Shown: piece after piece, positions 1 to 64,000 of the stretch
How the letters are laid out: every line of letters begins with the position of its first letter
How positions within the stretch are numbered: position 1 is the stretch's first letter
Assembly (NCBI RefSeq): GCF_000169195.2
Contig: NC_016023.1
Location: 1,488,001 to 1,552,000, forward strand
Source: Heyndrickxia coagulans 36D1
GTDB taxonomy: Bacteria > Bacillota > Bacilli > Bacillales > Bacillaceae_C
DNA length: 64,000 nucleotides
Direction of reading: 5' to 3'
Translations under genes and position numbers: made by a program
Notes under the pieces: model-generated
What the model saw: only the letters and a program-made list of their open reading frames with translations
Told to the model about the DNA's origin: nothing
The model's database searches: none

Positions 1-46
1 ACGTCTCAGATACAGCACTTGACAGTAAAATTAATATATGAAAAAA

Positions 47-103
47 CACCTCTACTTTTGGTATAGTTGATTTATCGAAAATCACTACCAAATAGAAGAG
101 GTG
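47..103 (+). promoter_or_regulatory. Long imperfect hairpin masking the transposase start
   Basis: The arm at 47-73 (CACCTCTACTTTTGG...) pairs imperfectly with the arm at 80-103, which holds the purine-rich ribosome-binding region and the GTG start. In RNA this would hide the start from read-through transcripts. Such protection is known for several IS elements; here it is inferred from the sequence. Confidence 0.5.
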
Positions 104-1474
104 TCTCCTACTATGATAGCGAAAAACAGCCTGAATAATCAACTACCAAATGAAATAAAATCAACATTTAAAGAGTTGAATGTGTTGAAACACTTGCGAA
201 TCGCCGGTATTACGAAGTCCTTTGGTTTTTCTTGTGCCTACATTTTTCAATTGATTTTTTGTATGATCTTTGAAAACAAAAACTGGTTCAGGATGTTGGA
301 AAGTAAGAAAGCTACAGACATTCCAGCCAAAGATACCGTTTATCGGTTTCTCAACCAATCAACGTTCAACTGGCGTCGTTTCCTCCTTTCACTGGTTGCC
401 TCAGTGATTGGAAAAGTTTCGAAATTGACACGTCATGACCGTCCGAAAGTATTGATTTTAGATGATTCATCTTATGACCGGAACCGAAGCAAACACGTTG
501 AGCTCCTGGCTCGCTGCTTTGATCATGCATCTCAAAAAATGCGTTTTTACAAAGGATTCCGCATGTTGACATTAGGATGATCTGATGGCGCAACATTCCT
601 ACCCGTTGACTTCTCATTATTGAGTTCGAAAAAGAGCCAGATCAACGGCATATCCGAAAATATCGATAAACGCAGCTCCGGTTATAAGCGCCGAAAAGAA
701 GCATTACAAACGGCACCAGAACAGATTCCCGGCATGATTGCCCGGGCGATGAATTCTGGTATCGATGCTTCCTATGTTCTAATGGATTCGTGGTTCACCC
801 AACAACCTCTCATCAAGGAGATTACAGAACAAGGTCTTGACGTAATTGGTATGGTCAAAAAATTAAAACAACGCTATTTTGTCGATGGTAAGCGTGTTAG
901 CCTAGATGAATTGTATCGTCTAGCTAAACCGACTAGTGGAAAGAAAGGAATCTTGCGTTCCATCCATACAACGCAGGCCAATGGCGTGCCAATTAAAGTT
1001 GTCTTTGTTCGCAACCGCAACAAGAAAAGCGACTGGTTGGCGATTTTGAGTACAGACTGTACACTGAGTGACCAGGAAATCATCCGTATTTACGGGATGC
1101 GTTGGGATATTGAGGTTTTCTTCAAAACAACAAAGTCCCTATTAAAACTACAAAAGGAATTCCAGAGTCGTTCATATGACGCGCTTATCAGCCACACGAC
1201 CATTGTGTTTGCAAGGTATATTGTCTTGTCATGGCAAAACCGTTGCAGTGTAGATGACAGAACATTAAGTGGCATGTTTTATGAATTATGTGATGAAATA
1301 GATGACCTTGATTGGGCTGTTGCATTGCAGCAGTTAGTCGAGATTCTTGAAGATACTCTGGATAAAAGTAATAAGAAAATTCAACAACTGATCAAAAGTC
1401 AACTACAACAATGGATTGCGGGTCTGCCGAATTATATCAAGGTATACCTACCTGTTTCAGTCTGCGAAAGTTGA
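101..1474 (+). pseudogene. IS4-family transposase, interrupted by one in-frame TGA
   Basis: One reading frame runs from GTG 101 (or ATG 113) to TGA 1472-1474, about 457 codons, and is interrupted only by TGA 578-580. Translation continues in the same frame as SDGATFLPVDF, so a single TGG-to-TGA change at a tryptophan is the simplest cause; this is not a frameshift. The DDE residues look intact: first Asp in LDDSS, second in VLMDSWF, and a C-terminal Y-(2)-R-(3)-E-(6)-K signature in YGMRWDIEVFFKTTK. That signature is diagnostic for IS4 transposases. Without stop read-through the product is two fragments, so autonomous transposition is unlikely. Confidence 0.85.
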
Positions 1475-1500
1475 GTGATTGAAATCAAGTGTTTTTTGCG

Positions 1501-1590
1501 TTAAAGTAACCATATAAAGAATCCTTTCTGTTTGGTTTTTGTTTTGGTTACTTTAACTTTAACAGAAATGGATTCTTTTTTCATTTTTTT
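1501..1590 (+). terminator. Interlocked inverted repeats ending in a T-run
   Basis: Stem 1 pairs 1501-1511 (TTAAAGTAACC) with 1546-1556. Stem 2 pairs 1519-1532 (GAATCCTTTCTGTT) with 1561-1575 and is followed by a long T-rich tract. One arm of each stem lies inside the other, so the pair could form a pseudoknot or alternative folds. Stem 2 plus the T-run looks like a Rho-independent terminator. Confidence 0.55.
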
Positions 1591-1686
1591 AATGAATTAC
1601 AATAAAGCCGAAAAGACTTGGTAATCCATAAGTTATAATAAGTTTCTGAATTTCTGTGAATAATTCAGGTTAAAGTTTCCTTTTTT

Positions 1687-1935
1687 ATGTTTATCCTTGG
1701 GCTTATTCTTTTTATAATTGCTATTACCCTATTTTTAACAGGCCAAGATATAAAATATTATACTCGTTTTCACCATTGGGGTTGGTTTGCTTGGGGTATT
1801 AGCTTCTTAGCAAGTATTGTTTCTTTTATTAGAAAAGAGCCTGGAAAGTTAAAAATGATTCCTTATATTGGCGCTCTTATTTTCGGAGTTATTATAGTAA
1901 TATGTCTTCTGTACTGGAGCTTTCATTTTGTATAG
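1687..1935 (+). CDS. Possible small membrane protein, 82 aa
   Basis: The frame encodes an 82-residue, very hydrophobic protein with about three membrane segments (residues 1-17, 30-47 and 58-80) and one basic loop (RKEPGKLK). I do not recognise the family. The ATG follows a run of T and has no clear Shine-Dalgarno sequence; no better in-frame start exists before the TGA at 1657. It lies between the IS downstream region and a repeat array, where remnants are common. It may be a real orphan gene or a leftover. Confidence 0.4.
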   Translation: MFILGLILFIIAITLFLTGQDIKYYTRFHHWGWFAWGISFLASIVSFIRKEPGKLKMIPYIGALIFGVIIVICLLYWSFHFV

Positions 1936-1957
1936 AATTTGTGGAGGGAACCAGCAT

Positions 1958-2281
1958 TGTCCTTCACAATGGCGATGAGGATACCGCCATGCAACCTGTC
2001 TTTCACAATAGGGGCGAAGGACACAGAGAAGAATCCCGCTGCGGAAAATATCTTTCACTACGGGAATGAAGGACACACGGAAAAGCTCCGCCAAGCCAAA
2101 TGTCCTTATAACGGGGATGAAGGACAAAAGGAGAATCGCCGGCGCCCCAAATGTCCTTCATAACGGGGATGAAAGACAAAAAGAGAATCCCCGTCTCCCG
2201 AAATGTCTTTCACAACAGAGATAAAGAAAAAAGGGATAGCCCGCCGCGCAATTTGTCTTCCATAACAGAAAAAGAACAAAG
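1958..2281. repeat. Array A: 7 hairpin units, about 52-bp period
   Basis: Seven degenerate copies of a palindromic core (TGTCYTTCAY, about 7 nt, RTGAARGACA) begin near 1958, 1997, 2049, 2101, 2152, 2204 and 2254. Apart from the first step, spacing is 50-52 bp. Linkers are purine-rich and similar to each other. The same core and period occur at 34333-35090. Because 52 is not a multiple of three, any translation changes frame at each unit, so the array is not coding. It fills most of the gap between the small membrane ORF and the DUF1646 gene. Confidence 0.8.
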
Positions 2282-2324
2282 CGGGAGCCATCCCTATACT
2301 TTTGTAAACCTGTCTTCAACCCTC

Positions 2325-3338
2325 TTATACAAACAAAATCACGACAAAATAAACGGCCATGGCGGCGAGACCGATTGGGAGGCCGAACCGGGCCCATTCC
2401 CGGCTTGTGATGCGGAGTTTTCCGGCGGAGATTATATTCGGGATATTGCCGGGTACAAGCATGCCTCCGCTGATCAGCAGTCCGAGCAAAATGGCCTGTA
2501 CCGTTTTGTCCGCCATTTTCGGGCTGATTTCTGCTGCTGCCAGTGTCGCATTGTCCAGCACGGCTGAAATCATATTGATCCAGTACAAAATAAACGGGCT
2601 CAAATCGAGCAGGAAGCGGTTAATGAGCGGTTCAAACCCAGCGCCGAGCAAGGTCAGCCCCATCACAAACAAGTAAATTTTCACTGTCCGCCCCGCAATT
2701 TCCACATACGACTCTCGTTTATGCGCCGTTTTCAGCCCGATCGCCGACTGTTCGGGTTTGATCACAATGGCAGCCAGAATGCCGAAAATCACAACTGCCG
2801 AAATGACTTCCGGCCCGATCAGGCGAAGCAAATAGAAAAAGTCCTCCCCCAGCTTGCTGATCGCAAGGGTGGAGAGCGGTTCGCCGATCGGCGTCAGTGC
2901 GGCGCCGAGCCCGATGGAAAAGCAGGAGTAGACGACGAGCTGTGTTTCCGATTTCCGGTCAAGCCGCAGCACGCTGACAATCACGACTAAAATTAAAGCG
3001 GCAATAATGGCCGTGATGACACTCGAAAGCAACCCGAGAATGATTACCGTCAAGGCAGCCAGAAGCGGAAACGGTATCCCCCGGTTAATGGCGGAAATTA
3101 CTTTTTCAAGCGGCCGCTCCAGCCAGCGGAACAACAGGCCGGCTACAAATACGGCAATGGTGATGTTAACCGGGTCTTCCAAAGCCTTTCTCAACAGAGG
3201 CTTGTCTAGGACACCGCCGGCAATGGCCGCAGCCCATCCCATGATAAACAAAAATATTTCCAAATTGCGCTCGACAAACGGCACAAAAAAAGGCAATAAC
3301 AAGACGAGCGCCAGGATGATGATCAAAGCAGAAATCAT
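2325..3338 (-). CDS. DUF1646 family membrane protein (probable anion or cation permease)
   Basis: The product is 337 aa with about ten hydrophobic segments along its whole length. The sequence (GLGAALTPIGEPLS near residue 150 and a C-terminal DNATLAAAEISP) matches my memory of DUF1646 proteins, which belong to the ion-transporter superfamily of ArsB/NhaD-like carriers. The substrate is unknown. The ATG at 3338 follows AAAGGG at suitable spacing. The gene stands alone, with repeat array A downstream and a MITE-like element immediately upstream that may supply or disturb its promoter. Confidence 0.7.
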   Translation of the reverse strand: MISALIIILALVLLLPFFVPFVERNLEIFLFIMGWAAAIAGGVLDKPLLRKALEDPVNITIAVFVAGLLFRWLERPLEKVISAINRGIPFPLLAALTVIILGLLSSVITAIIAALILVVIVSVLRLDRKSETQLVVYSCFSIGLGAALTPIGEPLSTLAISKLGEDFFYLLRLIGPEVISAVVIFGILAAIVIKPEQSAIGLKTAHKRESYVEIAGRTVKIYLFVMGLTLLGAGFEPLINRFLLDLSPFILYWINMISAVLDNATLAAAEISPKMADKTVQAILLGLLISGGMLVPGNIPNIISAGKLRITSREWARFGLPIGLAAMAVYFVVILFV

Positions 3339-3356
3339 CGGCCCAACCCTTTCTGT

Positions 3357-3483
3357 AAAAAAACTTATATAAAATGAACTTAAGTTTTTACATCAAGCCC
3401 AAGCATCCATTTGCATGAGAACTACTTTTTTGCGGCAGGCAATAGAGCGGCAATATTTTGTCCATTTTATATAGTTTTATTTT
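3357..3483 (+). mobile_element. MITE-like element, copy 1 (about 127 bp)
   Basis: The left end (AAAACTTATATAAAATGAAC, from 3359) is matched in inverted orientation by the right end (about 3467-3483, CATTTTATATAGTTTT). The interior holds ACTTAAGT and TACTTTTTTGCGGCAGGCAA. Related copies lie at 29218-29288 and, inverted, at 32707-32829. It has no coding capacity. The remaining gap to asnO (3484-3691) shows no clear promoter; a weak sigma-E-like CATACG at 3594 is not convincing. Confidence 0.65.
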
Positions 3484-3691
3484 ACCATAAAAGACATTTT
3501 CACTTCGTTTCACACCATGGTCTCCTGTTTTTTCCACCCCGCTACGCCTTCGCGTAAAATTTTACACATACGGGCCATGCACATTTCCGGGCATACGCCT
3601 ATATACTAATACAGCCGGTAAGAAAAATGGCACGGCAAAGCGGCTTTTATGGGCTGCAGGAAGTAGAGAAATTCAGGAGGGGTGAGCCGGA

Positions 3692-5539
3692 ATGTGCGGA
3701 ATAACCGGATGGGTCGATTTTCAAAAAGACTTGCGGAGTGAACTGGAAACAGTCAAAAAAATGACAGAGACGTTGACCAAACGGGGACCGGATGATACGA
3801 ATTACTGGCTTTCGCCACATGCGGCATTCGGCCATAAACGGCTCGTCGTTGTTGACCCTTTATGCGGTGTGCAGCCGATGACGCGGCAAAAGGACGGAAA
3901 GATGTATACAATTTGCTATAACGGCGAATTGTACAATACGGAAGATTTGCGCGCGGAGCTTTTGAAAAAAGGCTATACTTATCAGGGCCACTCGGATACG
4001 GAAGTGCTTTTAACCGCTTATATCGAGTGGAAAGAGGCATGTGTGGACCGCCTGAACGGCATTTTTGCGTTTGTGGTCTGGGACGGGAACAAGGAACAGG
4101 TATTTGCGGCACGCGACCGCCTCGGGGTAAAACCGTTTTTTTACAAAGCACACGGAAGCGGGCTTTTGTTCGGCTCGGAAGTAAAAGCGATGCTCGCCCA
4201 CCCGGATGTGAAAGCGGAAGTGGATGAGGCAGGGCTTGCCGAAATATGGGGGCTCGGGCCGTCGAGAACACCGGGGACGGGAATATTTCGCGGCATGGCG
4301 GAACTGCGCCCGGCACATGCGCTGAAGATGGATCGTAACGGATTAAAAGTGTGGCGGTACTGGAACGTGAAAAGCGCGCCGCATACGGAGGCAGCAGAGG
4401 AAACGGCGGAAACGATCCGTTTGCTCATTCAGGATGCGATTGTCCGTCAGCTTGTCTCGGATGTCCCGGTTTGCACGTTTTTATCCGGCGGCGTCGATTC
4501 AAGCGCCATTACCGCCATTGCTGCAGGCCATTTTCAAAGGGAAGGAAAAGGGCGGCTGCATACTTTTTCCATTGATTACGAAGGGAACGACCGCTATTTC
4601 AAAGCGAATGATTTTCAGCCGGATGCTGACGGGGTATTTATCCGCAAGATGTCAGAAGCATTTGATACAGTCCACCATCATTGCGTGATCACGCAGGAAG
4701 AACTGGCCGAATCTTTAAAAGCGGCTGTTCTCGCCCGGGATGTGCCGGGAATGGCGGATGTTGACTCATCGCTGCTCTGGTTTTGCCGCGAGATCAAAAA
4801 GGATTTTACCGTCAGCCTTTCGGGTGAGTGCGCGGATGAAATTTTCGGCGGGTATCCGTGGTTCCGGCGCGAAGATGATTTGAACCGAGAAGGCTTCCCA
4901 TGGATGCGGTCCCTCGATGAACGGATCGGCCTGTTAAAAGAAGGCTGGCAGGAAAAATTGCAGTTAAAAGATTACGTGATGTCGAAATATGAAGCGTCTG
5001 TTGCGGAAACGCCGCTTTTAGATGGCGAAACCGATTTGGAAAAAAAGCGTCGCCAGCTGTTTTACATCAATATGCTTTGGTTTATGACAACGCTCCTTGA
5101 CCGGAAAGACCGGATGAGCATGGGGGCGAGCCTCGAGGTGCGCGTACCGTTTGCCGATCACCGGATTGTGGAGTACGTCTGGAATATACCGTGGGAGATG
5201 AAGATGTACGGCGGCAGGGAAAAGGGCATTTTGCGGAAAGCGCTGGAAGGCATTTTGCCGGAAGAGATTTTATACCGGAAAAAAAGCCCGTATCCGAAGA
5301 CGCACCATCCGGCTTACACGGCAGCAGTGAAGCGGTGGCTCGGTGAAGTTTTGGAACAGAAAGATTCCATTTTGTATGAATTTTTGCATCGCGATCAATT
5401 AATGGAGTTGATGGAGACAGACGGGAAAGCATTCCGGACACCGTGGTTCGGACAGCTGATGACGGGCCCGCAGCTGCTTGCCTACCTCGCCCAGATCCAT
5501 TACTGGTTTGAAACATACAGGATTGACATTAAAGCTTAG
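3692..5539 (+). CDS. asnO: Asparagine synthetase (glutamine-hydrolysing), AsnO type
   Basis: This 615-aa class II glutamine amidotransferase/synthetase makes asparagine from aspartate, ATP and glutamine. The catalytic Cys follows the initiator Met (MCGITGW), the glutaminase domain covers about residues 1-200, and the synthetase domain carries the ATP-pyrophosphatase loop LSGGVDSSAI near residue 265. Length matches B. subtilis AsnO (YisO), the sporulation-associated paralogue, better than AsnB, which is slightly longer. The ATG has a strong AGGAGGGG ribosome site. It is monocistronic, with a terminator right after the stop. The AsnO rather than AsnB label is from length and overall similarity only. 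Confidence 0.85.
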   Translation: MCGITGWVDFQKDLRSELETVKKMTETLTKRGPDDTNYWLSPHAAFGHKRLVVVDPLCGVQPMTRQKDGKMYTICYNGELYNTEDLRAELLKKGYTYQGHSDTEVLLTAYIEWKEACVDRLNGIFAFVVWDGNKEQVFAARDRLGVKPFFYKAHGSGLLFGSEVKAMLAHPDVKAEVDEAGLAEIWGLGPSRTPGTGIFRGMAELRPAHALKMDRNGLKVWRYWNVKSAPHTEAAEETAETIRLLIQDAIVRQLVSDVPVCTFLSGGVDSSAITAIAAGHFQREGKGRLHTFSIDYEGNDRYFKANDFQPDADGVFIRKMSEAFDTVHHHCVITQEELAESLKAAVLARDVPGMADVDSSLLWFCREIKKDFTVSLSGECADEIFGGYPWFRREDDLNREGFPWMRSLDERIGLLKEGWQEKLQLKDYVMSKYEASVAETPLLDGETDLEKKRRQLFYINMLWFMTTLLDRKDRMSMGASLEVRVPFADHRIVEYVWNIPWEMKMYGGREKGILRKALEGILPEEILYRKKSPYPKTHHPAYTAAVKRWLGEVLEQKDSILYEFLHRDQLMELMETDGKAFRTPWFGQLMTGPQLLAYLAQIHYWFETYRIDIKA

Positions 5540-5566
5540 CCGGCTGCCTCAAGCCGGTTTTTTTGG
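5540..5566 (+). terminator. Rho-independent terminator of asnO
   Basis: Stem CCGGCT (5540-5545) / AGCCGG (5552-5557) is followed by seven T residues, starting one base after the asnO stop codon. Confidence 0.85.
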
Positions 5567-5687
5567 ATTTCAGACGCATTCGCATTGTCTCAAACATCAC
5601 TACGGCTATTATGGAGACACCTTTTACCTGCATTTCAGAAGCATTTCGCAGTGCCTCAAAACTCGCCCCTTTTTTGAACCCGCGCCC

Positions 5688-6629
5688 CTATTTTTCACTT
5701 TCTTTTTTCATGGCTTCTTCCGGTTGCGGCACGGCAGGCGGGATCCCGCGGCCGAATAAATGCTTTGTAAACCGGATCCACTCTTTTACCGCAAAAGAAA
5801 GGTATTGGTGTTTCGGCCAGATGATTGCCAGATTCCACGGGAGGACAGGTTCTTCCAGATGAATGATTTTGACGCGTTCCGGGTTAAACGCATGGCATAT
5901 TGTACTTGGCAGCAGGGCAACGCCGAGATTGGACGCTACCAATTCACAGATGAGGTCCCACTGGGTGCTTTCGTATATAATGTTCGGCATAAACCCAAGC
6001 TTCAAACATTCCTTTATAATCTGGTCGTGAAGGGCAAAATCTCTATGGAAAAAAATGAATTCCTCCTCTTTCAGCTGTTTCAGCCGGACGCTTGAGCAGC
6101 CTGCAAACCGGTGGGACGGGTGCACAAGCAGCACAAGCCGGTCATGGACAAACGAAAAATGCCCGAACACCTCATCATCAACCGGCATCACGACGGCGCC
6201 GAGATCCAATGTCCCATTTTCCACATCACGGACCACTTTTCTTGTAACATCTTCCACGAGCTGGATTTTAATATCCGGGTAGGCATGATGAAATTCATCA
6301 ATGACCCGGGGAAAATAGCGCGACCCGATCATTGGCGGCAGCCCGATCCGGATTTTTCCTTTTTTCAGGCCGGCCACATCATTGATCGCATCTGTCAGCT
6401 GCCGAAAAGCTTTCAGCGTTTTTTGCGCCTGCTGAAAAACGGCCTGTCCGGCATCGGTGAGGACGATTTTTTTCCCGGCGCGGTTAAACAAGGGGACGCC
6501 GAGTTCTTCTTCAAAGCTTTTTATCATTTTGCTGATTGTCGGCTGCGATACATAACATTCCCGGGCGGCTTTCGTGAAGCTGCCGTGAGTGGCAACGGAA
6601 ACAAAGTACTGGAGATGCTGGATATCCAA
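5688..6629 (-). CDS. cidR: LysR-family regulator, CidR-like (YwbI type)
   Basis: The product is 313 aa with an N-terminal LysR winged helix (residues 1-60: MDIQHLQYFV, SFTKAARECYVSQPTISKMI) and a periplasmic-binding-like effector domain (about 90-295). The TTG start at 6629 is preceded by AAGGAGGG at 7-nt spacing, so TTG is well supported. It is divergent from the cidAB-like pair, the same layout as CidR in staphylococci and ywbI-ywbH-ywbG in B. subtilis. Family members activate the holin/antiholin-like genes in response to acetate or pyruvate overflow; that function is inferred here from family and context. Confidence 0.82.
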   Translation of the reverse strand: MDIQHLQYFVSVATHGSFTKAARECYVSQPTISKMIKSFEEELGVPLFNRAGKKIVLTDAGQAVFQQAQKTLKAFRQLTDAINDVAGLKKGKIRIGLPPMIGSRYFPRVIDEFHHAYPDIKIQLVEDVTRKVVRDVENGTLDLGAVVMPVDDEVFGHFSFVHDRLVLLVHPSHRFAGCSSVRLKQLKEEEFIFFHRDFALHDQIIKECLKLGFMPNIIYESTQWDLICELVASNLGVALLPSTICHAFNPERVKIIHLEEPVLPWNLAIIWPKHQYLSFAVKEWIRFTKHLFGRGIPPAVPQPEEAMKKESEK

Positions 6630-6731
6630 CTGGAACCCTCCTTGTATAGATAAAAGGCATTTTTACCATTCTATATATTCATTTTACCTATTATCGCCGG
6701 CGCGGTAAACTAGTTTTAGAAGGTGAAAATA
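6630..6731. promoter_or_regulatory. Divergent cidR/cidAB control region
   Basis: The 100-bp divergent spacer holds several overlapping TTTTACC/GGTAAAA motifs and AT-rich dyads (CATTTTTACCATTCTATATA, ATTCATTTTACC), as expected for LysR binding. No consensus sigma-A promoter stands out. Confidence 0.4.
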
Positions 6732-7109
6732 TTGAAAAAAGTCCTGATCGGAATGTTACAGATTGTCGGTTTGTATCTGTTCGCTGAAGTCATGGGCGCA
6801 GCTGCAAAACTGTTGCACATCCCGCTGCCGGGCAGCATGCTGGCAATGATTGCCCTCTTTCTCCTGCTGCAATTCGGCATCGTCAAAATGGGCTGGATTG
6901 AAATCGGGGCCAATTTCCTGATGGCGGAGCTGCTGTTGTTTTTTATTCCGTCAGCAGTCGGCATGGTAAAGTATAGAAACCTGCTTGTCCATAACGGACC
7001 GGAAATCCTGGTTGTGATCCTGATCAGCCTGATTGCCGCGATGGCTTGTTCGGGATGGCTTGCGGACAAAATTGCAAATCGAAGGAGCGTGAAGATGCGT
7101 GATCGTTAA
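6732..7109 (+). CDS. cidA: CidA/LrgA-family holin-like protein (YwbH)
   Basis: The product is 125 aa with four hydrophobic segments (about residues 7-25, 30-50, 60-80 and 88-110), the topology of CidA/LrgA proteins. CidA proteins oligomerise in the membrane and influence lysis, acetate tolerance and pyruvate or small-metabolite export. I chose TTG 6732 because AGAAGG lies 8 nt upstream; the upstream GTG at 6723 overlaps that site. It overlaps cidB by 11 bp, indicating translational coupling, and is divergent from the LysR gene that probably controls it. Confidence 0.85.
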   Translation: MKKVLIGMLQIVGLYLFAEVMGAAAKLLHIPLPGSMLAMIALFLLLQFGIVKMGWIEIGANFLMAELLLFFIPSAVGMVKYRNLLVHNGPEILVVILISLIAAMACSGWLADKIANRRSVKMRDR

Positions 7110-7782
7110 AATTGTGTGCCTGCTGTTAACGGTTGGAAGTTACTGGATTTTCAAAAAACTGTACGGGAAATATAAAAAAATCTTTGTTTCCCCGCTCTTG
7201 GTCACGCCGGTATTATTAGGCGCCTTTTTACTCGGGGAAGATATACCGTACCGGGACTACCAGAAAGGCACCTCTGTTTTAACGGATTTGCTGCAGCCGG
7301 CCATTGTTGCTTTTGCTGTGCCGCTTTACCGCCATTTTAAAATCGTCCGCCAATATGCGGTTGAAATTTTAATCGGCATCGGGGCGGGATGGCTGATGGC
7401 AGTATTCCTTTCCTCGGCCATCGCCACGCTTTTCCATTTCAGCAAAAGCCTGGAGCACAGTATCATCCCGTTTACGATCACAACCCCGATTGCAATGGGC
7501 GTCTCTGAAAAAATCGGCGGCGTGCCGTCTATAACGGCTGTCTTTGTGATCTTGAACGCGATTATCGGTTCTGTGATGGCGCCGTGGCTGATCAAGCATC
7601 TGCGCATTAAAAACGAAATTGCCCACGGCATCTTGCTTGGAACGCATGCGAACGGGATCGGCACTTCTAAAGCGTTCGAACTCAGCGCCCGGTCAGGCGC
7701 CATTTCCAGCGTCAGCATGATTATCGTTGCGGCCATTTCCATTTTTGTTACGCCGTGGATGGTATCCCATATCATTCATTAA
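7099..7782 (+). CDS. cidB: CidB/LrgB-family membrane protein (YwbG)
   Basis: This 227-aa polytopic protein is typical of the LrgB/CidB family, including VTTPIAMGVSEKIGG-like and AHGILLGTHANGIGTSKAFE segments conserved in the family. It works with the preceding CidA-like protein. The GTG start at 7099 lies inside the end of cidA, with GGAG about 11 nt upstream. No other gene follows in the operon. Confidence 0.85.
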   Translation: MIVKIVCLLLTVGSYWIFKKLYGKYKKIFVSPLLVTPVLLGAFLLGEDIPYRDYQKGTSVLTDLLQPAIVAFAVPLYRHFKIVRQYAVEILIGIGAGWLMAVFLSSAIATLFHFSKSLEHSIIPFTITTPIAMGVSEKIGGVPSITAVFVILNAIIGSVMAPWLIKHLRIKNEIAHGILLGTHANGIGTSKAFELSARSGAISSVSMIIVAAISIFVTPWMVSHIIH

Positions 7783-7851
7783 TCTAAAACGCCGCATATT
7801 CTTCCTTTTTCAATGCAAAATATAGCTGTAAAAAAGGAAAGGAGCGTGCAA

Positions 7852-7998
7852 ATGGGCAGGCAAAAATACGGAAACCAGAATGCTGAGCGGAATAAAAATG
7901 CCAAGCTTGGAAATGAGGTTGCAGAAGAACTCGTGGAATTCTCCACGGGGAGAAAAGATGAAATCGACCAGAAAAAGAAAAAAGGTGTGCGTAAATAA
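7852..7998 (+). CDS. Small hydrophilic protein, 48 aa, unknown
   Basis: ATG 7852 is preceded by AAGGAAAGGAG at good spacing and opens a 48-codon frame rich in Lys, Asn and Glu, ending KKKKGVRK. Composition resembles minor small acid-soluble spore proteins or small Bacillus stress proteins, but I cannot name a family. A convincing terminator starts 4 bp after the stop, supporting a real short transcript. An upstream in-frame ATG (7813) lacks a ribosome site. Confidence 0.6.
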   Translation: MGRQKYGNQNAERNKNAKLGNEVAEELVEFSTGRKDEIDQKKKKGVRK

Positions 7999-8002
7999 AG
8001 GA

Positions 8003-8035
8003 AGCTGGCCTCGCCCCGTGCAGGCCGGCTTTTTT
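8003..8035 (+). terminator. Rho-independent terminator
   Basis: Stem AGCTGGCCT (8003-8011) / AGGCCGGCT (8022-8030), with one G-T pair, is followed by TTTTTTG. It terminates the small hydrophilic gene. Confidence 0.85.
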
Positions 8036-8098
8036 GTTTTGATGGAAAATCCGCCCCGAAACCGGTACAATGATAGTAACAGGCCTCTGGAGGAAGTG

Positions 8099-8593
8099 GT
8101 GAATTTGGCAAAAATAGCAAAAACAAATGCGATGCGGCTGCTTGATGCGCAGAAAATCCCGTACGGCATGCTGTCGTATGAGGTAAAGGACGGGAAAATC
8201 GACGGCATCTCCGTTGCGGCAAAAATCGGCAAACCGCCGGAAGCCGTTTATAAAACCTTGGTCACGCAGGGGCACAGCGGTGAACTTTATGTGTTTGTCA
8301 TCCCGGTTGCGGCAGAACTCGACCTGAAAAAAGCCGCAAAAGCAGCGGGCGAGAAAAAGATCGAAATGATCCATGTGAAAGATATCCAAAAATATACCGG
8401 CTATATCCGCGGTGGCTGTTCCCCGATCGGCATGAAAAAGCACTATGTGACATTTGTCGATGAGAGCGCAGCAACGCTTGATGAAATCGTTGTAAGCGCA
8501 GGAAAAATTGGGACACAGATCACTCTTTCCCCGCAAGGATTGCTGGAAGCTGCCCATGCAAGATATGCCGCTTTAACGCAGGAAACGCGATAA
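8099..8593 (+). CDS. ybaK: YbaK/EbsC-family aminoacyl-tRNA deacylase
   Basis: The product is about 164 aa and covers the whole YbaK domain, including GGCSPIGMKK, the region that forms the deacylation pocket. YbaK proteins hydrolyse mischarged Cys-tRNA(Pro) in trans to prolyl-tRNA synthetase. GTG 8099 is preceded by GGAGG at about 5 nt; TTG 8105 is the alternative. The frame is open further upstream, but that part overlaps the terminator at 8003-8035 and is not expected to be translated. Substrate preference is inferred from the family. Confidence 0.8.
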   Translation: MNLAKIAKTNAMRLLDAQKIPYGMLSYEVKDGKIDGISVAAKIGKPPEAVYKTLVTQGHSGELYVFVIPVAAELDLKKAAKAAGEKKIEMIHVKDIQKYTGYIRGGCSPIGMKKHYVTFVDESAATLDEIVVSAGKIGTQITLSPQGLLEAAHARYAALTQETR

Positions 8594-8606
8594 AGCGGCA
8601 TATCCT

Positions 8607-9044
8607 TTATTTTGCCGGTGCAGATGTTTCGCCCGGCATGTTATAGACCATTTTCCCGCCGTAATGGCCGGTCAAAGCCAGCGTGGTTGTGCCAGCAATG
8701 CACAGGACAAGCACAAGCGGCATGATCCATTTATACGGTTTGAAACGGGCGAGCAGTTTGAAAAACAGGACGGCGCCGAAAATCGCCATGGTAATCAGGG
8801 CGTAATGTTCATGTGTTTCGACCATCGAATGTACCGCCTGCCCCCATTTTTCCCTTGCATCCGGAATCGCGGAGTCGCCTGTCATATAACTGGCGATTCC
8901 CATCACAAAACCGCTGCCGAATAAATACAGCGCCATCTTATTGAAAAATTCTTTTTTCCACAGTGCAACAAACTGAAAGATAACCCCGAATATCAGCAGG
9001 GCAATCGGAAAATGCACCAGTAACGGGTGTATCGGTGTTCCCAT
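8607..9044 (-). CDS. DUF2231 membrane protein, 145 aa
   Basis: The product has four membrane segments (about residues 9-30, 38-58, 80-100 and 105-125) and the N-terminal IHPLLVHFPIAL typical of DUF2231 proteins, whose conserved histidines suggest heme or metal binding. The biochemical role is unknown. The ATG has AAGAAGGGGA upstream. It is convergent with ybaK, only 13 bp apart. Confidence 0.75.
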   Translation of the reverse strand: MGTPIHPLLVHFPIALLIFGVIFQFVALWKKEFFNKMALYLFGSGFVMGIASYMTGDSAIPDAREKWGQAVHSMVETHEHYALITMAIFGAVLFFKLLARFKPYKWIMPLVLVLCIAGTTTLALTGHYGGKMVYNMPGETSAPAK

Positions 9045-9191
9045 TTTGATAATCCCCTTCTTCTTTAATTTACAGGCCCAGTATACAAGCCGTATCTGAA
9101 ATGAAACTGAAAAAACAAAATTAACTTAGAAGCTTTTCTACCCGCATGGTATGATAAAAATAAGAAATCTTTTCGGAGGAGGGGATGAAAT

Positions 9192-9869
9192 ATGAAAATT
9201 TTACTGGCGGAAGACGATAGGCGTTTCGGCAAATTGCTCCATCATATGCTGGAAAAAGAAAAACATCAGGTCGCATGGGAACAGGACGGTGAACGCGCTT
9301 ATGACGAAGCGGTGTTCGGGTCTTATGACATGCTGGTGCTGGACTGGATGATGCCCGGCCTGGAAGGGATTGAGATCTGCCGGAAACTGAGGAGACAGGG
9401 TTTCCAGGGGGGCATTATCATGGTGACGGCACGGGATGCAGTTGATGATGTGGTTGCCGGGCTTCGGGCAGGCGCAGATGATTATATTGTCAAACCATTT
9501 GCCTTTGATGAACTGGTGGCGAGGATTGATGCGCTCGGCCGCAGGAAGTTGAAAACATATCAGGAAACCATCACATGCGCTTATCTGGCATTGCATCTTG
9601 AATCCAAGCAGGCGGAAGCAAATGGCAAAATGATCCCGTTAACAAGACAGGAATACCAGCTTTGTGAATATTTCATGCGCAATAAAAACCTTGTTTTGCC
9701 GCGCGAAAAAATCATCGAGCATATTTGGGGGCTGGACGAAGATATTTCCGATAACGCGCTCGATGCCCTGGTAAAACGCGTACGTAAGAAAATTGACAGA
9801 GAAGGGGAAAGGTCCTTGATTGAAACTGTGCGGGGGCTCGGATACAGAATGAATGATGGCCATGTTTAA
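9192..9869 (+). CDS. OmpR/PhoB-type response regulator
   Basis: The product is 225 aa: receiver domain (residues 1-115) with acidic pocket EDD at 7-9, the phospho-acceptor Asp in VLDWMMP near residue 52, and Lys in IVKPF near 101; then a winged-helix DNA-binding domain (about 128-222, ending TVRGLGYRMN). A GGAGGAGGGG ribosome site precedes ATG 9192. It overlaps the sensor kinase by 17 bp, so the two are coupled. The stimulus and targets cannot be read from the sequence. Confidence 0.92.
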   Translation: MKILLAEDDRRFGKLLHHMLEKEKHQVAWEQDGERAYDEAVFGSYDMLVLDWMMPGLEGIEICRKLRRQGFQGGIIMVTARDAVDDVVAGLRAGADDYIVKPFAFDELVARIDALGRRKLKTYQETITCAYLALHLESKQAEANGKMIPLTRQEYQLCEYFMRNKNLVLPREKIIEHIWGLDEDISDNALDALVKRVRKKIDREGERSLIETVRGLGYRMNDGHV

Positions 9870-11121
9870 ACCGATCCGGAAAAACTTAACCATTGTTTAC
9901 ATATTGACCTTTTTTCTGTTTCTTATCTTTATTCTTGCCGTCATGTATGTAACCGTCCAAAAAGTGGCGGAAAGGGAACAAGCAAGAGAAATCCGCCAGT
10001 ATATGAAACAGGAGGCGGCCATCAGCAAAAGCGGGATCGCACGTTTAAAAGGAAAACCTGCCGAAAAGGTGAAGGAAGCGGACCATCCGTATTTCTACTA
10101 TATTTTTAAGCCGGACGGCACCCTGCTCAAGGGAGAGGAACTGATTCCCGGCTTCCACACAAAGATGAAAAAATTTGTTACGGAGAAAAGCTCCCCATCT
10201 GGCATGTATGAAACGGAATATAAAGAACGGCATGCAATGTACCATGCCGGGATGAGAACCGTCCCGGGCATAGGCCGTGTGTACACGGTGATTGGAATTG
10301 AAACAACAGGCGCGCATCTTGTTTTGAAAAAACTGCTTTTGCTGTTTCTATTCCTGGCTGCTGTATTTACGGGGGTGCTTGCGCTGCTCAGTTATTTTCT
10401 GGCCGGAAAAGCAATTGTGCCCATCCAGCAGGCTTTTGACAAGCAGCGGAAATTTGTGTCGGATGCATCGCATGAACTGCGGACGCCGGTCAGCGTTTTT
10501 TACAGTTCGGCTGAGCTGCTGGAACGGGAAGAGGGGGAGAATTTGAGCGCGTTCGGCAGGGGAATTGTCGCCGATTTAAAAACGGAAGCCAAATTAATGG
10601 CAGCCATGCTCGATGATTTGCTTTTCCTCGCAAGGAGCGACCAGAACGTGCAGCCGTACCGTTTCGAAGAAGTAGGGCTTTATGATTTATGCACTTCCAT
10701 CGCCCGCCGGTTCCAGTCTGGGCTGCCGGAAGAGATTCTGCTTGTGAACAACCTGCAGGACTGCCCGGTTGTCTGGGGGGATCCGACAAGGCTGCAGGAA
10801 CTGGTTTATATTTTTCTTGAAAATGCGCGCCAATACACGGAAAAAGGGTTCATCAAACTGTCGTTGTACAAAAGAGGCAGCTTTGCCGCGATTGAAATCG
10901 CGGACAGCGGAATCGGCATTGACGCCCATGACCTTCCCCGTATTTTTGAACGGTTTTACAGAGGAGATAAAGCAAGGGTGCGTGACGGAACCGGTCTCGG
11001 CTTGTCGATTGCGGAGACCATAGCGAAAAAACATGGCGGCAGGATTGAGGTGGAAAGCAAGCCGGGAGAAGGCACCATTTTTACCATTTTCATTCCTTTA
11101 AAGGAGGTGCATCATGGATAA
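9853..11121 (+). CDS. Membrane sensor histidine kinase
   Basis: The product is about 422 aa: TM1 (about 12-38), an extracellular sensor region of about 110 residues, TM2 (about 155-182), a HisKA domain with phospho-acceptor His in SHELRTP near residue 206, and a HATPase_c domain with N box (ENARQY), DSGIGI and GTGLGLSI. It has no clear HAMP domain. It is the partner of the overlapping response regulator. ATG 9853 and 9862 are both possible starts; neither has a strong ribosome site, as expected for coupled translation. Confidence 0.9.
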   Translation: MMAMFKPIRKNLTIVYILTFFLFLIFILAVMYVTVQKVAEREQAREIRQYMKQEAAISKSGIARLKGKPAEKVKEADHPYFYYIFKPDGTLLKGEELIPGFHTKMKKFVTEKSSPSGMYETEYKERHAMYHAGMRTVPGIGRVYTVIGIETTGAHLVLKKLLLLFLFLAAVFTGVLALLSYFLAGKAIVPIQQAFDKQRKFVSDASHELRTPVSVFYSSAELLEREEGENLSAFGRGIVADLKTEAKLMAAMLDDLLFLARSDQNVQPYRFEEVGLYDLCTSIARRFQSGLPEEILLVNNLQDCPVVWGDPTRLQELVYIFLENARQYTEKGFIKLSLYKRGSFAAIEIADSGIGIDAHDLPRIFERFYRGDKARVRDGTGLGLSIAETIAKKHGGRIEVESKPGEGTIFTIFIPLKEVHHG

Positions 11122-11290
11122 ACTGGAAGTGGAATACCAAATTGCCGATTTGAAAGCGGATTATGTCCGCCTGCAGCAGGATTTGGAAAAACTTGAGTAT
11201 GTAAAAGGGAATCTCCACCCGCTCGAAAAACAGCTCGCGGAGATTGAACAGGCATTAAAGAAACTGTACCAGCAACTGGACCGCTTTTAA
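11114..11290 (+). CDS. Small coiled-coil protein, 58 aa (SE1832-like)
   Basis: ATG 11114 overlaps the end of the kinase gene by 8 bp and has AAAGGAGG 6 nt upstream, so it is the third gene of the operon. The product (MDKLEVEYQIADLKADYVRL...) is a charged, heptad-rich helix throughout. It resembles the short SE1832-type proteins of Firmicutes as I remember them. Function is unknown; the coupling hints at a link to the two-component system. Confidence 0.7.
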   Translation: MDKLEVEYQIADLKADYVRLQQDLEKLEYVKGNLHPLEKQLAEIEQALKKLYQQLDRF

Positions 11291-11407
11291 TCCTTTGCTT
11301 GCAAAGAAGGGGCGGTTGCTGCTTTTTCACCGGATCACCCCAACTTTAATAAGACTGCAAGAGCCGGTTCCGGCAGAAAAGGAAAAACGGTTTCCCCGGG
11401 TTTAAGC

Positions 11408-11458
11408 AAAAAAAAGCGGCAAATGCTGCTTTTATGCAGGTATCGCCGCTTTTTTCTA
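11408..11458. terminator. Bidirectional terminator
   Basis: Stem AAAAAAAGCGGC (about 11409-11420) / GCCGCTTTTTT (11445-11455) has T-runs on both strands. It serves the two-component operon and the convergent hydrolase gene, whose stop overlaps its right edge. Confidence 0.85.
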
Positions 11459-12322
11459 TTTTTTTGCATCCCAAAGAAAGTCCGTGACAATCCGGTCCAC
11501 GCGCTTATTCTCATGAAGGCTGCTGTGTTGCGCATTTTTTCCGTAAACAATTTTGGACGTATACTGCTTTTTCGGCACGATGAACCTACCGCCAAGCGCG
11601 CTGTCCAGGGAAACAAGGGAATCCCCCAATGCCGGTTTTTCCACAACGCCTGCAATGGCAAGCACCTGAATATGCGGGCTGAAGCGGTTTTTGTTGGCAT
11701 ATAAAGCTTTGAACGCTACGGAACCCGGAAGCAGGTCGCGCGCCGCATCGCCGGTATTATTCGGATTTTGCTTAAAAACACGGATAAGCACGCCTTCATA
11801 AGGGCTTCCAATCGTGACAAGCTTTTGAATGACCGGATATTGCCGCCTGCCGGAAGTATCTTCAATATATTTTGTGCAAATCAAACCGCCCATCGAATGT
11901 CCGACGAGATTTGCTTCTTTCACATTGTATTTCGTATAAAGAATGTGCATGGTTTTTTCAAGCCAGCTGGCCGTTTGCCGGAAACTTGCACGGTTATCGG
12001 AAAAAATGACCTGGATCATCGGATGCCGGGCCCGGTTGGAAATTTCCCCATTGACCACAATCATCCCGTCTTTTGTGACGCGAATCACCATTGCTTTTTC
12101 AGCAACTCCGCTTTTTTCCAGCCGACCGAGCATCCCATTAAACGATCGGGCCGTTCCTTTATAGCCGTGTACGAACACAGTCGGAACGGGTTTTTGTGCC
12201 GGCGGGGCCGCAGCGGCATTGCTTTTGTCCGTACGATAGGAAAACCATACAGTTGAAAGGCTGAGCATAAGAAACAAACAAATCATGGCCAGAATCGCAT
12301 TCCGACGCTGGATATATGGCAT
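11456..12322 (-). CDS. Alpha/beta hydrolase, DUF915 family, exported or membrane-anchored
   Basis: The product is 288 aa. An N-terminal hydrophobic segment (residues 9-27) serves as signal or anchor. The hydrolase fold follows, with an oxyanion region FVHGYKGT (near 51) and the nucleophile elbow GHSMGG (near 145), plus a C-terminal catalytic His candidate in AQHSSLHEN. DUF915 proteins are extracellular lipase-like hydrolases of unknown substrate. The ATG has AAGGGGTG upstream. Confidence 0.8.
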   Translation of the reverse strand: MPYIQRRNAILAMICLFLMLSLSTVWFSYRTDKSNAAAAPPAQKPVPTVFVHGYKGTARSFNGMLGRLEKSGVAEKAMVIRVTKDGMIVVNGEISNRARHPMIQVIFSDNRASFRQTASWLEKTMHILYTKYNVKEANLVGHSMGGLICTKYIEDTSGRRQYPVIQKLVTIGSPYEGVLIRVFKQNPNNTGDAARDLLPGSVAFKALYANKNRFSPHIQVLAIAGVVEKPALGDSLVSLDSALGGRFIVPKKQYTSKIVYGKNAQHSSLHENKRVDRIVTDFLWDAKK

Positions 12323-12474
12323 GCTAACACCCCTTGATGGAAGTCATGGTGTAACTTTCCTGCGAAATGATGTTTATTTTATCATACAAAGTAGCGAAAG
12401 GGAATAGGGAGAAAGCGGTTGTAACAGAATTTTTCCGATGCCATTGACGGAGAAAAAGTTTCATTCTATGATGT

Positions 12475-12489
12475 TGGAAAGCGCTGTTT
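12475..12489 (+). promoter_or_regulatory. Possible CcpA cre-like site
   Basis: TGGAAAGCGCTGTTT contains the AAAGCGCT centre of the optimal symmetric cre but deviates at about four flanking positions. It lies about 90 bp upstream of the MurR/RpiR start. Suggestive only. Confidence 0.25.
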
Positions 12490-12577
12490 TCTTTACTGGT
12501 GAATAGGCAGGCGTAAAGGCGGGAAAACGCCTGTTGCCTCGCGTATACCAATGATGGTTATAAATGGAGGAAAAGTT

Positions 12578-13426
12578 GTGGATTCAATACTTGAACGAAT
12601 TCAAAAGGAAATGCATCACTTTACGGGCACAGAGAAGAAAATTGGCACATATATTTTGGAACATCCCGAAATGGTTCCGACAATGACCACAAAGGATTTA
12701 TCGGAAAAAACCGGTGTAAGCGAGTCGAGCGTTGTCCGGTTTTGCAAAACGATCGGCATTGCGAGCTTTAAGACGTTTAAGCTGGAGCTTGTGAAAAATT
12801 TAACTTTAACCGAAAGTCATATGACAGACTTTTCAATTTTGCAACAAAAAGATTCTCCTTATGATTTATTCCAAAAAGTTACGTATGGGAATAAGAAGGC
12901 GATAGAATCGTGTGTTTCTTCCCTTGACAGGAGAGAACTGGAAAAAGCCGCCAACGTGCTTGAAAATGCTAGAAAAGTGGTGTTTTTTGGTGTCGGCGGG
13001 TCGGTAACTGCCGCTGTCGATGCATGCTATAAATTTACAAGGCTGGGGTGCCAGTCCATTTTTTCCCAAGATTATCATTATCTAATCTCCCTAATCCCTT
13101 ACATGAATAAGATGGATGTGTTTGTGGCGCTCAGCGTTTCCGGGCGGACGAAGGATGTGCTCGAACTCGCTGATTTTGCGAAAAGGAAAGGGGCAAAAGT
13201 GATTGCCATCACGAATATGGAGAAATCCCCGCTGTACAAAGAAGCGGATATCAGGCTTTGCACGCCGATAACCGAGGAAGATTTCCGGATCGGAACGACG
13301 TCTTCGAGAATGGCGCAGCTGAATATCATTGACGCGCTCTATTTAAGTGTTTTTCAGCGCAAGGGGGAAGACATTTTGAAGTATTACAATGAAACGAGAA
13401 ACGAATACCTCAGGCTGCGAAGATAA
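12578..13426 (+). CDS. MurR/RpiR-family transcriptional regulator
   Basis: The product is about 282 aa: an N-terminal HTH_6 domain (about 1-77, with TTKDLSEKTGVSESSVVRFCK) and a C-terminal SIS sugar-phosphate-binding domain (about 115-260, including VFFGVGGS and ALSVSGRTKDV). GTG 12578 follows GGAGG at 7 nt; an upstream in-frame ATG at 12551 precedes the ribosome site and is rejected. Family members sense phosphosugars. No sugar operon is adjacent, so the target is probably elsewhere. Confidence 0.85.
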   Translation: MDSILERIQKEMHHFTGTEKKIGTYILEHPEMVPTMTTKDLSEKTGVSESSVVRFCKTIGIASFKTFKLELVKNLTLTESHMTDFSILQQKDSPYDLFQKVTYGNKKAIESCVSSLDRRELEKAANVLENARKVVFFGVGGSVTAAVDACYKFTRLGCQSIFSQDYHYLISLIPYMNKMDVFVALSVSGRTKDVLELADFAKRKGAKVIAITNMEKSPLYKEADIRLCTPITEEDFRIGTTSSRMAQLNIIDALYLSVFQRKGEDILKYYNETRNEYLRLRR

Positions 13427-13469
13427 CGGGAATTTTGTAAAAGCCCCTACACAAGATTTATATCTTTCT

Positions 13470-13510
13470 TTTACAAATCCAACATACTTCCTTCAAAATC
13501 CTTTTTTACA
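13470..13510 (+). promoter_or_regulatory. PhoP-box-like array upstream of the phosphatase
   Basis: Hexamers TTTACA (13470), AACATA (13481), TTCAAA (13492) and TTTTTA (13503) occur at exactly 11-bp steps. This matches the TT(A/T/C)ACA direct repeats with about 5-bp spacers bound by PhoP in B. subtilis. The array lies just upstream of an alkaline phosphatase, a classic Pho regulon gene. Confidence 0.65.
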
Positions 13511-13552
13511 ATAAGAGGCGTAAGCACAAAACGAAAAAGGGGAGGAAGAACA

Positions 13553-14824
13553 TTGGGTAAAAAGAACCGTATGATGAAAGCGGCAATTGCCTTGTCTGCA
13601 GTGGCGGTATTGGGGATATCCGGGATTGCAAATGCAAAAGCTTACAAGCCTTCGCAACACACCGGTCACGCAACTTCCGCGAAGACGAAGAACGTGATTC
13701 TGTTTGTCGGGGATGGTATGGGGGCTGCGCAGCGGGATGCGATCCGCCTTGCTTCAACCGGCCTGAGCGGGGACCTTGAAATGAACAAAATGCCGTATAC
13801 GGGGGTTGTACATACAAGCTCCACCTCCGTGGTGACCGATTCGGCTGCAGCTGCGACCGCTATGGCATCAGGCGTCAAAACGTATAACGGGGCAATCGGT
13901 GTTGATGCCAATAAAGTAAGCAAAAAGACCGTTCTTGAAGAAGCAAAGCAAGCCGGCAAAGCAACAGGATTGGTCACAACAAGTCAAATCACAGATGCAA
14001 CGCCTGCCGCTTTCGGTGCCCATGTCAAAAACCGTTCCGAACAGAGCAAAATTGCAAAGCAATACTTGGAAAACAGCAAAGTGGACGTGCTGCTCGGCGG
14101 CGGGGAAGATTACTGGTACCCGAAAGGCTCACAGGGCGCTTATGAAGACCATCCGGCAAAAGATCCTTCCGAAGCAAGCAAAGGCACGGAAGGAAATCTT
14201 GTCAGCAAAGCGAAACGGCTCGGTTACCAGTATGTGACAAATGCTTCCGGGTTGAAAAAGGCAGGCGGGAATAAGCTTTTAGGCCTTTTTGCCAATGAAG
14301 AAATGTTTGAACAGCGAGAGGAGGGCCATGGCGACCAGTATGACCCGGTTGTTTCGCTTCCGCAAATGACGGAAAAAGCAATCAGCACGCTGTCAAAAAA
14401 TAAAAAAGGCTTTTTCCTGATGGTTGAAGAAGAAGCGATCGATGAAATGGCCCATGAAAATAATGCCTCCCAGCTGATCAAGGCGGGCCGGCAACTGGAT
14501 AATGCCGTTAAAGCGGCAAAAGATTATGCGAAAAAGCACCCGGATACACTTGTGCTTGTCCTGGCCGACCATGACTGCGGCGGCATGACGGTTGAAAACG
14601 TCGAGCACAGCGATGAATCCGGGGACGGCATTTCAAAAGAAGACGGACCGTTCCAGGTGGCGGGTTCCAGCGAGCAATTTGTCGTGGACTGGACAACTTC
14701 TGGCCATACGGCAGCCGACATTCCGCTTACGGCGACAGGAAGCGGCGCATCGTTGTTTGAAGGTACTTATGAAAACACATATATTCATGATGCGTTGCTG
14801 AGAGCGATGGGGTTGAAAAAATAA
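13553..14824 (+). CDS. phoA: Secreted alkaline phosphatase
   Basis: The product is 423 aa: a Sec signal peptide (about residues 1-28, basic start then a hydrophobic core, ANA site), the metal-binding FVGDGMG near 51, the nucleophile Ser in VTDSAAAATA near 92, and metal ligands in LADHDCGG and SGHTAAD. It hydrolyses phosphomonoesters outside the cell. The TTG start at 13553 is backed by GGGGAGG. The upstream PhoP-like array implies induction by phosphate starvation. Its ORF ends at 14824; the next gene begins about 100 bp later. Confidence 0.92.
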   Translation: MGKKNRMMKAAIALSAVAVLGISGIANAKAYKPSQHTGHATSAKTKNVILFVGDGMGAAQRDAIRLASTGLSGDLEMNKMPYTGVVHTSSTSVVTDSAAAATAMASGVKTYNGAIGVDANKVSKKTVLEEAKQAGKATGLVTTSQITDATPAAFGAHVKNRSEQSKIAKQYLENSKVDVLLGGGEDYWYPKGSQGAYEDHPAKDPSEASKGTEGNLVSKAKRLGYQYVTNASGLKKAGGNKLLGLFANEEMFEQREEGHGDQYDPVVSLPQMTEKAISTLSKNKKGFFLMVEEEAIDEMAHENNASQLIKAGRQLDNAVKAAKDYAKKHPDTLVLVLADHDCGGMTVENVEHSDESGDGISKEDGPFQVAGSSEQFVVDWTTSGHTAADIPLTATGSGASLFEGTYENTYIHDALLRAMGLKK

Positions 14825-14926
14825 TATATAGCGGGCCGGACAACTGCCGGAGTGGTTTTCTTCGTATACCGCCCCGGCAAAATCTGTTATAATAGAGGCA
14901 AATTTTGCGGAAAGGATGGGAGCCTT

Positions 14927-17101
14927 GTGGCAGCAATGGATAAAGCCAGACAGGTTTTAAAACAATATTATGGCTATGACCATTTTCGCCGCGGGCAGGA
15001 AGCCATTATCAGCCAGATCATGGATGGCAAGGATACATTGGGCATGATGCCGACCGGCGGGGGAAAGTCGGTTTGCTACCAGGTGCCGGCCATGCTTTTA
15101 CCAGGGGTCACGCTTGTCATTTCGCCGCTGATTTCCTTGATGAAAGACCAGGTGGATACACTGGAAAACATCGGGATACCGGCAACATATGTGAACAGCT
15201 CCCTGAATCCGGCAGAAATCGATGAGCGGCTTGCGGCTGCATCAACAGGCGCATACAAATTAATCTATCTCGCACCGGAACGGCTCGAATTTTCTCCTTT
15301 TTTACATCTTCTCGAAAACATCAATGTCTCCCTTATTGCTGTTGATGAAGCGCATTGTATCTCACAATGGGGTCACGACTTCCGCCCAAGCTACCGTTTA
15401 ATCGAAAAATTGATTTCCCAATTCAAGCCAAAGCCGGTGACGCTTGCTTTAACCGCTACCGCAACGCCGCAGGTAAAGGAAGACATTTGCCGGCTGCTTA
15501 TGATTCCGGAAGAAAACACGGTGGCGACAGGTTTTGCCCGTGAGAACCTGCATTTTCAGGTGGTGAAAGGCCAGAACCGCGATGCCTTTGTACTGGACTA
15601 CATCCTGAAAAATGCAAACCAGTCCGGGATACTTTACACGGCAACGAGAAAAGAGACCGAACGCATTTACAATTTTCTTGTTAAAAATGGCATTCGTGCG
15701 GGAAAATATCATGCAGGGATGAAAGAAGCGGAGCGCGACAGCTTTCAGGACCGGTTTTTATACGATGATATTTCCGTCATGGTCGCCACTTCCGCGTTCG
15801 GAATGGGGATTGATAAAAGCAATGTGCGGTTTGTCATCCATTATAATTTGCCGAAAAATATGGAGGCGTATTACCAGGAAGCAGGACGGGCCGGGCGCGA
15901 CGGGGAGGAAAGCGACTGTATTTTGCTGTTTGCCCCCCAAGATATCCATACGCAAACTTTTTTAATCGAGCAGTCAGCAAATGAAGACAGAAAACCGGGC
16001 GAGTATGCCAAGTTACGAAAAATGCTGGACTACTGCCATACGGAAGGCTGTTTTCAGCAGTTCATTTTGCATTATTTCGGCGAGAAAGAGACACAGCCAT
16101 GTGGTAAATGCGGCAACTGCCTGGATACCCGCGCAAAAACAGACGTGACAAAAGAAGCGCAAATGGTTTTTTCCTGTGTCAAAAGGATGCAGGAACGGTT
16201 CGGCAAAACGATGATTGCAAAAGTACTGGCCGGATCAAACGACCAGAAAATCAGGCAATTCGGTTTTGACAAGCTGTCCACTTTTGGCATTATGAAAGAC
16301 AAAACGCAAAAAGAAGTGGCAGAACTGATTGATTTTCTGACAGCTGACGGTTTTTTGCGTGCCAAAGACGGTACATACCCGGTGCTTATGCTGACCAAAA
16401 AGGCAGTGGAAGTCCTGCTTTCAAAAAAACAGGTTTTCCGGAAAGAAAGTGTCAGGGCGCAGCAAATTGCATCCGATAACCTTTTATTCGAAAAACTGCG
16501 GACACTTCGCAAAGAGATTGCTGACCGTGAAAAAATACCGCCTTATATTGTCTTTTCCGACCAGTCGCTAAGGGAAATGAGTGCCAGAATGCCTATAACC
16601 AGGGAAGCGTTCCTGCAGGTGAAAGGGGTTGGGGAAAGAAAGGTGGAACAGTACGCCGAGCTGTTTATGCGCGTGATCCGGACTTACATGGAAGAAGAAG
16701 GGATACAAGCACAAGCGCAGCCGAAAGCATTGCCGCATACAAAAAAGGTGCATGAAGACGGGAAAGAAAAAAGCCATCATGTGACATACCGCCTGTTGCA
16801 AGAAGGAAAAACGATCCGTGAAATCGCGGAAATCCGCGGCATGTCGGAAAGAACGATTGAAACGCATGTGATCAAATGTTCAGACGAGGGATTTCCGGTA
16901 GAATGGAGCCGCTTTATTCCCGAAAGGTACCGGGAGCGAATCGCGGATGCCATAAACCGGGCAGGTTCCGGGCGGCTAACGCCGATAAAGGAATTGTTGC
17001 CGGATGAGGTCAGTTATTTTATGATCCGGGCCTTCTTACAGGAAAGGAAGCATCATGCGGAACAAGAAAAACCAGCATCATATATATCTGGAGGGGATTG
17101 A
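14927..17101 (+). CDS. recQ: RecQ DNA helicase with C-terminal HTH_40 extension
   Basis: The product is about 724 aa. The SF2 helicase core has Walker A (TGGGKSVCYQ), DEAH (VDEAHCISQWGHDFR) and motif VI (QEAGRAGRDG). A zinc-binding region (CGKCGNC), an RQC winged helix and an HRDC domain (about 515-590) follow. The last 130 residues carry a helix-turn-helix extension (TIREIAEIRGMSERTIETHV) of the HTH_40 type, making it longer than B. subtilis RecQ (about 590 aa). GTG 14927 is preceded by AAAGGATGGG; a TATAAT lies at about 14887-14892. It unwinds 3'-5' in recombination and fork repair. Confidence 0.9.
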   Translation: MAAMDKARQVLKQYYGYDHFRRGQEAIISQIMDGKDTLGMMPTGGGKSVCYQVPAMLLPGVTLVISPLISLMKDQVDTLENIGIPATYVNSSLNPAEIDERLAAASTGAYKLIYLAPERLEFSPFLHLLENINVSLIAVDEAHCISQWGHDFRPSYRLIEKLISQFKPKPVTLALTATATPQVKEDICRLLMIPEENTVATGFARENLHFQVVKGQNRDAFVLDYILKNANQSGILYTATRKETERIYNFLVKNGIRAGKYHAGMKEAERDSFQDRFLYDDISVMVATSAFGMGIDKSNVRFVIHYNLPKNMEAYYQEAGRAGRDGEESDCILLFAPQDIHTQTFLIEQSANEDRKPGEYAKLRKMLDYCHTEGCFQQFILHYFGEKETQPCGKCGNCLDTRAKTDVTKEAQMVFSCVKRMQERFGKTMIAKVLAGSNDQKIRQFGFDKLSTFGIMKDKTQKEVAELIDFLTADGFLRAKDGTYPVLMLTKKAVEVLLSKKQVFRKESVRAQQIASDNLLFEKLRTLRKEIADREKIPPYIVFSDQSLREMSARMPITREAFLQVKGVGERKVEQYAELFMRVIRTYMEEEGIQAQAQPKALPHTKKVHEDGKEKSHHVTYRLLQEGKTIREIAEIRGMSERTIETHVIKCSDEGFPVEWSRFIPERYRERIADAINRAGSGRLTPIKELLPDEVSYFMIRAFLQERKHHAEQEKPASYISGGD

Positions 17102-17105
17102 CATC

Positions 17106-17972
17106 ATGATTGAATGTATCGCATCCGATATGGATGGCACTTTGCTCAACTCAAGGCAGGAAGTCAGCCCGGCAAATGCCGAAGCGATTAAACTGGCGCA
17201 GAAAAAAGGGATTCACTTTGTCGTGACAACAGGCCGGTCTTATGAAGAAGCGCGGCTTGTGCTCGATCCTGTCGGCATTGACTGTACGGTAATCGGGCTG
17301 AACGGGGCCGAAGTGCGGGATGAAAAGGGAAAATTACTCAAAACAAGCGGGCTGGATCCCCTGACAGCTTCCCAGGTGGCCGATGTTTTCGACCAACTCG
17401 GCATTTATTATGAATTTTTTACCAATAAAGGTACCTATACGGAAGATTACGAGGAAAACATGGATATGCTGGTCAATTTGTTCCATACCGCAAACCCCGA
17501 AGTGCCGGTGGAAGAAGTGCGGAACTATATTGAGCAGCGCGGCATCCGGAGATACGTCCATAATATTCGAGATACAAAGGATATTTTTCACGATCCGTCC
17601 ATTTTGTTTTACAAAATATTGGCCTTCAATGAAGATGAACAAAGGCTCCGACAAATCGGCAAGCACCTTGAAAAAGATTTTCCCGATATTAAAGTGACTT
17701 CATCAGGATTCCGTAATATTGAAATCAACCATGTGTCGGCGCAAAAAGGGATTGCGCTCAAGGAATACACGGAAAAACACGGGCTCTCAATGGAGAAAAC
17801 GATGGCTATCGGGGACAACTTAAATGATATTTCCATGCTCGAAAGGGTGGGCTATCCGTTTGCGATGGGAAATGCCGAAAATGAAGTATTGGAAATTTGC
17901 CGCTACCGGACGAAAAGAAATGATGAAGACGGCGTGGCAAAAGCGATTTACAGAATGCTTGAAATGGGTTAG
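17106..17972 (+). CDS. Cof-type HAD-superfamily phosphatase
   Basis: The product is 288 aa: HAD motif I at the N-terminus (SDMDGTLLNS), motif II in VTTGRS, the C2-type cap in the middle, and motifs III/IV near the end (GDNLNDISML). Cof-type enzymes dephosphorylate sugar phosphates or cofactors such as FMN or PLP; the substrate is not predictable. ATG 17106 follows GGAGGGG that overlaps the recQ stop, so it is probably cotranscribed with recQ. Confidence 0.87.
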   Translation: MIECIASDMDGTLLNSRQEVSPANAEAIKLAQKKGIHFVVTTGRSYEEARLVLDPVGIDCTVIGLNGAEVRDEKGKLLKTSGLDPLTASQVADVFDQLGIYYEFFTNKGTYTEDYEENMDMLVNLFHTANPEVPVEEVRNYIEQRGIRRYVHNIRDTKDIFHDPSILFYKILAFNEDEQRLRQIGKHLEKDFPDIKVTSSGFRNIEINHVSAQKGIALKEYTEKHGLSMEKTMAIGDNLNDISMLERVGYPFAMGNAENEVLEICRYRTKRNDEDGVAKAIYRMLEMG

Positions 17973-17978
17973 AACCCA

Positions 17979-18023
17979 TTGCCCCCGCCCCGGTTTATAT
18001 TTGATAAACCGAGGGCAGGGGGT
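17979..18023. other. Strong GC-rich hairpin without T-run
   Basis: CCCCCGCCCCGGTTTAT pairs with ATAAACC...GAGGGCAGGGGG. There is no T-tract on the plus side, so it is not a canonical terminator, but it probably blocks or stabilises the convergent transcripts of the HAD gene and bshB2. Confidence 0.5.
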
Positions 18024-18082
18024 CTGGCAGGCAGAGTTCCTTGCACGACTCAACGATTGGCGCCTTTATGGGTTAATTACCC

Positions 18083-18766
18083 TTATCGGACCCGGTCGTT
18101 TTCCCAGTCATACGTCCAGAAGTATTCATAATGGAGCCATTCCAGAGTTTCTGGGTCTTTTTGCTTCAGTTTTTCTTCCCGCTCTGCCATCATCCAGCCG
18201 GTCTGGGATAGGTGGGCTTTCATTGCGCCGATTTTTTGCTCAGCTGCGCCGCTTACATCATTGCGGACATCCGGCTTTCCGATCTCCGCTTCATGGTTTT
18301 TGGAAAAAGCAACGCAGTGGAGTTTCGGGCGTTTGTTTTCAGGAATTCGGCGGAGCGCGCGGACAACGGCTCTTCCGGTTGCTTCGTGGTCAGGATGGAC
18401 AGAGTAGCCTGGGTAAAAGGTAATGACAAGTGACGGATTCAGCTCATGGACGAGGTCAAGTACCATTTTGACCATCTTCTCATCGTCTTCAAATTCTACA
18501 GTTTTATCGCGCAACCCCATCATGCGTAAATCCTGAATCCCCATAATCTCGGCCGCCTTTTGCAGTTCTTTTTTCCGGATATGCGGCAGCGATTCTCTTG
18601 TGGCAAAAGGGGGATAGCCGAGATTTCGCGCCATTTCCCCAAGCGTCAGGCAGGCATAAGTGACCGGCGTGCCGTTTTTCACATGGGTTGCGATCGTGCC
18701 GGATACACCGAAAGCCTCGTCATCGGGATGCGGGAAAATCACCAGAACATGGCGCTCTTTTTCCAT
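18083..18766 (-). CDS. bshB2: Bacillithiol biosynthesis deacetylase BshB2
   Basis: The product is about 227 aa of the PIG-L/LmbE zinc deacetylase family. The metal site PHPDDEAFG lies near residue 13, with HPDHEATGRA near 125. BshB enzymes deacetylate GlcNAc-malate to GlcN-malate in bacillithiol synthesis. I chose ATG 18766, which has GGAG 9 nt upstream; the upstream ATGs overlap that site. It follows yojF with a slight overlap of the ORFs, as in B. subtilis yojF-yojG. Family length is about 221 aa. Confidence 0.88.
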   Translation of the reverse strand: MEKERHVLVIFPHPDDEAFGVSGTIATHVKNGTPVTYACLTLGEMARNLGYPPFATRESLPHIRKKELQKAAEIMGIQDLRMMGLRDKTVEFEDDEKMVKMVLDLVHELNPSLVITFYPGYSVHPDHEATGRAVVRALRRIPENKRPKLHCVAFSKNHEAEIGKPDVRNDVSGAAEQKIGAMKAHLSQTGWMMAEREEKLKQKDPETLEWLHYEYFWTYDWENDRVR

Positions 18767-18779
18767 TTTTCTCATCTCC

Positions 18780-19127
18780 TCACTCAAATGGTGTCATGCT
18801 CAATTCGAGGGCAACAGCCAACTTCCCGTCATAACCATGGCCGGCAAAAAGCAAGCGGTCGAATTCATCTTTTTCAAAGTGGGTCAGGCCTTCTGCATAA
18901 ATCCAGCCAATTTTCATTTTCAAGCCGATCCGGTAAGGGCCGTCCCCAACAATTTTTCCGTGTTCATAGGATACTTGCGCATTGCGGATATAGGCGCCTG
19001 CAGAGAAAAATGACTCATTGACATGGGAGGCATAGGCGCCATTGGTTGTTTCCAAATGGATATACACCGGTTTTCCGGCAAGTTCGTCCAGCCATTTTTG
19101 GGCTGTTTGTTTTTGTATCGGTTCCAT
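18780..19127 (-). CDS. yojF: YojF-family protein (DUF1806)
   Basis: This 115-aa soluble protein matches B. subtilis YojF (DUF1806) in length and in position, immediately upstream of the BshB2 gene. Function is unknown; constant pairing with bshB2 suggests a link to bacillithiol or thiol redox control. The ATG has AAGGAGG. Its stop lies next to the bshB2 ribosome site, so translation is likely coupled. Confidence 0.85.
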   Translation of the reverse strand: MEPIQKQTAQKWLDELAGKPVYIHLETTNGAYASHVNESFFSAGAYIRNAQVSYEHGKIVGDGPYRIGLKMKIGWIYAEGLTHFEKDEFDRLLFAGHGYDGKLAVALELSMTPFE

Positions 19128-19200
19128 TTTCTTCCTCCTTTTGGCCGTCCGCTCCTGTTTCTTTCCATTATACCAACCGGCAGCACTTTAAGAAAAAATT

Positions 19201-19243
19201 AAAAACCGGGTCCCCGGCGGAATGTTCCGGCAGGGCCCGGTTT
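19201..19243 (-). terminator. Terminator of pdxK
   Basis: AAACCGGGTCCC pairs with GGGCCCGGTTT (about 19203-19242). On the minus strand the hairpin is followed by TTTTTAATTTTTTC. It ends transcription from pdxK just upstream of yojF. Confidence 0.8.
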
Positions 19244-19246
19244 GAC

Positions 19247-20068
19247 TTAAGAGTTGGTATGCGAGAAACGGGTATATGCGCCGTGCATCACAGGGCCGAC
19301 ATATTCGTTCAGCTTAAAGCCGTGTTCAATCGCCATATGGACAAATTCTTTTGCCACTTTCACTGCACCAGACACGGTGTTGCCCTTTGCCAGTTCGGCC
19401 GTGATGGCAGCGGCAAATGTGCAGCCTGCACCGTGGTTATACGTTGTTTTGATTTTCTTCGATTCGAGAATTTCAAAATCTTCCCCATCATAGAACAAGT
19501 CGATGGCCTGATCCGTATCCAACCCTCTGCCGCCTTTTATGACAACATTTTTCGCGCCCAGTTCATGAATTTTGACCGCTGCTTCTTTCATGTCCTCAAC
19601 GGTTTTAATCGGGCCGGTTTGGGCCAGCTGCCAGGCTTCAAACAAGTTCGGCGTTGTAATCGTTGCCCGCGGAAGCAAAAGCTCGCGCATTGCATCCGTA
19701 TTTTCCGGCTGCAATACCTCATCTTCGCCTTTACATACCATAACCGGGTCAATGACCACTTTGTCGAGATGGTATTCATCTATTTTACGGGCGGCCAGTT
19801 CAATAATGTCCACTGAACCGAGCATACCGGTTTTCATCGCGTCAATTCCGACAGAAAGGATGGTCTCAAGCTGCGGTTCGACAATATTGACATCAATCGG
19901 GAAAACATTATGATGCCAACCGTTTTTTGGATCCATCGCAACGATGGAAGTAATCGCGGACATGCCGTAAACCCCGAGTTCCTGGAATGTTTTCAAGTCC
20001 GCCTGAAGGCCTGCGCCGCCGCTCGAATCAGAACCAGCCAGCGTAAAAGTTTTCTTTAAACCCATCAC
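19247..20068 (-). CDS. pdxK: Pyridoxine/pyridoxal kinase, ThiD-like (YwdB type)
   Basis: The product is 273 aa of the ribokinase fold: N-terminal AGSDSSGGAGLQADLKTFQE and the anion hole/catalytic GAGCTFAAA near residue 212. It closely resembles the B. subtilis YwdB/PdxK sequence as I remember it, an enzyme that phosphorylates pyridoxal/pyridoxine and was long annotated as ThiD. The ywd neighbours (ung, ywdI, ywdK) support PdxK over ThiD, and no thiamine riboswitch is seen. GTG/ATG at 20068/20065 follow AAAGGAG. Confidence 0.85.
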   Translation of the reverse strand: MMGLKKTFTLAGSDSSGGAGLQADLKTFQELGVYGMSAITSIVAMDPKNGWHHNVFPIDVNIVEPQLETILSVGIDAMKTGMLGSVDIIELAARKIDEYHLDKVVIDPVMVCKGEDEVLQPENTDAMRELLLPRATITTPNLFEAWQLAQTGPIKTVEDMKEAAVKIHELGAKNVVIKGGRGLDTDQAIDLFYDGEDFEILESKKIKTTYNHGAGCTFAAAITAELAKGNTVSGAVKVAKEFVHMAIEHGFKLNEYVGPVMHGAYTRFSHTNS

Positions 20069-20430
20069 GCACCCATCTCCTTTAAAAATAAGCTTTACAC
20101 TATTTTAGAATATAATACTGCCATGAAAAATACAAATCCCGGGGACGTGCATCAAGCGGCCGAATGCTTGATGAACAGGGGATGATCTGCCAGTCACACA
20201 GCAGGGCCGCGAACCGAACTTTAGAATGACCGGCTTTCAAAAGAAGGTATTGTAATATTTAAAATAGAAAGTAAATATTGACTTATTTAATCATCTGTAC
20301 TATATTTTAACTTGAGAAAAATAAGAATTTCATGATAAAGAACCATGTCTTGTGAAAACAATATTTTATTTGATTAATTTCAAAATTGTTCGTGCCTTCT
20401 ATTTATTCTTTAAAAATTAGAGGTTTCGTA
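20069..20430. other. Intergenic region, hairpin only
   Basis: This stretch marks the transition from normal to AT-rich DNA. It holds a perfect 8-bp hairpin (CATCAAGC 20150-20157 / GCTTGATG 20166-20173) without a T-run. I see no gene, riboswitch or clear promoter. The junction may be an insertion boundary of the accessory island. Confidence 0.5.
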
Positions 20431-21624
20431 ATGTACAAATTTAAAACGTTAACCATTTTCTTGTTTACTTTTTACTTTAGTATGGGGGTATCCAAGTATA
20501 TCCAGATACTTTGGTTTGAAAAGAACGATAGCGTATTTAATTTTTCTTTATCTTATTCCGCCATGGCGGTAGCAGGTTCATTTAGTTTTCTATTAGGAAA
20601 GAAAGTAAATCAGTTAAGTATTAAAAAAGGGATATTTATTTTTATTCCGCTTTATATGGCAGGCATGTTGCTCAGGATCTTTCCCCAGCCGTTTTTTATT
20701 CCGATAATTTCCGGCGCCGTATCAGGGATTGGGGCAGCAACGGTCTTATTAATTACCCGAACCTGGATCGCTGCACTGATAGCTGATCATCCGGAAATAA
20801 GTTCAAAATTAATATCATCAAAGGCCATTATTTCTCAAATTGCTATGATCTCCACTACATTTCTCAGTGGGCAGGCCTTATATTTTTTAGGAGAGAGCAG
20901 TGCATCTTATATTAGTTTGTTGATCATGGCTCCGATTCTTTTATTTGGTGTTTTTTTCATCCGTGATTATCCGGATGATCACATTATTAAAAAGACAAGA
21001 AATAAAACAGTGTTGCCATCAAACAAAAAGATAGCAATTCTTGTATATACTTTAGGAATCCTTATCGGAATGAATCTTGGCTTAGTGCAACCTTATTTGC
21101 CCATAATATTAAAGGAAGTAGGCCAATTTAATATATCATTTGTCAGTACGCTGATGACAATTGTTTCTGTTGTTCAAATGCTTAGCAGTTTGTTCTTTCG
21201 CAATAAGAAAATGAATCAGCGGCCAAATATTTTCTTTTTAATAATAGAATTGGTAATCTTTATTATCTTTACTTTTACTGGCGTAATGGATTTGCGTCAT
21301 ATGATCATCATTCCCGTTTTTTTATTTGCGATCCTCATAACAGGATTTCAAATAGTGAGGGAAATAATGGAGTATACCATGTTTCCTGCGGAAGAATTAA
21401 CCCTTTATTTGGGAATCGTTCAATCTTCTGTATTGGTAGGTGACTCGGTTGGAGGTCCAGTGGGGGGATATTTATATAATTTAAGCATATCTATGCTGTT
21501 CATTGTTTTTGCAATTTTAAATTTGATCATCGGCATTGGCTATACAATCATATATTCTATTCATTCGAAATATAATAAGCGGATTGCATTGTCACAGGAG
21601 ATCGATCATACTTTAACAAAATAA
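20431..21624 (+). CDS. MFS transporter, 12 TM
   Basis: The product is 397 aa and hydrophobic throughout with about 12 membrane segments and a short central loop (DYPDDHIIKKTRNKT, near 190). This is the Major Facilitator layout, but the classic inter-TM2/3 motif is weak. Substrate is unknown; drug or peptide efflux is plausible. ATG 20431 has AGAGG upstream. Codon use is strongly AT-biased compared with genes before 20 kb, suggesting acquisition with the island that follows. Confidence 0.7.
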   Translation: MYKFKTLTIFLFTFYFSMGVSKYIQILWFEKNDSVFNFSLSYSAMAVAGSFSFLLGKKVNQLSIKKGIFIFIPLYMAGMLLRIFPQPFFIPIISGAVSGIGAATVLLITRTWIAALIADHPEISSKLISSKAIISQIAMISTTFLSGQALYFLGESSASYISLLIMAPILLFGVFFIRDYPDDHIIKKTRNKTVLPSNKKIAILVYTLGILIGMNLGLVQPYLPIILKEVGQFNISFVSTLMTIVSVVQMLSSLFFRNKKMNQRPNIFFLIIELVIFIIFTFTGVMDLRHMIIIPVFLFAILITGFQIVREIMEYTMFPAEELTLYLGIVQSSVLVGDSVGGPVGGYLYNLSISMLFIVFAILNLIIGIGYTIIYSIHSKYNKRIALSQEIDHTLTK

Positions 21625-21813
21625 TTCACCAAGTACGTTAACAAGAAAAAAAGAATCCATCTATGGATATATTTTAGGATTAGTTGTGTCTAAATTTAAT
21701 AAGCTTACTTGTTGGGTTAATGTACTTTGGCATCGCTTTTTCAGCCGTTAAGCTTATAACACTTACATTGCTTGTTTCGAATAGACTGTAGAAAAAGGAG
21801 TCCAACTTCAATA
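21625..21813 (+). other. AT-rich spacer with a possible degraded membrane ORF
   Basis: A 33-codon frame from TTG 21684 to TAG 21785 reads as a hydrophobic helix (LISLLVGLMYFGIAFSAVKL) but has no ribosome site. It could be a peptide gene or the remnant of a membrane protein. No terminator for the MFS gene is evident. Confidence 0.3.
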
Positions 21814-21974
21814 TGGCAATCATCTTAAGGGTTATCGTTTTTTTAGTTTTCATTGCAACTATATGCTCATTTATTTTTACAGGGAATAGTAATACTTCAC
21901 ATATTCTTTCCTATGTATTAATTGCAATATCACTAACTTATTTTATTAAATATGGAAAGCGTGAAAAAAAATGA
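21814..21974 (+). pseudogene. Small two-TM protein gene, frameshifted in a T-run
   Basis: ATG 21814 (AAAAAGGAG upstream) opens a frame that stops at TAG 21844 after a run of six T. Adding one T restores a 53-residue two-TM protein that ends IKYGKREKK with its TGA overlapping the ATG of the next ABC gene (ATGA). That coupling suggests the restored frame is ancestral or is expressed by slippage. It may also be a sequencing error. It resembles in layout the 55-aa protein at 23700-23867. Confidence 0.45.
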
Positions 21975-22651
21975 ATATGACAAATCCAATCAAGTTAGAA
22001 TCTGTATCTAAAAAAATCGGTAAATTTCATGTAAATAATATTAGTTTTTCAGCATTTCCTAAAAATATAGTGGGAATTATTGGTGAAAATGGAGCTGGAA
22101 AAACAACACTTTTAAAGATTATTTCTCAAACAGTTTCTTTGGATTCAGGAAATCTTTCGGTTCCTCCCAAGAATGAAATTGGTTTTCAATTTGACACTAA
22201 TCATTTTCCCGAGGAATTATCTGCGGAAAATATTAACTTATTTATGCCATATATATTTAAATCATGGAATTCAAAAAAATTTAAGGATTATCTAGATAAA
22301 TTTGAAATACCCGAAACTCAAAGCATTAAATATTTTTCGAAGGGAATGAAAACCAAAATGGGTATTGCTGTTACTCTATCCCACCACCCAAAATTATTAT
22401 TACTTGATGAAGTTACTGGTGGATTAGACCCTTTAATGAGGGATACTGTGTTAACCATTATAAAGGAATATGTAAAGACCACCTCATCTATTGCAATTAT
22501 GAGCACACACCTACTTGACGATATTATTAAAATTGCAGATAAGGTTATATTTTTACATAAAGGTTCGATGCTACTAAAAAAAGATGTTTCCGATATAAGT
22601 AATACAAATGAGTTGGAAGCGGAATTGAAGAATATAATAGCAAGGAGGTGA
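21971..22651 (+). CDS. ABC transporter ATP-binding protein
   Basis: The product is 226 aa: Walker A GENGAGKTT (near 39), signature region FSKGMKTKM (near 120), Walker B LLLLDEVTGGLDP (near 137) and switch His in STHLLDD. The signature lacks the usual SGGQ, typical of ABC-2 type exporters of the BcrA/YtrB class. It is coupled to the downstream permease: TGA 22649-22651 lies in the ribosome site of that gene. The cargo is unknown; antimicrobial peptide export or immunity is a family-based guess. Confidence 0.85.
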   Translation: MNMTNPIKLESVSKKIGKFHVNNISFSAFPKNIVGIIGENGAGKTTLLKIISQTVSLDSGNLSVPPKNEIGFQFDTNHFPEELSAENINLFMPYIFKSWNSKKFKDYLDKFEIPETQSIKYFSKGMKTKMGIAVTLSHHPKLLLLDEVTGGLDPLMRDTVLTIIKEYVKTTSSIAIMSTHLLDDIIKIADKVIFLHKGSMLLKKDVSDISNTNELEAELKNIIARR

Positions 22652-22656
22652 TCAAT

Positions 22657-23301
22657 ATGATAGGGGGATATTTAAAAGATATATTATTATTGGGAAAACA
22701 CTGGTTTAAATTAAAGTTCGTAATATTATTTGTAGCGGCCTTAATTTTGGCAATAATATTTCTACGCCAAGACAGTGCTGTAATTTCAATATTTATAACT
22801 ATGCTTTTTCTAAATAGTATTCAGTCACTATTTAATGATGATAATAAATCCGGCTTTTTAGACTTTCTAAATACAACAGGTTTATCTTTCAATAGGATAG
22901 TATTTGCACGTTATTTAACGGGTATTTCGTTATGCCTTATCTCAAGCATTTTTTCTTTTTTAGTTAATTTAATTATATATGTCTTTTATAAAAATTTGCC
23001 TTTAAAATCTTACTTATTTATAGGGCTTTTAACCCTGTGTATTTCTTTAATGTATATGCTTATTTTAATTCCATTTATATACTTGTTCAATCAAAACGGA
23101 TTAACTATTGCTGTCGTATTGATAATTTTGATTGCTTTTATACTCTCCAAAGTTAATCATTCAGCCTTAAAGATTTCAAATTTTTTTCATCAATCTTCTA
23201 ACCTAAAATTAGGTTTTTATTGTGTGCTTTGTGTTTTATTAACTGCCTGTATTTCTTATATAGTCTCCGTCATTATATGCAAAAAGCGCTTTTATAACTG
23301 A
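22657..23301 (+). CDS. ABC-2 type permease subunit
   Basis: The product is 214 aa with six hydrophobic segments, matching one ABC-2 membrane subunit of the small (about 210-220 aa) kind. ATG 22657 follows AAGGAGG at proper distance; the upstream GTG 22648 is inside that site. It pairs with the ATPase just upstream. The region after it (23302 onward) has no continuation of the operon. Confidence 0.75.
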   Translation: MIGGYLKDILLLGKHWFKLKFVILFVAALILAIIFLRQDSAVISIFITMLFLNSIQSLFNDDNKSGFLDFLNTTGLSFNRIVFARYLTGISLCLISSIFSFLVNLIIYVFYKNLPLKSYLFIGLLTLCISLMYMLILIPFIYLFNQNGLTIAVVLIILIAFILSKVNHSALKISNFFHQSSNLKLGFYCVLCVLLTACISYIVSVIICKKRFYN

Positions 23302-23699
23302 AAAAATGATAGAAATGAGGATTCCATAAACATTATTATTTGTTAGAGCAAATTAAAAATTACCCTTGATCGAGGCGCTGGAAAATGAATGATCCCGTAT
23401 TTTTGGCTTTTCTTCCAGGTTTTCAAATTCAATAAAAATAAAAAGGGCATTTTTCTTCAAAAAGGGCATACGTATCCTGCCTTCACAAAATGGGTATTTT
23501 TTTCAATGCCCTTTGTGAAAAGGAAACAATCGTGGCGGCGTTTTTAGTTTATGGGAGGAAACTGCTCCTGCTTCACGTCGCGTTTCACAACGATGAATTT
23601 GCGCAATTCCGGACCAGCTTCTTCTAAAAGTGCATTTCCCTCGTTGTTTTACCTATGTTTAATCTGGCAACTGGCCCAGGAAATTACTGGTATGAATGC
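23302..23699. other. Intergenic region: hairpin and a gene remnant
   Basis: A hairpin at 23482-23519 (TTCACAAA / TTTGTGAA arms with an inner GGGTA/TGCCC stem) lies between the convergent ABC modules. At 23548-23640 the minus strand reads about 30 sense-looking codons (LLEEAGPELRKFIVVKRDVK) ending in TAA, without a start; an upstream TAA closes the frame. It looks like the C-terminal remnant of a lost gene with codon use closer to the core genome. I cannot name the parent. Confidence 0.4.
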
Positions 23700-23867
23700 T
23701 TATTTTCGTAATTTCTGTTGTAACTTTTTGTCTATAAAATAGGCTGCGATAAAAATCGCCGGTATGAACAATAACTTTGGAATAGAAATATTTGAAATCC
23801 CCGTTTTTTTAATATAGACAAAAACAAAAATGGCGATTAGTACCAGTGTGAACATGGCGGATTTCAT
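23700..23867 (-). CDS. Small two-TM protein, 55 aa, ABC-linked
   Basis: The ATG at 23867 overlaps the ATPase stop (ATGA) and has GGGGGAGA upstream. The 55-aa product has two hydrophobic helices (about 5-19 and 32-44) around a short loop (KKTGISNISIPK) and a basic tail (DKKLQQKLRK). It is the last gene of the minus-strand ABC operon. The layout suggests an accessory or immunity-like subunit, but I recognise no family. Confidence 0.65.
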   Translation of the reverse strand: MKSAMFTLVLIAIFVFVYIKKTGISNISIPKLLFIPAIFIAAYFIDKKLQQKLRK

Positions 23868-24550
23868 TCTCCCACACCCCCATTCGTGTTATTTAAACTT
23901 TTTAACTGCCAATTTTCACTATTTAATTCATGTGTGAAAGACAGGCTTGCTTCCTTTTCATGTGACACAATGACAAACGTTTTTTGCTTACTTTGTGTGA
24001 TGATGTCAGATAAAACTTTTCTACTGGAAGTGTCCAAGGAATTAAACGGCTCATCCAATAAGACCAATTCTGAAGGGATCGATAAGTTAATGGATAAAAA
24101 GATTTTTTGCCGGGTCCCTAATGACAAGTTTTTCACTTGCTCATTCTTATAGGCATCAACATCAAACTTTTTACAGTATTCATATACTTGTTTGCTGAAT
24201 ACGGGGCCGTAATGAAATAACAAATTGTAAAATTGAATATTTTGTTCCATTGTTAATTCTTCATAAAATACAGGGGAGTCTCCAACAAATACTCTACGCT
24301 TTCGAATGTCTGCAAAACTTAGCTTTTCACCAAAAAACCACAACTCATAAGACAGATGAGGATCGTCTATAATATTTGCAATGATTTTCAGCAAAGTAGT
24401 CTTTCCTGAACCGTTTTTTCCATATAATCTTACAATACTGTTTTGATCTATCTCGATATTTACGTTATTAAATAACATGGGTTGATTTCCATAACCATAA
24501 GTTAAATGCTTTATTGACATCCTTTCCATATCTATTTCACTTCCGTTCAT
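23864..24550 (-). CDS. ABC transporter ATP-binding protein
   Basis: The product is up to 228 aa: Walker A YGKNGSGKTT (near 43), signature LSLGTRQK (near 142), Walker B LVLLDEPFNSLD and switch His VSHE. The signature deviates from LSGGQ, as in many BcrA-like ATPases. ATG 24550 has no good ribosome site; ATG 24529 has GGAAG about 10 nt upstream and gives 221 aa, which I consider equally likely. It works with the large permease encoded upstream. Confidence 0.82.
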   Translation of the reverse strand: MNGSEIDMERMSIKHLTYGYGNQPMLFNNVNIEIDQNSIVRLYGKNGSGKTTLLKIIANIIDDPHLSYELWFFGEKLSFADIRKRRVFVGDSPVFYEELTMEQNIQFYNLLFHYGPVFSKQVYEYCKKFDVDAYKNEQVKNLSLGTRQKIFLSINLSIPSELVLLDEPFNSLDTSSRKVLSDIITQSKQKTFVIVSHEKEASLSFTHELNSENWQLKSLNNTNGGVGE

Positions 24551-24618
24551 ACATATGATATGCCCGCTTCAATCCATGCAGCAATTGCCAATAAAATTAA
24601 TGAGAAAAAATATTTTAT
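24547..24618 (-). other. Open tail of the permease frame after an in-frame TGA
   Basis: The permease frame stops at TGA 24621-24619. Read on in the same frame, 23 more codons (IKYFFSLILLAIAAWIEAG...) form a membrane helix and end at a TGA that overlaps the first ATG of the ATPase. This is the arrangement expected if the permease originally ended here and TGA 24619 were a nonsense change. Confidence 0.5.
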
Positions 24619-26274
24619 TCATTTATAAACTTCATCCGCAGCAGTCTGTTTCATTTTTTTATATTTTTTGTTGCTGTAGATCATTTGTGCAAATAGGAGA
24701 AAGAAGATTGCCAAGAAGGGATAGAGCCAATAAATCCCCGAGACCAATTTGAACATCGCTATGATGATCAACCCTAATATTGTAAATTGGGTGACAAGTC
24801 TTGATAATACATTATTCGCTGTAGCAATTAAAGAGAATCCATCGAATTCATTCAGCCTTTCAATTTTGGGAGGATTCCTTTTGCTAAGTAATAAAACAAA
24901 AACGTCATAATGGGTTCTGAGCGAGTATAAAACATATTCATTTTTCATCGCATAAAAAAATAGAATTAAAATCAAAAAAGACAGACTTTGTTGAAACGAA
25001 ATAAACAAAGTTGCAATAAAGAACAAAACCAAATGACAAAATAAATATATATTGATCGTTCTTTTTAATAATTCATATTTTGAGAATAGAATATCACTCT
25101 TTTTTATCTCATATATTTTAAAAATTTCCATCATAGAACATTCTTGTTCAAACTTAAAAATTTTTTTGTAGATAAAGCTTGTAGTGCTTATCGCTCCCTT
25201 CAGAATGGTGTGCAGCTGAAAAAACATAAAAATAAGGATAACGATGATATTATGAATATAAGGTGCCGAAGCCAATGAAATTCCTGTACTGACAGAAACT
25301 TCTCCTGTGATAAACAGGTCAAAAGGATTATTCGGTAATTCTTTTGAGTTTGCTTTTAAAGAATAGTAGTCAGCATAGGTATAATAGTGCCCCTTGTTCA
25401 ATGTTTTATATAAAAAACCAAAGAAAGGCGTTTGATAATGAACTTCCTTCGTATCTTTTGAGAAAGCAAAAATGACAATACTAATGATGAATAGCAATAC
25501 CACGGTTAAAGTAGCCGTGAAAATATGCATATGGCCAACAAACAAGGCTGCTTTTTTAAAAATGATAAACAAATTTGAGCTTAGAAGTATTTCTTTTGCT
25601 TGATTATTTAAATTTGTGATGGCTTTTAATTTATATCCATAAGTGGATATGTTACGTCTTGATTCATAAATGATTTGCATGAAGATGGAAGCAACGGTAT
25701 AAACGAAGCAGCATAACAAAGCTTTTGTTGTCAGGTTTAGCACAATGCGGAAACCTTTATGATAAGATAGCGATTTTCCAAGTAAATGAATACAAAACAG
25801 GAGCAGTTCGAACAAAATCACAATCAATATGTACTTCGTTCCCATCCTGTGTAAATAAAAAAACACCCCAAACGGCACGATTTTGGTTAAACTTTGCACC
25901 ATGCTAACCATCCAGTCAAGCAGTATAACCTTTTTCATTAAATTGTTATTCTTCCCGAGATACCTGCTAAAATGATAGACTAGGTACCTTTCATCTAACG
26001 TTTTTCTTGTTGTTAGAACAGCTTTCACTTGGTCCCCAACAGTCAGAATCAGAGCCGCTCCAATAAGAATATGCTCATGGCCCGGTAAAAAGATTTTGCT
26101 TAAACCAGAAATTAAAAATAGTGATATACAGGCTTCGAACAAGAAGCTCAATAGTATATATTTTTTCGTGCTTTTTAATTTCAAAATTTTTTTCACTAAA
26201 AATCCCCGGGTTGAGTATGTATTTATGATATATAGCATAACGAGCTTCAAAATTCCCATCAATAACAACTCCAC
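24619..26274 (-). CDS. Large ABC-type permease-like membrane protein, 551 aa
   Basis: The protein is hydrophobic with about 10-12 membrane segments and long basic cytoplasmic loops; it starts MELLLMGILKLVMLYIIN. No named family is obvious. Its place directly upstream of an ATPase with no other permease indicates the membrane half of an ABC exporter, similar in size to fused or ABC-2-like permeases. It probably lost its last membrane helix through TGA 24619. The ribosome site is weak. Expression is expected from the promoter at 26472-26445. Confidence 0.6.
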   Translation of the reverse strand: MELLLMGILKLVMLYIINTYSTRGFLVKKILKLKSTKKYILLSFLFEACISLFLISGLSKIFLPGHEHILIGAALILTVGDQVKAVLTTRKTLDERYLVYHFSRYLGKNNNLMKKVILLDWMVSMVQSLTKIVPFGVFFYLHRMGTKYILIVILFELLLFCIHLLGKSLSYHKGFRIVLNLTTKALLCCFVYTVASIFMQIIYESRRNISTYGYKLKAITNLNNQAKEILLSSNLFIIFKKAALFVGHMHIFTATLTVVLLFIISIVIFAFSKDTKEVHYQTPFFGFLYKTLNKGHYYTYADYYSLKANSKELPNNPFDLFITGEVSVSTGISLASAPYIHNIIVILIFMFFQLHTILKGAISTTSFIYKKIFKFEQECSMMEIFKIYEIKKSDILFSKYELLKRTINIYLFCHLVLFFIATLFISFQQSLSFLILILFFYAMKNEYVLYSLRTHYDVFVLLLSKRNPPKIERLNEFDGFSLIATANNVLSRLVTQFTILGLIIIAMFKLVSGIYWLYPFLAIFFLLFAQMIYSNKKYKKMKQTAADEVYK

Positions 26275-26444
26275 AGTTTTAACAAAAAATGCTTTTTTAA
26301 CAGCCGGGACTGCAGATCCTGGCGGTTTGAGTTTTTACCAAGCATCGCTTTCTCACAGGGCACGTTTCTTACGGCAATTCCAATGGCTTGCTGGACAAAC
26401 CGGAAAAACAAAATGACAATTGCGAATTCTTATGACATATTTTT

Positions 26445-26498
26445 ATTTTAATGAACTGGCAGTTGTTGTCAACGAAAATTTTTTTCGGTATGACCGAA
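26445..26498 (-). promoter_or_regulatory. Promoter and palindromic operator of the minus-strand ABC operon
   Basis: On the minus strand, TTGACA (26472-26467), a 16-bp spacer and TAAAAT (26450-26445) form a sigma-A promoter. Immediately upstream lies the palindrome CGAAAATTTTTTTCG (26473-26487) and a second one, TTCGGT-ATG-ACCGAA (26484-26498). The block is nearly the same as that upstream of the XRE gene (27123-27165). Confidence 0.7.
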
Positions 26499-26873
26499 AT
26501 CTTTTTTCGGCATCCCGTAAGATGATAGAGGGATCCCGGACCAATTAAGATGCTTCATACTGATTTTCGGATGGAAAACTTCTGAATTGAGGGTTGTGCC
26601 ATTCCCGGTTTTGCCCTTCTTTCGTTCCTAGGACATAACCGGACAAACATGTCCCTTGTCAATGGAATGATATTTTCATAACATACATTTAAGGCTGAAA
26701 AATATGGAGAAATAAATGATATTGTGGTCTTGTAACGCTTTCTAGTTGTGAGCATTCATATTTACAAAATCGAGTGCGGCATTAAAGGGAATAGTTGCAC
26801 GTGGTGTAATACGTTTATTCTCAATTCAATTGTATTCCAGGTATAATATATTTTTGGAGAGAGTGATACTGAT
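26499..26873. other. Intergenic AT-rich region, nothing clear
   Basis: No convincing gene, terminator or repeat. A TATAAT at 26842-26847 followed by GGAGAGAG probably belongs to the small membrane gene downstream, but no good -35 is seen. A minus-strand open frame at 26555-26755 has no ribosome site and I do not accept it. Confidence 0.4.
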
Positions 26874-27035
26874 ATGCCGAGATGGCAAAGAATTTTGTGG
26901 GGGATTTTTTATTTGTTATTGATACCAATTCCATTGCTCTTTTTTTATTGGGATAATATTTTAGGTTTATTGGGAGGGGCGTTTTTACTTTATTTCGGCT
27001 ATTATATCTTTTTTAGAAAACCACCTTCAGTTTGA
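26874..27035 (+). CDS. Small two-TM protein, 53 aa
   Basis: ATG 26874 is preceded by GGAGAGAG (about 12 nt) and a TATAAT at 26842. The product starts MPRWQRILWG and has two hydrophobic segments (about 8-25 and 28-47). It sits between the two matching promoters of the ABC operon and the XRE regulator, so it may be part of the same system, for example as immunity or sensor. No family recognised. Confidence 0.6.
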   Translation: MPRWQRILWGIFYLLLIPIPLLFFYWDNILGLLGGAFLLYFGYYIFFRKPPSV

Positions 27036-27122
27036 AGAGATACTTGAATGTCCAGCTTAACAACCGGAAAATAACGCAGCTTTGAATTCAGTGCTTAAAA
27101 AATCCGGGTATAACAGGAATAT

Positions 27123-27165
27123 CGAAAAACTTTTTCGTTGACAACAGCTCATGGTTTATTAAAAT
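27123..27165 (+). promoter_or_regulatory. Promoter and palindromic operator of the XRE gene
   Basis: TTGACA (27138-27143), a 16-bp spacer and TAAAAT (27160-27165) form the promoter. The perfect palindrome CGAAAAACTTTTTCG (27123-27137) abuts the -35. Over 23 bp the operator and -35 match the inverted copy at 26465-26487 at 21 positions. Confidence 0.7.
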
Positions 27166-27278
27166 AAAAAGTATCAAAAGATTTCGTGTTTAATTCGAAT
27201 TCTAAATTGATCGTTTTGTATTTTGTGCAGCAAACCGTGTGTGTTTTATTTTGAATGATAAATGGGGTGGGGCGGCTG

Positions 27279-27545
27279 ATGCAAGATAAACAATATCATT
27301 CGGAGGAGGTGCCTTTACAAAAAATCATAACCGCCGAAAATGTTGGTTTGTTCATAAAAACGGCCAGATTGGAAAGAGGATTGACCCAAAAAGACCTGGC
27401 CGGCGATACTTTATCCGAGAGAACGATTCGGAGGATTGAGAACGGCCAGGTATTGCCCAACCTGTTTACCTTTTTTTACATACTATACAGACTCGACTTA
27501 CCCATTGAACGTTTTTTGCATTTTTTAAATCATTTGTTTTTATAG
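27279..27545 (+). CDS. Short XRE-family regulator (single HTH domain)
   Basis: From ATG 27279 (GGGGCGG upstream; ATG 27255 is the alternative) the product is 88 aa. Residues about 20-80 form an XRE/Cro helix-turn-helix (IKTARLERGLTQKDLAGDTLSERTIRRIENG). This resembles the N-terminal domain of Rgg/PlcR-type regulators, but no TPR domain follows, so it is either complete as a one-domain repressor or a truncation. The matching operator at its own promoter and at the ABC operon promoter suggests it controls both. Confidence 0.75.
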   Translation: MQDKQYHSEEVPLQKIITAENVGLFIKTARLERGLTQKDLAGDTLSERTIRRIENGQVLPNLFTFFYILYRLDLPIERFLHFLNHLFL

Positions 27546-27636
27546 CGATTAAACACTTTCCGCGCTTGAATGAGTTGTTGCTGCCAAAAGCTATGCATCG
27601 AAAAAGTGAGAGCCACTTAGCCTGATAAAAGCAGAA

Positions 27637-27663
27637 AAAGCCGGCTTAAGGAACGCCGGCCCG
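27637..27663 (-). terminator. Terminator of yflT-like gene
   Basis: On the minus strand GCCGGCGTTCCTTAAGCCGGC is followed by TTTTTCTGCTTTT. Confidence 0.8.
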
Positions 27664-27671
27664 GTCCGGTT

Positions 27672-28019
27672 TTATAGCAGGTGTTCAGGCTCCTCCTGGT
27701 TATCCGTGGCGATGACGACAACGCGCCCCTCGTCGAGTACTTTTTCATACTGTACGGCTTCCATCTCCGACAGTCCGAGCGACTGCATTTTCGAACGCAG
27801 TTCATCCCCTCGCTCCCTGAACAGATTGCCGACCGAATCAATGACTCCTTGTTCTTCCATGCCGACAGATCCCGTTTCCGTTGCGTCGGTTAAATCTTTT
27901 GAACGGTCTTTGTCATGCGAGAAAATATAAATATTGTCTTTCGCAAATCCTTCATTTTCAAACTCTGTTATCTTTTTCGTCGCTTCGAGCCCGTTTTCGA
28001 CCACTTCTACTTTATGCAC
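27672..28019 (-). CDS. yflT: General stress protein, YflT (GSP17M) family
   Basis: The product is 115 aa with an alpha/beta domain typical of YflT: a basic start, NIYIFSHDKDRSKDLTDAT near 40, then an acidic C-terminal half. B. subtilis YflT is about 114 aa and belongs to the SigB regulon. GTG 28019 has GGAAGGAGG at ideal spacing; the frame upstream of it is not translated. A sigma-B-type promoter lies about 50-70 bp upstream, fitting the family role. Molecular function is unknown. Confidence 0.8.
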   Translation of the reverse strand: MHKVEVVENGLEATKKITEFENEGFAKDNIYIFSHDKDRSKDLTDATETGSVGMEEQGVIDSVGNLFRERGDELRSKMQSLGLSEMEAVQYEKVLDEGRVVVIATDNQEEPEHLL

Positions 28020-28064
28020 CTGTCTTCCTCCTTCCGAAAAATGATGATACTGTTTGACATTTAT

Positions 28065-28090
28065 ATAACCGCTTCCTGCCGTCCTTAAAC
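28065..28090 (-). promoter_or_regulatory. Sigma-B promoter of yflT
   Basis: On the minus strand GTTTAA (28090-28085), a 14-bp spacer and GGTTAT (28070-28065) match the SigB consensus GTTTAA-N(13-15)-GGGTAT with one mismatch. Confidence 0.75.
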
Positions 28091-28166
28091 AAAGAAAAGT
28101 TTTACAGCCGCCGGACAAGGAAACTGATAAAATGAAAGTATAGGAAAGAAAGGGGCTGTAAATAAA

Positions 28167-28853
28167 ATGAAGGACATTTTTAAAAATGATTGGGGCCCGC
28201 TTTTAAAGGAGGAATTCCAAAAACCATATTATTTAAAATTGAGGGAGTTCCTCAAAAAAGAATATGCAACACAGCGAATCCATCCTGATATGTTCGATAT
28301 CTTTAATGCTTTTCACTATACGGCTTATCGGGATGTTAAGGTTGTCCTCCTTGGCCAGGATCCTTACCACGGACCGGGCCAGGCTCACGGGCTTAGTTTT
28401 TCAGTAAAGCCGGGGGTGGATATTCCCCCTTCGCTCCGGAATATTTTCAAAGAGCTACATGACGATGTTGGATGCAGGATTCCGCAGCACGGGTGCTTGG
28501 TCAGCTGGGCGAAGCAGGGCGTGATGCTGTTAAACACCGTGTTGACTGTCAGGGAAGGGCAGGCCCATTCACACCAAGGAATGGGATGGGAAATTTTTAC
28601 AGACGAAGTGATCCGGAAAATCAATGCGAAAGAAACACCTGTCATTTTTCTGTTATGGGGAAGGCCTGCGCAGAGCAAAAAAGCGCTGATCGACACCAAC
28701 AAACATTTTGTTTTAACTGCTGCCCATCCAAGCCCGTTGTCCGCCCATCGCGGTTTTTTCGGGAGCCGTCCGTTTTCAAAAACCAACAATATTTTGCGCA
28801 AGTTGGAAGAAAAAGAGATCGACTGGCAGCTGCCGGAACAGGAAAAGATATAA
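28167..28853 (+). CDS. ung: Uracil-DNA glycosylase
   Basis: The product is 228 aa. The catalytic water-activating loop [18 protein letters not shown] starts near residue 63 (Asp of GQDPYHG), and the Leu-intercalation loop [18 protein letters not shown] lies near 185. The enzyme removes uracil from DNA to start base-excision repair. The ATG at 28167 has AAAGGGG upstream. Its position next to ywdI and ywdK matches B. subtilis. Confidence 0.97.
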
Positions 28854-28882
28854 AACGCATTCCATCGCGGAAATCCGACAAT

Positions 28883-28898
28883 GTTCCACGTGAAACAT
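28883..28898 (+). other. parS: parS site (ParB/Spo0J binding)
   Basis: TGTTCCACGTGAAACA matches the 16-bp Bacillus parS consensus TGTTNCACGTGAAACA at every position. ParB/Spo0J loads here as a CTP-dependent clamp and recruits condensin for origin segregation. Such sites cluster around oriC, so this window should be origin-proximal, in line with the ywd-ywj synteny. Confidence 0.9.
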
Positions 28899-29217
28899 GG
28901 CGATTTTTTTGCAAGGTATGACAGCGTTCCGCATTGTTCGGATAATTGTCCTCTGTTAAAATAAATGTAAGCAAACGACAAATGCGGGCCAGCAAAGGAA
29001 GGAAACATTGTCAGGACCGGCACCCTGCAGCCATGATGCGATCGGAAGTCATGAACCTAGCGATTACAAATTTCAGGTTGGACGCCTATGCTACAGGGAA
29101 CGCATCACAGCAGCGGGATGAAAACAAATTTTCAGGCTATATAAAATGAATAAAATATCGCAGTTCTGTTGCCTTCGGAAAAAATGTCATCGTGCAAATG
29201 GAACGCGGGCTTGGGGG

Positions 29218-29288
29218 AAAAACTTATATTCATTGCTCATACTTTTTTGCAGTAGGCAACAGATTTCATTTATTTTATATAGAAATTA
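29218..29288 (+). mobile_element. MITE-like element, copy 3 (internally deleted)
   Basis: AAAACTTATAT at the left, TACTTTTTTGCAGTAGGCAAC inside (compare TACTTTTTTGCGGCAGGCAA in copy 1) and ATTTTATATAG at the right. It is about 71 bp against about 127 bp for copy 1 and ends just upstream of the ywdI ribosome site. Confidence 0.55.
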
Positions 29289-29303
29289 AACAGAGGTGCG
29301 GAA

Positions 29304-29561
29304 ATGGCCATTACAACGGAAATGCTTTTGGAAAAAATGGAGCAGGAATTGGCAAAGGCAAAACAGGCAATGCCGGCGGAACAATTCAGGGAGCATATCT
29401 ATGCGGTAAAAGCTTTGTGTGAAGTTTTATTGGAAAGCGGAAAGGCGGTACAGCCAGAAGAGCCATTGCCTGCCAGTCCTTCTGTGCCGAAAACGGTGCT
29501 GAAACCGGAGCCGTTGAAAATGGAAGATGGTGCAAACGGAGACTCTATTTTTGATTTTTAA
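29304..29561 (+). CDS. ywdI: YwdI-family protein, 85 aa
   Basis: The N-terminal half is an amphipathic helix (AITTEMLLEKMEQELAKAKQ) and the C-terminal half is Pro/Glu-rich and probably disordered. This matches YwdI (DUF5327) and its position after ung. Function unknown. ATG 29304 follows CAGAGGTG. The preceding MITE-like copy may separate it from its original promoter. Confidence 0.8.
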   Translation: MAITTEMLLEKMEQELAKAKQAMPAEQFREHIYAVKALCEVLLESGKAVQPEEPLPASPSVPKTVLKPEPLKMEDGANGDSIFDF

Positions 29562-29732
29562 TCGCAAACAATTGAAACAAGCGTCCACCAAAGCGGGCGT
29601 TCCTGTCTTCTCTGCAGCTTCTTATACGGTTTGTATACCTATCATGGTATCTAGCTTTTTATCATGAACATTTATGTTGACTTGTTTTTAAGCTTCTACA
29701 GCGTTTTACATTAAAAAATGGGAGTGCATCGC

Positions 29733-30104
29733 ATGAATATTTTTGTTTTTTTTGGAGCACTGAACGCGTGTATATCTGTTGCGCTCGGGGCTTTTGGGGC
29801 CCACGGGTTGAAAGGGATCATGGATCAGAAGTATCTGGATATTTGGGAGACCGGCGTCCGTTATGAAATGTACCATGCGCTCGGGTTGATTGCGATCGGC
29901 ATTCTTTCCGGCATCCTCAAATCATCCGCACTGCTCAGCTGGTCAGGATGGTTGATGCTGATTGGCATCGTCCTTTTCTCCGGCAGCCTTTATGTTTTAA
30001 GCTTAACGAAAATCAGTGTGCTTGGTGCGATTACGCCAATCGGAGGCGTCGCGTTCCTTGCTTCCTGGATACTGCTTGCTATAGCGGCGGTAAAGTGGAT
30101 GTAA
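29733..30104 (+). CDS. ywdK: YwdK-family membrane protein (DUF423)
   Basis: The product is 123 aa with four membrane helices and the N-terminal ALGAFGAHGLKG typical of DUF423. ATG 29733 has GGGAG at 9 nt; ATG 29718 lies inside that region. Neighbouring ywdI and gerQ match B. subtilis order, but ywdJ is absent here. Function is unknown. Confidence 0.85.
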   Translation: MNIFVFFGALNACISVALGAFGAHGLKGIMDQKYLDIWETGVRYEMYHALGLIAIGILSGILKSSALLSWSGWLMLIGIVLFSGSLYVLSLTKISVLGAITPIGGVAFLASWILLAIAAVKWM

Positions 30105-30137
30105 GAAAAAACAGCCCGGTTTCGGAGCTGTTTTTTC
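30105..30137. terminator. Bidirectional terminator between ywdK and gerQ
   Basis: GAAAAAACAGC (30105-30115) / GCTGTTTTTTC (30127-30137), with A/T runs on both sides, serves the convergent ywdK and gerQ genes. Confidence 0.85.
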
Positions 30138-30146
30138 TTTCGCTGA

Positions 30147-30593
30147 TCACCGCGGCGGATAGGTTGCCAGCGGCTGACCGGCCTGCGTTGTGCTGCCATA
30201 TGGGTATTCATATTCGATTTCTTCAGAGAAGACAACGTAATCAACATAGACCATCGGGATTAAATAACGCTGCCCGGTTTGCGGATCACTAAGGATGACA
30301 TGGTCCCGTCCGGCAGCTTCAATAATGCCATTGAACACTTTAGCATTCCATTCCCGGTTGTTTTCAAACGTGGCGTACAGCGTGACCAGTTTTCCTTTAT
30401 TCAGCCGCAAAATATTTTCAATATACGATTGTTCAAGCGGAAGCTGGCCGGGCAGGTTCTGTGAGGGTGCCTGCGCTTGCTGCCCCCCGGGAACCTGGTA
30501 CGGCGGATAATATCCTCCGTAATAAGGCTGTGCGGACTGCCGGTAATAATAAGGATATCCGTATACGGGCGGTGTGTAATTGCCGTTTTCCAA
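30147..30593 (-). CDS. gerQ: Spore coat protein GerQ
   Basis: The product is about 148 aa: an N-terminal Tyr/Pro/Gly-rich region (YGYPYYYRQSAQPYYGGYYPP) and a conserved C-terminal GerQ domain (about 65-135, LVTLYATFENN...YVDYVVFSEEIEYEY). GerQ is needed to place the cortex hydrolase CwlJ in the coat and is crosslinked by transglutaminase. I chose TTG 30593 because GGAGGGGG lies 7 nt upstream; the upstream ATGs have none. B. subtilis GerQ is somewhat longer (181 aa). A sigma-E-like promoter lies upstream. Confidence 0.88.
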   Translation of the reverse strand: MENGNYTPPVYGYPYYYRQSAQPYYGGYYPPYQVPGGQQAQAPSQNLPGQLPLEQSYIENILRLNKGKLVTLYATFENNREWNAKVFNGIIEAAGRDHVILSDPQTGQRYLIPMVYVDYVVFSEEIEYEYPYGSTTQAGQPLATYPPR

Positions 30594-30677
30594 CTGATTT
30601 CCCCCTCCATTTTGCATATCGGTCTGCCCTGGTTTTTGTAAAATGCACAAAAAACAAGGGCATTCACTACATTTATG

Positions 30678-30702
30678 TGTATGCCGGCCGGAAACGGGTT
30701 AT
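30678..30702 (-). promoter_or_regulatory. Sigma-E-like promoter of gerQ
   Basis: On the minus strand ATA (30702-30700), 16 bp, then CATACACA (from 30683) fit the sigma-E pattern ATA-N16-CATACANT in all but the last base. GerQ is a mother-cell protein, so sigma-E control is expected. Confidence 0.45.
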
Positions 30703-30719
30703 GCTTAAGATCTCTCGTG

Positions 30720-30753
30720 AAAAAATCCTTCCAGCAGGCTGGAAGGATTTTTC
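30720..30753. terminator. Strong terminator of hemQ
   Basis: AAAAATCCTTCCAG / CTGGAAGGATTTTT with a 4-nt loop lies right after the hemQ stop; T-runs exist on both strands. Confidence 0.9.
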
Positions 30754-31509
30754 TTAACCAATATGCAAATAGGAGGTTAACCGTTCTTCGTCAAGCAGGC
30801 TGCCGACATAGAACGGGCCGAATTCTCCGTACCTTGCGCTGGCTTCGTCAAACCGCATTTCATAGACGATTTTTTTAAACTGCAGGGCATCATCGGATAA
30901 TAAAGCCACACCCCATTCGTAGTCGTCAAGCCCGGTGGAACCGAGAATATATTGTTTTACCTTGCCGGCATATTTGCGGCCGATCAATCCGTGGCTTTTC
31001 ATTAACTCCTTGCGTTCCTCCATTGGCAGCATGTACCAGTTGTCATTGCCTTCGCGCCGTTTATCCATCGGGTAGAAACAGAAGTATTTGGATTTCGGCA
31101 ATGTCGGGTAGAGGCGCTCGCGGACACGCGGATTTTCATACGCAGACTCGTCCGCTTTCCCGCCGCGCACATAGTTGCTCAGTTCATTTACACCGATGTA
31201 CGAATATGCCGGAATGGTAAAATCAGCAATCCTTAATTTATTAAAGGCTGTTTCAATTTCTTCGAGGTCTTCCAGGGCCGGCCGCATCGTCCATAAAACA
31301 AAGTCGGCTTTCTGGCCGGTGATGGTATATAAAGCATAAGCCCCTTCGTGTTTGCTTTGGATGGCATCCAGTTGCTGAAGAAATTGCCGGAATTCTTTCA
31401 CCGTAGCATCCCTTTCCTCGGCAGGCAGCGCCTTCCAGCCCGCCCAGTCGAGAGAACGGAAATCATGCAGTGAGTACCAGCCGTCCAGTGTTTCTGCTGC
31501 TTCGCTCAT
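30754..31509 (-). CDS. hemQ: Coproheme decarboxylase HemQ (YwfI)
   Basis: The product is 251 aa of the chlorite-dismutase-like family. It converts coproheme III to heme b in the coproporphyrin-dependent pathway of Firmicutes. The catalytic Tyr candidate lies in [16 protein letters not shown] (near 145-158), and the proximal heme His in [10 protein letters not shown] near 173. The ATG has GGAGGG upstream. It is convergent with gerQ and divergent from pta, as in the B. subtilis ywf region. Confidence 0.93.
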
Positions 31510-31678
31510 TTTTTTCCCTCCAAATGTTTTTCTCTTCCCTTACTATAACACAGGTTAGAAAAGGGAAAAAATATTACGGCTACCGCGAAATTGTCTAAAA
31601 GAAGCCTTCTTTTGCCTTTGATTTTCCGGAAAAATGGATTATCCTTAAAATGGATACCGTAAACGAGGAGTGTTGAGC

Positions 31679-32650
31679 GTGAGTACATTTTTTGACGGGA
31701 TAAAAGAAAAAGTGCGGGGACATAACAAAACGATTGTTTTTCCGGAAAGTTCGGATGAAAGGGTTTTAACAGCCGTCTCCCGGTTTGCAGCCGATGAAGT
31801 ACTCCGGCCGGTTTTAATCGGGAACAAGGATAAAATTCAGGCAAAAGCCCAGGCCATCGGTGTTTCTGTCAAGGGCGTTACAGTGTATGACCCGGAAGAC
31901 TATGCCGGTTTTGAAGAAATGGTGCAGGCTTTTGTGGAACGAAGAAAAGGCAAAGCGACGGAGGAAGATGCGCGCCAAATTTTAAAAGACGTCAATTATT
32001 TCGGCACCATGCTCGTCTATTTGAAAAAAGCGGACGGTCTGGTAAGCGGTGCCATCCATTCAACGGCAGATACAGTCCGGCCGGCATTGCAGATCATTAA
32101 AACAAAACCGGGCGTGAAAAAAGTTTCTGGCGTTTTCATTATGGTGAGGGGCGAAGAGAAATTTGTTTTCGCCGATTGTGCAATCAATATTTCACCGGAC
32201 AGCCAAGACTTGGCGGAAACGGCCGTGGAGAGCGCGAAAACTGCCCGGACATTTGATATTGAACCGAGGATTGCGATGTTGAGCTTTTCAACAAGAGGTT
32301 CCGCCCATTCCGATGAGACGGAGAAAGTGGCGCAGGCAGTCCGATTGGCTAAAGAGCGCGATCCGGAGCTTGTCATGGACGGCGAGATGCAGTTTGATGC
32401 CGCGTATGTGCCGGCTGTGGCGCAAAAGAAAGCGCCGGATTCCGTGATTCAGGGGAATGCAACTGTGTTTATTTTTCCAAATCTGGATGCGGGGAATATC
32501 GGTTATAAAATGGCCCAGCGTCTTGGCGGTTTTGAAGCAGTCGGTCCGATTTTGCAAGGGCTGAATGCGCCTGTCAACGATTTGTCGCGCGGCTGCAATG
32601 CGGAAGATGTTTATCATTTGGCTTTGATTTCCGCAGCACAAAGTTTGTAA
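31679..32650 (+). CDS. pta: Phosphate acetyltransferase
   Basis: The product is 323 aa, the same length as B. subtilis Pta. It converts acetyl-CoA and phosphate to acetyl phosphate in overflow metabolism. Family segments are present: TIVFPESSDERVL at the start, SGAIHSTADTVRPALQ near 125 and GPILQGLNAPVNDLSRGC near 290. GTG 31679 has GAGGAG at 8 nt; the GTG at 31670 lies in that site. No clear cre site was found upstream although pta is often CcpA-activated. Confidence 0.95.
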   Translation: MSTFFDGIKEKVRGHNKTIVFPESSDERVLTAVSRFAADEVLRPVLIGNKDKIQAKAQAIGVSVKGVTVYDPEDYAGFEEMVQAFVERRKGKATEEDARQILKDVNYFGTMLVYLKKADGLVSGAIHSTADTVRPALQIIKTKPGVKKVSGVFIMVRGEEKFVFADCAINISPDSQDLAETAVESAKTARTFDIEPRIAMLSFSTRGSAHSDETEKVAQAVRLAKERDPELVMDGEMQFDAAYVPAVAQKKAPDSVIQGNATVFIFPNLDAGNIGYKMAQRLGGFEAVGPILQGLNAPVNDLSRGCNAEDVYHLALISAAQSL

Positions 32651-32706
32651 GGGAGTTGCCAGGCTTCCGGCTGTTGAATGGACAGCGGTGGGAGGAGAAC
32701 TAAAAA

Positions 32707-32829
32707 AGAGGCTTATATAAGTTGAACAAACCAATATTATTTTTTCAGTGTTGCCAGAATCAATGTCTAACCTGATTGTAATGAATTTTGGACGCGAAAA
32801 ACTTAAGTTCATTTTATTTAGGTTTTTTT
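32707..32829 (-). mobile_element. MITE-like element, copy 2 (inverted)
   Basis: Read on the minus strand from 32829 it begins AAAAAAACCTAAATAAAATG and continues AACTTAAGTTTTT, almost as in copy 1; the other end is CTTATATAAG. Length about 123 bp. It lies downstream of pta. Confidence 0.6.
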
Positions 32830-33182
32830 CCTGGAAAGCAGCCTTCTTATCTCAACCCTATACTGAATCCCTTATATGTTTGAACCGGCTGAATCTGAAC
32901 CGTGACAGCAGTCTTGTCGGTTGGTTGGACAGCATTTGTAGAAGGGCGTGTTGATTTTTTGGGAGGTGTCCGGCTGACAAATTACCGGTAATGTCTGCGT
33001 CTGGCTGCTTTGTGATTTTTTTAACAAAAACGAAAAAAGGGTGTACCGATGTGCAAAGAATGGGTACGAACGGAAAAGGGAAGTAAAGCTGTGGGACATT
33101 GCGGGGGAAAATGACCTTGGTATGTGGCCGAGGCTCTTCTTTTCCAGCTTGCACACCAGGGCTTAGAATGCTCGCCTTTTTT

Positions 33183-33216
33183 GGTTTGGCTTTTGGATGA
33201 TGCCAAACCTTTTTTC
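33183..33216 (+). terminator. Orphan Rho-independent terminator
   Basis: GGTTTGGC (33183-33190) / GCCAAACC (33202-33209) followed by TTTTTT. No gene lies directly upstream, which suggests a non-coding transcript or late pta read-through termination. Confidence 0.7.
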
Positions 33217-33429
33217 TGGTTTATACGGCATGCTGGGCGGAGCCATTTTATAATGGAAGATTTTGGGGAGAAAAGGAGGTTGGGCTGAATTTGATGGCAC
33301 CCGGAATTGGAGTGCGGCCGGGCAGTTTTTATGGGTTCAGCCCCATTGTAAAGGGATTTCGGCCGCAGCTTTTTGGTAGTCAATCCGTCATGATATGATA
33401 GTAGTAAAATAAATGGGGGAAGGATCAAC

Positions 33430-34263
33430 ATGGAAGAAGCGCTGCAATTGCTGAAGCAGCCCGAGTGGCGGGTGATGGACCAGTCCGGGTTGGGCCTGCA
33501 GTTTGAAGCGGCCCAGTCATTTGCGATGGACGACACATTGTGCACCGCTGTCGGGGCAAACGCATCCCCGGCTGTTGTCCGGACATGGGTGCATCACGAC
33601 ACCGTCAGCCTTGGCATTCAGGATACAAAATTGCCCTTTCTTGAGGAGGGGCTTGCCGTTCTTAAAAATAGAGGGTTCCGGTATATTGTCCGTAATTCGG
33701 GCGGGCTTGCCGTTGTTTTGGATACGGGTGTGCTGAACATTTCGCTTGTGGTCCCGGATACGGAAAAGGGGATGGATATCAACCGCGGTTACGAAGCGAT
33801 GTGGAAGCTGGTCCAAATGATGTTTTCGGATTTTCCGGTTGTGATTGAAGCAGGGGAAATAGCAGGCTCGTACTGCCCGGGAAGCTATGATTTGAGCATT
33901 AGGGGGAAAAAATTCGCCGGCATCTCCCAGCGGCGGGTCAGGAGAGGGGTGGCCGTCCAGATTTATTTGTGTGTGACGGGAAGCGGCGCCGACAGGGCAG
34001 AACTCGTTCGGGATTTTTATGAGCGGGCAAAACAGGGCGCGGAGACAAAGTTGCAATACCCGTGTGTCCGGCCTGAAGTGATGGCTTCTTTGGCGGAGCT
34101 TTTACAGGAAACACTCACGGTCCAGGATGTGTTCATGCGGCTTTTGCAAACGCTGAAGACGCTGGGGAGCCGGCTTGTGTCCCGCCCGCTTTCGGAACAG
34201 GAAACGGAATGGTACGGCAAATATTATGAACGCATGCTGGAAAGAAACGCACGGTTTTTGTGA
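33430..34263 (+). CDS. lipL: Octanoyl-[GcvH]:protein N-octanoyltransferase LipL (YwfL)
   Basis: The product is 277 aa of the lipoate-protein ligase/BPL fold. It moves octanoyl groups from GcvH to E2 subunits by amidotransfer. The conserved nucleophile Cys lies in [11 protein letters not shown] near residue 150, followed by the lysine-containing [15 protein letters not shown]. Length and place after pta match B. subtilis ywfL. The ATG has GGGGGAAGGA upstream. The downstream side is occupied by the large repeat array. Confidence 0.88.
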
Positions 34264-34298
34264 AGAATGAACGATCAAGGGCCACCTGCTGATCTGAG

Positions 34299-35095
34299 GA
34301 AAGACATTTTTGAAACGTGGCCGGTTGCCTGCTGTCTTTCATGTGCGAGATGAAGGACAATTTAAAGTGGCGGTAGCCCGTTTTTGTCTTTCATTGGGCG
34401 AGTGAAGGACATTTAGAGGTTGTGGCGACTTTATTTTGTCCTTCATGGGGCGGATGAAAGACATTTGGGGTCGGAGATGGTCTCTGTTTTGTCCTTCATA
34501 AAGTGGATGAAAGACATTTTGAAGCGCGGCTGGTTGGCAATTGTCTTTCATGTGCGAGATGAAGGACATTTTAAAGTGGCGGTAGCCCGTTTTTGTCTTT
34601 CATTAGGCGAGTGAAGGACATTTAGAGGTTGTGGCGACTTTATTTTGTCCTTCATGGAGCGGATGAAAGACATTTGGGCTCTGTGCTGTCTTTGATTTGT
34701 CCTTCATCGGGTGAATGAAGGACATTTTAGGGTTATGGCGAGTTTGTTTTGGTCTTCATGGAGCGGATGAAGGACATTTGGGCTCTGTGCTGTCTTTGAT
34801 TTGTCCTTCATCGGGTGAATGAAGGACATTTTAGGGTTATGGTGAGTTTGTTTTGGTCTTCATGGAGCGGATGAAAGACATTTGGGGTCAGAGATGGTCT
34901 CTGTTTTGTCCTTCATAAAGTGGATGAAAGACATTTTGAAGCGCGGCTGGTTGGCAATTGTCTTTCATGTACAAGATGAAGGACATTTTAAAGCGGTGGC
35001 AATCATTTTTTGTCTTTCATCGGACGAATGAAGGACATTTTGGGGTTGAGGCGATTTTGTTTTGTCTTTCATAAAACGAATGAAAGACATTTTTA
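34299..35095. repeat. Array B: 15 palindromic units at 52-bp period
   Basis: Cores of TGTCYTTCAT, about 6-7 nt, then (A/G)TGAARGACA start at 34333, 34385, 34437, 34490, 34542, 34594, 34646, 34698, 34750, 34802, 34854, 34907, 34959, 35011 and 35063; a half unit lies at 34299. Steps are 52 bp, twice 53. Linkers of about 25 bp are related (TTTNGGG... ...TTTTG). Units 1-3 are repeated as 5-7 (209 bp apart), 8-9 as 10-11 (104 bp) and 4-5 as 12-13 (417 bp). Frame changes at each unit, so it is non-coding. Confidence 0.9.
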
Positions 35096-35102
35096 AGACG
35101 TG

Positions 35103-35730
35103 GCTCCAAAAAGACACTTGGACGGCGACCAAACTTTCCTTTTAGGAGCATTTCAAAAAGGCAAAAAACATTCGTGTCAGCCAAACCGACCCCCGATAGA
35201 AGTTTCAATTAGACAAAAGAACAAGCGGGTCATGTTAAACTGTCCAATTAGGATTTCCAATTGGACAAAAGATCCGCCTCTGCCATGTGTTTTGGCCCTT
35301 TAGAGTAGATCAAAAAGACAAAACGCACCTGGAAATCAGCCCAATTATCCCTTAGAACGTTTCAAAAAGCCAAAAGGCGCTTGGGGAACGTGCCAATTGT
35401 CCTTTAGAACGTTTCAAAAAGCCAAAAGGTGCTTGGGGAACGTGCCAATTGTCCTTTAGAGCGTCTCAAAAAGACAAAAGACACCTTGACAGCGTCCAAA
35501 CTGTCTTTTAGAATACCTCAAAAAGCCAAAACGCACCTGGAAATCATCCAAACTGTCCTTTAGAACGTTTCAAAAAGCCAAAAGAAACCTAGCTAGCGTC
35601 CAAACTGTCTTTTAGAACATCTCAAAAAGACAAAAAGCGCCTGTGAATCAAACAAACTGTCCTCTAGAGTATCTTAAAAGCCAAAAGGCACCTAGGGAAC
35701 GTCCCAATTATCCTTTCATGCAACAAAAGC
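35103..35730. repeat. Array C: diverged subfamily, same 52-bp period
   Basis: It continues array B in phase. Units read TGTCCTTTAGAACGTTTCAA then AAAGMCAAAAG, with starts near 35398, 35450, 35502, 35554, 35606, 35658 and 35710 and degenerate ones from about 35135. The outer TGTCYTT/AAAGACA arms are those of arrays A and B; the inner part differs. One unit contains GTCCAATT/AATTGGAC (35242-35267). Confidence 0.8.
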
Positions 35731-35754
35731 CGGGAGATTGCCGGCTTGCACGCC

Positions 35755-35791
35755 AAACACCCATTGAGCATGCATCGCCCAATGGGTGTTT
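35755..35791. terminator. Terminator of rsfA
   Basis: AAACACCCATTG (35755-35766) / CAATGGGTGTTT (35780-35791), a perfect 12-bp stem located 20 bp after the rsfA stop on the minus strand. Confidence 0.75.
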
Positions 35792-35810
35792 GTGTTTACT
35801 CGCCCGAAAC

Positions 35811-36521
35811 TTATTCCGCCAGCTTTTCGAGATTGCCGTTGCGGTCCATTTTAAATTTGGTTGCCCCGGTTTCGTCTTCTTCGAAAAGGACGTATTTTCT
35901 CGCGCGGTTCATGATTTTCATCAAGGTTTCGTAGTCTTCCTGCATGGTAACCGAACCTTCTTCGAGCTCTTCGACGCGTTTTTTCAATTCTTCCGTTTCC
36001 TTTTTCAATTCCTGGTTTTCGTGCTTCAATCTTGCATTCTCACTTTTTAAAATCGTGCTTTGGAATTGCGTATTGTTCAAGTATTGCAGATAGCTGATGA
36101 CCTTGACAAGGCTCATTTCCCCGCTGTTTTCGGCCGCCTGGGAAACTTGAGGGCTGCTGTTTTCAGCTTCTTCCCCGTCCGGAGCAGGTTGTTCCGGAAA
36201 TTCAGCAAGCGGTATTTCGCCAATTTCCTCGAGTGTTGGAACCGGCGGCTGGTACAGCAGTTTCTTTTTCCCGCCCTGGTCTTTTCCAAGCAGGCGCTGG
36301 CGTTGTTTGCGCTGTTTTTTTGCAAGCTGCAGCGCCTGTTCGTAGTTATGGCGGACAACCGCATTCCAGCGGAAACCGCAGGCGGCGGATGTACGGTTCA
36401 GCTTATCGCCGACTTCCTCAAATGCATTCAGCTGCGTGCTTCCTTCGCGCACGTGGCGGAGCACTGTTTCCGCCAGCAACAAATCATCTTCTTCGCTCCA
36501 CGCATCTTGACGTGATTTCAT
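35811..36521 (-). CDS. rsfA: Prespore regulator RsfA (YwfN)
   Basis: The product is about 236 aa: an N-terminal Myb/SANT-like domain (residues 1-60, [21 protein letters not shown]... [11 protein letters not shown]), a Pro/Glu-rich linker, and a coiled coil (about 145-200, [20 protein letters not shown]). RsfA fine-tunes sigma-F-dependent genes in the forespore. ATG 36521 has GGGGGT 7 nt upstream; ATG 36527 is too close to it. A sigma-F-like promoter lies upstream. Position next to ywfO agrees with B. subtilis. Confidence 0.88.
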
Positions 36522-36562
36522 TCTCATTACCCCCAAAATGTAAATTTTTTGTTTGTACTAAG

Positions 36563-36591
36563 AGAATGGACAAAAAACACGTAATTTATAC
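36563..36591 (-). promoter_or_regulatory. Sigma-F-like promoter of rsfA
   Basis: On the minus strand GTATA (36591-36587), 15 bp, then GTCCATTCT (36571-36563). The sigma-F consensus is GYWTA-N15-GGNNANNNT; the second G is replaced by T. Confidence 0.4.
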
Positions 36592-36740
36592 CAATATGGT
36601 AAAAAAATAATAGAATTTTAGCGCGCAAACGGATTTTTGCTTGTAGCAACACAGTCGGGAGGCACACGAGAGAAGCCAAAATGCCCATTTGGGTTGCCTA
36701 GGCAAGGATTCTGGTGGCTTTAAATGCAAAGGTTTTAAAA

Positions 36741-36884
36741 AATGCAGCCATTGCAACCTGATACAACAGATAGAAAGGGCAGCATCCCGCATTTTCACGG
36801 ATACGCCCTTTTAATGCAGCCGTTGATACCTGGTTCAACGCATGGAAAGGGCGGAGTCCCGCATTTTCGCAGATGCGCCCTTTT
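36741..36884. repeat. Two tandem 72-bp hairpin repeats
   Basis: Copies 36741-36812 and 36813-36884 are directly adjacent and agree at about 58 of 72 positions. Each contains AAAGGGC ... GCCCTTTT, i.e. a terminator-like hairpin ending in T. They lie in the 500-bp gap between rsfA and ywfO, which otherwise shows only a TATAAT at 36986-36991 before ywfO. Confidence 0.8.
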
Positions 36885-37021
36885 ATTGGGATTTTAAAAA
36901 AAAAACAAACTTTTCAATCGACCTCCACATTTTAAAAGCTGCCTATCCGCATATTACAAGCCTTTTTTTCTCGCACCTGTCCCGGTATAATAGAATTACG
37001 ACATCAGGAAGAGGGTAAAGC

Positions 37022-38338
37022 ATGGAATACGCCAAACTTAAGCTCAGTGAGGAAAAAGTGTTTAAAGACCCTGTCCACCGCTATGTCCATGTGCGTGACC
37101 GGGTGATCTGGGACTTGATCGGAACAAAAGAGTTCCAGCGATTGCGCCGGATCCGGCAGCTCGGCACGACTTACCTGACTTTCCACGGGGCGGAACACAG
37201 CCGTTTCAGCCACTCACTCGGCGTCTATGAAATTGTCAGGAGAATTACAGATGATGTTTTTAAAGACCGGGTGAATTGGAACGGAAAGGACAGGCTACTG
37301 TCGCTTTGCGCTGCGCTTTTGCACGATCTTGGCCACGGCCCGTTTTCCCATTCGTTTGAAAAAGTGTTTGGCATGGACCATGAGGAGTTTACAAGGCAAA
37401 TCATCCTCGGGGAGACGGAAGTCAATGAAGTATTGCGGCGGGTCGGCAGAAATTTCCCGAAAAAAGTGGCGGAAGTGATTGCGAAAACTTCAGAAAACAA
37501 GCTGGTGGTCAGCCTGATTTCAAGCCAGCTTGATGCGGACCGGATGGATTATTTGTTGCGCGATGCGTATTATACAGGGGTCAGCTATGGCCATTTTGAC
37601 ATTGAACGGCTGCTCCGCGTCATGCGCCCGCATGAAGACCAGGCTGTTTTTAAATACAGCGGCATGCATGCGGTCGAAGATTATATTTTAAGCCGTTACC
37701 AAATGTACTGGCAAGTGTATTTTCACCCGGTGACAAGAAGCGCGGAAGTGATTTTAACAAAAATTTTGCACCGCGCAAAAACGTTGTACGATGCCCGTTA
37801 CCCGTTCAAACACGGGCCCAGCCATTTCCAGTCGCTTTTTGAAGGTAGACTCAGCCTGAATGATTATTTAAAGCTGGATGAGCACGTCATGCTGTATTAT
37901 ATTGAAGTTTGGCAGGAAGAAGATGACCCGGTTTTGCGGGACCTTTGCGCCCGCTTTGTAAACCGGAATCTGTTTAAATACATTGAGTTTGACCCGGCAA
38001 AAGAATTTAAGGTGCACAGCCGGCTTGAAAAGCTTTTTGCAGAAGCCGGGATCGACCCGAACTATTATTTAGTCATTGATTCGTCTTCAGATCTTCCGTA
38101 CGATTTTTACCGGCCGGGCGAGGAAGGGGAGCGGCTGCCGATCAATTTGCTGATGCGAAACGGTGACCTGAAAGAATTATCAAGGGAATCGGATATTGTG
38201 GACGCGATTTCGGGGAAAAGAAGGACGGATCATAAATTGTATTTTCCGCTTGATTTGATCGAAGACGAAACGACACACGGGGAAAAGAAAAGGGAAATTG
38301 CTGCTTTGCTGAAACTGCCCCGGAGTTCGGAAATTTAG
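37022..38338 (+). CDS. ywfO: HD-domain phosphohydrolase YwfO
   Basis: The product is 438 aa with an SpoT/dGTPase-like HD domain: FHGAEHSRFSHSLGVYEIV near 60 and the HD doublet in LLHDLGHGPFSHSFE near 105. B. subtilis YwfO (433 aa) is a dNTP triphosphohydrolase-like protein. ATG 37022 has GAAGAGGG. It leads a likely operon with ywgA, 17 bp downstream. Confidence 0.9.
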   Translation: MEYAKLKLSEEKVFKDPVHRYVHVRDRVIWDLIGTKEFQRLRRIRQLGTTYLTFHGAEHSRFSHSLGVYEIVRRITDDVFKDRVNWNGKDRLLSLCAALLHDLGHGPFSHSFEKVFGMDHEEFTRQIILGETEVNEVLRRVGRNFPKKVAEVIAKTSENKLVVSLISSQLDADRMDYLLRDAYYTGVSYGHFDIERLLRVMRPHEDQAVFKYSGMHAVEDYILSRYQMYWQVYFHPVTRSAEVILTKILHRAKTLYDARYPFKHGPSHFQSLFEGRLSLNDYLKLDEHVMLYYIEVWQEEDDPVLRDLCARFVNRNLFKYIEFDPAKEFKVHSRLEKLFAEAGIDPNYYLVIDSSSDLPYDFYRPGEEGERLPINLLMRNGDLKELSRESDIVDAISGKRRTDHKLYFPLDLIEDETTHGEKKREIAALLKLPRSSEI

Positions 38339-38355
38339 TCAGGAGTGAATGGTTT

Positions 38356-38874
38356 GTGTTAGAAGATCATGTAAAAATTATGGGTGCGCTTGCCATAAGC
38401 GGAGAGATTGTCGGGCGTAAAAAGCTGCAAAAAATGATTTATATTGCAAAAAAATTATCTTTCCCGTTTCAGGAAAAATTCGAGTTTCATTTTTACGGCC
38501 CGTATTCTGAAGAGTTGACGCTCAAAGTAGAGGAGCTGACCAACCTCGGGTTTGTAAACGAAGTAAAAGAGAAAAAAGGCGGATATGTCCAATATCGGTA
38601 TACGGTAACAGACGAAGGCCGGGAATTTCTGGAAATGTACGAACCGGATCTGCCAGGGCTGGATGCGTGCCTGGCAGAAATGAACGGGCAAAATGCGCGT
38701 TTCCTTGAGCTCGTTTCAACCGTCATGTATTTTGATATGCTTCCGAAAGAGGAAGTAAAGGAGAAAATCTTTACATTAAAGGCGAAGCAGCGTTATACGG
38801 AGGAGGAAATCAACGAGGCGTACGATTACATAGAAAAATTGAAAAAAATCGCCAGGCCCGTCCAGCAGGCTTAG
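38356..38874 (+). CDS. ywgA: YwgA family protein
   Basis: The product is 172 aa: a winged-helix-like N-terminal part (LAISGEIVGRKKLQKMIYIAKKL, later YRYTVTDEGREFLEMYEPDL) and a helical C-terminal end. It matches YwgA, of unknown function, always next to ywfO in bacilli. The fold recalls Panacea/antitoxin-like winged helix proteins, but this is speculative. GTG 38356 has AGGAGTG upstream. Confidence 0.8.
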   Translation: MLEDHVKIMGALAISGEIVGRKKLQKMIYIAKKLSFPFQEKFEFHFYGPYSEELTLKVEELTNLGFVNEVKEKKGGYVQYRYTVTDEGREFLEMYEPDLPGLDACLAEMNGQNARFLELVSTVMYFDMLPKEEVKEKIFTLKAKQRYTEEEINEAYDYIEKLKKIARPVQQA

Positions 38875-38888
38875 CGATTTTTCATCCC

Positions 38889-39074
38889 CTATTCGTCGCT
38901 TTTGCGGACGCCGCCTATGGCATAATGGTTTTTTGACATTTCTTCAATGAAAACGGTAATGTTTTCTTTCGGGGCGTCTACGGTTTCGCTGACTGCGGCC
39001 GTTACTTTTTCGACCAGCGCTTTCTTTTGCTCGTCTGTACGGCCTTCCAGCATTTTGACGGTTACATATGGCAT
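38889..39074 (-). CDS. ywhB: 4-oxalocrotonate tautomerase family protein YwhB
   Basis: The product is 61 aa with catalytic Pro directly after Met (MPYVTVKMLEGRT), which becomes the N-terminus after Met removal, and the conserved Arg in GRTDEQKKALVEKVT. 4-OT enzymes use this Pro as general base in keto-enol tautomerisation. ATG 39074 has AAGGAGA upstream. It is convergent with ywgA, 14 bp apart. Confidence 0.9.
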   Translation of the reverse strand: MPYVTVKMLEGRTDEQKKALVEKVTAAVSETVDAPKENITVFIEEMSKNHYAIGGVRKSDE

Positions 39075-39219
39075 GCGGGTGCATCTCCTTTTATATGATT
39101 TCATAAAAATTGTAAAGTCTTTTTTGCCCGCCTGCAAGTGGCACTTTTAAAACAAGTGAATACCGAATGAAAATTTTGTATACTATAGTCAATATATTGT
39201 TTTTAAAGGAGACCGGTAC

Positions 39220-39882
39220 GTGGAACAATTACAACAGTTTTTGGCATATCCGTTGAGGGATATCCCGATTGTCGCGGCGGTGTTGATCATTGCTTTTACC
39301 GTCCATGAATTTTCCCATGCTTATACGGCTTATCTGTGCGGCGACCCGACTGCCAAACGCGAGGGACGGCTGACATTGAACCCGGCGCAGCATATTGACC
39401 CGCTCGGCGCGCTGCTTATTTTTGTCGCCGGCTTCGGCTGGGCGCGCCCTGTCCCGGTAAACCGCTACCATTTCAAAAATCCGCGCCTGGCAGGGGTGGC
39501 GGTATCTTTTGCGGGCCCTGCCAGCAATTTTTTGATGGCGTTTATCGGGGAAATCATCTTTTATGTGCTGGTGGCAACCGGGCTTGGCGCAGGCCTGCCA
39601 TGGTTTGTCCTTTCCTTTTTCAATTATTTTGTCTGGCTGAATCTCGTATTGTTTATTTTTAATTTAATTCCGCTTCCGCCGCTGGACGGGTACCGGATCA
39701 TAGAAGATTTGGTTTCGCCGGGGGTACGGGCAAAATTGACGCAGTACGAGCAGTACAGCATCGTTGTATTTCTGGTCCTGCTGGTCACGCCGCTTGGCCG
39801 GTATACGATCTCGCCGCTGCTTAACAGTGCGGTTCCGTCGATTATGAAGGGATTCCAGACCATTGTTTCCGTATTCGGATAG
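39220..39882 (+). CDS. ywhC: Site-2-protease family membrane metalloprotease YwhC
   Basis: The product is 220 aa with five to six membrane segments. The zinc site HEFSH lies in [11 protein letters not shown] near 28, and the third ligand is in [13 protein letters not shown] near 149. It belongs to the compact M50 family without PDZ domain; substrates are unknown. GTG 39220 has AAAGGAGA. It heads a likely operon with ywhD. Confidence 0.88.
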
Positions 39883-39912
39883 ATTGCCATTGAGAGAAAG
39901 GGGATGTGCAAG

Positions 39913-40425
39913 ATGGCTAAAAAAAAGAAAAAGGCAGAATTTAATATTATTAAAAATGCGCCGACTGACGGCCATAAAAGTTTTGGCACCGGGGCGCTGA
40001 ACCTTGAAAATGTCTCGCCGGTGATCATTGATGTCAATGAAGGCACGGCGGTTGTCGATATTGGGGCGATGCATGCAAGGAGCGCCGTGGAAAAACGGGT
40101 GAGATTTTTCCCCGACCGTTCGGAAGTCCCGGAAGAGGGGGCAAAACCGTACTGGCTTGTGTGGGTGACAATTGAACGCGGCGAAAACGGCCCTTATTAT
40201 CACGGGGTGACAGCCTGCGAAATGGTGGTCAACAAGGAAAAACGTCGCGGCTACAAATCGCTGCCGGAACATGTCAACCGCCTCGACAAGTCGATGAAGG
40301 GCCATATCATTGTAGACCATATGGATGACCGGTCCAAGAAGGTGCTGGCGGATTTCTTAAAAGGCCACAGCAGCGAGATGTGGGATTTATCCAGCGATGA
40401 ATTGAAAGAAGCATTAAAGGCCTGA
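39913..40425 (+). CDS. ywhD: YwhD family protein
   Basis: The product is 170 aa with a Lys-rich start (AKKKKKAEFNIIKNAPTDGHKS), matching YwhD (about 172 aa). It is conserved in bacilli; function unknown. ATG 39913 lies 9 nt after AAAGGGG; ATG 39904 overlaps that site. The last about 35 bp of the gene are repeated imperfectly 70 bp downstream. Confidence 0.85.
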   Translation: MAKKKKKAEFNIIKNAPTDGHKSFGTGALNLENVSPVIIDVNEGTAVVDIGAMHARSAVEKRVRFFPDRSEVPEEGAKPYWLVWVTIERGENGPYYHGVTACEMVVNKEKRRGYKSLPEHVNRLDKSMKGHIIVDHMDDRSKKVLADFLKGHSSEMWDLSSDELKEALKA

Positions 40426-40483
40426 CCCCGTGCATTTTGGTGCGAGGAACCGGCCGGAATTTCAAGATGGATTGAAAGAGCAG

Positions 40484-40520
40484 GAAAGGCCTGACCGCAA
40501 AGCGGCCAGGCCTTTCTTTT
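40484..40520. terminator. Bidirectional terminator ywhD/pbpG
   Basis: AAAGGCCTG(A)CCGC / GCGG(C)CAGGCCTTT followed by CTTTTTG, between convergent genes. Confidence 0.9.
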
Positions 40521-40528
40521 TGCTATTT

Positions 40529-42583
40529 TTAGAAAAACGGGAACAGTTTTTCAAGCCAGTTACGGTGCTTTTTCGGATACAACTCATTTTCTCCTGCTGC
40601 GGGATGTTTGCTGCAGGGCTCGGCCGGTTCGGTACCGGATATAAAGTATGTCAGCCTTGCCACCGGGCAGTTTTCGGTTGCAATTTTCCCGGTTTCAGGA
40701 TCGATTTCAACGCCGGTTACGCCTTTGGGCGGCTTAAACTCCGCGGCAGGGCGCCCGGCAAGTGCTTTTTCCATAAACCGGGCCCATATTTTTTTGGCGT
40801 ACATTTTGTCGGCGGCCAACGTGATTTCCTGCCCGTTGTCGTATCCGACCCAAACGCCTGACACAAGCTGGGGCGAAAACCCGATCATCCAACTGTCCGT
40901 GTTGGTGGAGCCGGATTTGCCGGCGTACGGGCGGGTGAGGCTTTTGACAATGGAGGCGCCGGTGACACGGGCATAGCCGTTCAGGCGCTTGTCAAACATA
41001 CCGGTCATCATTTGCGAGGTGACAAACGCCGCCGCTTTGTCCAGCACTCGTTTTTTCTCATGTTTGTCGTATGCATACAGGACGTGACCTTTATAATCTT
41101 CCACTTTTGTGATGAAAACAGGCCCGTTTTGAGTGCCGCCGTTTGCAAGCAGGCTGTAGGCGTTCACCATATCGAGCAGGTGCACGCCGGATGTGCCGAG
41201 CGCAAGTGACGGCACTTTTTCCATCGGGGTTGTAAGGCCAAATTGTTTTGCGGTTTGAACGAGCACATCCTGCCCGAGCAGCAAATGGGTTTTCACGGCG
41301 TAAATATTATCTGAAACGGCGAGCGCCTGCATCATCGTAATGTCCCTATTGGCATATTGGCTGTTGAAATTATGCGGCCTGTATGAAGATCCGCCCGGCC
41401 GGAAAACGGTCGGTTCGCTTTTGAGCATCGTTGCCGGCGTGAATCCGTGGTTCAATGCAGCATAATAAAGGAGCGGCTTCATGGTGGAACCGGGCTGGCG
41501 CGTTGCCTGTGTGGCGCGGTTAAAGGAACTTTCCGCATAATCGCGGCCCCCGGTAAGTGCGGTTACGAAGCCGTTTTTCGGATTGATTGCCGCAAAACCG
41601 AGCTGGATTTGCGAAGATGCCGGAATGATTTCCTTCACTGTTTCTTCGGCAATTTTTTGCTGCTTCACATCAAGGGTGGTATATACTTTTAATCCCCCGA
41701 GCGCAATCGTCCGGTCATCAAACCCGAGTTTTGTTTTCAGCTGTTTTTTCACAAGGTCCTGGAAATAAGGGGCGATCCGGTTTGTATCCGGATCCGCTTT
41801 TTGCATGATTTTTACCGTTTCATTGGCGGCCGCTGTTGCTTGTTTTTTTGTAATATAGCCGTTTTTCACCATCGATTGCAAAACAGCAAGCTGCCGTTTT
41901 TTCGCTTTTTCCGGCGAAATAACAGGGGAGTAGACTCCTGGGCCGTTCGGAATCCCGGCAAGCATGGCGGCTTCGGCAAGCGTCAGCTGTTTGGCGCTTT
42001 TTCCGAAATAGTACCGGCTTGCGGCTTCAATTCCGTATTTTCCATGTCCGTAATTGATCGTATTTAAATAGCCTTCCAGAATCCGGTCTTTACTGTAGCT
42101 GGACTCGAGCCGGATCGTGTAGAACGCTTCCTTTAATTTTCTTTCCCATGTTTTATCGAGCGTTAAAAACAAGTTGCGGGCGTATTGCTGGGTAATGGTG
42201 CTTGCACCCTGCACCTTTCCCATTGCTTTCATATCGGCAGCGACCGCCCCGGCCATGCGCCGGTAATCAAAACCGTGGTGATGGTAAAAGTTGCGGTCTT
42301 CGATTGAAATGGTCGCGTCAATAGCGTTTTCGGAGATGCCGTCAAGCGGCACCCAGTATCTTTGCTGGCCGCTGTTCGACTCGCCGATTTGTTTGCCGTT
42401 TTGTGCATAATACAGCGTTGATTGCGGCACGGACAGCGGCGGCGGACCGAGAATTTTTGCATACAGATAGACAGCTGCCGTTAAGACGGACAGCAGGATG
42501 GCGAAAGTAATCAGGGCAAACAGCATCAGGCGCAGGCCCCATTTGGCTTTCCGGATCTTTGGTGTTGTCTGTGTCTCCATCAT
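40529..42583 (-). CDS. pbpG: Class A penicillin-binding protein (PbpG/PBP2d-like)
   Basis: The product is about 684 aa: a short cytoplasmic tail, TM anchor (about 18-42), GT51 glycosyltransferase domain (about 60-230, EDRNFYHHHGFDYRRM and GASTITQQYARN) and transpeptidase domain (about 310-600) with STMK, SDN and KSGST motifs. It polymerises and crosslinks peptidoglycan. B. subtilis PbpG (YwhE), a sporulation-linked PBP, occupies the same place between ywhD and speB. ATG 42583 follows GAGGTG. Confidence 0.9.
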   Translation of the reverse strand: MMETQTTPKIRKAKWGLRLMLFALITFAILLSVLTAAVYLYAKILGPPPLSVPQSTLYYAQNGKQIGESNSGQQRYWVPLDGISENAIDATISIEDRNFYHHHGFDYRRMAGAVAADMKAMGKVQGASTITQQYARNLFLTLDKTWERKLKEAFYTIRLESSYSKDRILEGYLNTINYGHGKYGIEAASRYYFGKSAKQLTLAEAAMLAGIPNGPGVYSPVISPEKAKKRQLAVLQSMVKNGYITKKQATAAANETVKIMQKADPDTNRIAPYFQDLVKKQLKTKLGFDDRTIALGGLKVYTTLDVKQQKIAEETVKEIIPASSQIQLGFAAINPKNGFVTALTGGRDYAESSFNRATQATRQPGSTMKPLLYYAALNHGFTPATMLKSEPTVFRPGGSSYRPHNFNSQYANRDITMMQALAVSDNIYAVKTHLLLGQDVLVQTAKQFGLTTPMEKVPSLALGTSGVHLLDMVNAYSLLANGGTQNGPVFITKVEDYKGHVLYAYDKHEKKRVLDKAAAFVTSQMMTGMFDKRLNGYARVTGASIVKSLTRPYAGKSGSTNTDSWMIGFSPQLVSGVWVGYDNGQEITLAADKMYAKKIWARFMEKALAGRPAAEFKPPKGVTGVEIDPETGKIATENCPVARLTYFISGTEPAEPCSKHPAAGENELYPKKHRNWLEKLFPFF

Positions 42584-42761
42584 CCGCACCTCTTTTTCTC
42601 CTTATTTCCTTAGTATTTAGTAAGAAAGGAAATTTTAAACACCAGAACCGAAAAAAGGATACCGAAGAGAGTGGGCCCGCTGTAAAAAGATTCTTGCTTT
42701 TTTTCGGAATTTCACTATACTTTTTCCATGTGTCGGAAATTGTGAAAAAGAGGAGAAAAAG

Positions 42762-43634
42762 ATGAGATTTGATGAAGCTTATTCAGGCCATGTTTTTATC
42801 GGGGCAAGCCCTGATTATGAAAAAAGCCGGGTGGTGCTTTACGGCATGCCGATGGACTGGACAGTCAGCTACCGCCCGGGTTCAAGGTTCGGTCCGGGGC
42901 GCATCCGGGAAGTTTCAATCGGGCTTGAAGAATACAGCCCGTATCTTGACCGGGAACTTGCCGAAATCAGCTATTTTGATGCCGGCGATATGCCGCTGCC
43001 GTTCGGCAATCCGCAAAAAAGCCTCGATATGATTGAGGATTATGTTGGGACATTGCTCGGCGACGGGAAATTTCCGTTCGGCCTCGGCGGCGAGCATTTG
43101 GTGACATGGCCGGTGATCCGCGCCGTTTATAAAAAATACTCGGATCTTGCTGTCATTCATTTTGACGCCCATACCGATTTGCGCACGGATTATGAAGGTG
43201 AGCCGCTTTCGCATGCGACGCCGATCCGGAAAACGGCGGAGTTGATTGGACCTCGGAATGTGTATTCATTCGGTATCCGGTCCGGCTTGAAAGAGGAATT
43301 TGAATGGGCGGAAAAAAACGGCATGCAGATCGCAAAATTTGAAGTGCTTGAGCCGCTCAAAAAAGTGTTGCCGGCGCTTTCCGGCCGCCATGTGTATGTA
43401 ACGGTCGATATTGATGTGCTCGATCCGGCTTTTGCGCCGGGGACAGGGACGGTTGATGCCGGCGGGATCACCTCAAAAGAACTGCTGGCATCGATTCATG
43501 CAATTGCCCGTTCTAACGTGAATGTCATCGGTTGTGATCTTGTTGAAGTGGCGCCTGTATACGACCATTCTGAGCAAACAGCCAATACGGCTAGCAAGCT
43601 CGTGCGCGAAATGATGCTTGGCTGGGTGAAGTAA
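42762..43634 (+). CDS. speB: Agmatinase
   Basis: The product is 290 aa of the ureohydrolase family. The Mn2+ ligands are seen in GLGGEHLVTWPV (near 111), VIHFDAHTDLR (near 132-137) and TVDIDVLDPAFAPG (near 213). It hydrolyses agmatine to putrescine and urea. ATG 42762 has GAGGAG. In B. subtilis speB follows speE; no speE lies here, so spermidine synthase is encoded elsewhere or absent. Confidence 0.93.
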   Translation: MRFDEAYSGHVFIGASPDYEKSRVVLYGMPMDWTVSYRPGSRFGPGRIREVSIGLEEYSPYLDRELAEISYFDAGDMPLPFGNPQKSLDMIEDYVGTLLGDGKFPFGLGGEHLVTWPVIRAVYKKYSDLAVIHFDAHTDLRTDYEGEPLSHATPIRKTAELIGPRNVYSFGIRSGLKEEFEWAEKNGMQIAKFEVLEPLKKVLPALSGRHVYVTVDIDVLDPAFAPGTGTVDAGGITSKELLASIHAIARSNVNVIGCDLVEVAPVYDHSEQTANTASKLVREMMLGWVK

Positions 43635-43643
43635 CGGAAAACC

Positions 43644-43678
43644 CGGCACCTGCCCCCGCAGCCGGTGCCGAGTTTTTA
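43644..43678 (+). terminator. Terminator of speB
   Basis: CGGCACC (43644-43650) / GGTGCCG (43664-43670) then AGTTTTT. Confidence 0.8.
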
Positions 43679-43789
43679 AAGTGAAGCTTGCGGGAGAGCA
43701 GCTTCGTTATATATGATAAAATAAGGAGAGTACGCATATTATTTTTCCGCCGGAAAGGTTATAATGGATGAAATAAAGGATGTGGGAAA

Positions 43790-44230
43790 ATGGCGGAGAA
43801 AACCGTTTCTTGCCCAGTAAAAATACATATGACCACGGAGATTTTCCAGGAAGAAGCGGAAAAGATCGAACTGGTTTTGTTCGGCCATTATTATGAAAAA
43901 GGCGGTTCGGCCTATTTAAAGTACGAGGAAGTGCAGGAAGCCGGCAAAATTCATACGGTTGTCAAAGTGGCAAATGGTAGGGCGCTTGTAATGAGAAGCG
44001 GTGCGGTCTCCATGCGGCTTGATTTGCGTGAAGGCTCAAGGCGCCCGGGGACTTACGAAAACGGCTATGGCCAATTCCCGATTGAAGCGGCGGCAGATGA
44101 GATTGTGCACACGCGCACAGGCTCGCTTTCCGGGCAGCTTTCCCTCGGATACAGGCTTTATATGCATGGGGATTCGGTCGGTACATATAAAATGAAGATC
44201 CATTATGAGGAGGTACAAGCAGCAAAATGA
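43790..44230 (+). CDS. ywiB: YwiB family protein (DUF1934)
   Basis: The product is 146 aa with the beta-rich calycin-like DUF1934 pattern ([10 protein letters not shown], ...[17 protein letters not shown]...). Function unknown; it is linked to argS in bacilli. A TATAAT at 43760 and the ribosome site GGATGTGGGA precede ATG 43790. Its TGA overlaps the argS start, so the genes are translationally coupled. Confidence 0.85.
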
Positions 44231-45903
44231 ACATTGCGGAACAAATGCAGGAAACGCTGAAAACGGAAATCAAAGAAGCGGTGATGAAAACCGGCTTGGT
44301 TGCGGAAGCGGATATTCCGGCTATTGTGCTGGAAAAGCCAAAAGAAAAAGCACACGGCGATTATGCTGCAAACATTGCCATGCAGCTTGCGCGGACGGCA
44401 AAAAAAGCACCCCGCCAGATTGCGGAAGCGATTGTCGAACATATCGACAAATCGAAAACTTCGATTGAAAAAGTGGAAATTGCAGGCCCCGGCTTTATCA
44501 ATTTTTATTTGGACAATACGTATTTGACCCGGCTGATCCCTTCTATTCTTCACGATGGCGCCGATTATGGCCGTTCAGATGCCGGCGGAGGTAAAAAAAT
44601 CCAGGTCGAATTCGTATCGGCGAACCCGACCGGCGATCTCCACCTCGGACATGCGCGCGGTGCCGCTGTTGGTGATTCACTGTGCAATATTTTAGAAAAA
44701 GCAGGGTATGAGGTGACCCGTGAATACTATATCAACGATGCCGGCAACCAGATCCACAATTTGGCACTGTCAGTCGAAGCGCGCTACTTCCAGGCGCTCG
44801 GGATTGAAAAGGAAATGCCGGCAGATGGCTATTACGGGCAGGATATTATTGACCTTGGAAAGAAACTTGCCGATGAATACGGCCGGAAATTTGTGGACAC
44901 GGATGAAAAAACGCGTTACGAATTTTTCCGCCAGTACGGCCTTGATTACGAAATGGCCAAACTGAAAAAAGACCTTGAAGATTTCCGCGTTCGTTTTGAT
45001 GTCTGGTATTCGGAAACGTCTCTTTACAAGAGCGGGAAAATCGACGAAATGCTGAAGCTGATGCGCGAAAAAGGCCATATTTATGAAAAGGACGGGGCAA
45101 CGTGGTTCCGCTCGACGGCTTTCGGCGACGACAAAGACCGCGTGCTCATCAAAAACGACGGGACTTACACGTATTTGACCCCGGATATTGCTTACCATAA
45201 AGATAAATTTGACCGCGGATTCGATACGTTGATCAATATTTGGGGCGCCGACCACCACGGCTATATCCCGCGGATGAAAGCGGCCATGGAAGCGCTCGGT
45301 TATAACAGCGACAATCTTGAAGTGGAGATCATCCAGCTTGTTCACTTGTATAAAAACGGCGAAAAAATGAAAATGAGCAAGCGGACCGGAAAAGCGGTCA
45401 CGATGCGTGAACTCATTGACGAAGTCGGGCTCGATGCAACCCGGTACTTCTTTGCGATGAGAAGTTCGGATACGCATTTGGACTTTGACCTTGACCTTGC
45501 TGTTTCAGAGTCCAATGAAAACCCGGTTTACTATGCACAATATGCCCATGCCCGTATTTGCAGCATTTTGCGCCAGGCGGTAGAAAAAGGGTTTGCGCCG
45601 GATACAGATGCCCATGCCGACTTTTCCGTGATCCGGTCTGAAAAAGAAACGGATGTCCTGAAAAAACTTGGAGAATTCCCGCAGGTGATTGCAGAAGCGG
45701 CCGAAAAGCGGATCCCGCACCGCATTACCAATTATATTAACGAACTTGCGGCCAACTTCCACAGCTTTTACAATGCTGTGAAAGTGATCGACCCGGCGCA
45801 TGCGGACGCTACCAAAGCGCGCCTTGCCCTCGTGAAGGCCGTGCAAATAACGCTGAAAAATGCGCTCCAGCTGATCGGCGTTTCCGCACCGGAAAAAATG
45901 TAA
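44227..45903 (+). CDS. argS: Arginyl-tRNA synthetase
   Basis: This 558-aa class I synthetase has an Arg-specific N-terminal domain (1-110), the HIGH-type motif in [12 protein letters not shown] near 135, KMSKRTG near 380 and a DALR anticodon-binding C-terminal domain. It charges tRNA(Arg). It is coupled to ywiB by ATGA with the ribosome site GAGGAGG. No T-box leader is seen. A bidirectional terminator follows. Confidence 0.96.
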
Positions 45904-45905
45904 AG

Positions 45906-45953
45906 AAAAAAGCCGTCCCCATCCGTTTGCGGGTTCAGGGGCGGCTTTTTTTG
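45906..45953. terminator. Terminator of argS
   Basis: AAAAAAGCCGTCCCC (45906-45920) / GGGGCGGCTTTTTTT (45938-45952). The following about 250 bp hold only a weak direct repeat (ATACAAGC...GCAAGAT... at about 45993 and 46052) and no gene. Confidence 0.88.
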
Positions 45954-46201
45954 GTGCGCAATGGTTTATTGGGTTTAAGGAAAGCAAAATGGGATACAAG
46001 CAGCAAGATAGCGTTCAGCTGCATGCCTGGGGTTCAGTGATGGCTTTTAAAAGGGCATGTGATACAAGCACGGCAAGATGGTATTCAAGGACGGCCAAAA
46101 CGTTGGTTTAGCTGTTAACCACCTATTGTGCCTGGCAGTGCCCCAGTCCTCCTAAGGAAATTTTTTCTGATCGCGTCGACTGGCTCAGAGCCGGTCTTTC
46201 A

Positions 46202-47401
46202 TCACAAAAATCCTTCAATTGCCCTCACACCCCATTCGGCCAGCCTCGTTGCCAATCCGGGGCGGTTCAGGCCGTCTGCTGTAAGAGGGACAGCGTGGCG
46301 CATATCTTCCTTTACGACCGCACACATTTTTTGGATAAACGCATTGTCGTATACAAGACAGTTGACTTCAAAGTTTAAACGGACACTGCGCCGGTCAAAA
46401 TTAGCCGTTCCGATGTCACAGATGGTCTGGTCAATGATCATAATTTTCGCGTGATAAAATCCGGGCTTGAACAAATGAATGTTTGCGCCATTATCAAGCA
46501 GCTGCCGGAAATAGCGGCTTGCGGCCTCTTTGACAAGCGGATGGTCCGCTTTATCCGGGGCGAGCACTGTGACGTTTACGCCGCGCACTAAAGCCTGCAC
46601 CAGTTTTTTGTGGATGGCCGGAGTCGGGATAAAGTAGGGGGAACCGATAAAAATCGATTCGCGGGCTTCCTCAATCAGGCTGCAAACCAGACGTTCAAGC
46701 TCATCGCCCGCAGTCGGGATGATCCGGTGGCGGCATCCGCTTTTCTCCTCATGGGGAGAGAGAGGCGTTCTAAACGGCATATTTTCCCCTGTAGCCGTTT
46801 CCCAGTTTCTGATAAATTCCTGCTGCAAGTCGCGGATACTTCCGCCGGTTAAGCGGAAATGGTAATCCCGCCAAGGAGAAAGCGACTTGTTGCCATCGAT
46901 ATAATCTTTTCCTACATTGAAACCGCCAAGATAGCCTGTCTCCCCATCAATGACAGTTATTTTTCGGTGGTTCCGCTGCTGGAGCGTGTAAAAGAAAAAA
47001 GGGAATTTCGGCCGGTTGCTGAAGGCAAACGAGGCGCCAGCGTTTTTCAGCTGGGCAATCATCTGTTTTGTGACCTTCCGGCTGCCCGCCCAATCGAGCA
47101 ATACTTTTACTTCTTTCCCTTCACGCGCTTTTTTTGCGAGCAGGCTGAAAAATTCACGGCTGATTTCATCATTTTTTACAATATAAAACAGGACGTATAC
47201 GCTTTTTTTGGCATGAAGGATATCGGAAAAGTAGTGGGGAAACAGATCTTCTCCGCTGGTAAAAACAGTAAAATCCCCGTGCCGTACGGGATATTGGTGC
47301 TGTTTGCAATGTTTGCAGAAATGCCTTTTCCCAAGCGTGTAATCGGTGAAAAGCCAGATGATGAGTAGGATGATGGCAGAAAGGAATAAGAGCAAAACCA
47401 T
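46202..47401 (-). CDS. clsB: Cardiolipin synthase-like phospholipase D protein ClsB (YwjE)
   Basis: The product is 399 aa: one N-terminal TM helix (about 2-19) and two HKD active sites, HRKITVIDGETGYLGG near 159 and HAKIMIIDQTICDIGTAN near 330. It condenses phosphatidylglycerol to cardiolipin. ATG 47401 follows GCGGGG and gives the length of B. subtilis YwjE (398 aa); the upstream TTG 47464 has no ribosome site. It is divergent from fadF as in B. subtilis. Confidence 0.88.
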   Translation of the reverse strand: MVLLLFLSAIILLIIWLFTDYTLGKRHFCKHCKQHQYPVRHGDFTVFTSGEDLFPHYFSDILHAKKSVYVLFYIVKNDEISREFFSLLAKKAREGKEVKVLLDWAGSRKVTKQMIAQLKNAGASFAFSNRPKFPFFFYTLQQRNHRKITVIDGETGYLGGFNVGKDYIDGNKSLSPWRDYHFRLTGGSIRDLQQEFIRNWETATGENMPFRTPLSPHEEKSGCRHRIIPTAGDELERLVCSLIEEARESIFIGSPYFIPTPAIHKKLVQALVRGVNVTVLAPDKADHPLVKEAASRYFRQLLDNGANIHLFKPGFYHAKIMIIDQTICDIGTANFDRRSVRLNFEVNCLVYDNAFIQKMCAVVKEDMRHAVPLTADGLNRPGLATRLAEWGVRAIEGFL

Positions 47402-47533
47402 ATCTTTTTTCCCCGCTTCAATCGATTTTTTCCGTGGCTGAGTCGTATCTTTATTCTTCCCCAAATGCGGCCGATTCTACTTACAAAAGCCGGAAACAGG
47501 CACAAAGAAATAAAAAAAATAAAGAAAAAAGGA

Positions 47534-47561
47534 TTGACTGAATGCTCATTCATTATATAAT
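47534..47561 (+). promoter_or_regulatory. fadF promoter with FadR box
   Basis: TTGACT (47534-47539), 16 bp, TATAAT (47556-47561). The box TGACTGAATGCTCATTCA (47535-47552) agrees with the Bacillus FadR consensus TGAATGAMTAMTCATTCA at 16 of 18 positions and covers the -35 and spacer, so long-chain acyl-CoA should release repression. Confidence 0.8.
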
Positions 47562-47637
47562 ATAGGTAAGCAAGATTCGGAAAATTACCTGCTTTTTTGT
47601 GCGAGCATAAATGAATGAAGGGAGCGTCGGGAGAAAA

Positions 47638-49755
47638 ATGCACATCTTATTATGGTTGAACTGGCTGTTGTTCCTGTCTGTAACCGCTTACGGCATCGGC
47701 CTTTTTGTGTATTTGGTAAGGACAAGGATCCAGTATATCAAGTTGGGGAAAAAACAGGAATTCGACAACAATGTCAAGGCGCGGCTCAAAAAAATATGGG
47801 TATACGTTTTCGGACAGAAAAAACTGCTCAAGGATAAAAAGAGCGGCGCCATCCATGTGATGATGTTTTACGGGTTTATTCTCGTCCAGTTCGGCGCGAT
47901 TGATTTCATATGGAAGGGGCTTGCGCCGGGTTCACACTTGCCGCTCGGGCCGCTTTACCCCGGATTTACTTTCTTTCAGGAAATCGTCACGCTCGTCATT
48001 TTATTTGCGGTCGGCTGGGCGTTTTACCGCCGCTACATTGAGAAGCTCGTCCGCTTAAAACGTGATTTTAAAGCGGGGCTTGTGCTCATCTTTATCGGCG
48101 GGCTAATGGTTTCTGTCCTGGTCGGGGGCGGCATGGAAATCATTTGGCACTTTGAGGAGCCGTCATGGACGGAACCGGTGGCAGCCGGGATTGCAGCGGC
48201 CTTTCATTGGATCGGGCCAACTGCAGCGGCTGTTGTGTTTTACGTGGCATGGTGGATCCATCTGTTGCTGCTGCTTACTTTCCTTGTCTATATTCCGCAG
48301 TCAAAGCATGCCCACTTGATTGCAGGGCCTGCGAATGTGTATCTAAACCGGCTCGGGGATACCGGGAAATTACGGCCGATCGATTTTGAAGACGAATCGC
48401 AGGAAAGTTTCGGCGTCGGCAAAATCGAGGACTTCACGCAGCTTCAGCTTGTCGATCTTTACGCCTGTGTGGAATGCGGCCGCTGCACGAATATGTGCCC
48501 GGCAACCGGAACAGGGAAAATGCTTTCACCGATGGACTTGATCATTAAATTAAGGGACCATTTGACCAACTACGGCGCGGCCGTTACGTCTAAAGCACCG
48601 TGGGTTCCGGCATTTGCTTTTGCCAACACGACAGGTAACCGGCTCGCCCGGGAAAGTGCAACCCGCGGGGCGGAAGAGGCAGCTGCAGCACTCGATTATA
48701 ATCCGAGCCTGATCGGCGATGTCATAACAGAAGAAGAGATCTGGGCATGCACGACTTGCCGGAATTGCGAAGACCAGTGCCCGGTTATGAACGAACATGT
48801 CGATAAAATCATCGATTTGCGGCGCTATCTCGTTTTGACGGAAGGAAAAATGAAACCGGATGCACAGCGGGCGATTCAAAATATCGAACGTCAGGGCAAT
48901 CCTTGGGGGCTGAACCGGAAAGAGCGCGAGTCGTGGCGTGAAGGGCGCGAAGATATCGAGGTCAAGACGGTCAAAGAAATGAAGAAAGCAGATGAGGAAT
49001 TCGAATATTTATTCTGGGTCGGATCAATGGGGTCTTACGACAGCCGCAGCCAGAAAATCGCGCAGTCGTTTGCGAAACTGCTGAATGAAGCGGGCGTGAA
49101 ATTCGCCATTCTCGGCAACAAGGAGAAAAACTCCGGAGACACGGCACGCAGGCTTGGCAATGAGTTTTTATTCCAGGAACTGGCCGGCCAGAACATCGCC
49201 GAGTTTACAAAGAACGGCGTGAAAAAAATCGTGACGATCGATCCGCATGCATACAATACATTTAAGAAAGAATATAAAGATTTTGGCTTTGAAGGGGAAG
49301 TGTACCATCATACCGAAGTGCTTTACGAGCTGCTGAAAGAAGGGCGCTTAAAGCCGAAATACGAAGTCAATGAAACGGTTACCTTCCATGATTCCTGCTA
49401 CCTCGGCAGGTACAATGATATTTATAACCAGCCGCGTGACATTTTAAAAATGATCCCGGGCGTAAAGCTTGTAGAAATGGAACGGAACCGAGAAACAGCG
49501 ATGTGCTGCGGGGCCGGCGGCGGGCTAATGTGGACGGAAGAAGATACCGGGCACCGGATTAATGTGGCGCGGACGGAACAGGCGCTTGCTGTGAATCCAA
49601 CAGTCATCAGCACGGAATGCCCGTACTGCCTGACAATGCTTTCTGATGGCACAAAAGCGAAAGAAGTGGAAGACACTGTGAAAACCCTGGATGTCGCTGA
49701 AATTCTGGAACGTTCGGTCTGCGGGGCGCCGGGTCAGACGGCTGCAGTTTCTTAA
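47638..49755 (+). CDS. fadF: Iron-sulfur electron-transfer protein FadF (YwjF)
   Basis: The product is 705 aa: an N-terminal membrane domain (about 1-225, six helices, nitrate-reductase gamma-like), a ferredoxin domain with two 4Fe-4S Cys sets (CVECGRCTNMCP, CTTCRNCEDQCP) and two CCG heterodisulfide-reductase domains (HDSCYLGRYND, CCGAGGG). It is thought to pass electrons from acyl-CoA dehydrogenases/ETF to the quinone pool. ATG 47638 has GGGAGA; the length equals B. subtilis YwjF. It is the first gene of the fatty acid locus. Confidence 0.93.
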   Translation: MHILLWLNWLLFLSVTAYGIGLFVYLVRTRIQYIKLGKKQEFDNNVKARLKKIWVYVFGQKKLLKDKKSGAIHVMMFYGFILVQFGAIDFIWKGLAPGSHLPLGPLYPGFTFFQEIVTLVILFAVGWAFYRRYIEKLVRLKRDFKAGLVLIFIGGLMVSVLVGGGMEIIWHFEEPSWTEPVAAGIAAAFHWIGPTAAAVVFYVAWWIHLLLLLTFLVYIPQSKHAHLIAGPANVYLNRLGDTGKLRPIDFEDESQESFGVGKIEDFTQLQLVDLYACVECGRCTNMCPATGTGKMLSPMDLIIKLRDHLTNYGAAVTSKAPWVPAFAFANTTGNRLARESATRGAEEAAAALDYNPSLIGDVITEEEIWACTTCRNCEDQCPVMNEHVDKIIDLRRYLVLTEGKMKPDAQRAIQNIERQGNPWGLNRKERESWREGREDIEVKTVKEMKKADEEFEYLFWVGSMGSYDSRSQKIAQSFAKLLNEAGVKFAILGNKEKNSGDTARRLGNEFLFQELAGQNIAEFTKNGVKKIVTIDPHAYNTFKKEYKDFGFEGEVYHHTEVLYELLKEGRLKPKYEVNETVTFHDSCYLGRYNDIYNQPRDILKMIPGVKLVEMERNRETAMCCGAGGGLMWTEEDTGHRINVARTEQALAVNPTVISTECPYCLTMLSDGTKAKEVEDTVKTLDVAEILERSVCGAPGQTAAVS

Positions 49756-49828
49756 GCGGGTGATGCCGCTGCGAAACGGATGCACGGCAGGAAAAACAGT
49801 TGTATTTAAACCGGCAAATCATCTGCGC

Positions 49829-49884
49829 AAAAACGGCGGGGAACGGATATGTAAAAGTTTGGGTAGATTCTCCGCCGTTTTTTT
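49829..49884 (+). terminator. Terminator of fadF
   Basis: AAAAACGGCGGGGA (49829-49842) / TCTCCGCCGTTTTTTT (49869-49884). It separates fadF from the downstream thiolase operon. Confidence 0.85.
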
Positions 49885-49918
49885 CGCAGATCGTACAGGA
49901 AAACAAATGTTTTGGAGA

Positions 49919-50156
49919 ATGAAGGGTTCACGCAAATTGCTGGCGCTTTTCATAAATCACACAGTGTGGCAAGGCTCACTGCTGTTTGGCAGCGAATGGC
50001 AAAGGGCCATGAATGAAAGATGATTGAGCGTTCGCTCGATTGGGAGGCGCTTTTCGTTCATACGAGGCTCGCCACAATTTTAGCAACGAATGGCAAAGGA
50101 ACGATGAATGAACGATGATTAGCGTTCGCGCAAATGGCCGGCGCTTATCATAAATC
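49919..50156 (+). repeat. Three tandem about 90-bp repeats upstream of the thiolase gene
   Basis: Copies start at 49919, 50009 and 50104 (the last partial). Shared blocks are ATGAATGAA(A/C)GATGATT, (G/A)GCGTTCGC, GGCGCTT(T/A)TC..TAAATC and GAATGGCAAAGG. Each has a FadR-like half (TGAATGA) and copy 2 a TetR-type palindrome GAGCGTTCGCTC. The block is probably the operator region of the thiolase operon. Confidence 0.75.
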
Positions 50157-50179
50157 CATTGTAAAAGGGGAGAAGTTGG

Positions 50180-51358
50180 TTGAACACGGTGATCATCGAT
50201 GGGGCGCGTACGCCATTTGGGAAATTCGGGGGAAAACTGGCTGCACTTCCGGCGTCCGCGTTAGGCGGGATTGCGATCCGGCATGCATTGGAAAAAGCAG
50301 GCGTTGAAAACGGGGAAGTAGATGAAGTGATTATGGGGAATGTCCTGCAGGGCGGCCAGGGGCAACTCCCATCCCGGCAGGCGGCAAGGCACGCCGGCAT
50401 TCCGTGGCATGTCAAAACGGAAACGATGAATAAAGTGTGTGCTTCCGGCATGAGGAGCGTGACCATGGCGGACCAGATCATCCGCTCGGGAGACGGGGAA
50501 GTTATTGTAGCCGGCGGGATGGAGTCGATGTCGAACGCGCCTTACTTCCTGCCCAAGGCAAGATGGGGATTGAAAATGGGCGATGTCCAGCTGAAAGACA
50601 TGATGACCCATGACGGACTCATCTGCGCATTTTCCGGCGTCCATATGGGCACATACGGAAACCGTACGGCGGAAGCGTTCGGGCTGACCCGCGATTTTCA
50701 GGACCGCTGGGCATTAAGAAGCCACCAGAAAGCATTGGAAGCGATCCATTCCGGCAAGTTTGCCGAAGAAATTGTTCCGGTAGAAATCCCGCAAAGAAAA
50801 GGTCCTGCACTGCTTGTTGAACAGGATGAGCCGCCGCGCGCGGATACGACGCTTGAAAAACTGTCCCAGCTGCCGCCTGCTTTTGACAAAGACGGCACCA
50901 TTACGGCCGGCAATGCACCAGGCGTGAATGACGGGGCAGCAGCACTCGTGTTAATGAGCGCTGAACGGGCTGCAAAAGCAGGATTGGAACCGCTTGCAAA
51001 TATTGTGGCGCATGCAGAAGTGGCGGTGGAAGCGCAGCATTTTCCGCAGACACCAGGGCTTGTGATCAACGAAATCTTGAAAAAAACAGGAAGAAAGCTC
51101 GATGACATTGATTTGTTTGAAATCAATGAAGCATTTGCCGCAGTGGCGCTTGCCAGCAGCAAAATCGCACAACTCGATTTGGAAAAGGTGAATGTAAACG
51201 GCGGCGCGGTTGCGTTAGGCCATCCGATCGGCGCAAGCGGCACGCGCATTATTTTAACCCTTGCATACGAGCTGAAACGGCGCGGCGGCGGGACCGGAAT
51301 TGCAGCCATCTGCTCCGGCGGCGGCCAGGGTGATGCCGTCATGATCGAAGTGCAATAA
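50180..51358 (+). CDS. mmgA: Acetyl-CoA C-acetyltransferase (thiolase)
   Basis: The product is 392 aa: acyl-enzyme Cys in NKVCASGMRS near 87, His in GGAVALGHPIGASGTRI near 348 and the second Cys in CSGGGQGDA near 378. It cleaves acetoacetyl-CoA or condenses acetyl-CoA, and resembles MmgA-type thiolases. The TTG start has GGGGAGAAG. It opens the operon of acyl-CoA dehydrogenases, tetR and icmF; the usual 3-hydroxybutyryl-CoA dehydrogenase gene is missing after it. Confidence 0.9.
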   Translation: MNTVIIDGARTPFGKFGGKLAALPASALGGIAIRHALEKAGVENGEVDEVIMGNVLQGGQGQLPSRQAARHAGIPWHVKTETMNKVCASGMRSVTMADQIIRSGDGEVIVAGGMESMSNAPYFLPKARWGLKMGDVQLKDMMTHDGLICAFSGVHMGTYGNRTAEAFGLTRDFQDRWALRSHQKALEAIHSGKFAEEIVPVEIPQRKGPALLVEQDEPPRADTTLEKLSQLPPAFDKDGTITAGNAPGVNDGAAALVLMSAERAAKAGLEPLANIVAHAEVAVEAQHFPQTPGLVINEILKKTGRKLDDIDLFEINEAFAAVALASSKIAQLDLEKVNVNGGAVALGHPIGASGTRIILTLAYELKRRGGGTGIAAICSGGGQGDAVMIEVQ

Positions 51359-51399
51359 AACTTCAACGTGTATGACCACCCGGAAAAGGGGGCCTTATC

Positions 51400-52536
51400 A
51401 TGGATTTTCATTTTACGGAAGAACAGCTTTTGCTAAAGAAAACCGTACGGGATTTTGCGGAAAACGAAATTTTGCCGGCTACGGGCGACATGGAGCGCGG
51501 CGTGTTCCCGCGTGAAATACTTGGAAAAATGGCAACCCTTGGTCTGATGGGCATCACCATTCCGGAAACATATGGCGGTGCGGGACTGGATTTTACTGCT
51601 TACGTTCTGGCTGTTCATGAACTGTCCAAAGCCAGCGCGACGATCGGCGTCATTCTTTCCGTCCATTCATCCGTTGGGACCGCGCCGATTTTATATTTCG
51701 GAAGCGAAGCGCAAAAACAAAAATATTTGCCAAAGCTTGCAAGCGGGGAGTACCTGGGGGCTTTTTGCCTGACGGAAGCCGAAGCGGGGTCAGATGCGAA
51801 AAATTTGAAAACAAGAGCGGTAAAACAGGGCAGGCATTATGTGCTCAATGGTTCAAAAATGTTCATTACAAACGGCGGCGAGGCGGATACATATATTGTA
51901 TTCGCCCGCACGGAAGACGGAAACATAACCGCTTTCATTGTTGAAAAGACCATGCCGGGTTTCCGGGTCGGCAAGGACGAGAAAAAAATGGGGCTTCACG
52001 GGTCAAAAACCGTCCAACTTCACTTTGAAAATCTGCAAGTTCCGGCTGAGAACCGGCTTGGGGAAGAAGGGGAAGGATTTAAGATCGCGATGGCGGTGCT
52101 GGATGCCGGCCGGATCGGGATTGCGGCCCAGGCCCTCGGAATTGCGGAAGGCGCATATGAACGGGCGCTTCAATACGCAAAAAACCGGCGCCAGTTCGGA
52201 AAACCCATCCATGCATTTGAGGGAACCGGTTTTAAACTTGCCGACATGGCAACAAACATTGAAGCCAGCAAACTACTTCTCTACCGGGCAGCCTTTTTGC
52301 GGAGCAACGGTCTCGACTGCAAAAAAGAAGCGGCGATGGCCAAACTGCTCGCTTCGCAAACAGCTGTTGATACAGCGATTGAAGCCGTGCAAATTTTCGG
52401 CGGATACGGATACACGGAAGATTATCCGGTTGAGCGGTTCATGCGTGATGCGAAAATTACGCAAATTTATGAAGGAACAAGTGAAATTCAAAGAATCGTG
52501 ATCAGCAATCAGTTATTACGGGAGAAAAGGCTATAA
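51400..52536 (+). CDS. Acyl-CoA dehydrogenase (first copy)
   Basis: This 378-aa FAD enzyme has [15 protein letters not shown] near 125, [10 protein letters not shown] near 150, and the C-terminal [28 protein letters not shown], including the catalytic Glu. It oxidises short or branched acyl-CoA to enoyl-CoA. ATG 51400 has AAAGGGGG. It is 41 bp after mmgA and 35 bp before a second dehydrogenase with the same motifs. Confidence 0.92.
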
Positions 52537-52571
52537 GTTGTCCTGGATTATACAATATTGGAGGCAGAAAA

Positions 52572-53714
52572 ATGGACTTTCGTTTGAGTGAAGAACATGA
52601 AATGATCCGGAAAATGGTACGCGATTTTGCCGTGAAGGAAGTGGCACCGACAGCAGCGGAACGCGATGAGAACGAACGGTTTGACCGTGGCATTTTTGAC
52701 CAGATGGCGGCGCTCGGCCTGACCGGGATTCCATGGCCGGAGCAGTACGGCGGGATCGGGAGCGATTTTCTGGCATACTGCATTGCGGTGGAAGAGCTGT
52801 CGCGTGTGTGCGCCTCAACCGGCGTGACCCTTTCCGCACACACTTCCCTTGCCAGCTGGCCGCTGTTTAAATTCGGCACAGAAGAACAAAAACAGAAATA
52901 CCTCGTTCCGCTTGCCCGCGGGGAAAAAATCGGTGCGTACGGCTTGACGGAGCCGGGGTCGGGTTCCGATGCAGGCGCGATGGTGACAACGGCCAGGCGT
53001 GAAGGCGACCACTATGTTTTAAACGGCTCCAAAATTTTCATTACAAACGGCGGCGTGGCGGATATTTACATCGTGTTTGCCCTCACCGATCCGAAAAGCA
53101 AACACCATGGCACAAGCGCGTTTATTATTGAAAAAGATTTTCCCGGGTTTTCAACCGGCAAAAAAGAAAAGAAAATGGGCATCCGGGCTTCCACCACAAC
53201 GGAAATCATTTTTGACAATGTCATAGTGCCGGCAGAAAACCGGCTCGGGGAAGAAGGACAGGGCTTTAAAATCGCGATGATGACGCTGGACGGCGGGCGT
53301 AACGGCATTGCGGCCCAGGCAGTCGGCATTGCCCAGGGCGCACTGGATGCGGCTACAGCTTATGCGAAAGAGCGGAAACAATTCGGCAAACCGATCGCAG
53401 CGAACCAGGGCGTGTCTTTCAAACTTGCCGATATGGCCACTGCAGTCGAAGCGGCAAGGCTGTTAACGTACCAGGCGGCCTGGCTTGAATCAAACGGGCT
53501 GCCGTACGGAAAAGAATCCGCCATGTCCAAACTGTTTGCCGGCGATACGGCGATGAAAGTCACAACGGAAGCCGTGCAGATTTTTGGCGGCTACGGCTAT
53601 ACAAAAGATTATCCGGTTGAGCGGTTCATGCGCGATGCTAAAATTACGCAAATTTACGAAGGGACGCAGGAAATCCAGCGGCTTGTTATTTCAAGAATGC
53701 TGACAAGGGACTGA
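52572..53714 (+). CDS. acdA: Acyl-CoA dehydrogenase (AcdA-like)
   Basis: This 380-aa FAD enzyme is close to the preceding protein: [14 protein letters not shown] near 128, [31 protein letters not shown] at the end. B. subtilis acdA sits beside fadF and rpoE, so this copy is the likely AcdA. ATG 52572 has TTGGAGGC. Two adjacent paralogues suggest different chain or branch preferences; which one uses isobutyryl-CoA cannot be told from the sequence. Confidence 0.88.
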
Positions 53715-53733
53715 TGGAGAGGGGAGGCCGTTT

Positions 53734-54369
53734 GTGAGCCAAAAAAAGTTTGTGCCGGCATCGGTCAGGGACGAAAGGCTGATTGAAAAGCGCAGAAACC
53801 AAATGATCAATGCCGCCGTCGCGCTTTTTAAAGAAAAGGGGTTCCACCGGACGACAACGAGGGAAATTGCCAAAAAATCCGGTTTTAGCATCGGGACGCT
53901 TTATGAATATATCCGGGCAAAAGAGGATGTCCTCTATTTGGTGTGCGACCGGATTTATGATGAAGTGCGCGACAGGCTGCTTCGCATTGATGCCGGTCAG
54001 GGGACGCTTGAAAGTTTGAAACTCGCGATTGCCCATTATTTCCGGATTGTTGACGAACTGCAAGATGAAGTGCTTGTCATGTATCAGGAAGCAAAATCAC
54101 TGACAAAAGAAGCACTGCCTTATGTATTAAAAAAGGAAATGGAAATGGTCGGCATATTTGAAAAAATGATTAGAAAATGCGCGGAAAACGGCGAACTTGA
54201 TCTGGATGAAAAAGAGATGGAGATGCTCGCCCACAATATTTTTGTCCAGGGTGAAATGTGGGCTTTCCGCCGCTGGGCATTTAAAAAGAAGTTTACAATT
54301 GAGGATTATATCCGCCTGCAAACCCATTTGCTGTTTTCCGGCCTTGAGACAAGGGGTATGATGGCATAA
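53734..54369 (+). CDS. TetR-family regulator
   Basis: The product is 211 aa with an N-terminal TetR helix-turn-helix (about 20-65, AAVALFKEKGFHRTTTREIAKKSGFSIGTLYEY) and a helical ligand-binding domain. It lies inside the acyl-CoA operon between acdA and icmF, suggesting that it senses an acyl-CoA and represses the locus, perhaps via the palindromes at 49919-50156. GTG 53734 has GGAGAGGGGAGG. It is not obviously FadR (YsiA). Confidence 0.85.
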   Translation: MSQKKFVPASVRDERLIEKRRNQMINAAVALFKEKGFHRTTTREIAKKSGFSIGTLYEYIRAKEDVLYLVCDRIYDEVRDRLLRIDAGQGTLESLKLAIAHYFRIVDELQDEVLVMYQEAKSLTKEALPYVLKKEMEMVGIFEKMIRKCAENGELDLDEKEMEMLAHNIFVQGEMWAFRRWAFKKKFTIEDYIRLQTHLLFSGLETRGMMA

Positions 54370-54434
54370 ATTTTTCCATCCCGGGGTTCATTTATGCGTT
54401 TTAACTTAATCCTGATGAAGACAAGGAGGATATG

Positions 54435-57400
54435 ATGGCTGACACAGAAATTTACCGCCCGAAACATGCGGTCCGTTTTGTCACAGCGTCCAGTTTGTTT
54501 GACGGTCACGATGCTTCCATCAACATTATGCGGAGGATTTTGCAGGCAAGCGGTGCGGAAGTCATTCATCTCGGTCACAACCGCTCGGCACGCGAAATTG
54601 TCCAGGCGGCGATTCAGGAAGATGTCCAGGGCATTGCCGTTTCTTCTTACCAGGGAGGGCATCTCGAGTTTTTCAAGTATATGTATGATTTGCTCCAGGA
54701 AAACGGCGCCTCCGGGATCCGTATTTACGGCGGGGGTGGAGGCGTCATCATCCCGCGTGAGATGAAAGAACTGCATGACTACGGGATCGCGCGGATTTTT
54801 TCACCGGAGGACGGCAGAAAGCTCGGCCTTCAGGGGATGATCAATATCATGCTCCGGGAGTGCGACCATCCGACGGTAACGGAAGCGGATTTTGTAAAAG
54901 AGGTGGAGCGCTTAAGCGAAGGGCGGATCGGTTCTGTTGCCAGGCTGATTTCTTATGCCGAGAACCATTTGAACCATCAGGAAGCGCTCGCTGCCCTTGA
55001 AGCTGCGGTGCCGGCTGTGAAGAAAGCGCCGGTCGTGGGCATCACCGGTACCGGGGGAGCGGGGAAGAGCTCATTAACAGATGAACTGATCCGCCGTTTT
55101 TTGCACGACCATCCGGAAAGTAAAATTGCCGTTCTTTCGGTCGACCCGACGAAGCAAAAAACGGGGGGCGCATTGCTTGGCGACCGGATCCGGATGAACG
55201 CGATTTTCCATCCGAACGTTTTTTTGCGGAGCATGGCTACGAGGGCATCCCGTTCCGAACTTTCCCTTGCCATCCATGACGCCATCCGGATTGTAAAGGC
55301 TGCCGGCTTTGATTTGATTTTGATCGAAACAAGCGGGATCGGCCAGGGGGACGCCGAAATTACGAATGTTTCCGATGTTGCCATGTATGTGATGACGAGC
55401 GAATTCGGAGCGCCTTCCCAGCTTGAAAAAATTGATATGATCGATTACGCGGACCTCATTGCGATCAACAAATTCGAGCGGAAAGGTTCAGAGGATGCGA
55501 AAAAGCAGGTGCAAAAGCAGTACCAGCGGAGCCATCTGCTGTTTGATCAAAGCCTGGATGAGATGCCGGTATACGGTACGATTGCCAGCCAGTTTCATGA
55601 TCCGGGCACAAACGCCTTATATGGCGCCCTGATGGAAAAAATCAATGAAAAGAGCGGAACGGCTTTTCGCTCGTCTTTTTCAAAAAAACAGGAAGCGGGC
55701 AACCGGCATACCATCATCCCGGCAAGCCGCAGCCATTACTTGCGGGAAATTGCAGAAACCGTCCGCCGGTACCATAAAAAGGCGGAGGCACAGGCAATGC
55801 TCGCACGGAGAATGTTTCAACTCGAAGGCGCCATTACGGCTGCAAAGGAGTCCGGGGCAGCAGAGGATGTGATCGCATCGCTTGAAGCGCTTCGTACGGA
55901 AGCGGAAAAAGGGCTGACAGAAGAATCGAAAACCCTTTTGAAAAGCTGGCCGGATGTAAAGCAAAAATACAGCGGGGAGACGGTCACTGTCAAAATCCGC
56001 AATAAAGAGATCACAACGAGGATCAGAACAACAAGCTTGTCTGGGCTCTCGATCCCGAAAGTGGCGCTGCCGGATTGGGAAGACAAGGGCGAGATTTTAA
56101 AATGGCTGTATAAAGAAAATGTGCCAGGGGCATTTCCTTTTACGGCTGGCGTTTTCCCGTTTAAGCGACAGGAAGAAGATCCGAAGCGGCAGTTTGCGGG
56201 GGAAGGGACACCGGAACGGACAAACCGGCGCTTCCATTATTTATCAAAAGATGATCCGGCAAAGCGGCTGAGCACGGCTTTTGACTCGGTAACGCTGTAC
56301 GGCGAAGATCCGGATGAGCGCCCGGATATTTACGGAAAAGTCGGCGAGTCAGGGGTAAGTGTGTGCACGCTCGATGATATGAAAAAACTGTATGCGGGTT
56401 TTGACCTTTGTGCGCCTTCGACTTCTGTTTCCATGACGATTAACGGCCCCGCGCCGGTCATTCTGGCAATGTTCATGAATACGGCAATTGACCAGCAGGT
56501 GAAAAAGAAAGAAGCGGAGCTCGGGCGCGTTTTAACCGTAGAGGAATTTACGGAGGTGCGCGAAAAGACGCTGCAGACGGTCAGGGGCACCGTGCAGGCG
56601 GATATTTTAAAAGAAGACCAGGGCCAGAATACATGCATTTTCTCAACTGAATTTGCACTCCGGATGATGGGTGATATCCAACAGTATTTTATTGACCATA
56701 AAGTGCGCAATTATTATTCGGTCTCGATTTCCGGATACCATATCGCAGAAGCGGGTGCGAATCCAATTTCACAGCTTGCGTTCACACTTGCAAACGGTTT
56801 CACCTATGTGGAGTATTATTTAGGAAGGGGCATGAAGGTGGATGATTTTGCCCCGAACCTTTCATTCTTTTTCTCGAACGGGCTTGATCCGGAATATACG
56901 GTGATCGGGCGTGTTGCAAGAAGAATCTGGGCGGTTGTGATGCGCGATTTATACGGGGCAAATGAGCGGAGCCAGAAGCTGAAGTACCATGTTCAGACAT
57001 CCGGCCGGTCGCTCCATGCACAGGAAATTGATTTCAATGATATCCGCACGACGCTGCAGGCGCTGATGGCCCTTCAGGATCATTGCAATTCGCTTCATAC
57101 CAATGCTTACGATGAAGCGATTACGACACCGACCGAGGAATCGGTGCGCCGCGCGATGGCGATCCAGCTGATTATTACAAAAGAGCATGGATTGTCGAAA
57201 AATGAAAATCCGCTGCAAGGTTCTTTTATCATTGAAGAACTGACAGACCTTGTCGAAGCCGCCGTTTTGGAGGAATTTGAACGTATCAATGACCGCGGCG
57301 GGGTGCTCGGCGCAATGGAAACCCAGTATCAGAGGGGAAAAATTCAGGAAGAGTCGATGGAATATGAGGTCAGAAAGCATTCCGGCGCCCTCCCGATTAT

Positions 57401-57689
57401 CGGCGTCAACACCTTCCTGAATCCAAACCCGAAAAACGAGGACGAACTGAACAATATGCAGCTTGCACGCGCAACAAAGGAAGAAAAAGATTTGCAGATC
57501 AAAAATTTGCGTGATTTCCAGGCCCGCCACAAAGCAGAAGCGGAAGCCGCACTGGAAAAATTAAAGCAAACCGCGGTTTCAGGAGGCAATATTTTCGCCG
57601 AGCTTATGGAAACCGTCAAAGTCGCAAGTCTCGGCCAAATCACCAACACCCTCTACCAAATTGGCGGGCAATACAGAAGGAATATGTGA
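54435..57689 (+). CDS. icmF: Fused isobutyryl-CoA mutase IcmF
   Basis: The product is 1084 aa in three parts: B12-binding domain (1-140, with the His of [11 protein letters not shown] near 25 as cobalt ligand), MeaB/ArgK-like G-protein chaperone (about 195-430, [18 protein letters not shown]) and the TIM-barrel mutase large subunit (about 520-1084). It interconverts isobutyryl- and n-butyryl-CoA. ATG 54435 follows AAGGAGG at 5 nt; ATG 54432 is too close. With the dehydrogenases it should feed valine-derived acyl groups into beta-oxidation. Confidence 0.93.
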
Positions 57690-57881
57690 ACAGAAAGTCC
57701 CGCCGCCTTGCCCGTATCCGACAGGCAAATGTTCTGGCCGGAATAAGCTAAGGGCTTTATTACGGGCAGGTTATGCTATCCGAGGAGCCGGCTGCAAGAA
57801 GTATTGTTCTTAAAAAACTGGCAAAAATTTCGATTATACACGCGTTCTATTCATATTGCGAATGAATTAGAAAAAAGAAAG

Positions 57882-57926
57882 AGAAGCGAAAAGCTATTGC
57901 ATCATATCACGATAGCTTTTCGCTTC
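57882..57926 (-). terminator. Terminator of the minus-strand ABC operon
   Basis: AGAAGCGAAAAGCTAT / ATAGCTTTTCGCTTCT, a perfect 16-bp stem, followed on the minus strand by CTTTCTTTTTTC. It lies just after the permease stop. Confidence 0.9.
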
Positions 57927-57947
57927 TTTATTTATGTCCAAGGCGTG

Positions 57948-60413
57948 TTACTCATCCCTTCTAAGGAAAGAAGCAATTGATTGACGTTGTAAGGAACGAT
58001 TTATTATATAGCCCCCGATAATGAGAAAACTGATTTCAATTAAAATAGACAACAGAAAATATTTAAAATAGAAAACAAGGGGATACTGACGCGGTAACAT
58101 TATCAATCCAATACAACAAATTAACATACTTAAAATCATAGAGACAAAAACATAAATGAATATTTCGCTAAAAACGAGTTGCATGATGTTTCTTTTACTC
58201 ATCCCAAGAGATAAGTAAATGCCCCACTGTCTCTTCTGAGTTTGATATTTGCTAAAGATCATGATCGTGACGGAAATCGCAGTGAGGATAAGAGAGACAA
58301 AAAACAAAAGCATGCCAAGCACCTTGAGATAATTATAAATTTTATTATCGTCTTTTATTAATTGAGAAGTATTCTGCACTAAGCTGCCAGGAAATGTTGA
58401 CGATAAGGATTTTACTTGTTTATCAAGATTCATTTTTTCTTTATGAGAGATATCTTTTTTCGTGTAAATCTCAAGTTCATTAAACCCATGGAACAAACCG
58501 GATTTTACTGCGGTTTGAGTGTCCATCAAAATAATAAAGTCATCTTTTTTTATTTCTACAGAAGGGCTGACTCTATATTTAAATGGTTTATGAATAACAT
58601 CTAGAATTTTTAACTTTTTTTGACTGGTTTTCATTCCAGTTGGCGTTTTATACAATCTGACTAAAGTCAATGTATTTCCAACTAAGATTTTATCCTCGTT
58701 TGTGTTTTTCTTGTTAACTGGATTATAAATGAATGCTTTGCCATCAAGATCTTTATATTTCTTTGGAGCCTCAATATTTTTCCAGTCGTCTTTATTGAGA
58801 AGAACGTATTTTACATCCGGAATAATAATTTTATTATTATAAGTTTTATAAGTAGAGTTTTCGTTAAAGATCCAATTGTTAATGGAAGGTGTAATCATTT
58901 TCCGATCAATTAGCGTTTCGACATCTTCCATGAATGGAGTTTTATCTATGTATAAAACCCCGGGTGTTTTTTCCAGTTTTTTTACTTCAGCTTCTGTAAA
59001 GGTTAATCCCTGGTGACTTAATACTTTTAAATTTTGTTGTGTTTTAAAGCTAAAAGCTTCTTGGGAGTTTAAATAATACTTGGATTTAAGCCCTTCCCAA
59101 CTATATAAATTATCTTTTTGAATATAATTTGTAAATGTGAATGTTAAAGATGAAAAGCATAAAATTAATACAGTAAGGTAGAATTGCTTCGGATTCGAAA
59201 ATAATTCTTTCACTAATAATTTTCCATAGCTAGAATGAAAGCCTTTAAAAACGCTTTTATATCGTTCGCTGAAACTTACACGATTTTGCTGGTTCAATAG
59301 TTCTTGTACATGTAATGTGCCGGACTCCTTAACATTTTTAAGGAATAAAAATAAGATCATAAAGAATAATCCAATGTATAGTAATATACTCATTCCAACC
59401 ATTTCAATCATCAGCATAAAGTTAGAAAAATACTCTCTGTATGAGAAATGAATGATTAGTGACTGAATAGAATATACTATAGGAAATGAAAATAAGGCAC
59501 TTAAAACAAAAATAATAACAGCTTGGTAAATGTATATGCGGTATAAAGCTCGTTGACTTGCACCTACGGATTTCATAATACCCAATTTTTTATGTTGATC
59601 TTGGGTAAAATATAAAATGAGACTGTTTATAGAAAATAGTGAAAGAATCACAATTAATAATTGAAATGTAATCGATAAGGACCTGATAGTATCACATTGA
59701 TTTAGTCCGTTATTAAATAATCGACTATTAACAGTGCCTTGTTGGTCATAGTGATTAATAAGATCTATTGATTTTTCAAACGAATCTTTTGTGCTTTCGT
59801 TATATTTGAACAAAAAACTATTATTTTTCTTATAATTGGTAGTTAACTGTTTAGATATAAATATATTCGGGAAGTCATTGACACCCTTCTCAAAATCCTC
59901 GGCTACTGACCATTGTGATGAATAATTTTTTACTATTCCAACAAGGCGTAAGCTTTTCGTGCTGTTGCCAATTTTGATTGTTCTTTTTTCCGCGATTCTC
60001 CAATTTTTTAAAGGGCCTTGTAAATACGCAGATTCTATCGCAACCTCATTTGGCTTCTCCGGAAATCTCCCACTTATTAATTTTAAATGCCCCAATAATA
60101 TTGATTTTTTATCCATCCAGCCCACCGTTGCAAATCTATCACTACTAACTTTAGTTTTACCAATAATTTGATATACTCCTACCGATATCCCCTTATTTCT
60201 CTTCAACAATGATTTTTTTGTTTCTGTAATATTTGTTAACATACCGGTATGTTCTCCGTAAGTATTCTGAGCCTTTTGTTTAATTGCCGATCTTACAGAT
60301 TCAGAAGCAATAAATATAGAAGCTACGGATGATAGAACAATCGCAATTGAACCAGCGATGAGAAATAACCATTTTTTTCGCGATAAAAGAATTTTCATGC
60401 TTAAATTAAACAT
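57948..60413 (-). CDS. FtsX-like ABC transporter permease, 821 aa
   Basis: The architecture is TM (about 12-32), large extracytoplasmic domain (about 35-255), three TMs (about 260-370), a TM near 430, a second extracellular domain (about 450-700) and three C-terminal TMs. This double FtsX layout is seen in MacB/BceB-like permeases of peptide resistance or lipoprotein export systems. It overlaps the ATPase gene by 8 bp. Codon use is strongly AT-biased compared with icmF and rpoE on both sides, suggesting horizontal insertion. Confidence 0.82.
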   Translation of the reverse strand: MFNLSMKILLSRKKWLFLIAGSIAIVLSSVASIFIASESVRSAIKQKAQNTYGEHTGMLTNITETKKSLLKRNKGISVGVYQIIGKTKVSSDRFATVGWMDKKSILLGHLKLISGRFPEKPNEVAIESAYLQGPLKNWRIAEKRTIKIGNSTKSLRLVGIVKNYSSQWSVAEDFEKGVNDFPNIFISKQLTTNYKKNNSFLFKYNESTKDSFEKSIDLINHYDQQGTVNSRLFNNGLNQCDTIRSLSITFQLLIVILSLFSINSLILYFTQDQHKKLGIMKSVGASQRALYRIYIYQAVIIFVLSALFSFPIVYSIQSLIIHFSYREYFSNFMLMIEMVGMSILLYIGLFFMILFLFLKNVKESGTLHVQELLNQQNRVSFSERYKSVFKGFHSSYGKLLVKELFSNPKQFYLTVLILCFSSLTFTFTNYIQKDNLYSWEGLKSKYYLNSQEAFSFKTQQNLKVLSHQGLTFTEAEVKKLEKTPGVLYIDKTPFMEDVETLIDRKMITPSINNWIFNENSTYKTYNNKIIIPDVKYVLLNKDDWKNIEAPKKYKDLDGKAFIYNPVNKKNTNEDKILVGNTLTLVRLYKTPTGMKTSQKKLKILDVIHKPFKYRVSPSVEIKKDDFIILMDTQTAVKSGLFHGFNELEIYTKKDISHKEKMNLDKQVKSLSSTFPGSLVQNTSQLIKDDNKIYNYLKVLGMLLFFVSLILTAISVTIMIFSKYQTQKRQWGIYLSLGMSKRNIMQLVFSEIFIYVFVSMILSMLICCIGLIMLPRQYPLVFYFKYFLLSILIEISFLIIGGYIINRSLQRQSIASFLRRDE

Positions 60414-61086
60414 TTTCTTGTATCACCTGCAATCTCCCGTTTTTCATAAGAAACAAAGTATCTGGAAATTCGAATAAATTCTTTTCGTGAGTGACAACAA
60501 TCAGTGTTATATTTTTTTTGTTACACAGACTTGTGAATAAATGGATCATTTTTTTGGTTGTTTCTCCATCAAGATTACCGGTGGGCTCATCGGCAAATAT
60601 AATTTCGGGATCAGTAATAAGTGCCCGGGCAATGGCTACTCTTTGTTGTTCCCCTCCTGATAAAAAGTCAGGAAGCTTATGTAATTGATTTTCAATCCCT
60701 AAATATCCAGCTAATTCTTCCACTTTATTTGTTCTTTCATGCCTATTTATAAACATGAGTGGAAGTTCTATATTTTCTTTTACAGTCAATTCCGGAATAA
60801 GTTGAAAAGATTGGAATATAAATCCGTATTGTTCTCCTCTAATAGCAGCCTGTTCCGAATCCTTTAGATCATAAAAGGATTTTCCTTTGTAATATACTTT
60901 TCCAGATGTGGGTTTCTCCATTCCTCCCAGAATATTTAACAAGGTTGATTTCCCTGCTCCACTTTTCCCTTCAATGACATAAATCTTTCCTTTTTGAATG
61001 GTAAGGGATGTTTCTTTCAATTCCATGTTACTGCTCTTTTGATTATATCTTTTACAAATTCGATTAGCTTCTATTAATGCTTCCAT
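60406..61086 (-). CDS. ABC transporter ATP-binding protein (MacB/LolD type)
   Basis: The product is 226 aa: Walker [13 protein letters not shown] near 37, Q-loop [13 protein letters not shown] near 85, signature [15 protein letters not shown] near 137, Walker [15 protein letters not shown] near 157 and switch His VTHE. The EPTGNLD motif is typical of MacB/LolD/FtsE ATPases. ATG 61086 has AAGGAG 7 nt upstream. It pairs with the FtsX-like permease. Confidence 0.9.
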
Positions 61087-61131
61087 AATATTCTCCTTCA
61101 ATAAAAACGATAATATTTTTGAGCTATGTAT

Positions 61132-61179
61132 TCATATGGTCATTTTAGGTATGGATCTGCATCGTAAGTCATTATTCAT
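61132..61179 (-). CDS. Possible 15-residue leader peptide
   Basis: ATG 61179 has GAGGAG 9 nt upstream and encodes MNNDLRCRSIPKMTI before TGA. It lies 45 bp upstream of the ABC ATPase gene. It could be a regulatory leader or a chance frame. Confidence 0.25.
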   Translation of the reverse strand: MNNDLRCRSIPKMTI

Positions 61180-61339
61180 AGAAGAGATCTCCTCGCGGCA
61201 TAGTGGTTGCCATTTTTTGTGAATGGCTGGCAAAATGGGAGAAGTAAAACTACTCTCTGAATTTTGAAGTTTCCAGTATATTGATAATGATGGAACTTTT
61301 TAAAAAAGAATCTGTTTAACATAATATTCCAATTATAAT

Positions 61340-61531
61340 GTGAGTTTACTCATACCGACAATATTGATATTAGCATTATATATTCCGACTGAAGCAGGTG
61401 CCAAGCGTTCTGGCCATTCTTTTAGTATTGTTGCAAACGTTACCGGGCCAACAAAGGATAAGTTGGATACTGATACAGCTAAAACTACAGTGCCAGCAAA
61501 GCTGAACGACCCAAATAGCATTTTCCGCTAG
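61340..61531 (+). CDS. Possible small exported peptide, 63 aa
   Basis: GTG 61340 opens 63 codons whose first 20 residues look like a signal or anchor helix (MSLLIPTILILALYIPTEAG), followed by a polar Thr/Asp/Lys-rich tail. A strong terminator lies 40 bp after the stop. Against it: no ribosome site, and the TATAAT abuts the GTG (leaderless at best). It might be the cargo of the adjacent ABC transporter or a remnant. Confidence 0.35.
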   Translation: MSLLIPTILILALYIPTEAGAKRSGHSFSIVANVTGPTKDKLDTDTAKTTVPAKLNDPNSIFR

Positions 61532-61570
61532 GAGTTGCCGCTGGACAAAAATGCAGCGTGTGCTTCCAAA

Positions 61571-61607
61571 AGCAAAAAACCGGCAGCTGAATGCCGGTTT
61601 TTTGCTT
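61571..61607 (+). terminator. Rho-independent terminator
   Basis: GCAAAAAACCGGCA / TGCCGGTTTTTTGC, a perfect inverted repeat with a short loop. Confidence 0.85.
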
Positions 61608-61766
61608 TCGCTCAATGGCAAGTACGAAAATAAATTTTCTTTCCACATAGAATTCTGTTGTTTCTTTCTACCAGATGGATGTAAAATGGACAAGGATATA
61701 GGAGATGTGCTTGAATAGGCGGAAGGTGGGAGTAGGACTCGTCAATCGCTTATTTTTTCAAGGGAT

Positions 61767-61982
61767 GTGGACTGTTTGTTTTCTTTCATCAAAATTTTAC
61801 TATCATGCAGCGGTATGATCGTTTTTTTGCTGGCTGGGTATTATTTATACAGTAAAGAACTTGGTGCCATCCCTTTTTTAATCCTCTCTTTTTTTCTGTT
61901 TTATCTTGCATACCGGCTGATGAGGACACCGGGCCGCTTAAAAATCCGGGATAAAAAAAGCCGGAAAAGGCCGCGGGGCTAG
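61767..61982 (+). CDS. Small membrane protein, 71 aa
   Basis: The product has two membrane helices (about 5-27 and 32-49) and a strongly basic C-terminus (RTPGRLKIRDKKSRKRPRG). I do not recognise it. GTG 61767 has AAGGG close upstream; no other in-frame start is available before a stop at 61716. It precedes rpoE. Confidence 0.45.
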   Translation: MDCLFSFIKILLSCSGMIVFLLAGYYLYSKELGAIPFLILSFFLFYLAYRLMRTPGRLKIRDKKSRKRPRG

Positions 61983-62097
61983 CATAAACGTTTGCTTTTT
62001 GTATATAATGGTAAATATGTTTTCTATTAAATCATGCAAAGATTAGCATTTGCCTGCCATATAGCAGTTTTGATCAATGAGAAAGGGTGTGCGACGC

Positions 62098-62682
62098 GTG
62101 AGCTTGCGACAGTTGCCGAAAGAAGAACTGAAGGAAATGTCTTTTATCGAGTTGGCGGAACAAATATTGGAGGAAAAGAAACAAGTGACTTCCTTCCAGG
62201 ACTTGCTTGCGGAAATCGGCGCGGTTTTAGGATTGCCGGAAGAAGAGACCGAAAGAAAAATGATCCAGTTCTATACGGACTTAAACATTGACGGGAGATT
62301 TATCAGCCTGGGGGACAACACTTGGGGTCTCCGCGCCTGGTACCCGGTTGACCAGATTGACGAAGAAGTGACCCACACCGTGAAAACAAAAACGAAGCGG
62401 AAAAAAGCGAAAGTTGTCGAGGAAGAAGAGGACATTATTGATGATGAGGACCTCGATCTTGAGGATATCGATGATGTCGTCGAAGATGATGATGAGGATT
62501 TTGCCGACGAAGACGAGGAAGATGAAGATTTGGCCGAAGACGAAGATTTGGCTGACGATGAGTTTTCTGATATCGATGAAGATGAAGATGATGATGAAAC
62601 TTTCGAAGACGATGAACTGCTCACGGATGATTTCGACATTACTGAAGACGAAGAAGAGGAAGACGCTAACGACAAAGATTAG
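62098..62682 (+). CDS. rpoE: RNA polymerase delta subunit
   Basis: The product is about 194 aa: an N-terminal HARE-HTH-like folded domain (about 1-90, MSFIELAEQILEEKK...FYTDLNIDGRFISLGDNTWGLR) and a very acidic Asp/Glu C-terminal half. Delta raises transcription specificity and recycles RNA polymerase by displacing nucleic acid. GTG 62098 is favoured (AAAGGG upstream) over ATG 62077, which lacks a ribosome site. A TATAAT lies at 62004-62009. The place before pyrG is conserved. Confidence 0.93.
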   Translation: MSLRQLPKEELKEMSFIELAEQILEEKKQVTSFQDLLAEIGAVLGLPEEETERKMIQFYTDLNIDGRFISLGDNTWGLRAWYPVDQIDEEVTHTVKTKTKRKKAKVVEEEEDIIDDEDLDLEDIDDVVEDDDEDFADEDEEDEDLAEDEDLADDEFSDIDEDEDDDETFEDDELLTDDFDITEDEEEEDANDKD

Positions 62683-62684
62683 TC

Positions 62685-62723
62685 TTGACTTCTTTCCAGG
62701 ACAACGGTATTATTATGTTTGGG
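62685..62723 (+). promoter_or_regulatory. pyrG promoter with GGG initiation site
   Basis: TTGACT (62685-62690), 17 bp, TATTAT (62708-62713) and a start at GGGCTCC (62721). In B. subtilis the same GGGC start allows reiterative G addition when CTP is low. Confidence 0.85.
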
Positions 62724-62760
62724 CTCCTTTGAAAAGGACGGAATATCGCAAAATAAATCA

Positions 62761-62799
62761 AGCTCCCCCTTGCAACCCGTATTGCAAGAGGGGCTTTTT
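62761..62799 (+). terminator. pyrG CTP-sensitive attenuator
   Basis: AGCTCCCCCTTGCAA (62761-62775) / TTGCAAGAGGGGCT (62782-62795) then TTTTT. Extra G residues at the 5' end of the transcript can pair with the C/U-rich left arm and prevent termination. The layout follows the pyrG mechanism described in B. subtilis. Confidence 0.88.
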
Positions 62800-62852
62800 G
62801 TTTTTTACAGGACTGATTTAAAAAACGATTCATACCAGACCCAAGCCCTTAA

Positions 62853-64000
<1,148 letters not shown>

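Follow-up and report, generated by a model that had tools for sequence, protein, structure and literature searches.

The 52-bp palindromic repeats between lipL and rsfA of Heyndrickxia coagulans: members of a published satellite class with a possible architectural role at the DNA level

Introduction

The window analyzed here is a stretch of 64,000 nucleotides from the genome of Heyndrickxia coagulans 36D1, a single contig of 3.55 Mb in which it occupies positions 1,488,001-1,552,000. Between the convergent genes lipL and rsfA, as already recognized in a first-pass annotation, it carries an array of palindromes repeated at a nearly constant step of 52 bp. The annotation added that no named element has this form. 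Such a name exists: 52-nt satellites of Bacillus, including Bacillus coagulans, were catalogued by Subirana & Messeguer (PMC8161180), and the array is one of them. The authors described the sequences as species-specific and the constant length as lacking an obvious explanation, and proposed roles involving nucleoid proteins or small RNAs (PMC8161180; PMC8625621). The locus raises their question of why unrelated Bacillus repeats all measure 52 nt, to which helical phasing would be a direct and testable answer.

Structure of the array

The array, termed array A, and its surroundings are listed in Table 1. The spacing given in the first-pass annotation was reproduced: palindromes are 27 bp long, and the 14 steps comprise 12 of 52 bp and two of 53 bp. 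A search for the core with ≤2 mismatches returned 17 matches in the window, 15 in array A and two near 2.1 kb, as compared to 0 matches in 100 dinucleotide-preserving shuffles of the window. Conserved arms and variable linkers, which had also been described, were evident from the mean modal base frequency of array A (arms 0.94, 7-nt centre 0.59, linker 0.65); TGGT replaces TGTC in two of the 15 units (34750, 34854). The extent had been given as 34299..35095. The array within it is real, but the end at 35095 is wrong, as decayed copies, a palindrome of a third type and a second array, array B, lie beyond. Array B begins 53 bp past the third-type palindrome, and its arms differ from those of array A.

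Table 1. Repeats and flanking genes at the lipL-rsfA junction, with further 52-bp arrays. Positions are those of the window, except for the family D arrays, which are given by locus.
Feature	Position	Strand	Description
lipL	33430..34263	+	left neighbour, lipoyl protein ligase domain; convergent with rsfA
Half unit, truncated first unit	34299..34332	.	right palindrome half GAAAGACA and linker, from the sequence; the TRF array begins here
Array A	34333..35089	.	15 palindromes TGTCYTTCAT-N7-ATGAARGACA, 52-bp step; holds a duplicated 209-bp block
Array A, palindrome starts, first half	34333, 34385, 34437, 34490, 34542, 34594, 34646, 34698	.	
Array A, palindrome starts, second half	34750, 34802, 34854, 34907, 34959, 35011, 35063	.	
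Decayed unit-like pieces	35090..35240	.	between arrays A and B; presumed, read by eye
Lone palindrome, third type	35241..35267	.	TGTCCAATTAG-N5-CCAATTGGACA, 27 bp; palindrome search
Array B	35294..35716	.	about 8 units TGTCYTTTAGA-N5-TCAAAARGMCA; 27-bp span and 52-bp step as in array A
rsfA	35811..36521	-	right neighbour, Myb-like DNA-binding domain found; gene name from the first-pass annotation
Short third 52-bp array	1997..2178	.	A type, 3 units counted; TRF and core search
Family D array, L134	6787-7398		
Family D array, L135	5651-6021		
Family D array, L136	4452-5089		
Family D array, L144	13139-13510		
Family D array, L146	2568-3168		

The duplicated block of array A comprises four units, and units 1/5, 2/6, 4/12, and 8/10 are identical at 98-100%. 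Because of this duplication the linkers cannot be regarded as 15 independent sequences. Units 1-4 have common arms and differing linkers at an overall identity of 56-67%; hence, the identity of the arms reflects more than recent copying.

Relation to the published 52-nt satellites

By eye, array A corresponds to family 8_52_18 in Table 1 of PMC8161180 (TGTCCTTCAT...ATGAAaGACA), array B is of the same type as family 2_52_35, and family D of the same genome corresponds to family 1_52_139. Array A has a repeat of 52 ±1 nt, at least four repeats and a regular structure; it is non-coding and belongs to one of several families in one genome. Species group, 52-nt length, non-coding position, and the presence of several families per genome are shared with the published satellites, for which PMC8161180 counts 1886 tandem repeats of 51-53 nt. 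Array A is a confirmed case of this class.

The satellites were called species-specific by their authors, whereas the arrays analyzed here are not: the exact A core also occurs in other relatives and genera. To the published account we add an outer box that recurs in 29 of 135 genera of the order, five A/T patches per unit, a register kept at most junctions between families, a preference for convergent gene ends, and arms without covariation within families. In the main text of PMC8161180 (2021) the word stems palindrom-, curv-, bend-, and periodic- have 0 occurrences; the count covers this text, which itself cites an earlier paper of the same authors (J. Bacteriol. 2020). Additionally, family D was noted as a fourth 52-bp family; it has long arms (CTTCCTTAAC/GTTAAGGAAG), lacks a TGTC box, and shows only a weak 10.4-bp signal.

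Conservation across the order and turnover within the genus

The outer box TGTCY-N17-RGACA, required for two dyads at a 52-bp step with the rest left free, was searched in 397 genomes of the order and found in 66, representing 29 of 135 genera; the reversed control gave 0 matches among these 397 genomes. This generalised pattern occurs 208 times in the H. coagulans 36D1 genome. The exact A core is present 86 times in the host genome; of 100 relatives 12 contain it, and the reversed control gave 0. Among named genomes at least 114 stretches contain it, under at least about 19-20 genus names, mostly of Bacillales; a match in a Gallicola bin was discounted as a lone copy within a called gene. The inner arms vary by species and family (TTCAT, TTTTGA, AATTRG, CGAA, AGTAGA, GATTGA, and others). 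Judging from these matches, a large group of repeats keeps outer box and geometry in common, and the statement that there is no sequence conservation therefore needs amending. Repeats without a TGTC box exist as well, namely family D and 21 of the 27 published repeats that were typed.

Within genera the arrays are patchy. The nearest relative searched, whose LipL is 97% identical, carries three exact units at the lipL-rsfA site, with linkers that by eye resemble those of units 1-3. With this finding, and with the core present in many other genomes, the concern that the array might be an assembly artefact became unlikely to hold. Downstream of lipL, a third species of the genus (G004, locus L183) has a 52-bp array of different sequence in which the palindrome is largely decayed; the 10.4-bp phase is kept (share 0.168, p 0.012). 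This array looks as if the dyad had been lost and the length kept. Faint unit-like pieces were seen by eye at the lipL site of a fourth species (G003). The site of a fifth (G001) showed no array and a different neighbour gene, and no array was present at the lipL site of the nine further relatives examined. Within the genus, it is the sequence and copy number of the array that change, and its site is kept.

Helical phase of the repeat unit

It had been proposed that 52 bp equal five helical turns of 10.4 bp. The present data carry this idea further, since A/T patches recur about every 10.4 bp, also within the linker. Averaged over 103 arrays, A/T-rich steps peak at unit positions 5-8, 17-20, 26-28, 37-39, and 49-51, that is, five patches per 52-bp unit at an uneven spacing of about 8 to 12 bp. 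In 115 TGTC-type arrays the 10.4-bp component (fifth harmonic) took a share of 0.309 of the power in the first 12 harmonics as compared to 0.083 after column permutation, and 83 of the 115 exceeded the 95% null. For 18 other arrays of 50-54 bp the shares were 0.252 and 0.083, with eight above the 95% null. As a unit average, 10.4 bp was the top harmonic in 70 of 103 arrays but in only 11% of 3369 single random 52-mers; such 52-mers from the same loci had a 10.4-bp share of 0.045 (of 26 harmonics).

Some loci were doubly sampled from one genome and are included in the covariation, curvature, and first periodicity counts; key tests were repeated on distinct arrays (100 instead of 103, and 130 instead of 133). 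With duplicates removed, 76 of 112 TGTC-type and nine of 18 other arrays were above the null, and the shares were unchanged in the 112. By eye, nine of the 18 other arrays consist of mutated A-type units, and the remaining nine comprise five of family D and four others. Of these nine arrays of truly other sequence, one reached p<0.05 for 10.4 bp; the combined p is 0.002, the D arrays being related.

TGTC-type arrays have a common core and hence do not provide independent tests of phase, which come instead from the linker and the published repeats. Linker A+T is 0.63 at the centre and 0.45 at the shoulders, and the centre is higher in 73 of 103 arrays (71 of 100 distinct ones), these positions having been picked after inspection of the profile. 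The A/T phase of the linker is -107 degrees, that of the core -90, so that the two are in phase. In units with arms other than type A the linker centre is A/T-richer in 28 of 30 arrays (p 1e-5) and phase coherence is 0.67 (p 1e-6); in type A units it is A/T-richer in 53 of 80 arrays (p 1e-5), and phase coherence is weak at 0.19 (p 0.058). Furthermore, 27 published consensus repeats (50-54 nt, 13 species), typed from Table 1 of PMC8161180, were analyzed. Among them, 10.4 bp tops the first 12 harmonics in 16 and all harmonics in nine, reaching p<0.05 in 16, and 11 repeats do not have it on top. The 21 published repeats that lack a TGTC box gave a combined p of 1e-8 for 10.4 bp, or 3e-7 for the 18 left after near-duplicates were dropped.

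The signal of array A itself is modest (share 0.104, rank 4 of 26), and array B has a share of 0.135 and rank 2. Curvature calculated by a rough wedge model was 1.42 as compared to 1.10 for shuffled sequences, in which base composition only was preserved, and it was higher in 50 of 58 arrays; when linkers were altered alternately by +5 and -7 bp, it fell to 1.08 and the native value was higher in 56 of 58. The best reading of these data is that the length of 52 bp is set by helical phase.

Register between families

Where confidently typed units of different families adjoin, 13 of 19 junctions deviate by no more than 2 bp from a multiple of 52 (binomial p 1e-9, chance 5/52). The 13 in-register junctions are non-independent, as they come from three genomes and mostly from two, and six of the 19 are out of register. 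By genome, six of 10 junctions are in register in the host, all six in loci of certain or apparent Alkalihalobacillus bogoriensis origin, one of two in H. coagulans DSM 1, and none of one in Ureibacillus. Steps between units of the same family are exactly 52 bp in 568 of 672 cases, 51 bp in 42, and 53 bp in 18, the remainder being mostly multiples. Slippage within a family does not by itself predict a register across families.

Genomic placement

None of 116 arrays with at least two units overlaps a called gene by >40 bp. Among the 79 arrays with both neighbours called, 28 lie between convergent, 44 between co-directional, and seven between divergent genes, as compared to 100, 341, and 115 background gaps, respectively (chi-square p 1e-5); genes were called with a home-made trained scorer, and arrays from one genome are not independent. 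The host genome alone has nine convergent, nine co-directional, and one divergent array. In a stricter set with at least three exact units the numbers are 19, 29, and four, and one of 102 arrays overlaps a called gene. The arrays stay clear of genes and divergent promoters and are found preferentially where convergent genes end. A gene linked to the arrays was sought in 148 neighbours, which were drawn from 169 within the set limits of size and distance; no recurrent family was present, the most common one accounting for at most five of the 148, and a linked gene was rejected.

Isolated A palindromes with both neighbours called (n=13) lie between convergent genes in eight cases, one of which is the discounted Gallicola copy, and between co-directional genes in five. 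Since none of the 13 is located between divergent genes, these palindromes do not look like operators. Loci L012, L025, L032, L041, L055, and L073 each carry a single isolated A palindrome between convergent genes.

A DNA-level element at gene ends

Our preferred reading, to which we give slightly less than an even chance, is that the array acts as an architectural element at the level of DNA, bent or wrapped, with a putative dimeric protein on one face. Each 52-bp unit would comprise five helical turns with one A/T-rich patch per turn, so that the DNA would be bent or easily wrapped in one direction. The single 27-bp dyad of each unit, with its conserved outer half-sites TGTCY...RGACA, would always lie on the same face. 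Dimers of a sequence-tolerant DNA-binding protein might then occupy one dyad after the next and keep the curved DNA regularly coiled or wrapped at the ends of genes, where it could act on local topology or insulate the neighbouring, often convergent, transcription units. Binding of a protein, formation of a wrap in cells, and its effect are thus putative parts of this model; geometry, phasing, conservation of the outer box, arms without covariation, and intergenic placement are observed. Against the architectural reading stand the failure to find a partner protein or a family common to the flanking genes, the common core of the arrays, the weak linker phase of type A units, and the modest signal of array A. 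The few significant results in arrays of truly other sequence, the 11 published repeats in which 10.4 bp is not on top, the uneven spacing of the patches, and the six junctions out of register also count against it.

A wider proposal can be put forward only tentatively: the 52-nt satellites of Bacillales may represent a sequence-tolerant wrapping code, with five in-phase A/T patches and one dyad per unit, as a bacterial counterpart of nucleosome-positioning DNA that a putative architectural protein would load into topological insulators at gene ends. A code of shape predicts that sequence changes from species to species at constant length. If this were true, some bacteria would carry a dispersed, sequence-flexible DNA-shape element between their genes. 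The conserved outer box could serve as bait for finding the partner protein.

Alternatively, the arrays might be non-functional satellites, multi-unit segments of which are duplicated or lost by recombination or replication slippage, with placement reflecting tolerance and period and palindrome being merely inherited. We regard this as rather unlikely, yet it accounts for the duplicated 209-bp block, for the three exact units of the nearest relative at the same place, and for patchy occurrence within genera; neutral satellites, too, would avoid genes and promoters. Furthermore, the 10.4-bp signal is weak in the nine arrays of truly other sequence. Because of this weak signal and the weak linker phase of type A units, the neutral explanation was weighed up and the architectural one down slightly. 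A neutral origin has difficulty with units 1-4, which share arms and not linkers, with an outer box and step recurring in 29 of 135 genera, with 13 of 19 junctions at which different families stay in register, and with an unconserved linker that keeps its A/T patch.

An improbable alternative is that the arrays attract gyrase in the manner of the BIME-2/REP elements of enterobacteria, which likewise form intergenic palindromic arrays with a possible gyrase link (PMC6379681): the enzyme would be recruited by phased, bendable DNA at sites where genes end and positive supercoils accumulate. The G/C content of E. coli gyrase sites varies in phase at 10-bp intervals, and gyrase cleavage is enriched at BIME-2 elements (PMC6379681). 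Phased G/C variation of about 10 bp in intergenic DNA is also found in our arrays, and their preference for convergent gene ends would suit such a role. The conserved TGTC...GACA box and the exact 52-bp step are left unexplained, and in E. coli the accumulation of gyrase downstream of transcribed units is not accompanied by higher motif scores at these positions (PMC6379681).

Pairing of the palindrome arms

The first-pass annotation had left a choice between an array of bound proteins and a series of RNA hairpins, and had remarked that arm changes often keep pairing possible. The protein alternative fits the data, with no protein found, and hairpins are disfavoured, as pairing fails as a rule: within families, no compensatory change was detected. 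In family A the Y/R positions form a Watson-Crick pair in 169 of 294 units with 168.6 expected (distinct arrays: 160 of 279, expected 159.9). Departures from the array consensus were one-sided in 99 cases (43 G.T, 32 A.C, 24 transversions) and compensated in nine, and co-directional arrays had 20 U.G and 21 A.C on their transcript strand. Among 49 degenerate units in register, 59 changes were one-sided and none was two-sided. An apparent covariation of the arms (2412 pairs as compared to 2260 in a within-array shuffle) was caused by mixed families in compound arrays and vanished once families were separated. On either side the dyad is flanked by A/T, and on one strand these flanking bases are mostly identical and not complementary. 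At the second flanking position they are identical in 74 of 78 units of the host genome (three paired, 31 expected) and in 199 of 275 units of the named loci (68 paired, 132 expected). The arms are without compensatory change within families; hence, RNA pairing is not what is kept, and RNA hairpins under pairing selection were rejected.

An element acting as RNA, with transcribed chains of hairpins that would serve as small RNAs, sequester a protein, stabilise 3' ends, or terminate transcription weakly, thus appears very improbable. It could draw on transcripts of 52-nt repeats reported from B. coagulans RNA-seq (PMC8625621; PMC8161180), on the palindrome folding as a hairpin in the three units folded, and on terminator-like sites, of which window positions 34200-36000 contain 11 as compared to 2.3 in shuffles. 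In co-directional arrays the transcript corresponds to the purine-rich strand in 26 of 37 cases (26:11, p 0.02), but in the stricter array set this bias is not significant (16:8, p 0.15). Compared to shuffles, the linker folds only marginally better (mean z of -0.21 on one strand and -0.46 on the other), so that a general linker hairpin was rejected, and Rfam gave 0 matches in window 33000-37000 at E up to 1. In addition, hairpins need neither a fixed 52-bp step nor a fixed 7-nt centre. The sequence evidence suggests that shaped or protein-bound DNA between genes is more likely than RNA. As a separate observation, arrays with exact A cores have a pyrimidine-rich and a purine-rich strand across flanks, centre, and linker, both in the host genome and in the named loci.

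Candidate partners and other repeat systems

No partner protein for the arrays was found among RemA, Lrp/AsnC, Y1/RAYT, Hfq, and the neighbour genes. RemA-like proteins of B. subtilis have been proposed to wrap repeats rich in A/T (PMC8481266); RemA was rejected as an obligatory partner, as the array-rich genome G054 (76 array pairs) gave no RemA-like match, and Lrp/AsnC likewise, with no AsnC match in G172 (154 array pairs). Hfq is present in 44 of 44 genomes and therefore uninformative. REP elements are associated with RAYT, whereas mobilisation by Y1/RAYT was rejected for the arrays: the host genome has one broken fragment of 40 positions with a stop, and G116 (277 array pairs) has none; in all, 40 of the 44 genomes gave some Y1 match, both array-bearing and array-free ones. 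Carriage by phages or plasmids was dismissed as well, since viral contigs gave 0 exact-core matches and plasmid and phage collections gave no BLAST match to the window array.

CRISPR arrays resemble array A in their regular short and partly palindromic repeats; they differ in that the linkers of array A recur (units 98-100% identical) and are not unique spacers, and in that many arrays exist per genome. The search for cas genes covered the two immediate neighbours, the genes for the lipoyl ligase and the Myb-domain protein. Similar in tandem arrangement, unit size, and one palindrome per unit are plasmid centromeres, for example sopC with 43-bp repeats that each contain a palindrome. The arrays described here differ from them as many dispersed chromosomal copies, and the window array has no BLAST match in plasmids or phages.

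Additional observations

Beside rsfA, TRF detected two direct copies of 72 bp with 80% matches (window 36741-36885). An ORF with a DDE transposase domain (window 734-1471) lies near the short 52-bp array. In Neobacillus mesonae, an A-type array was found (L020, 175-558) in which all listed steps are 51 bp and not 52.
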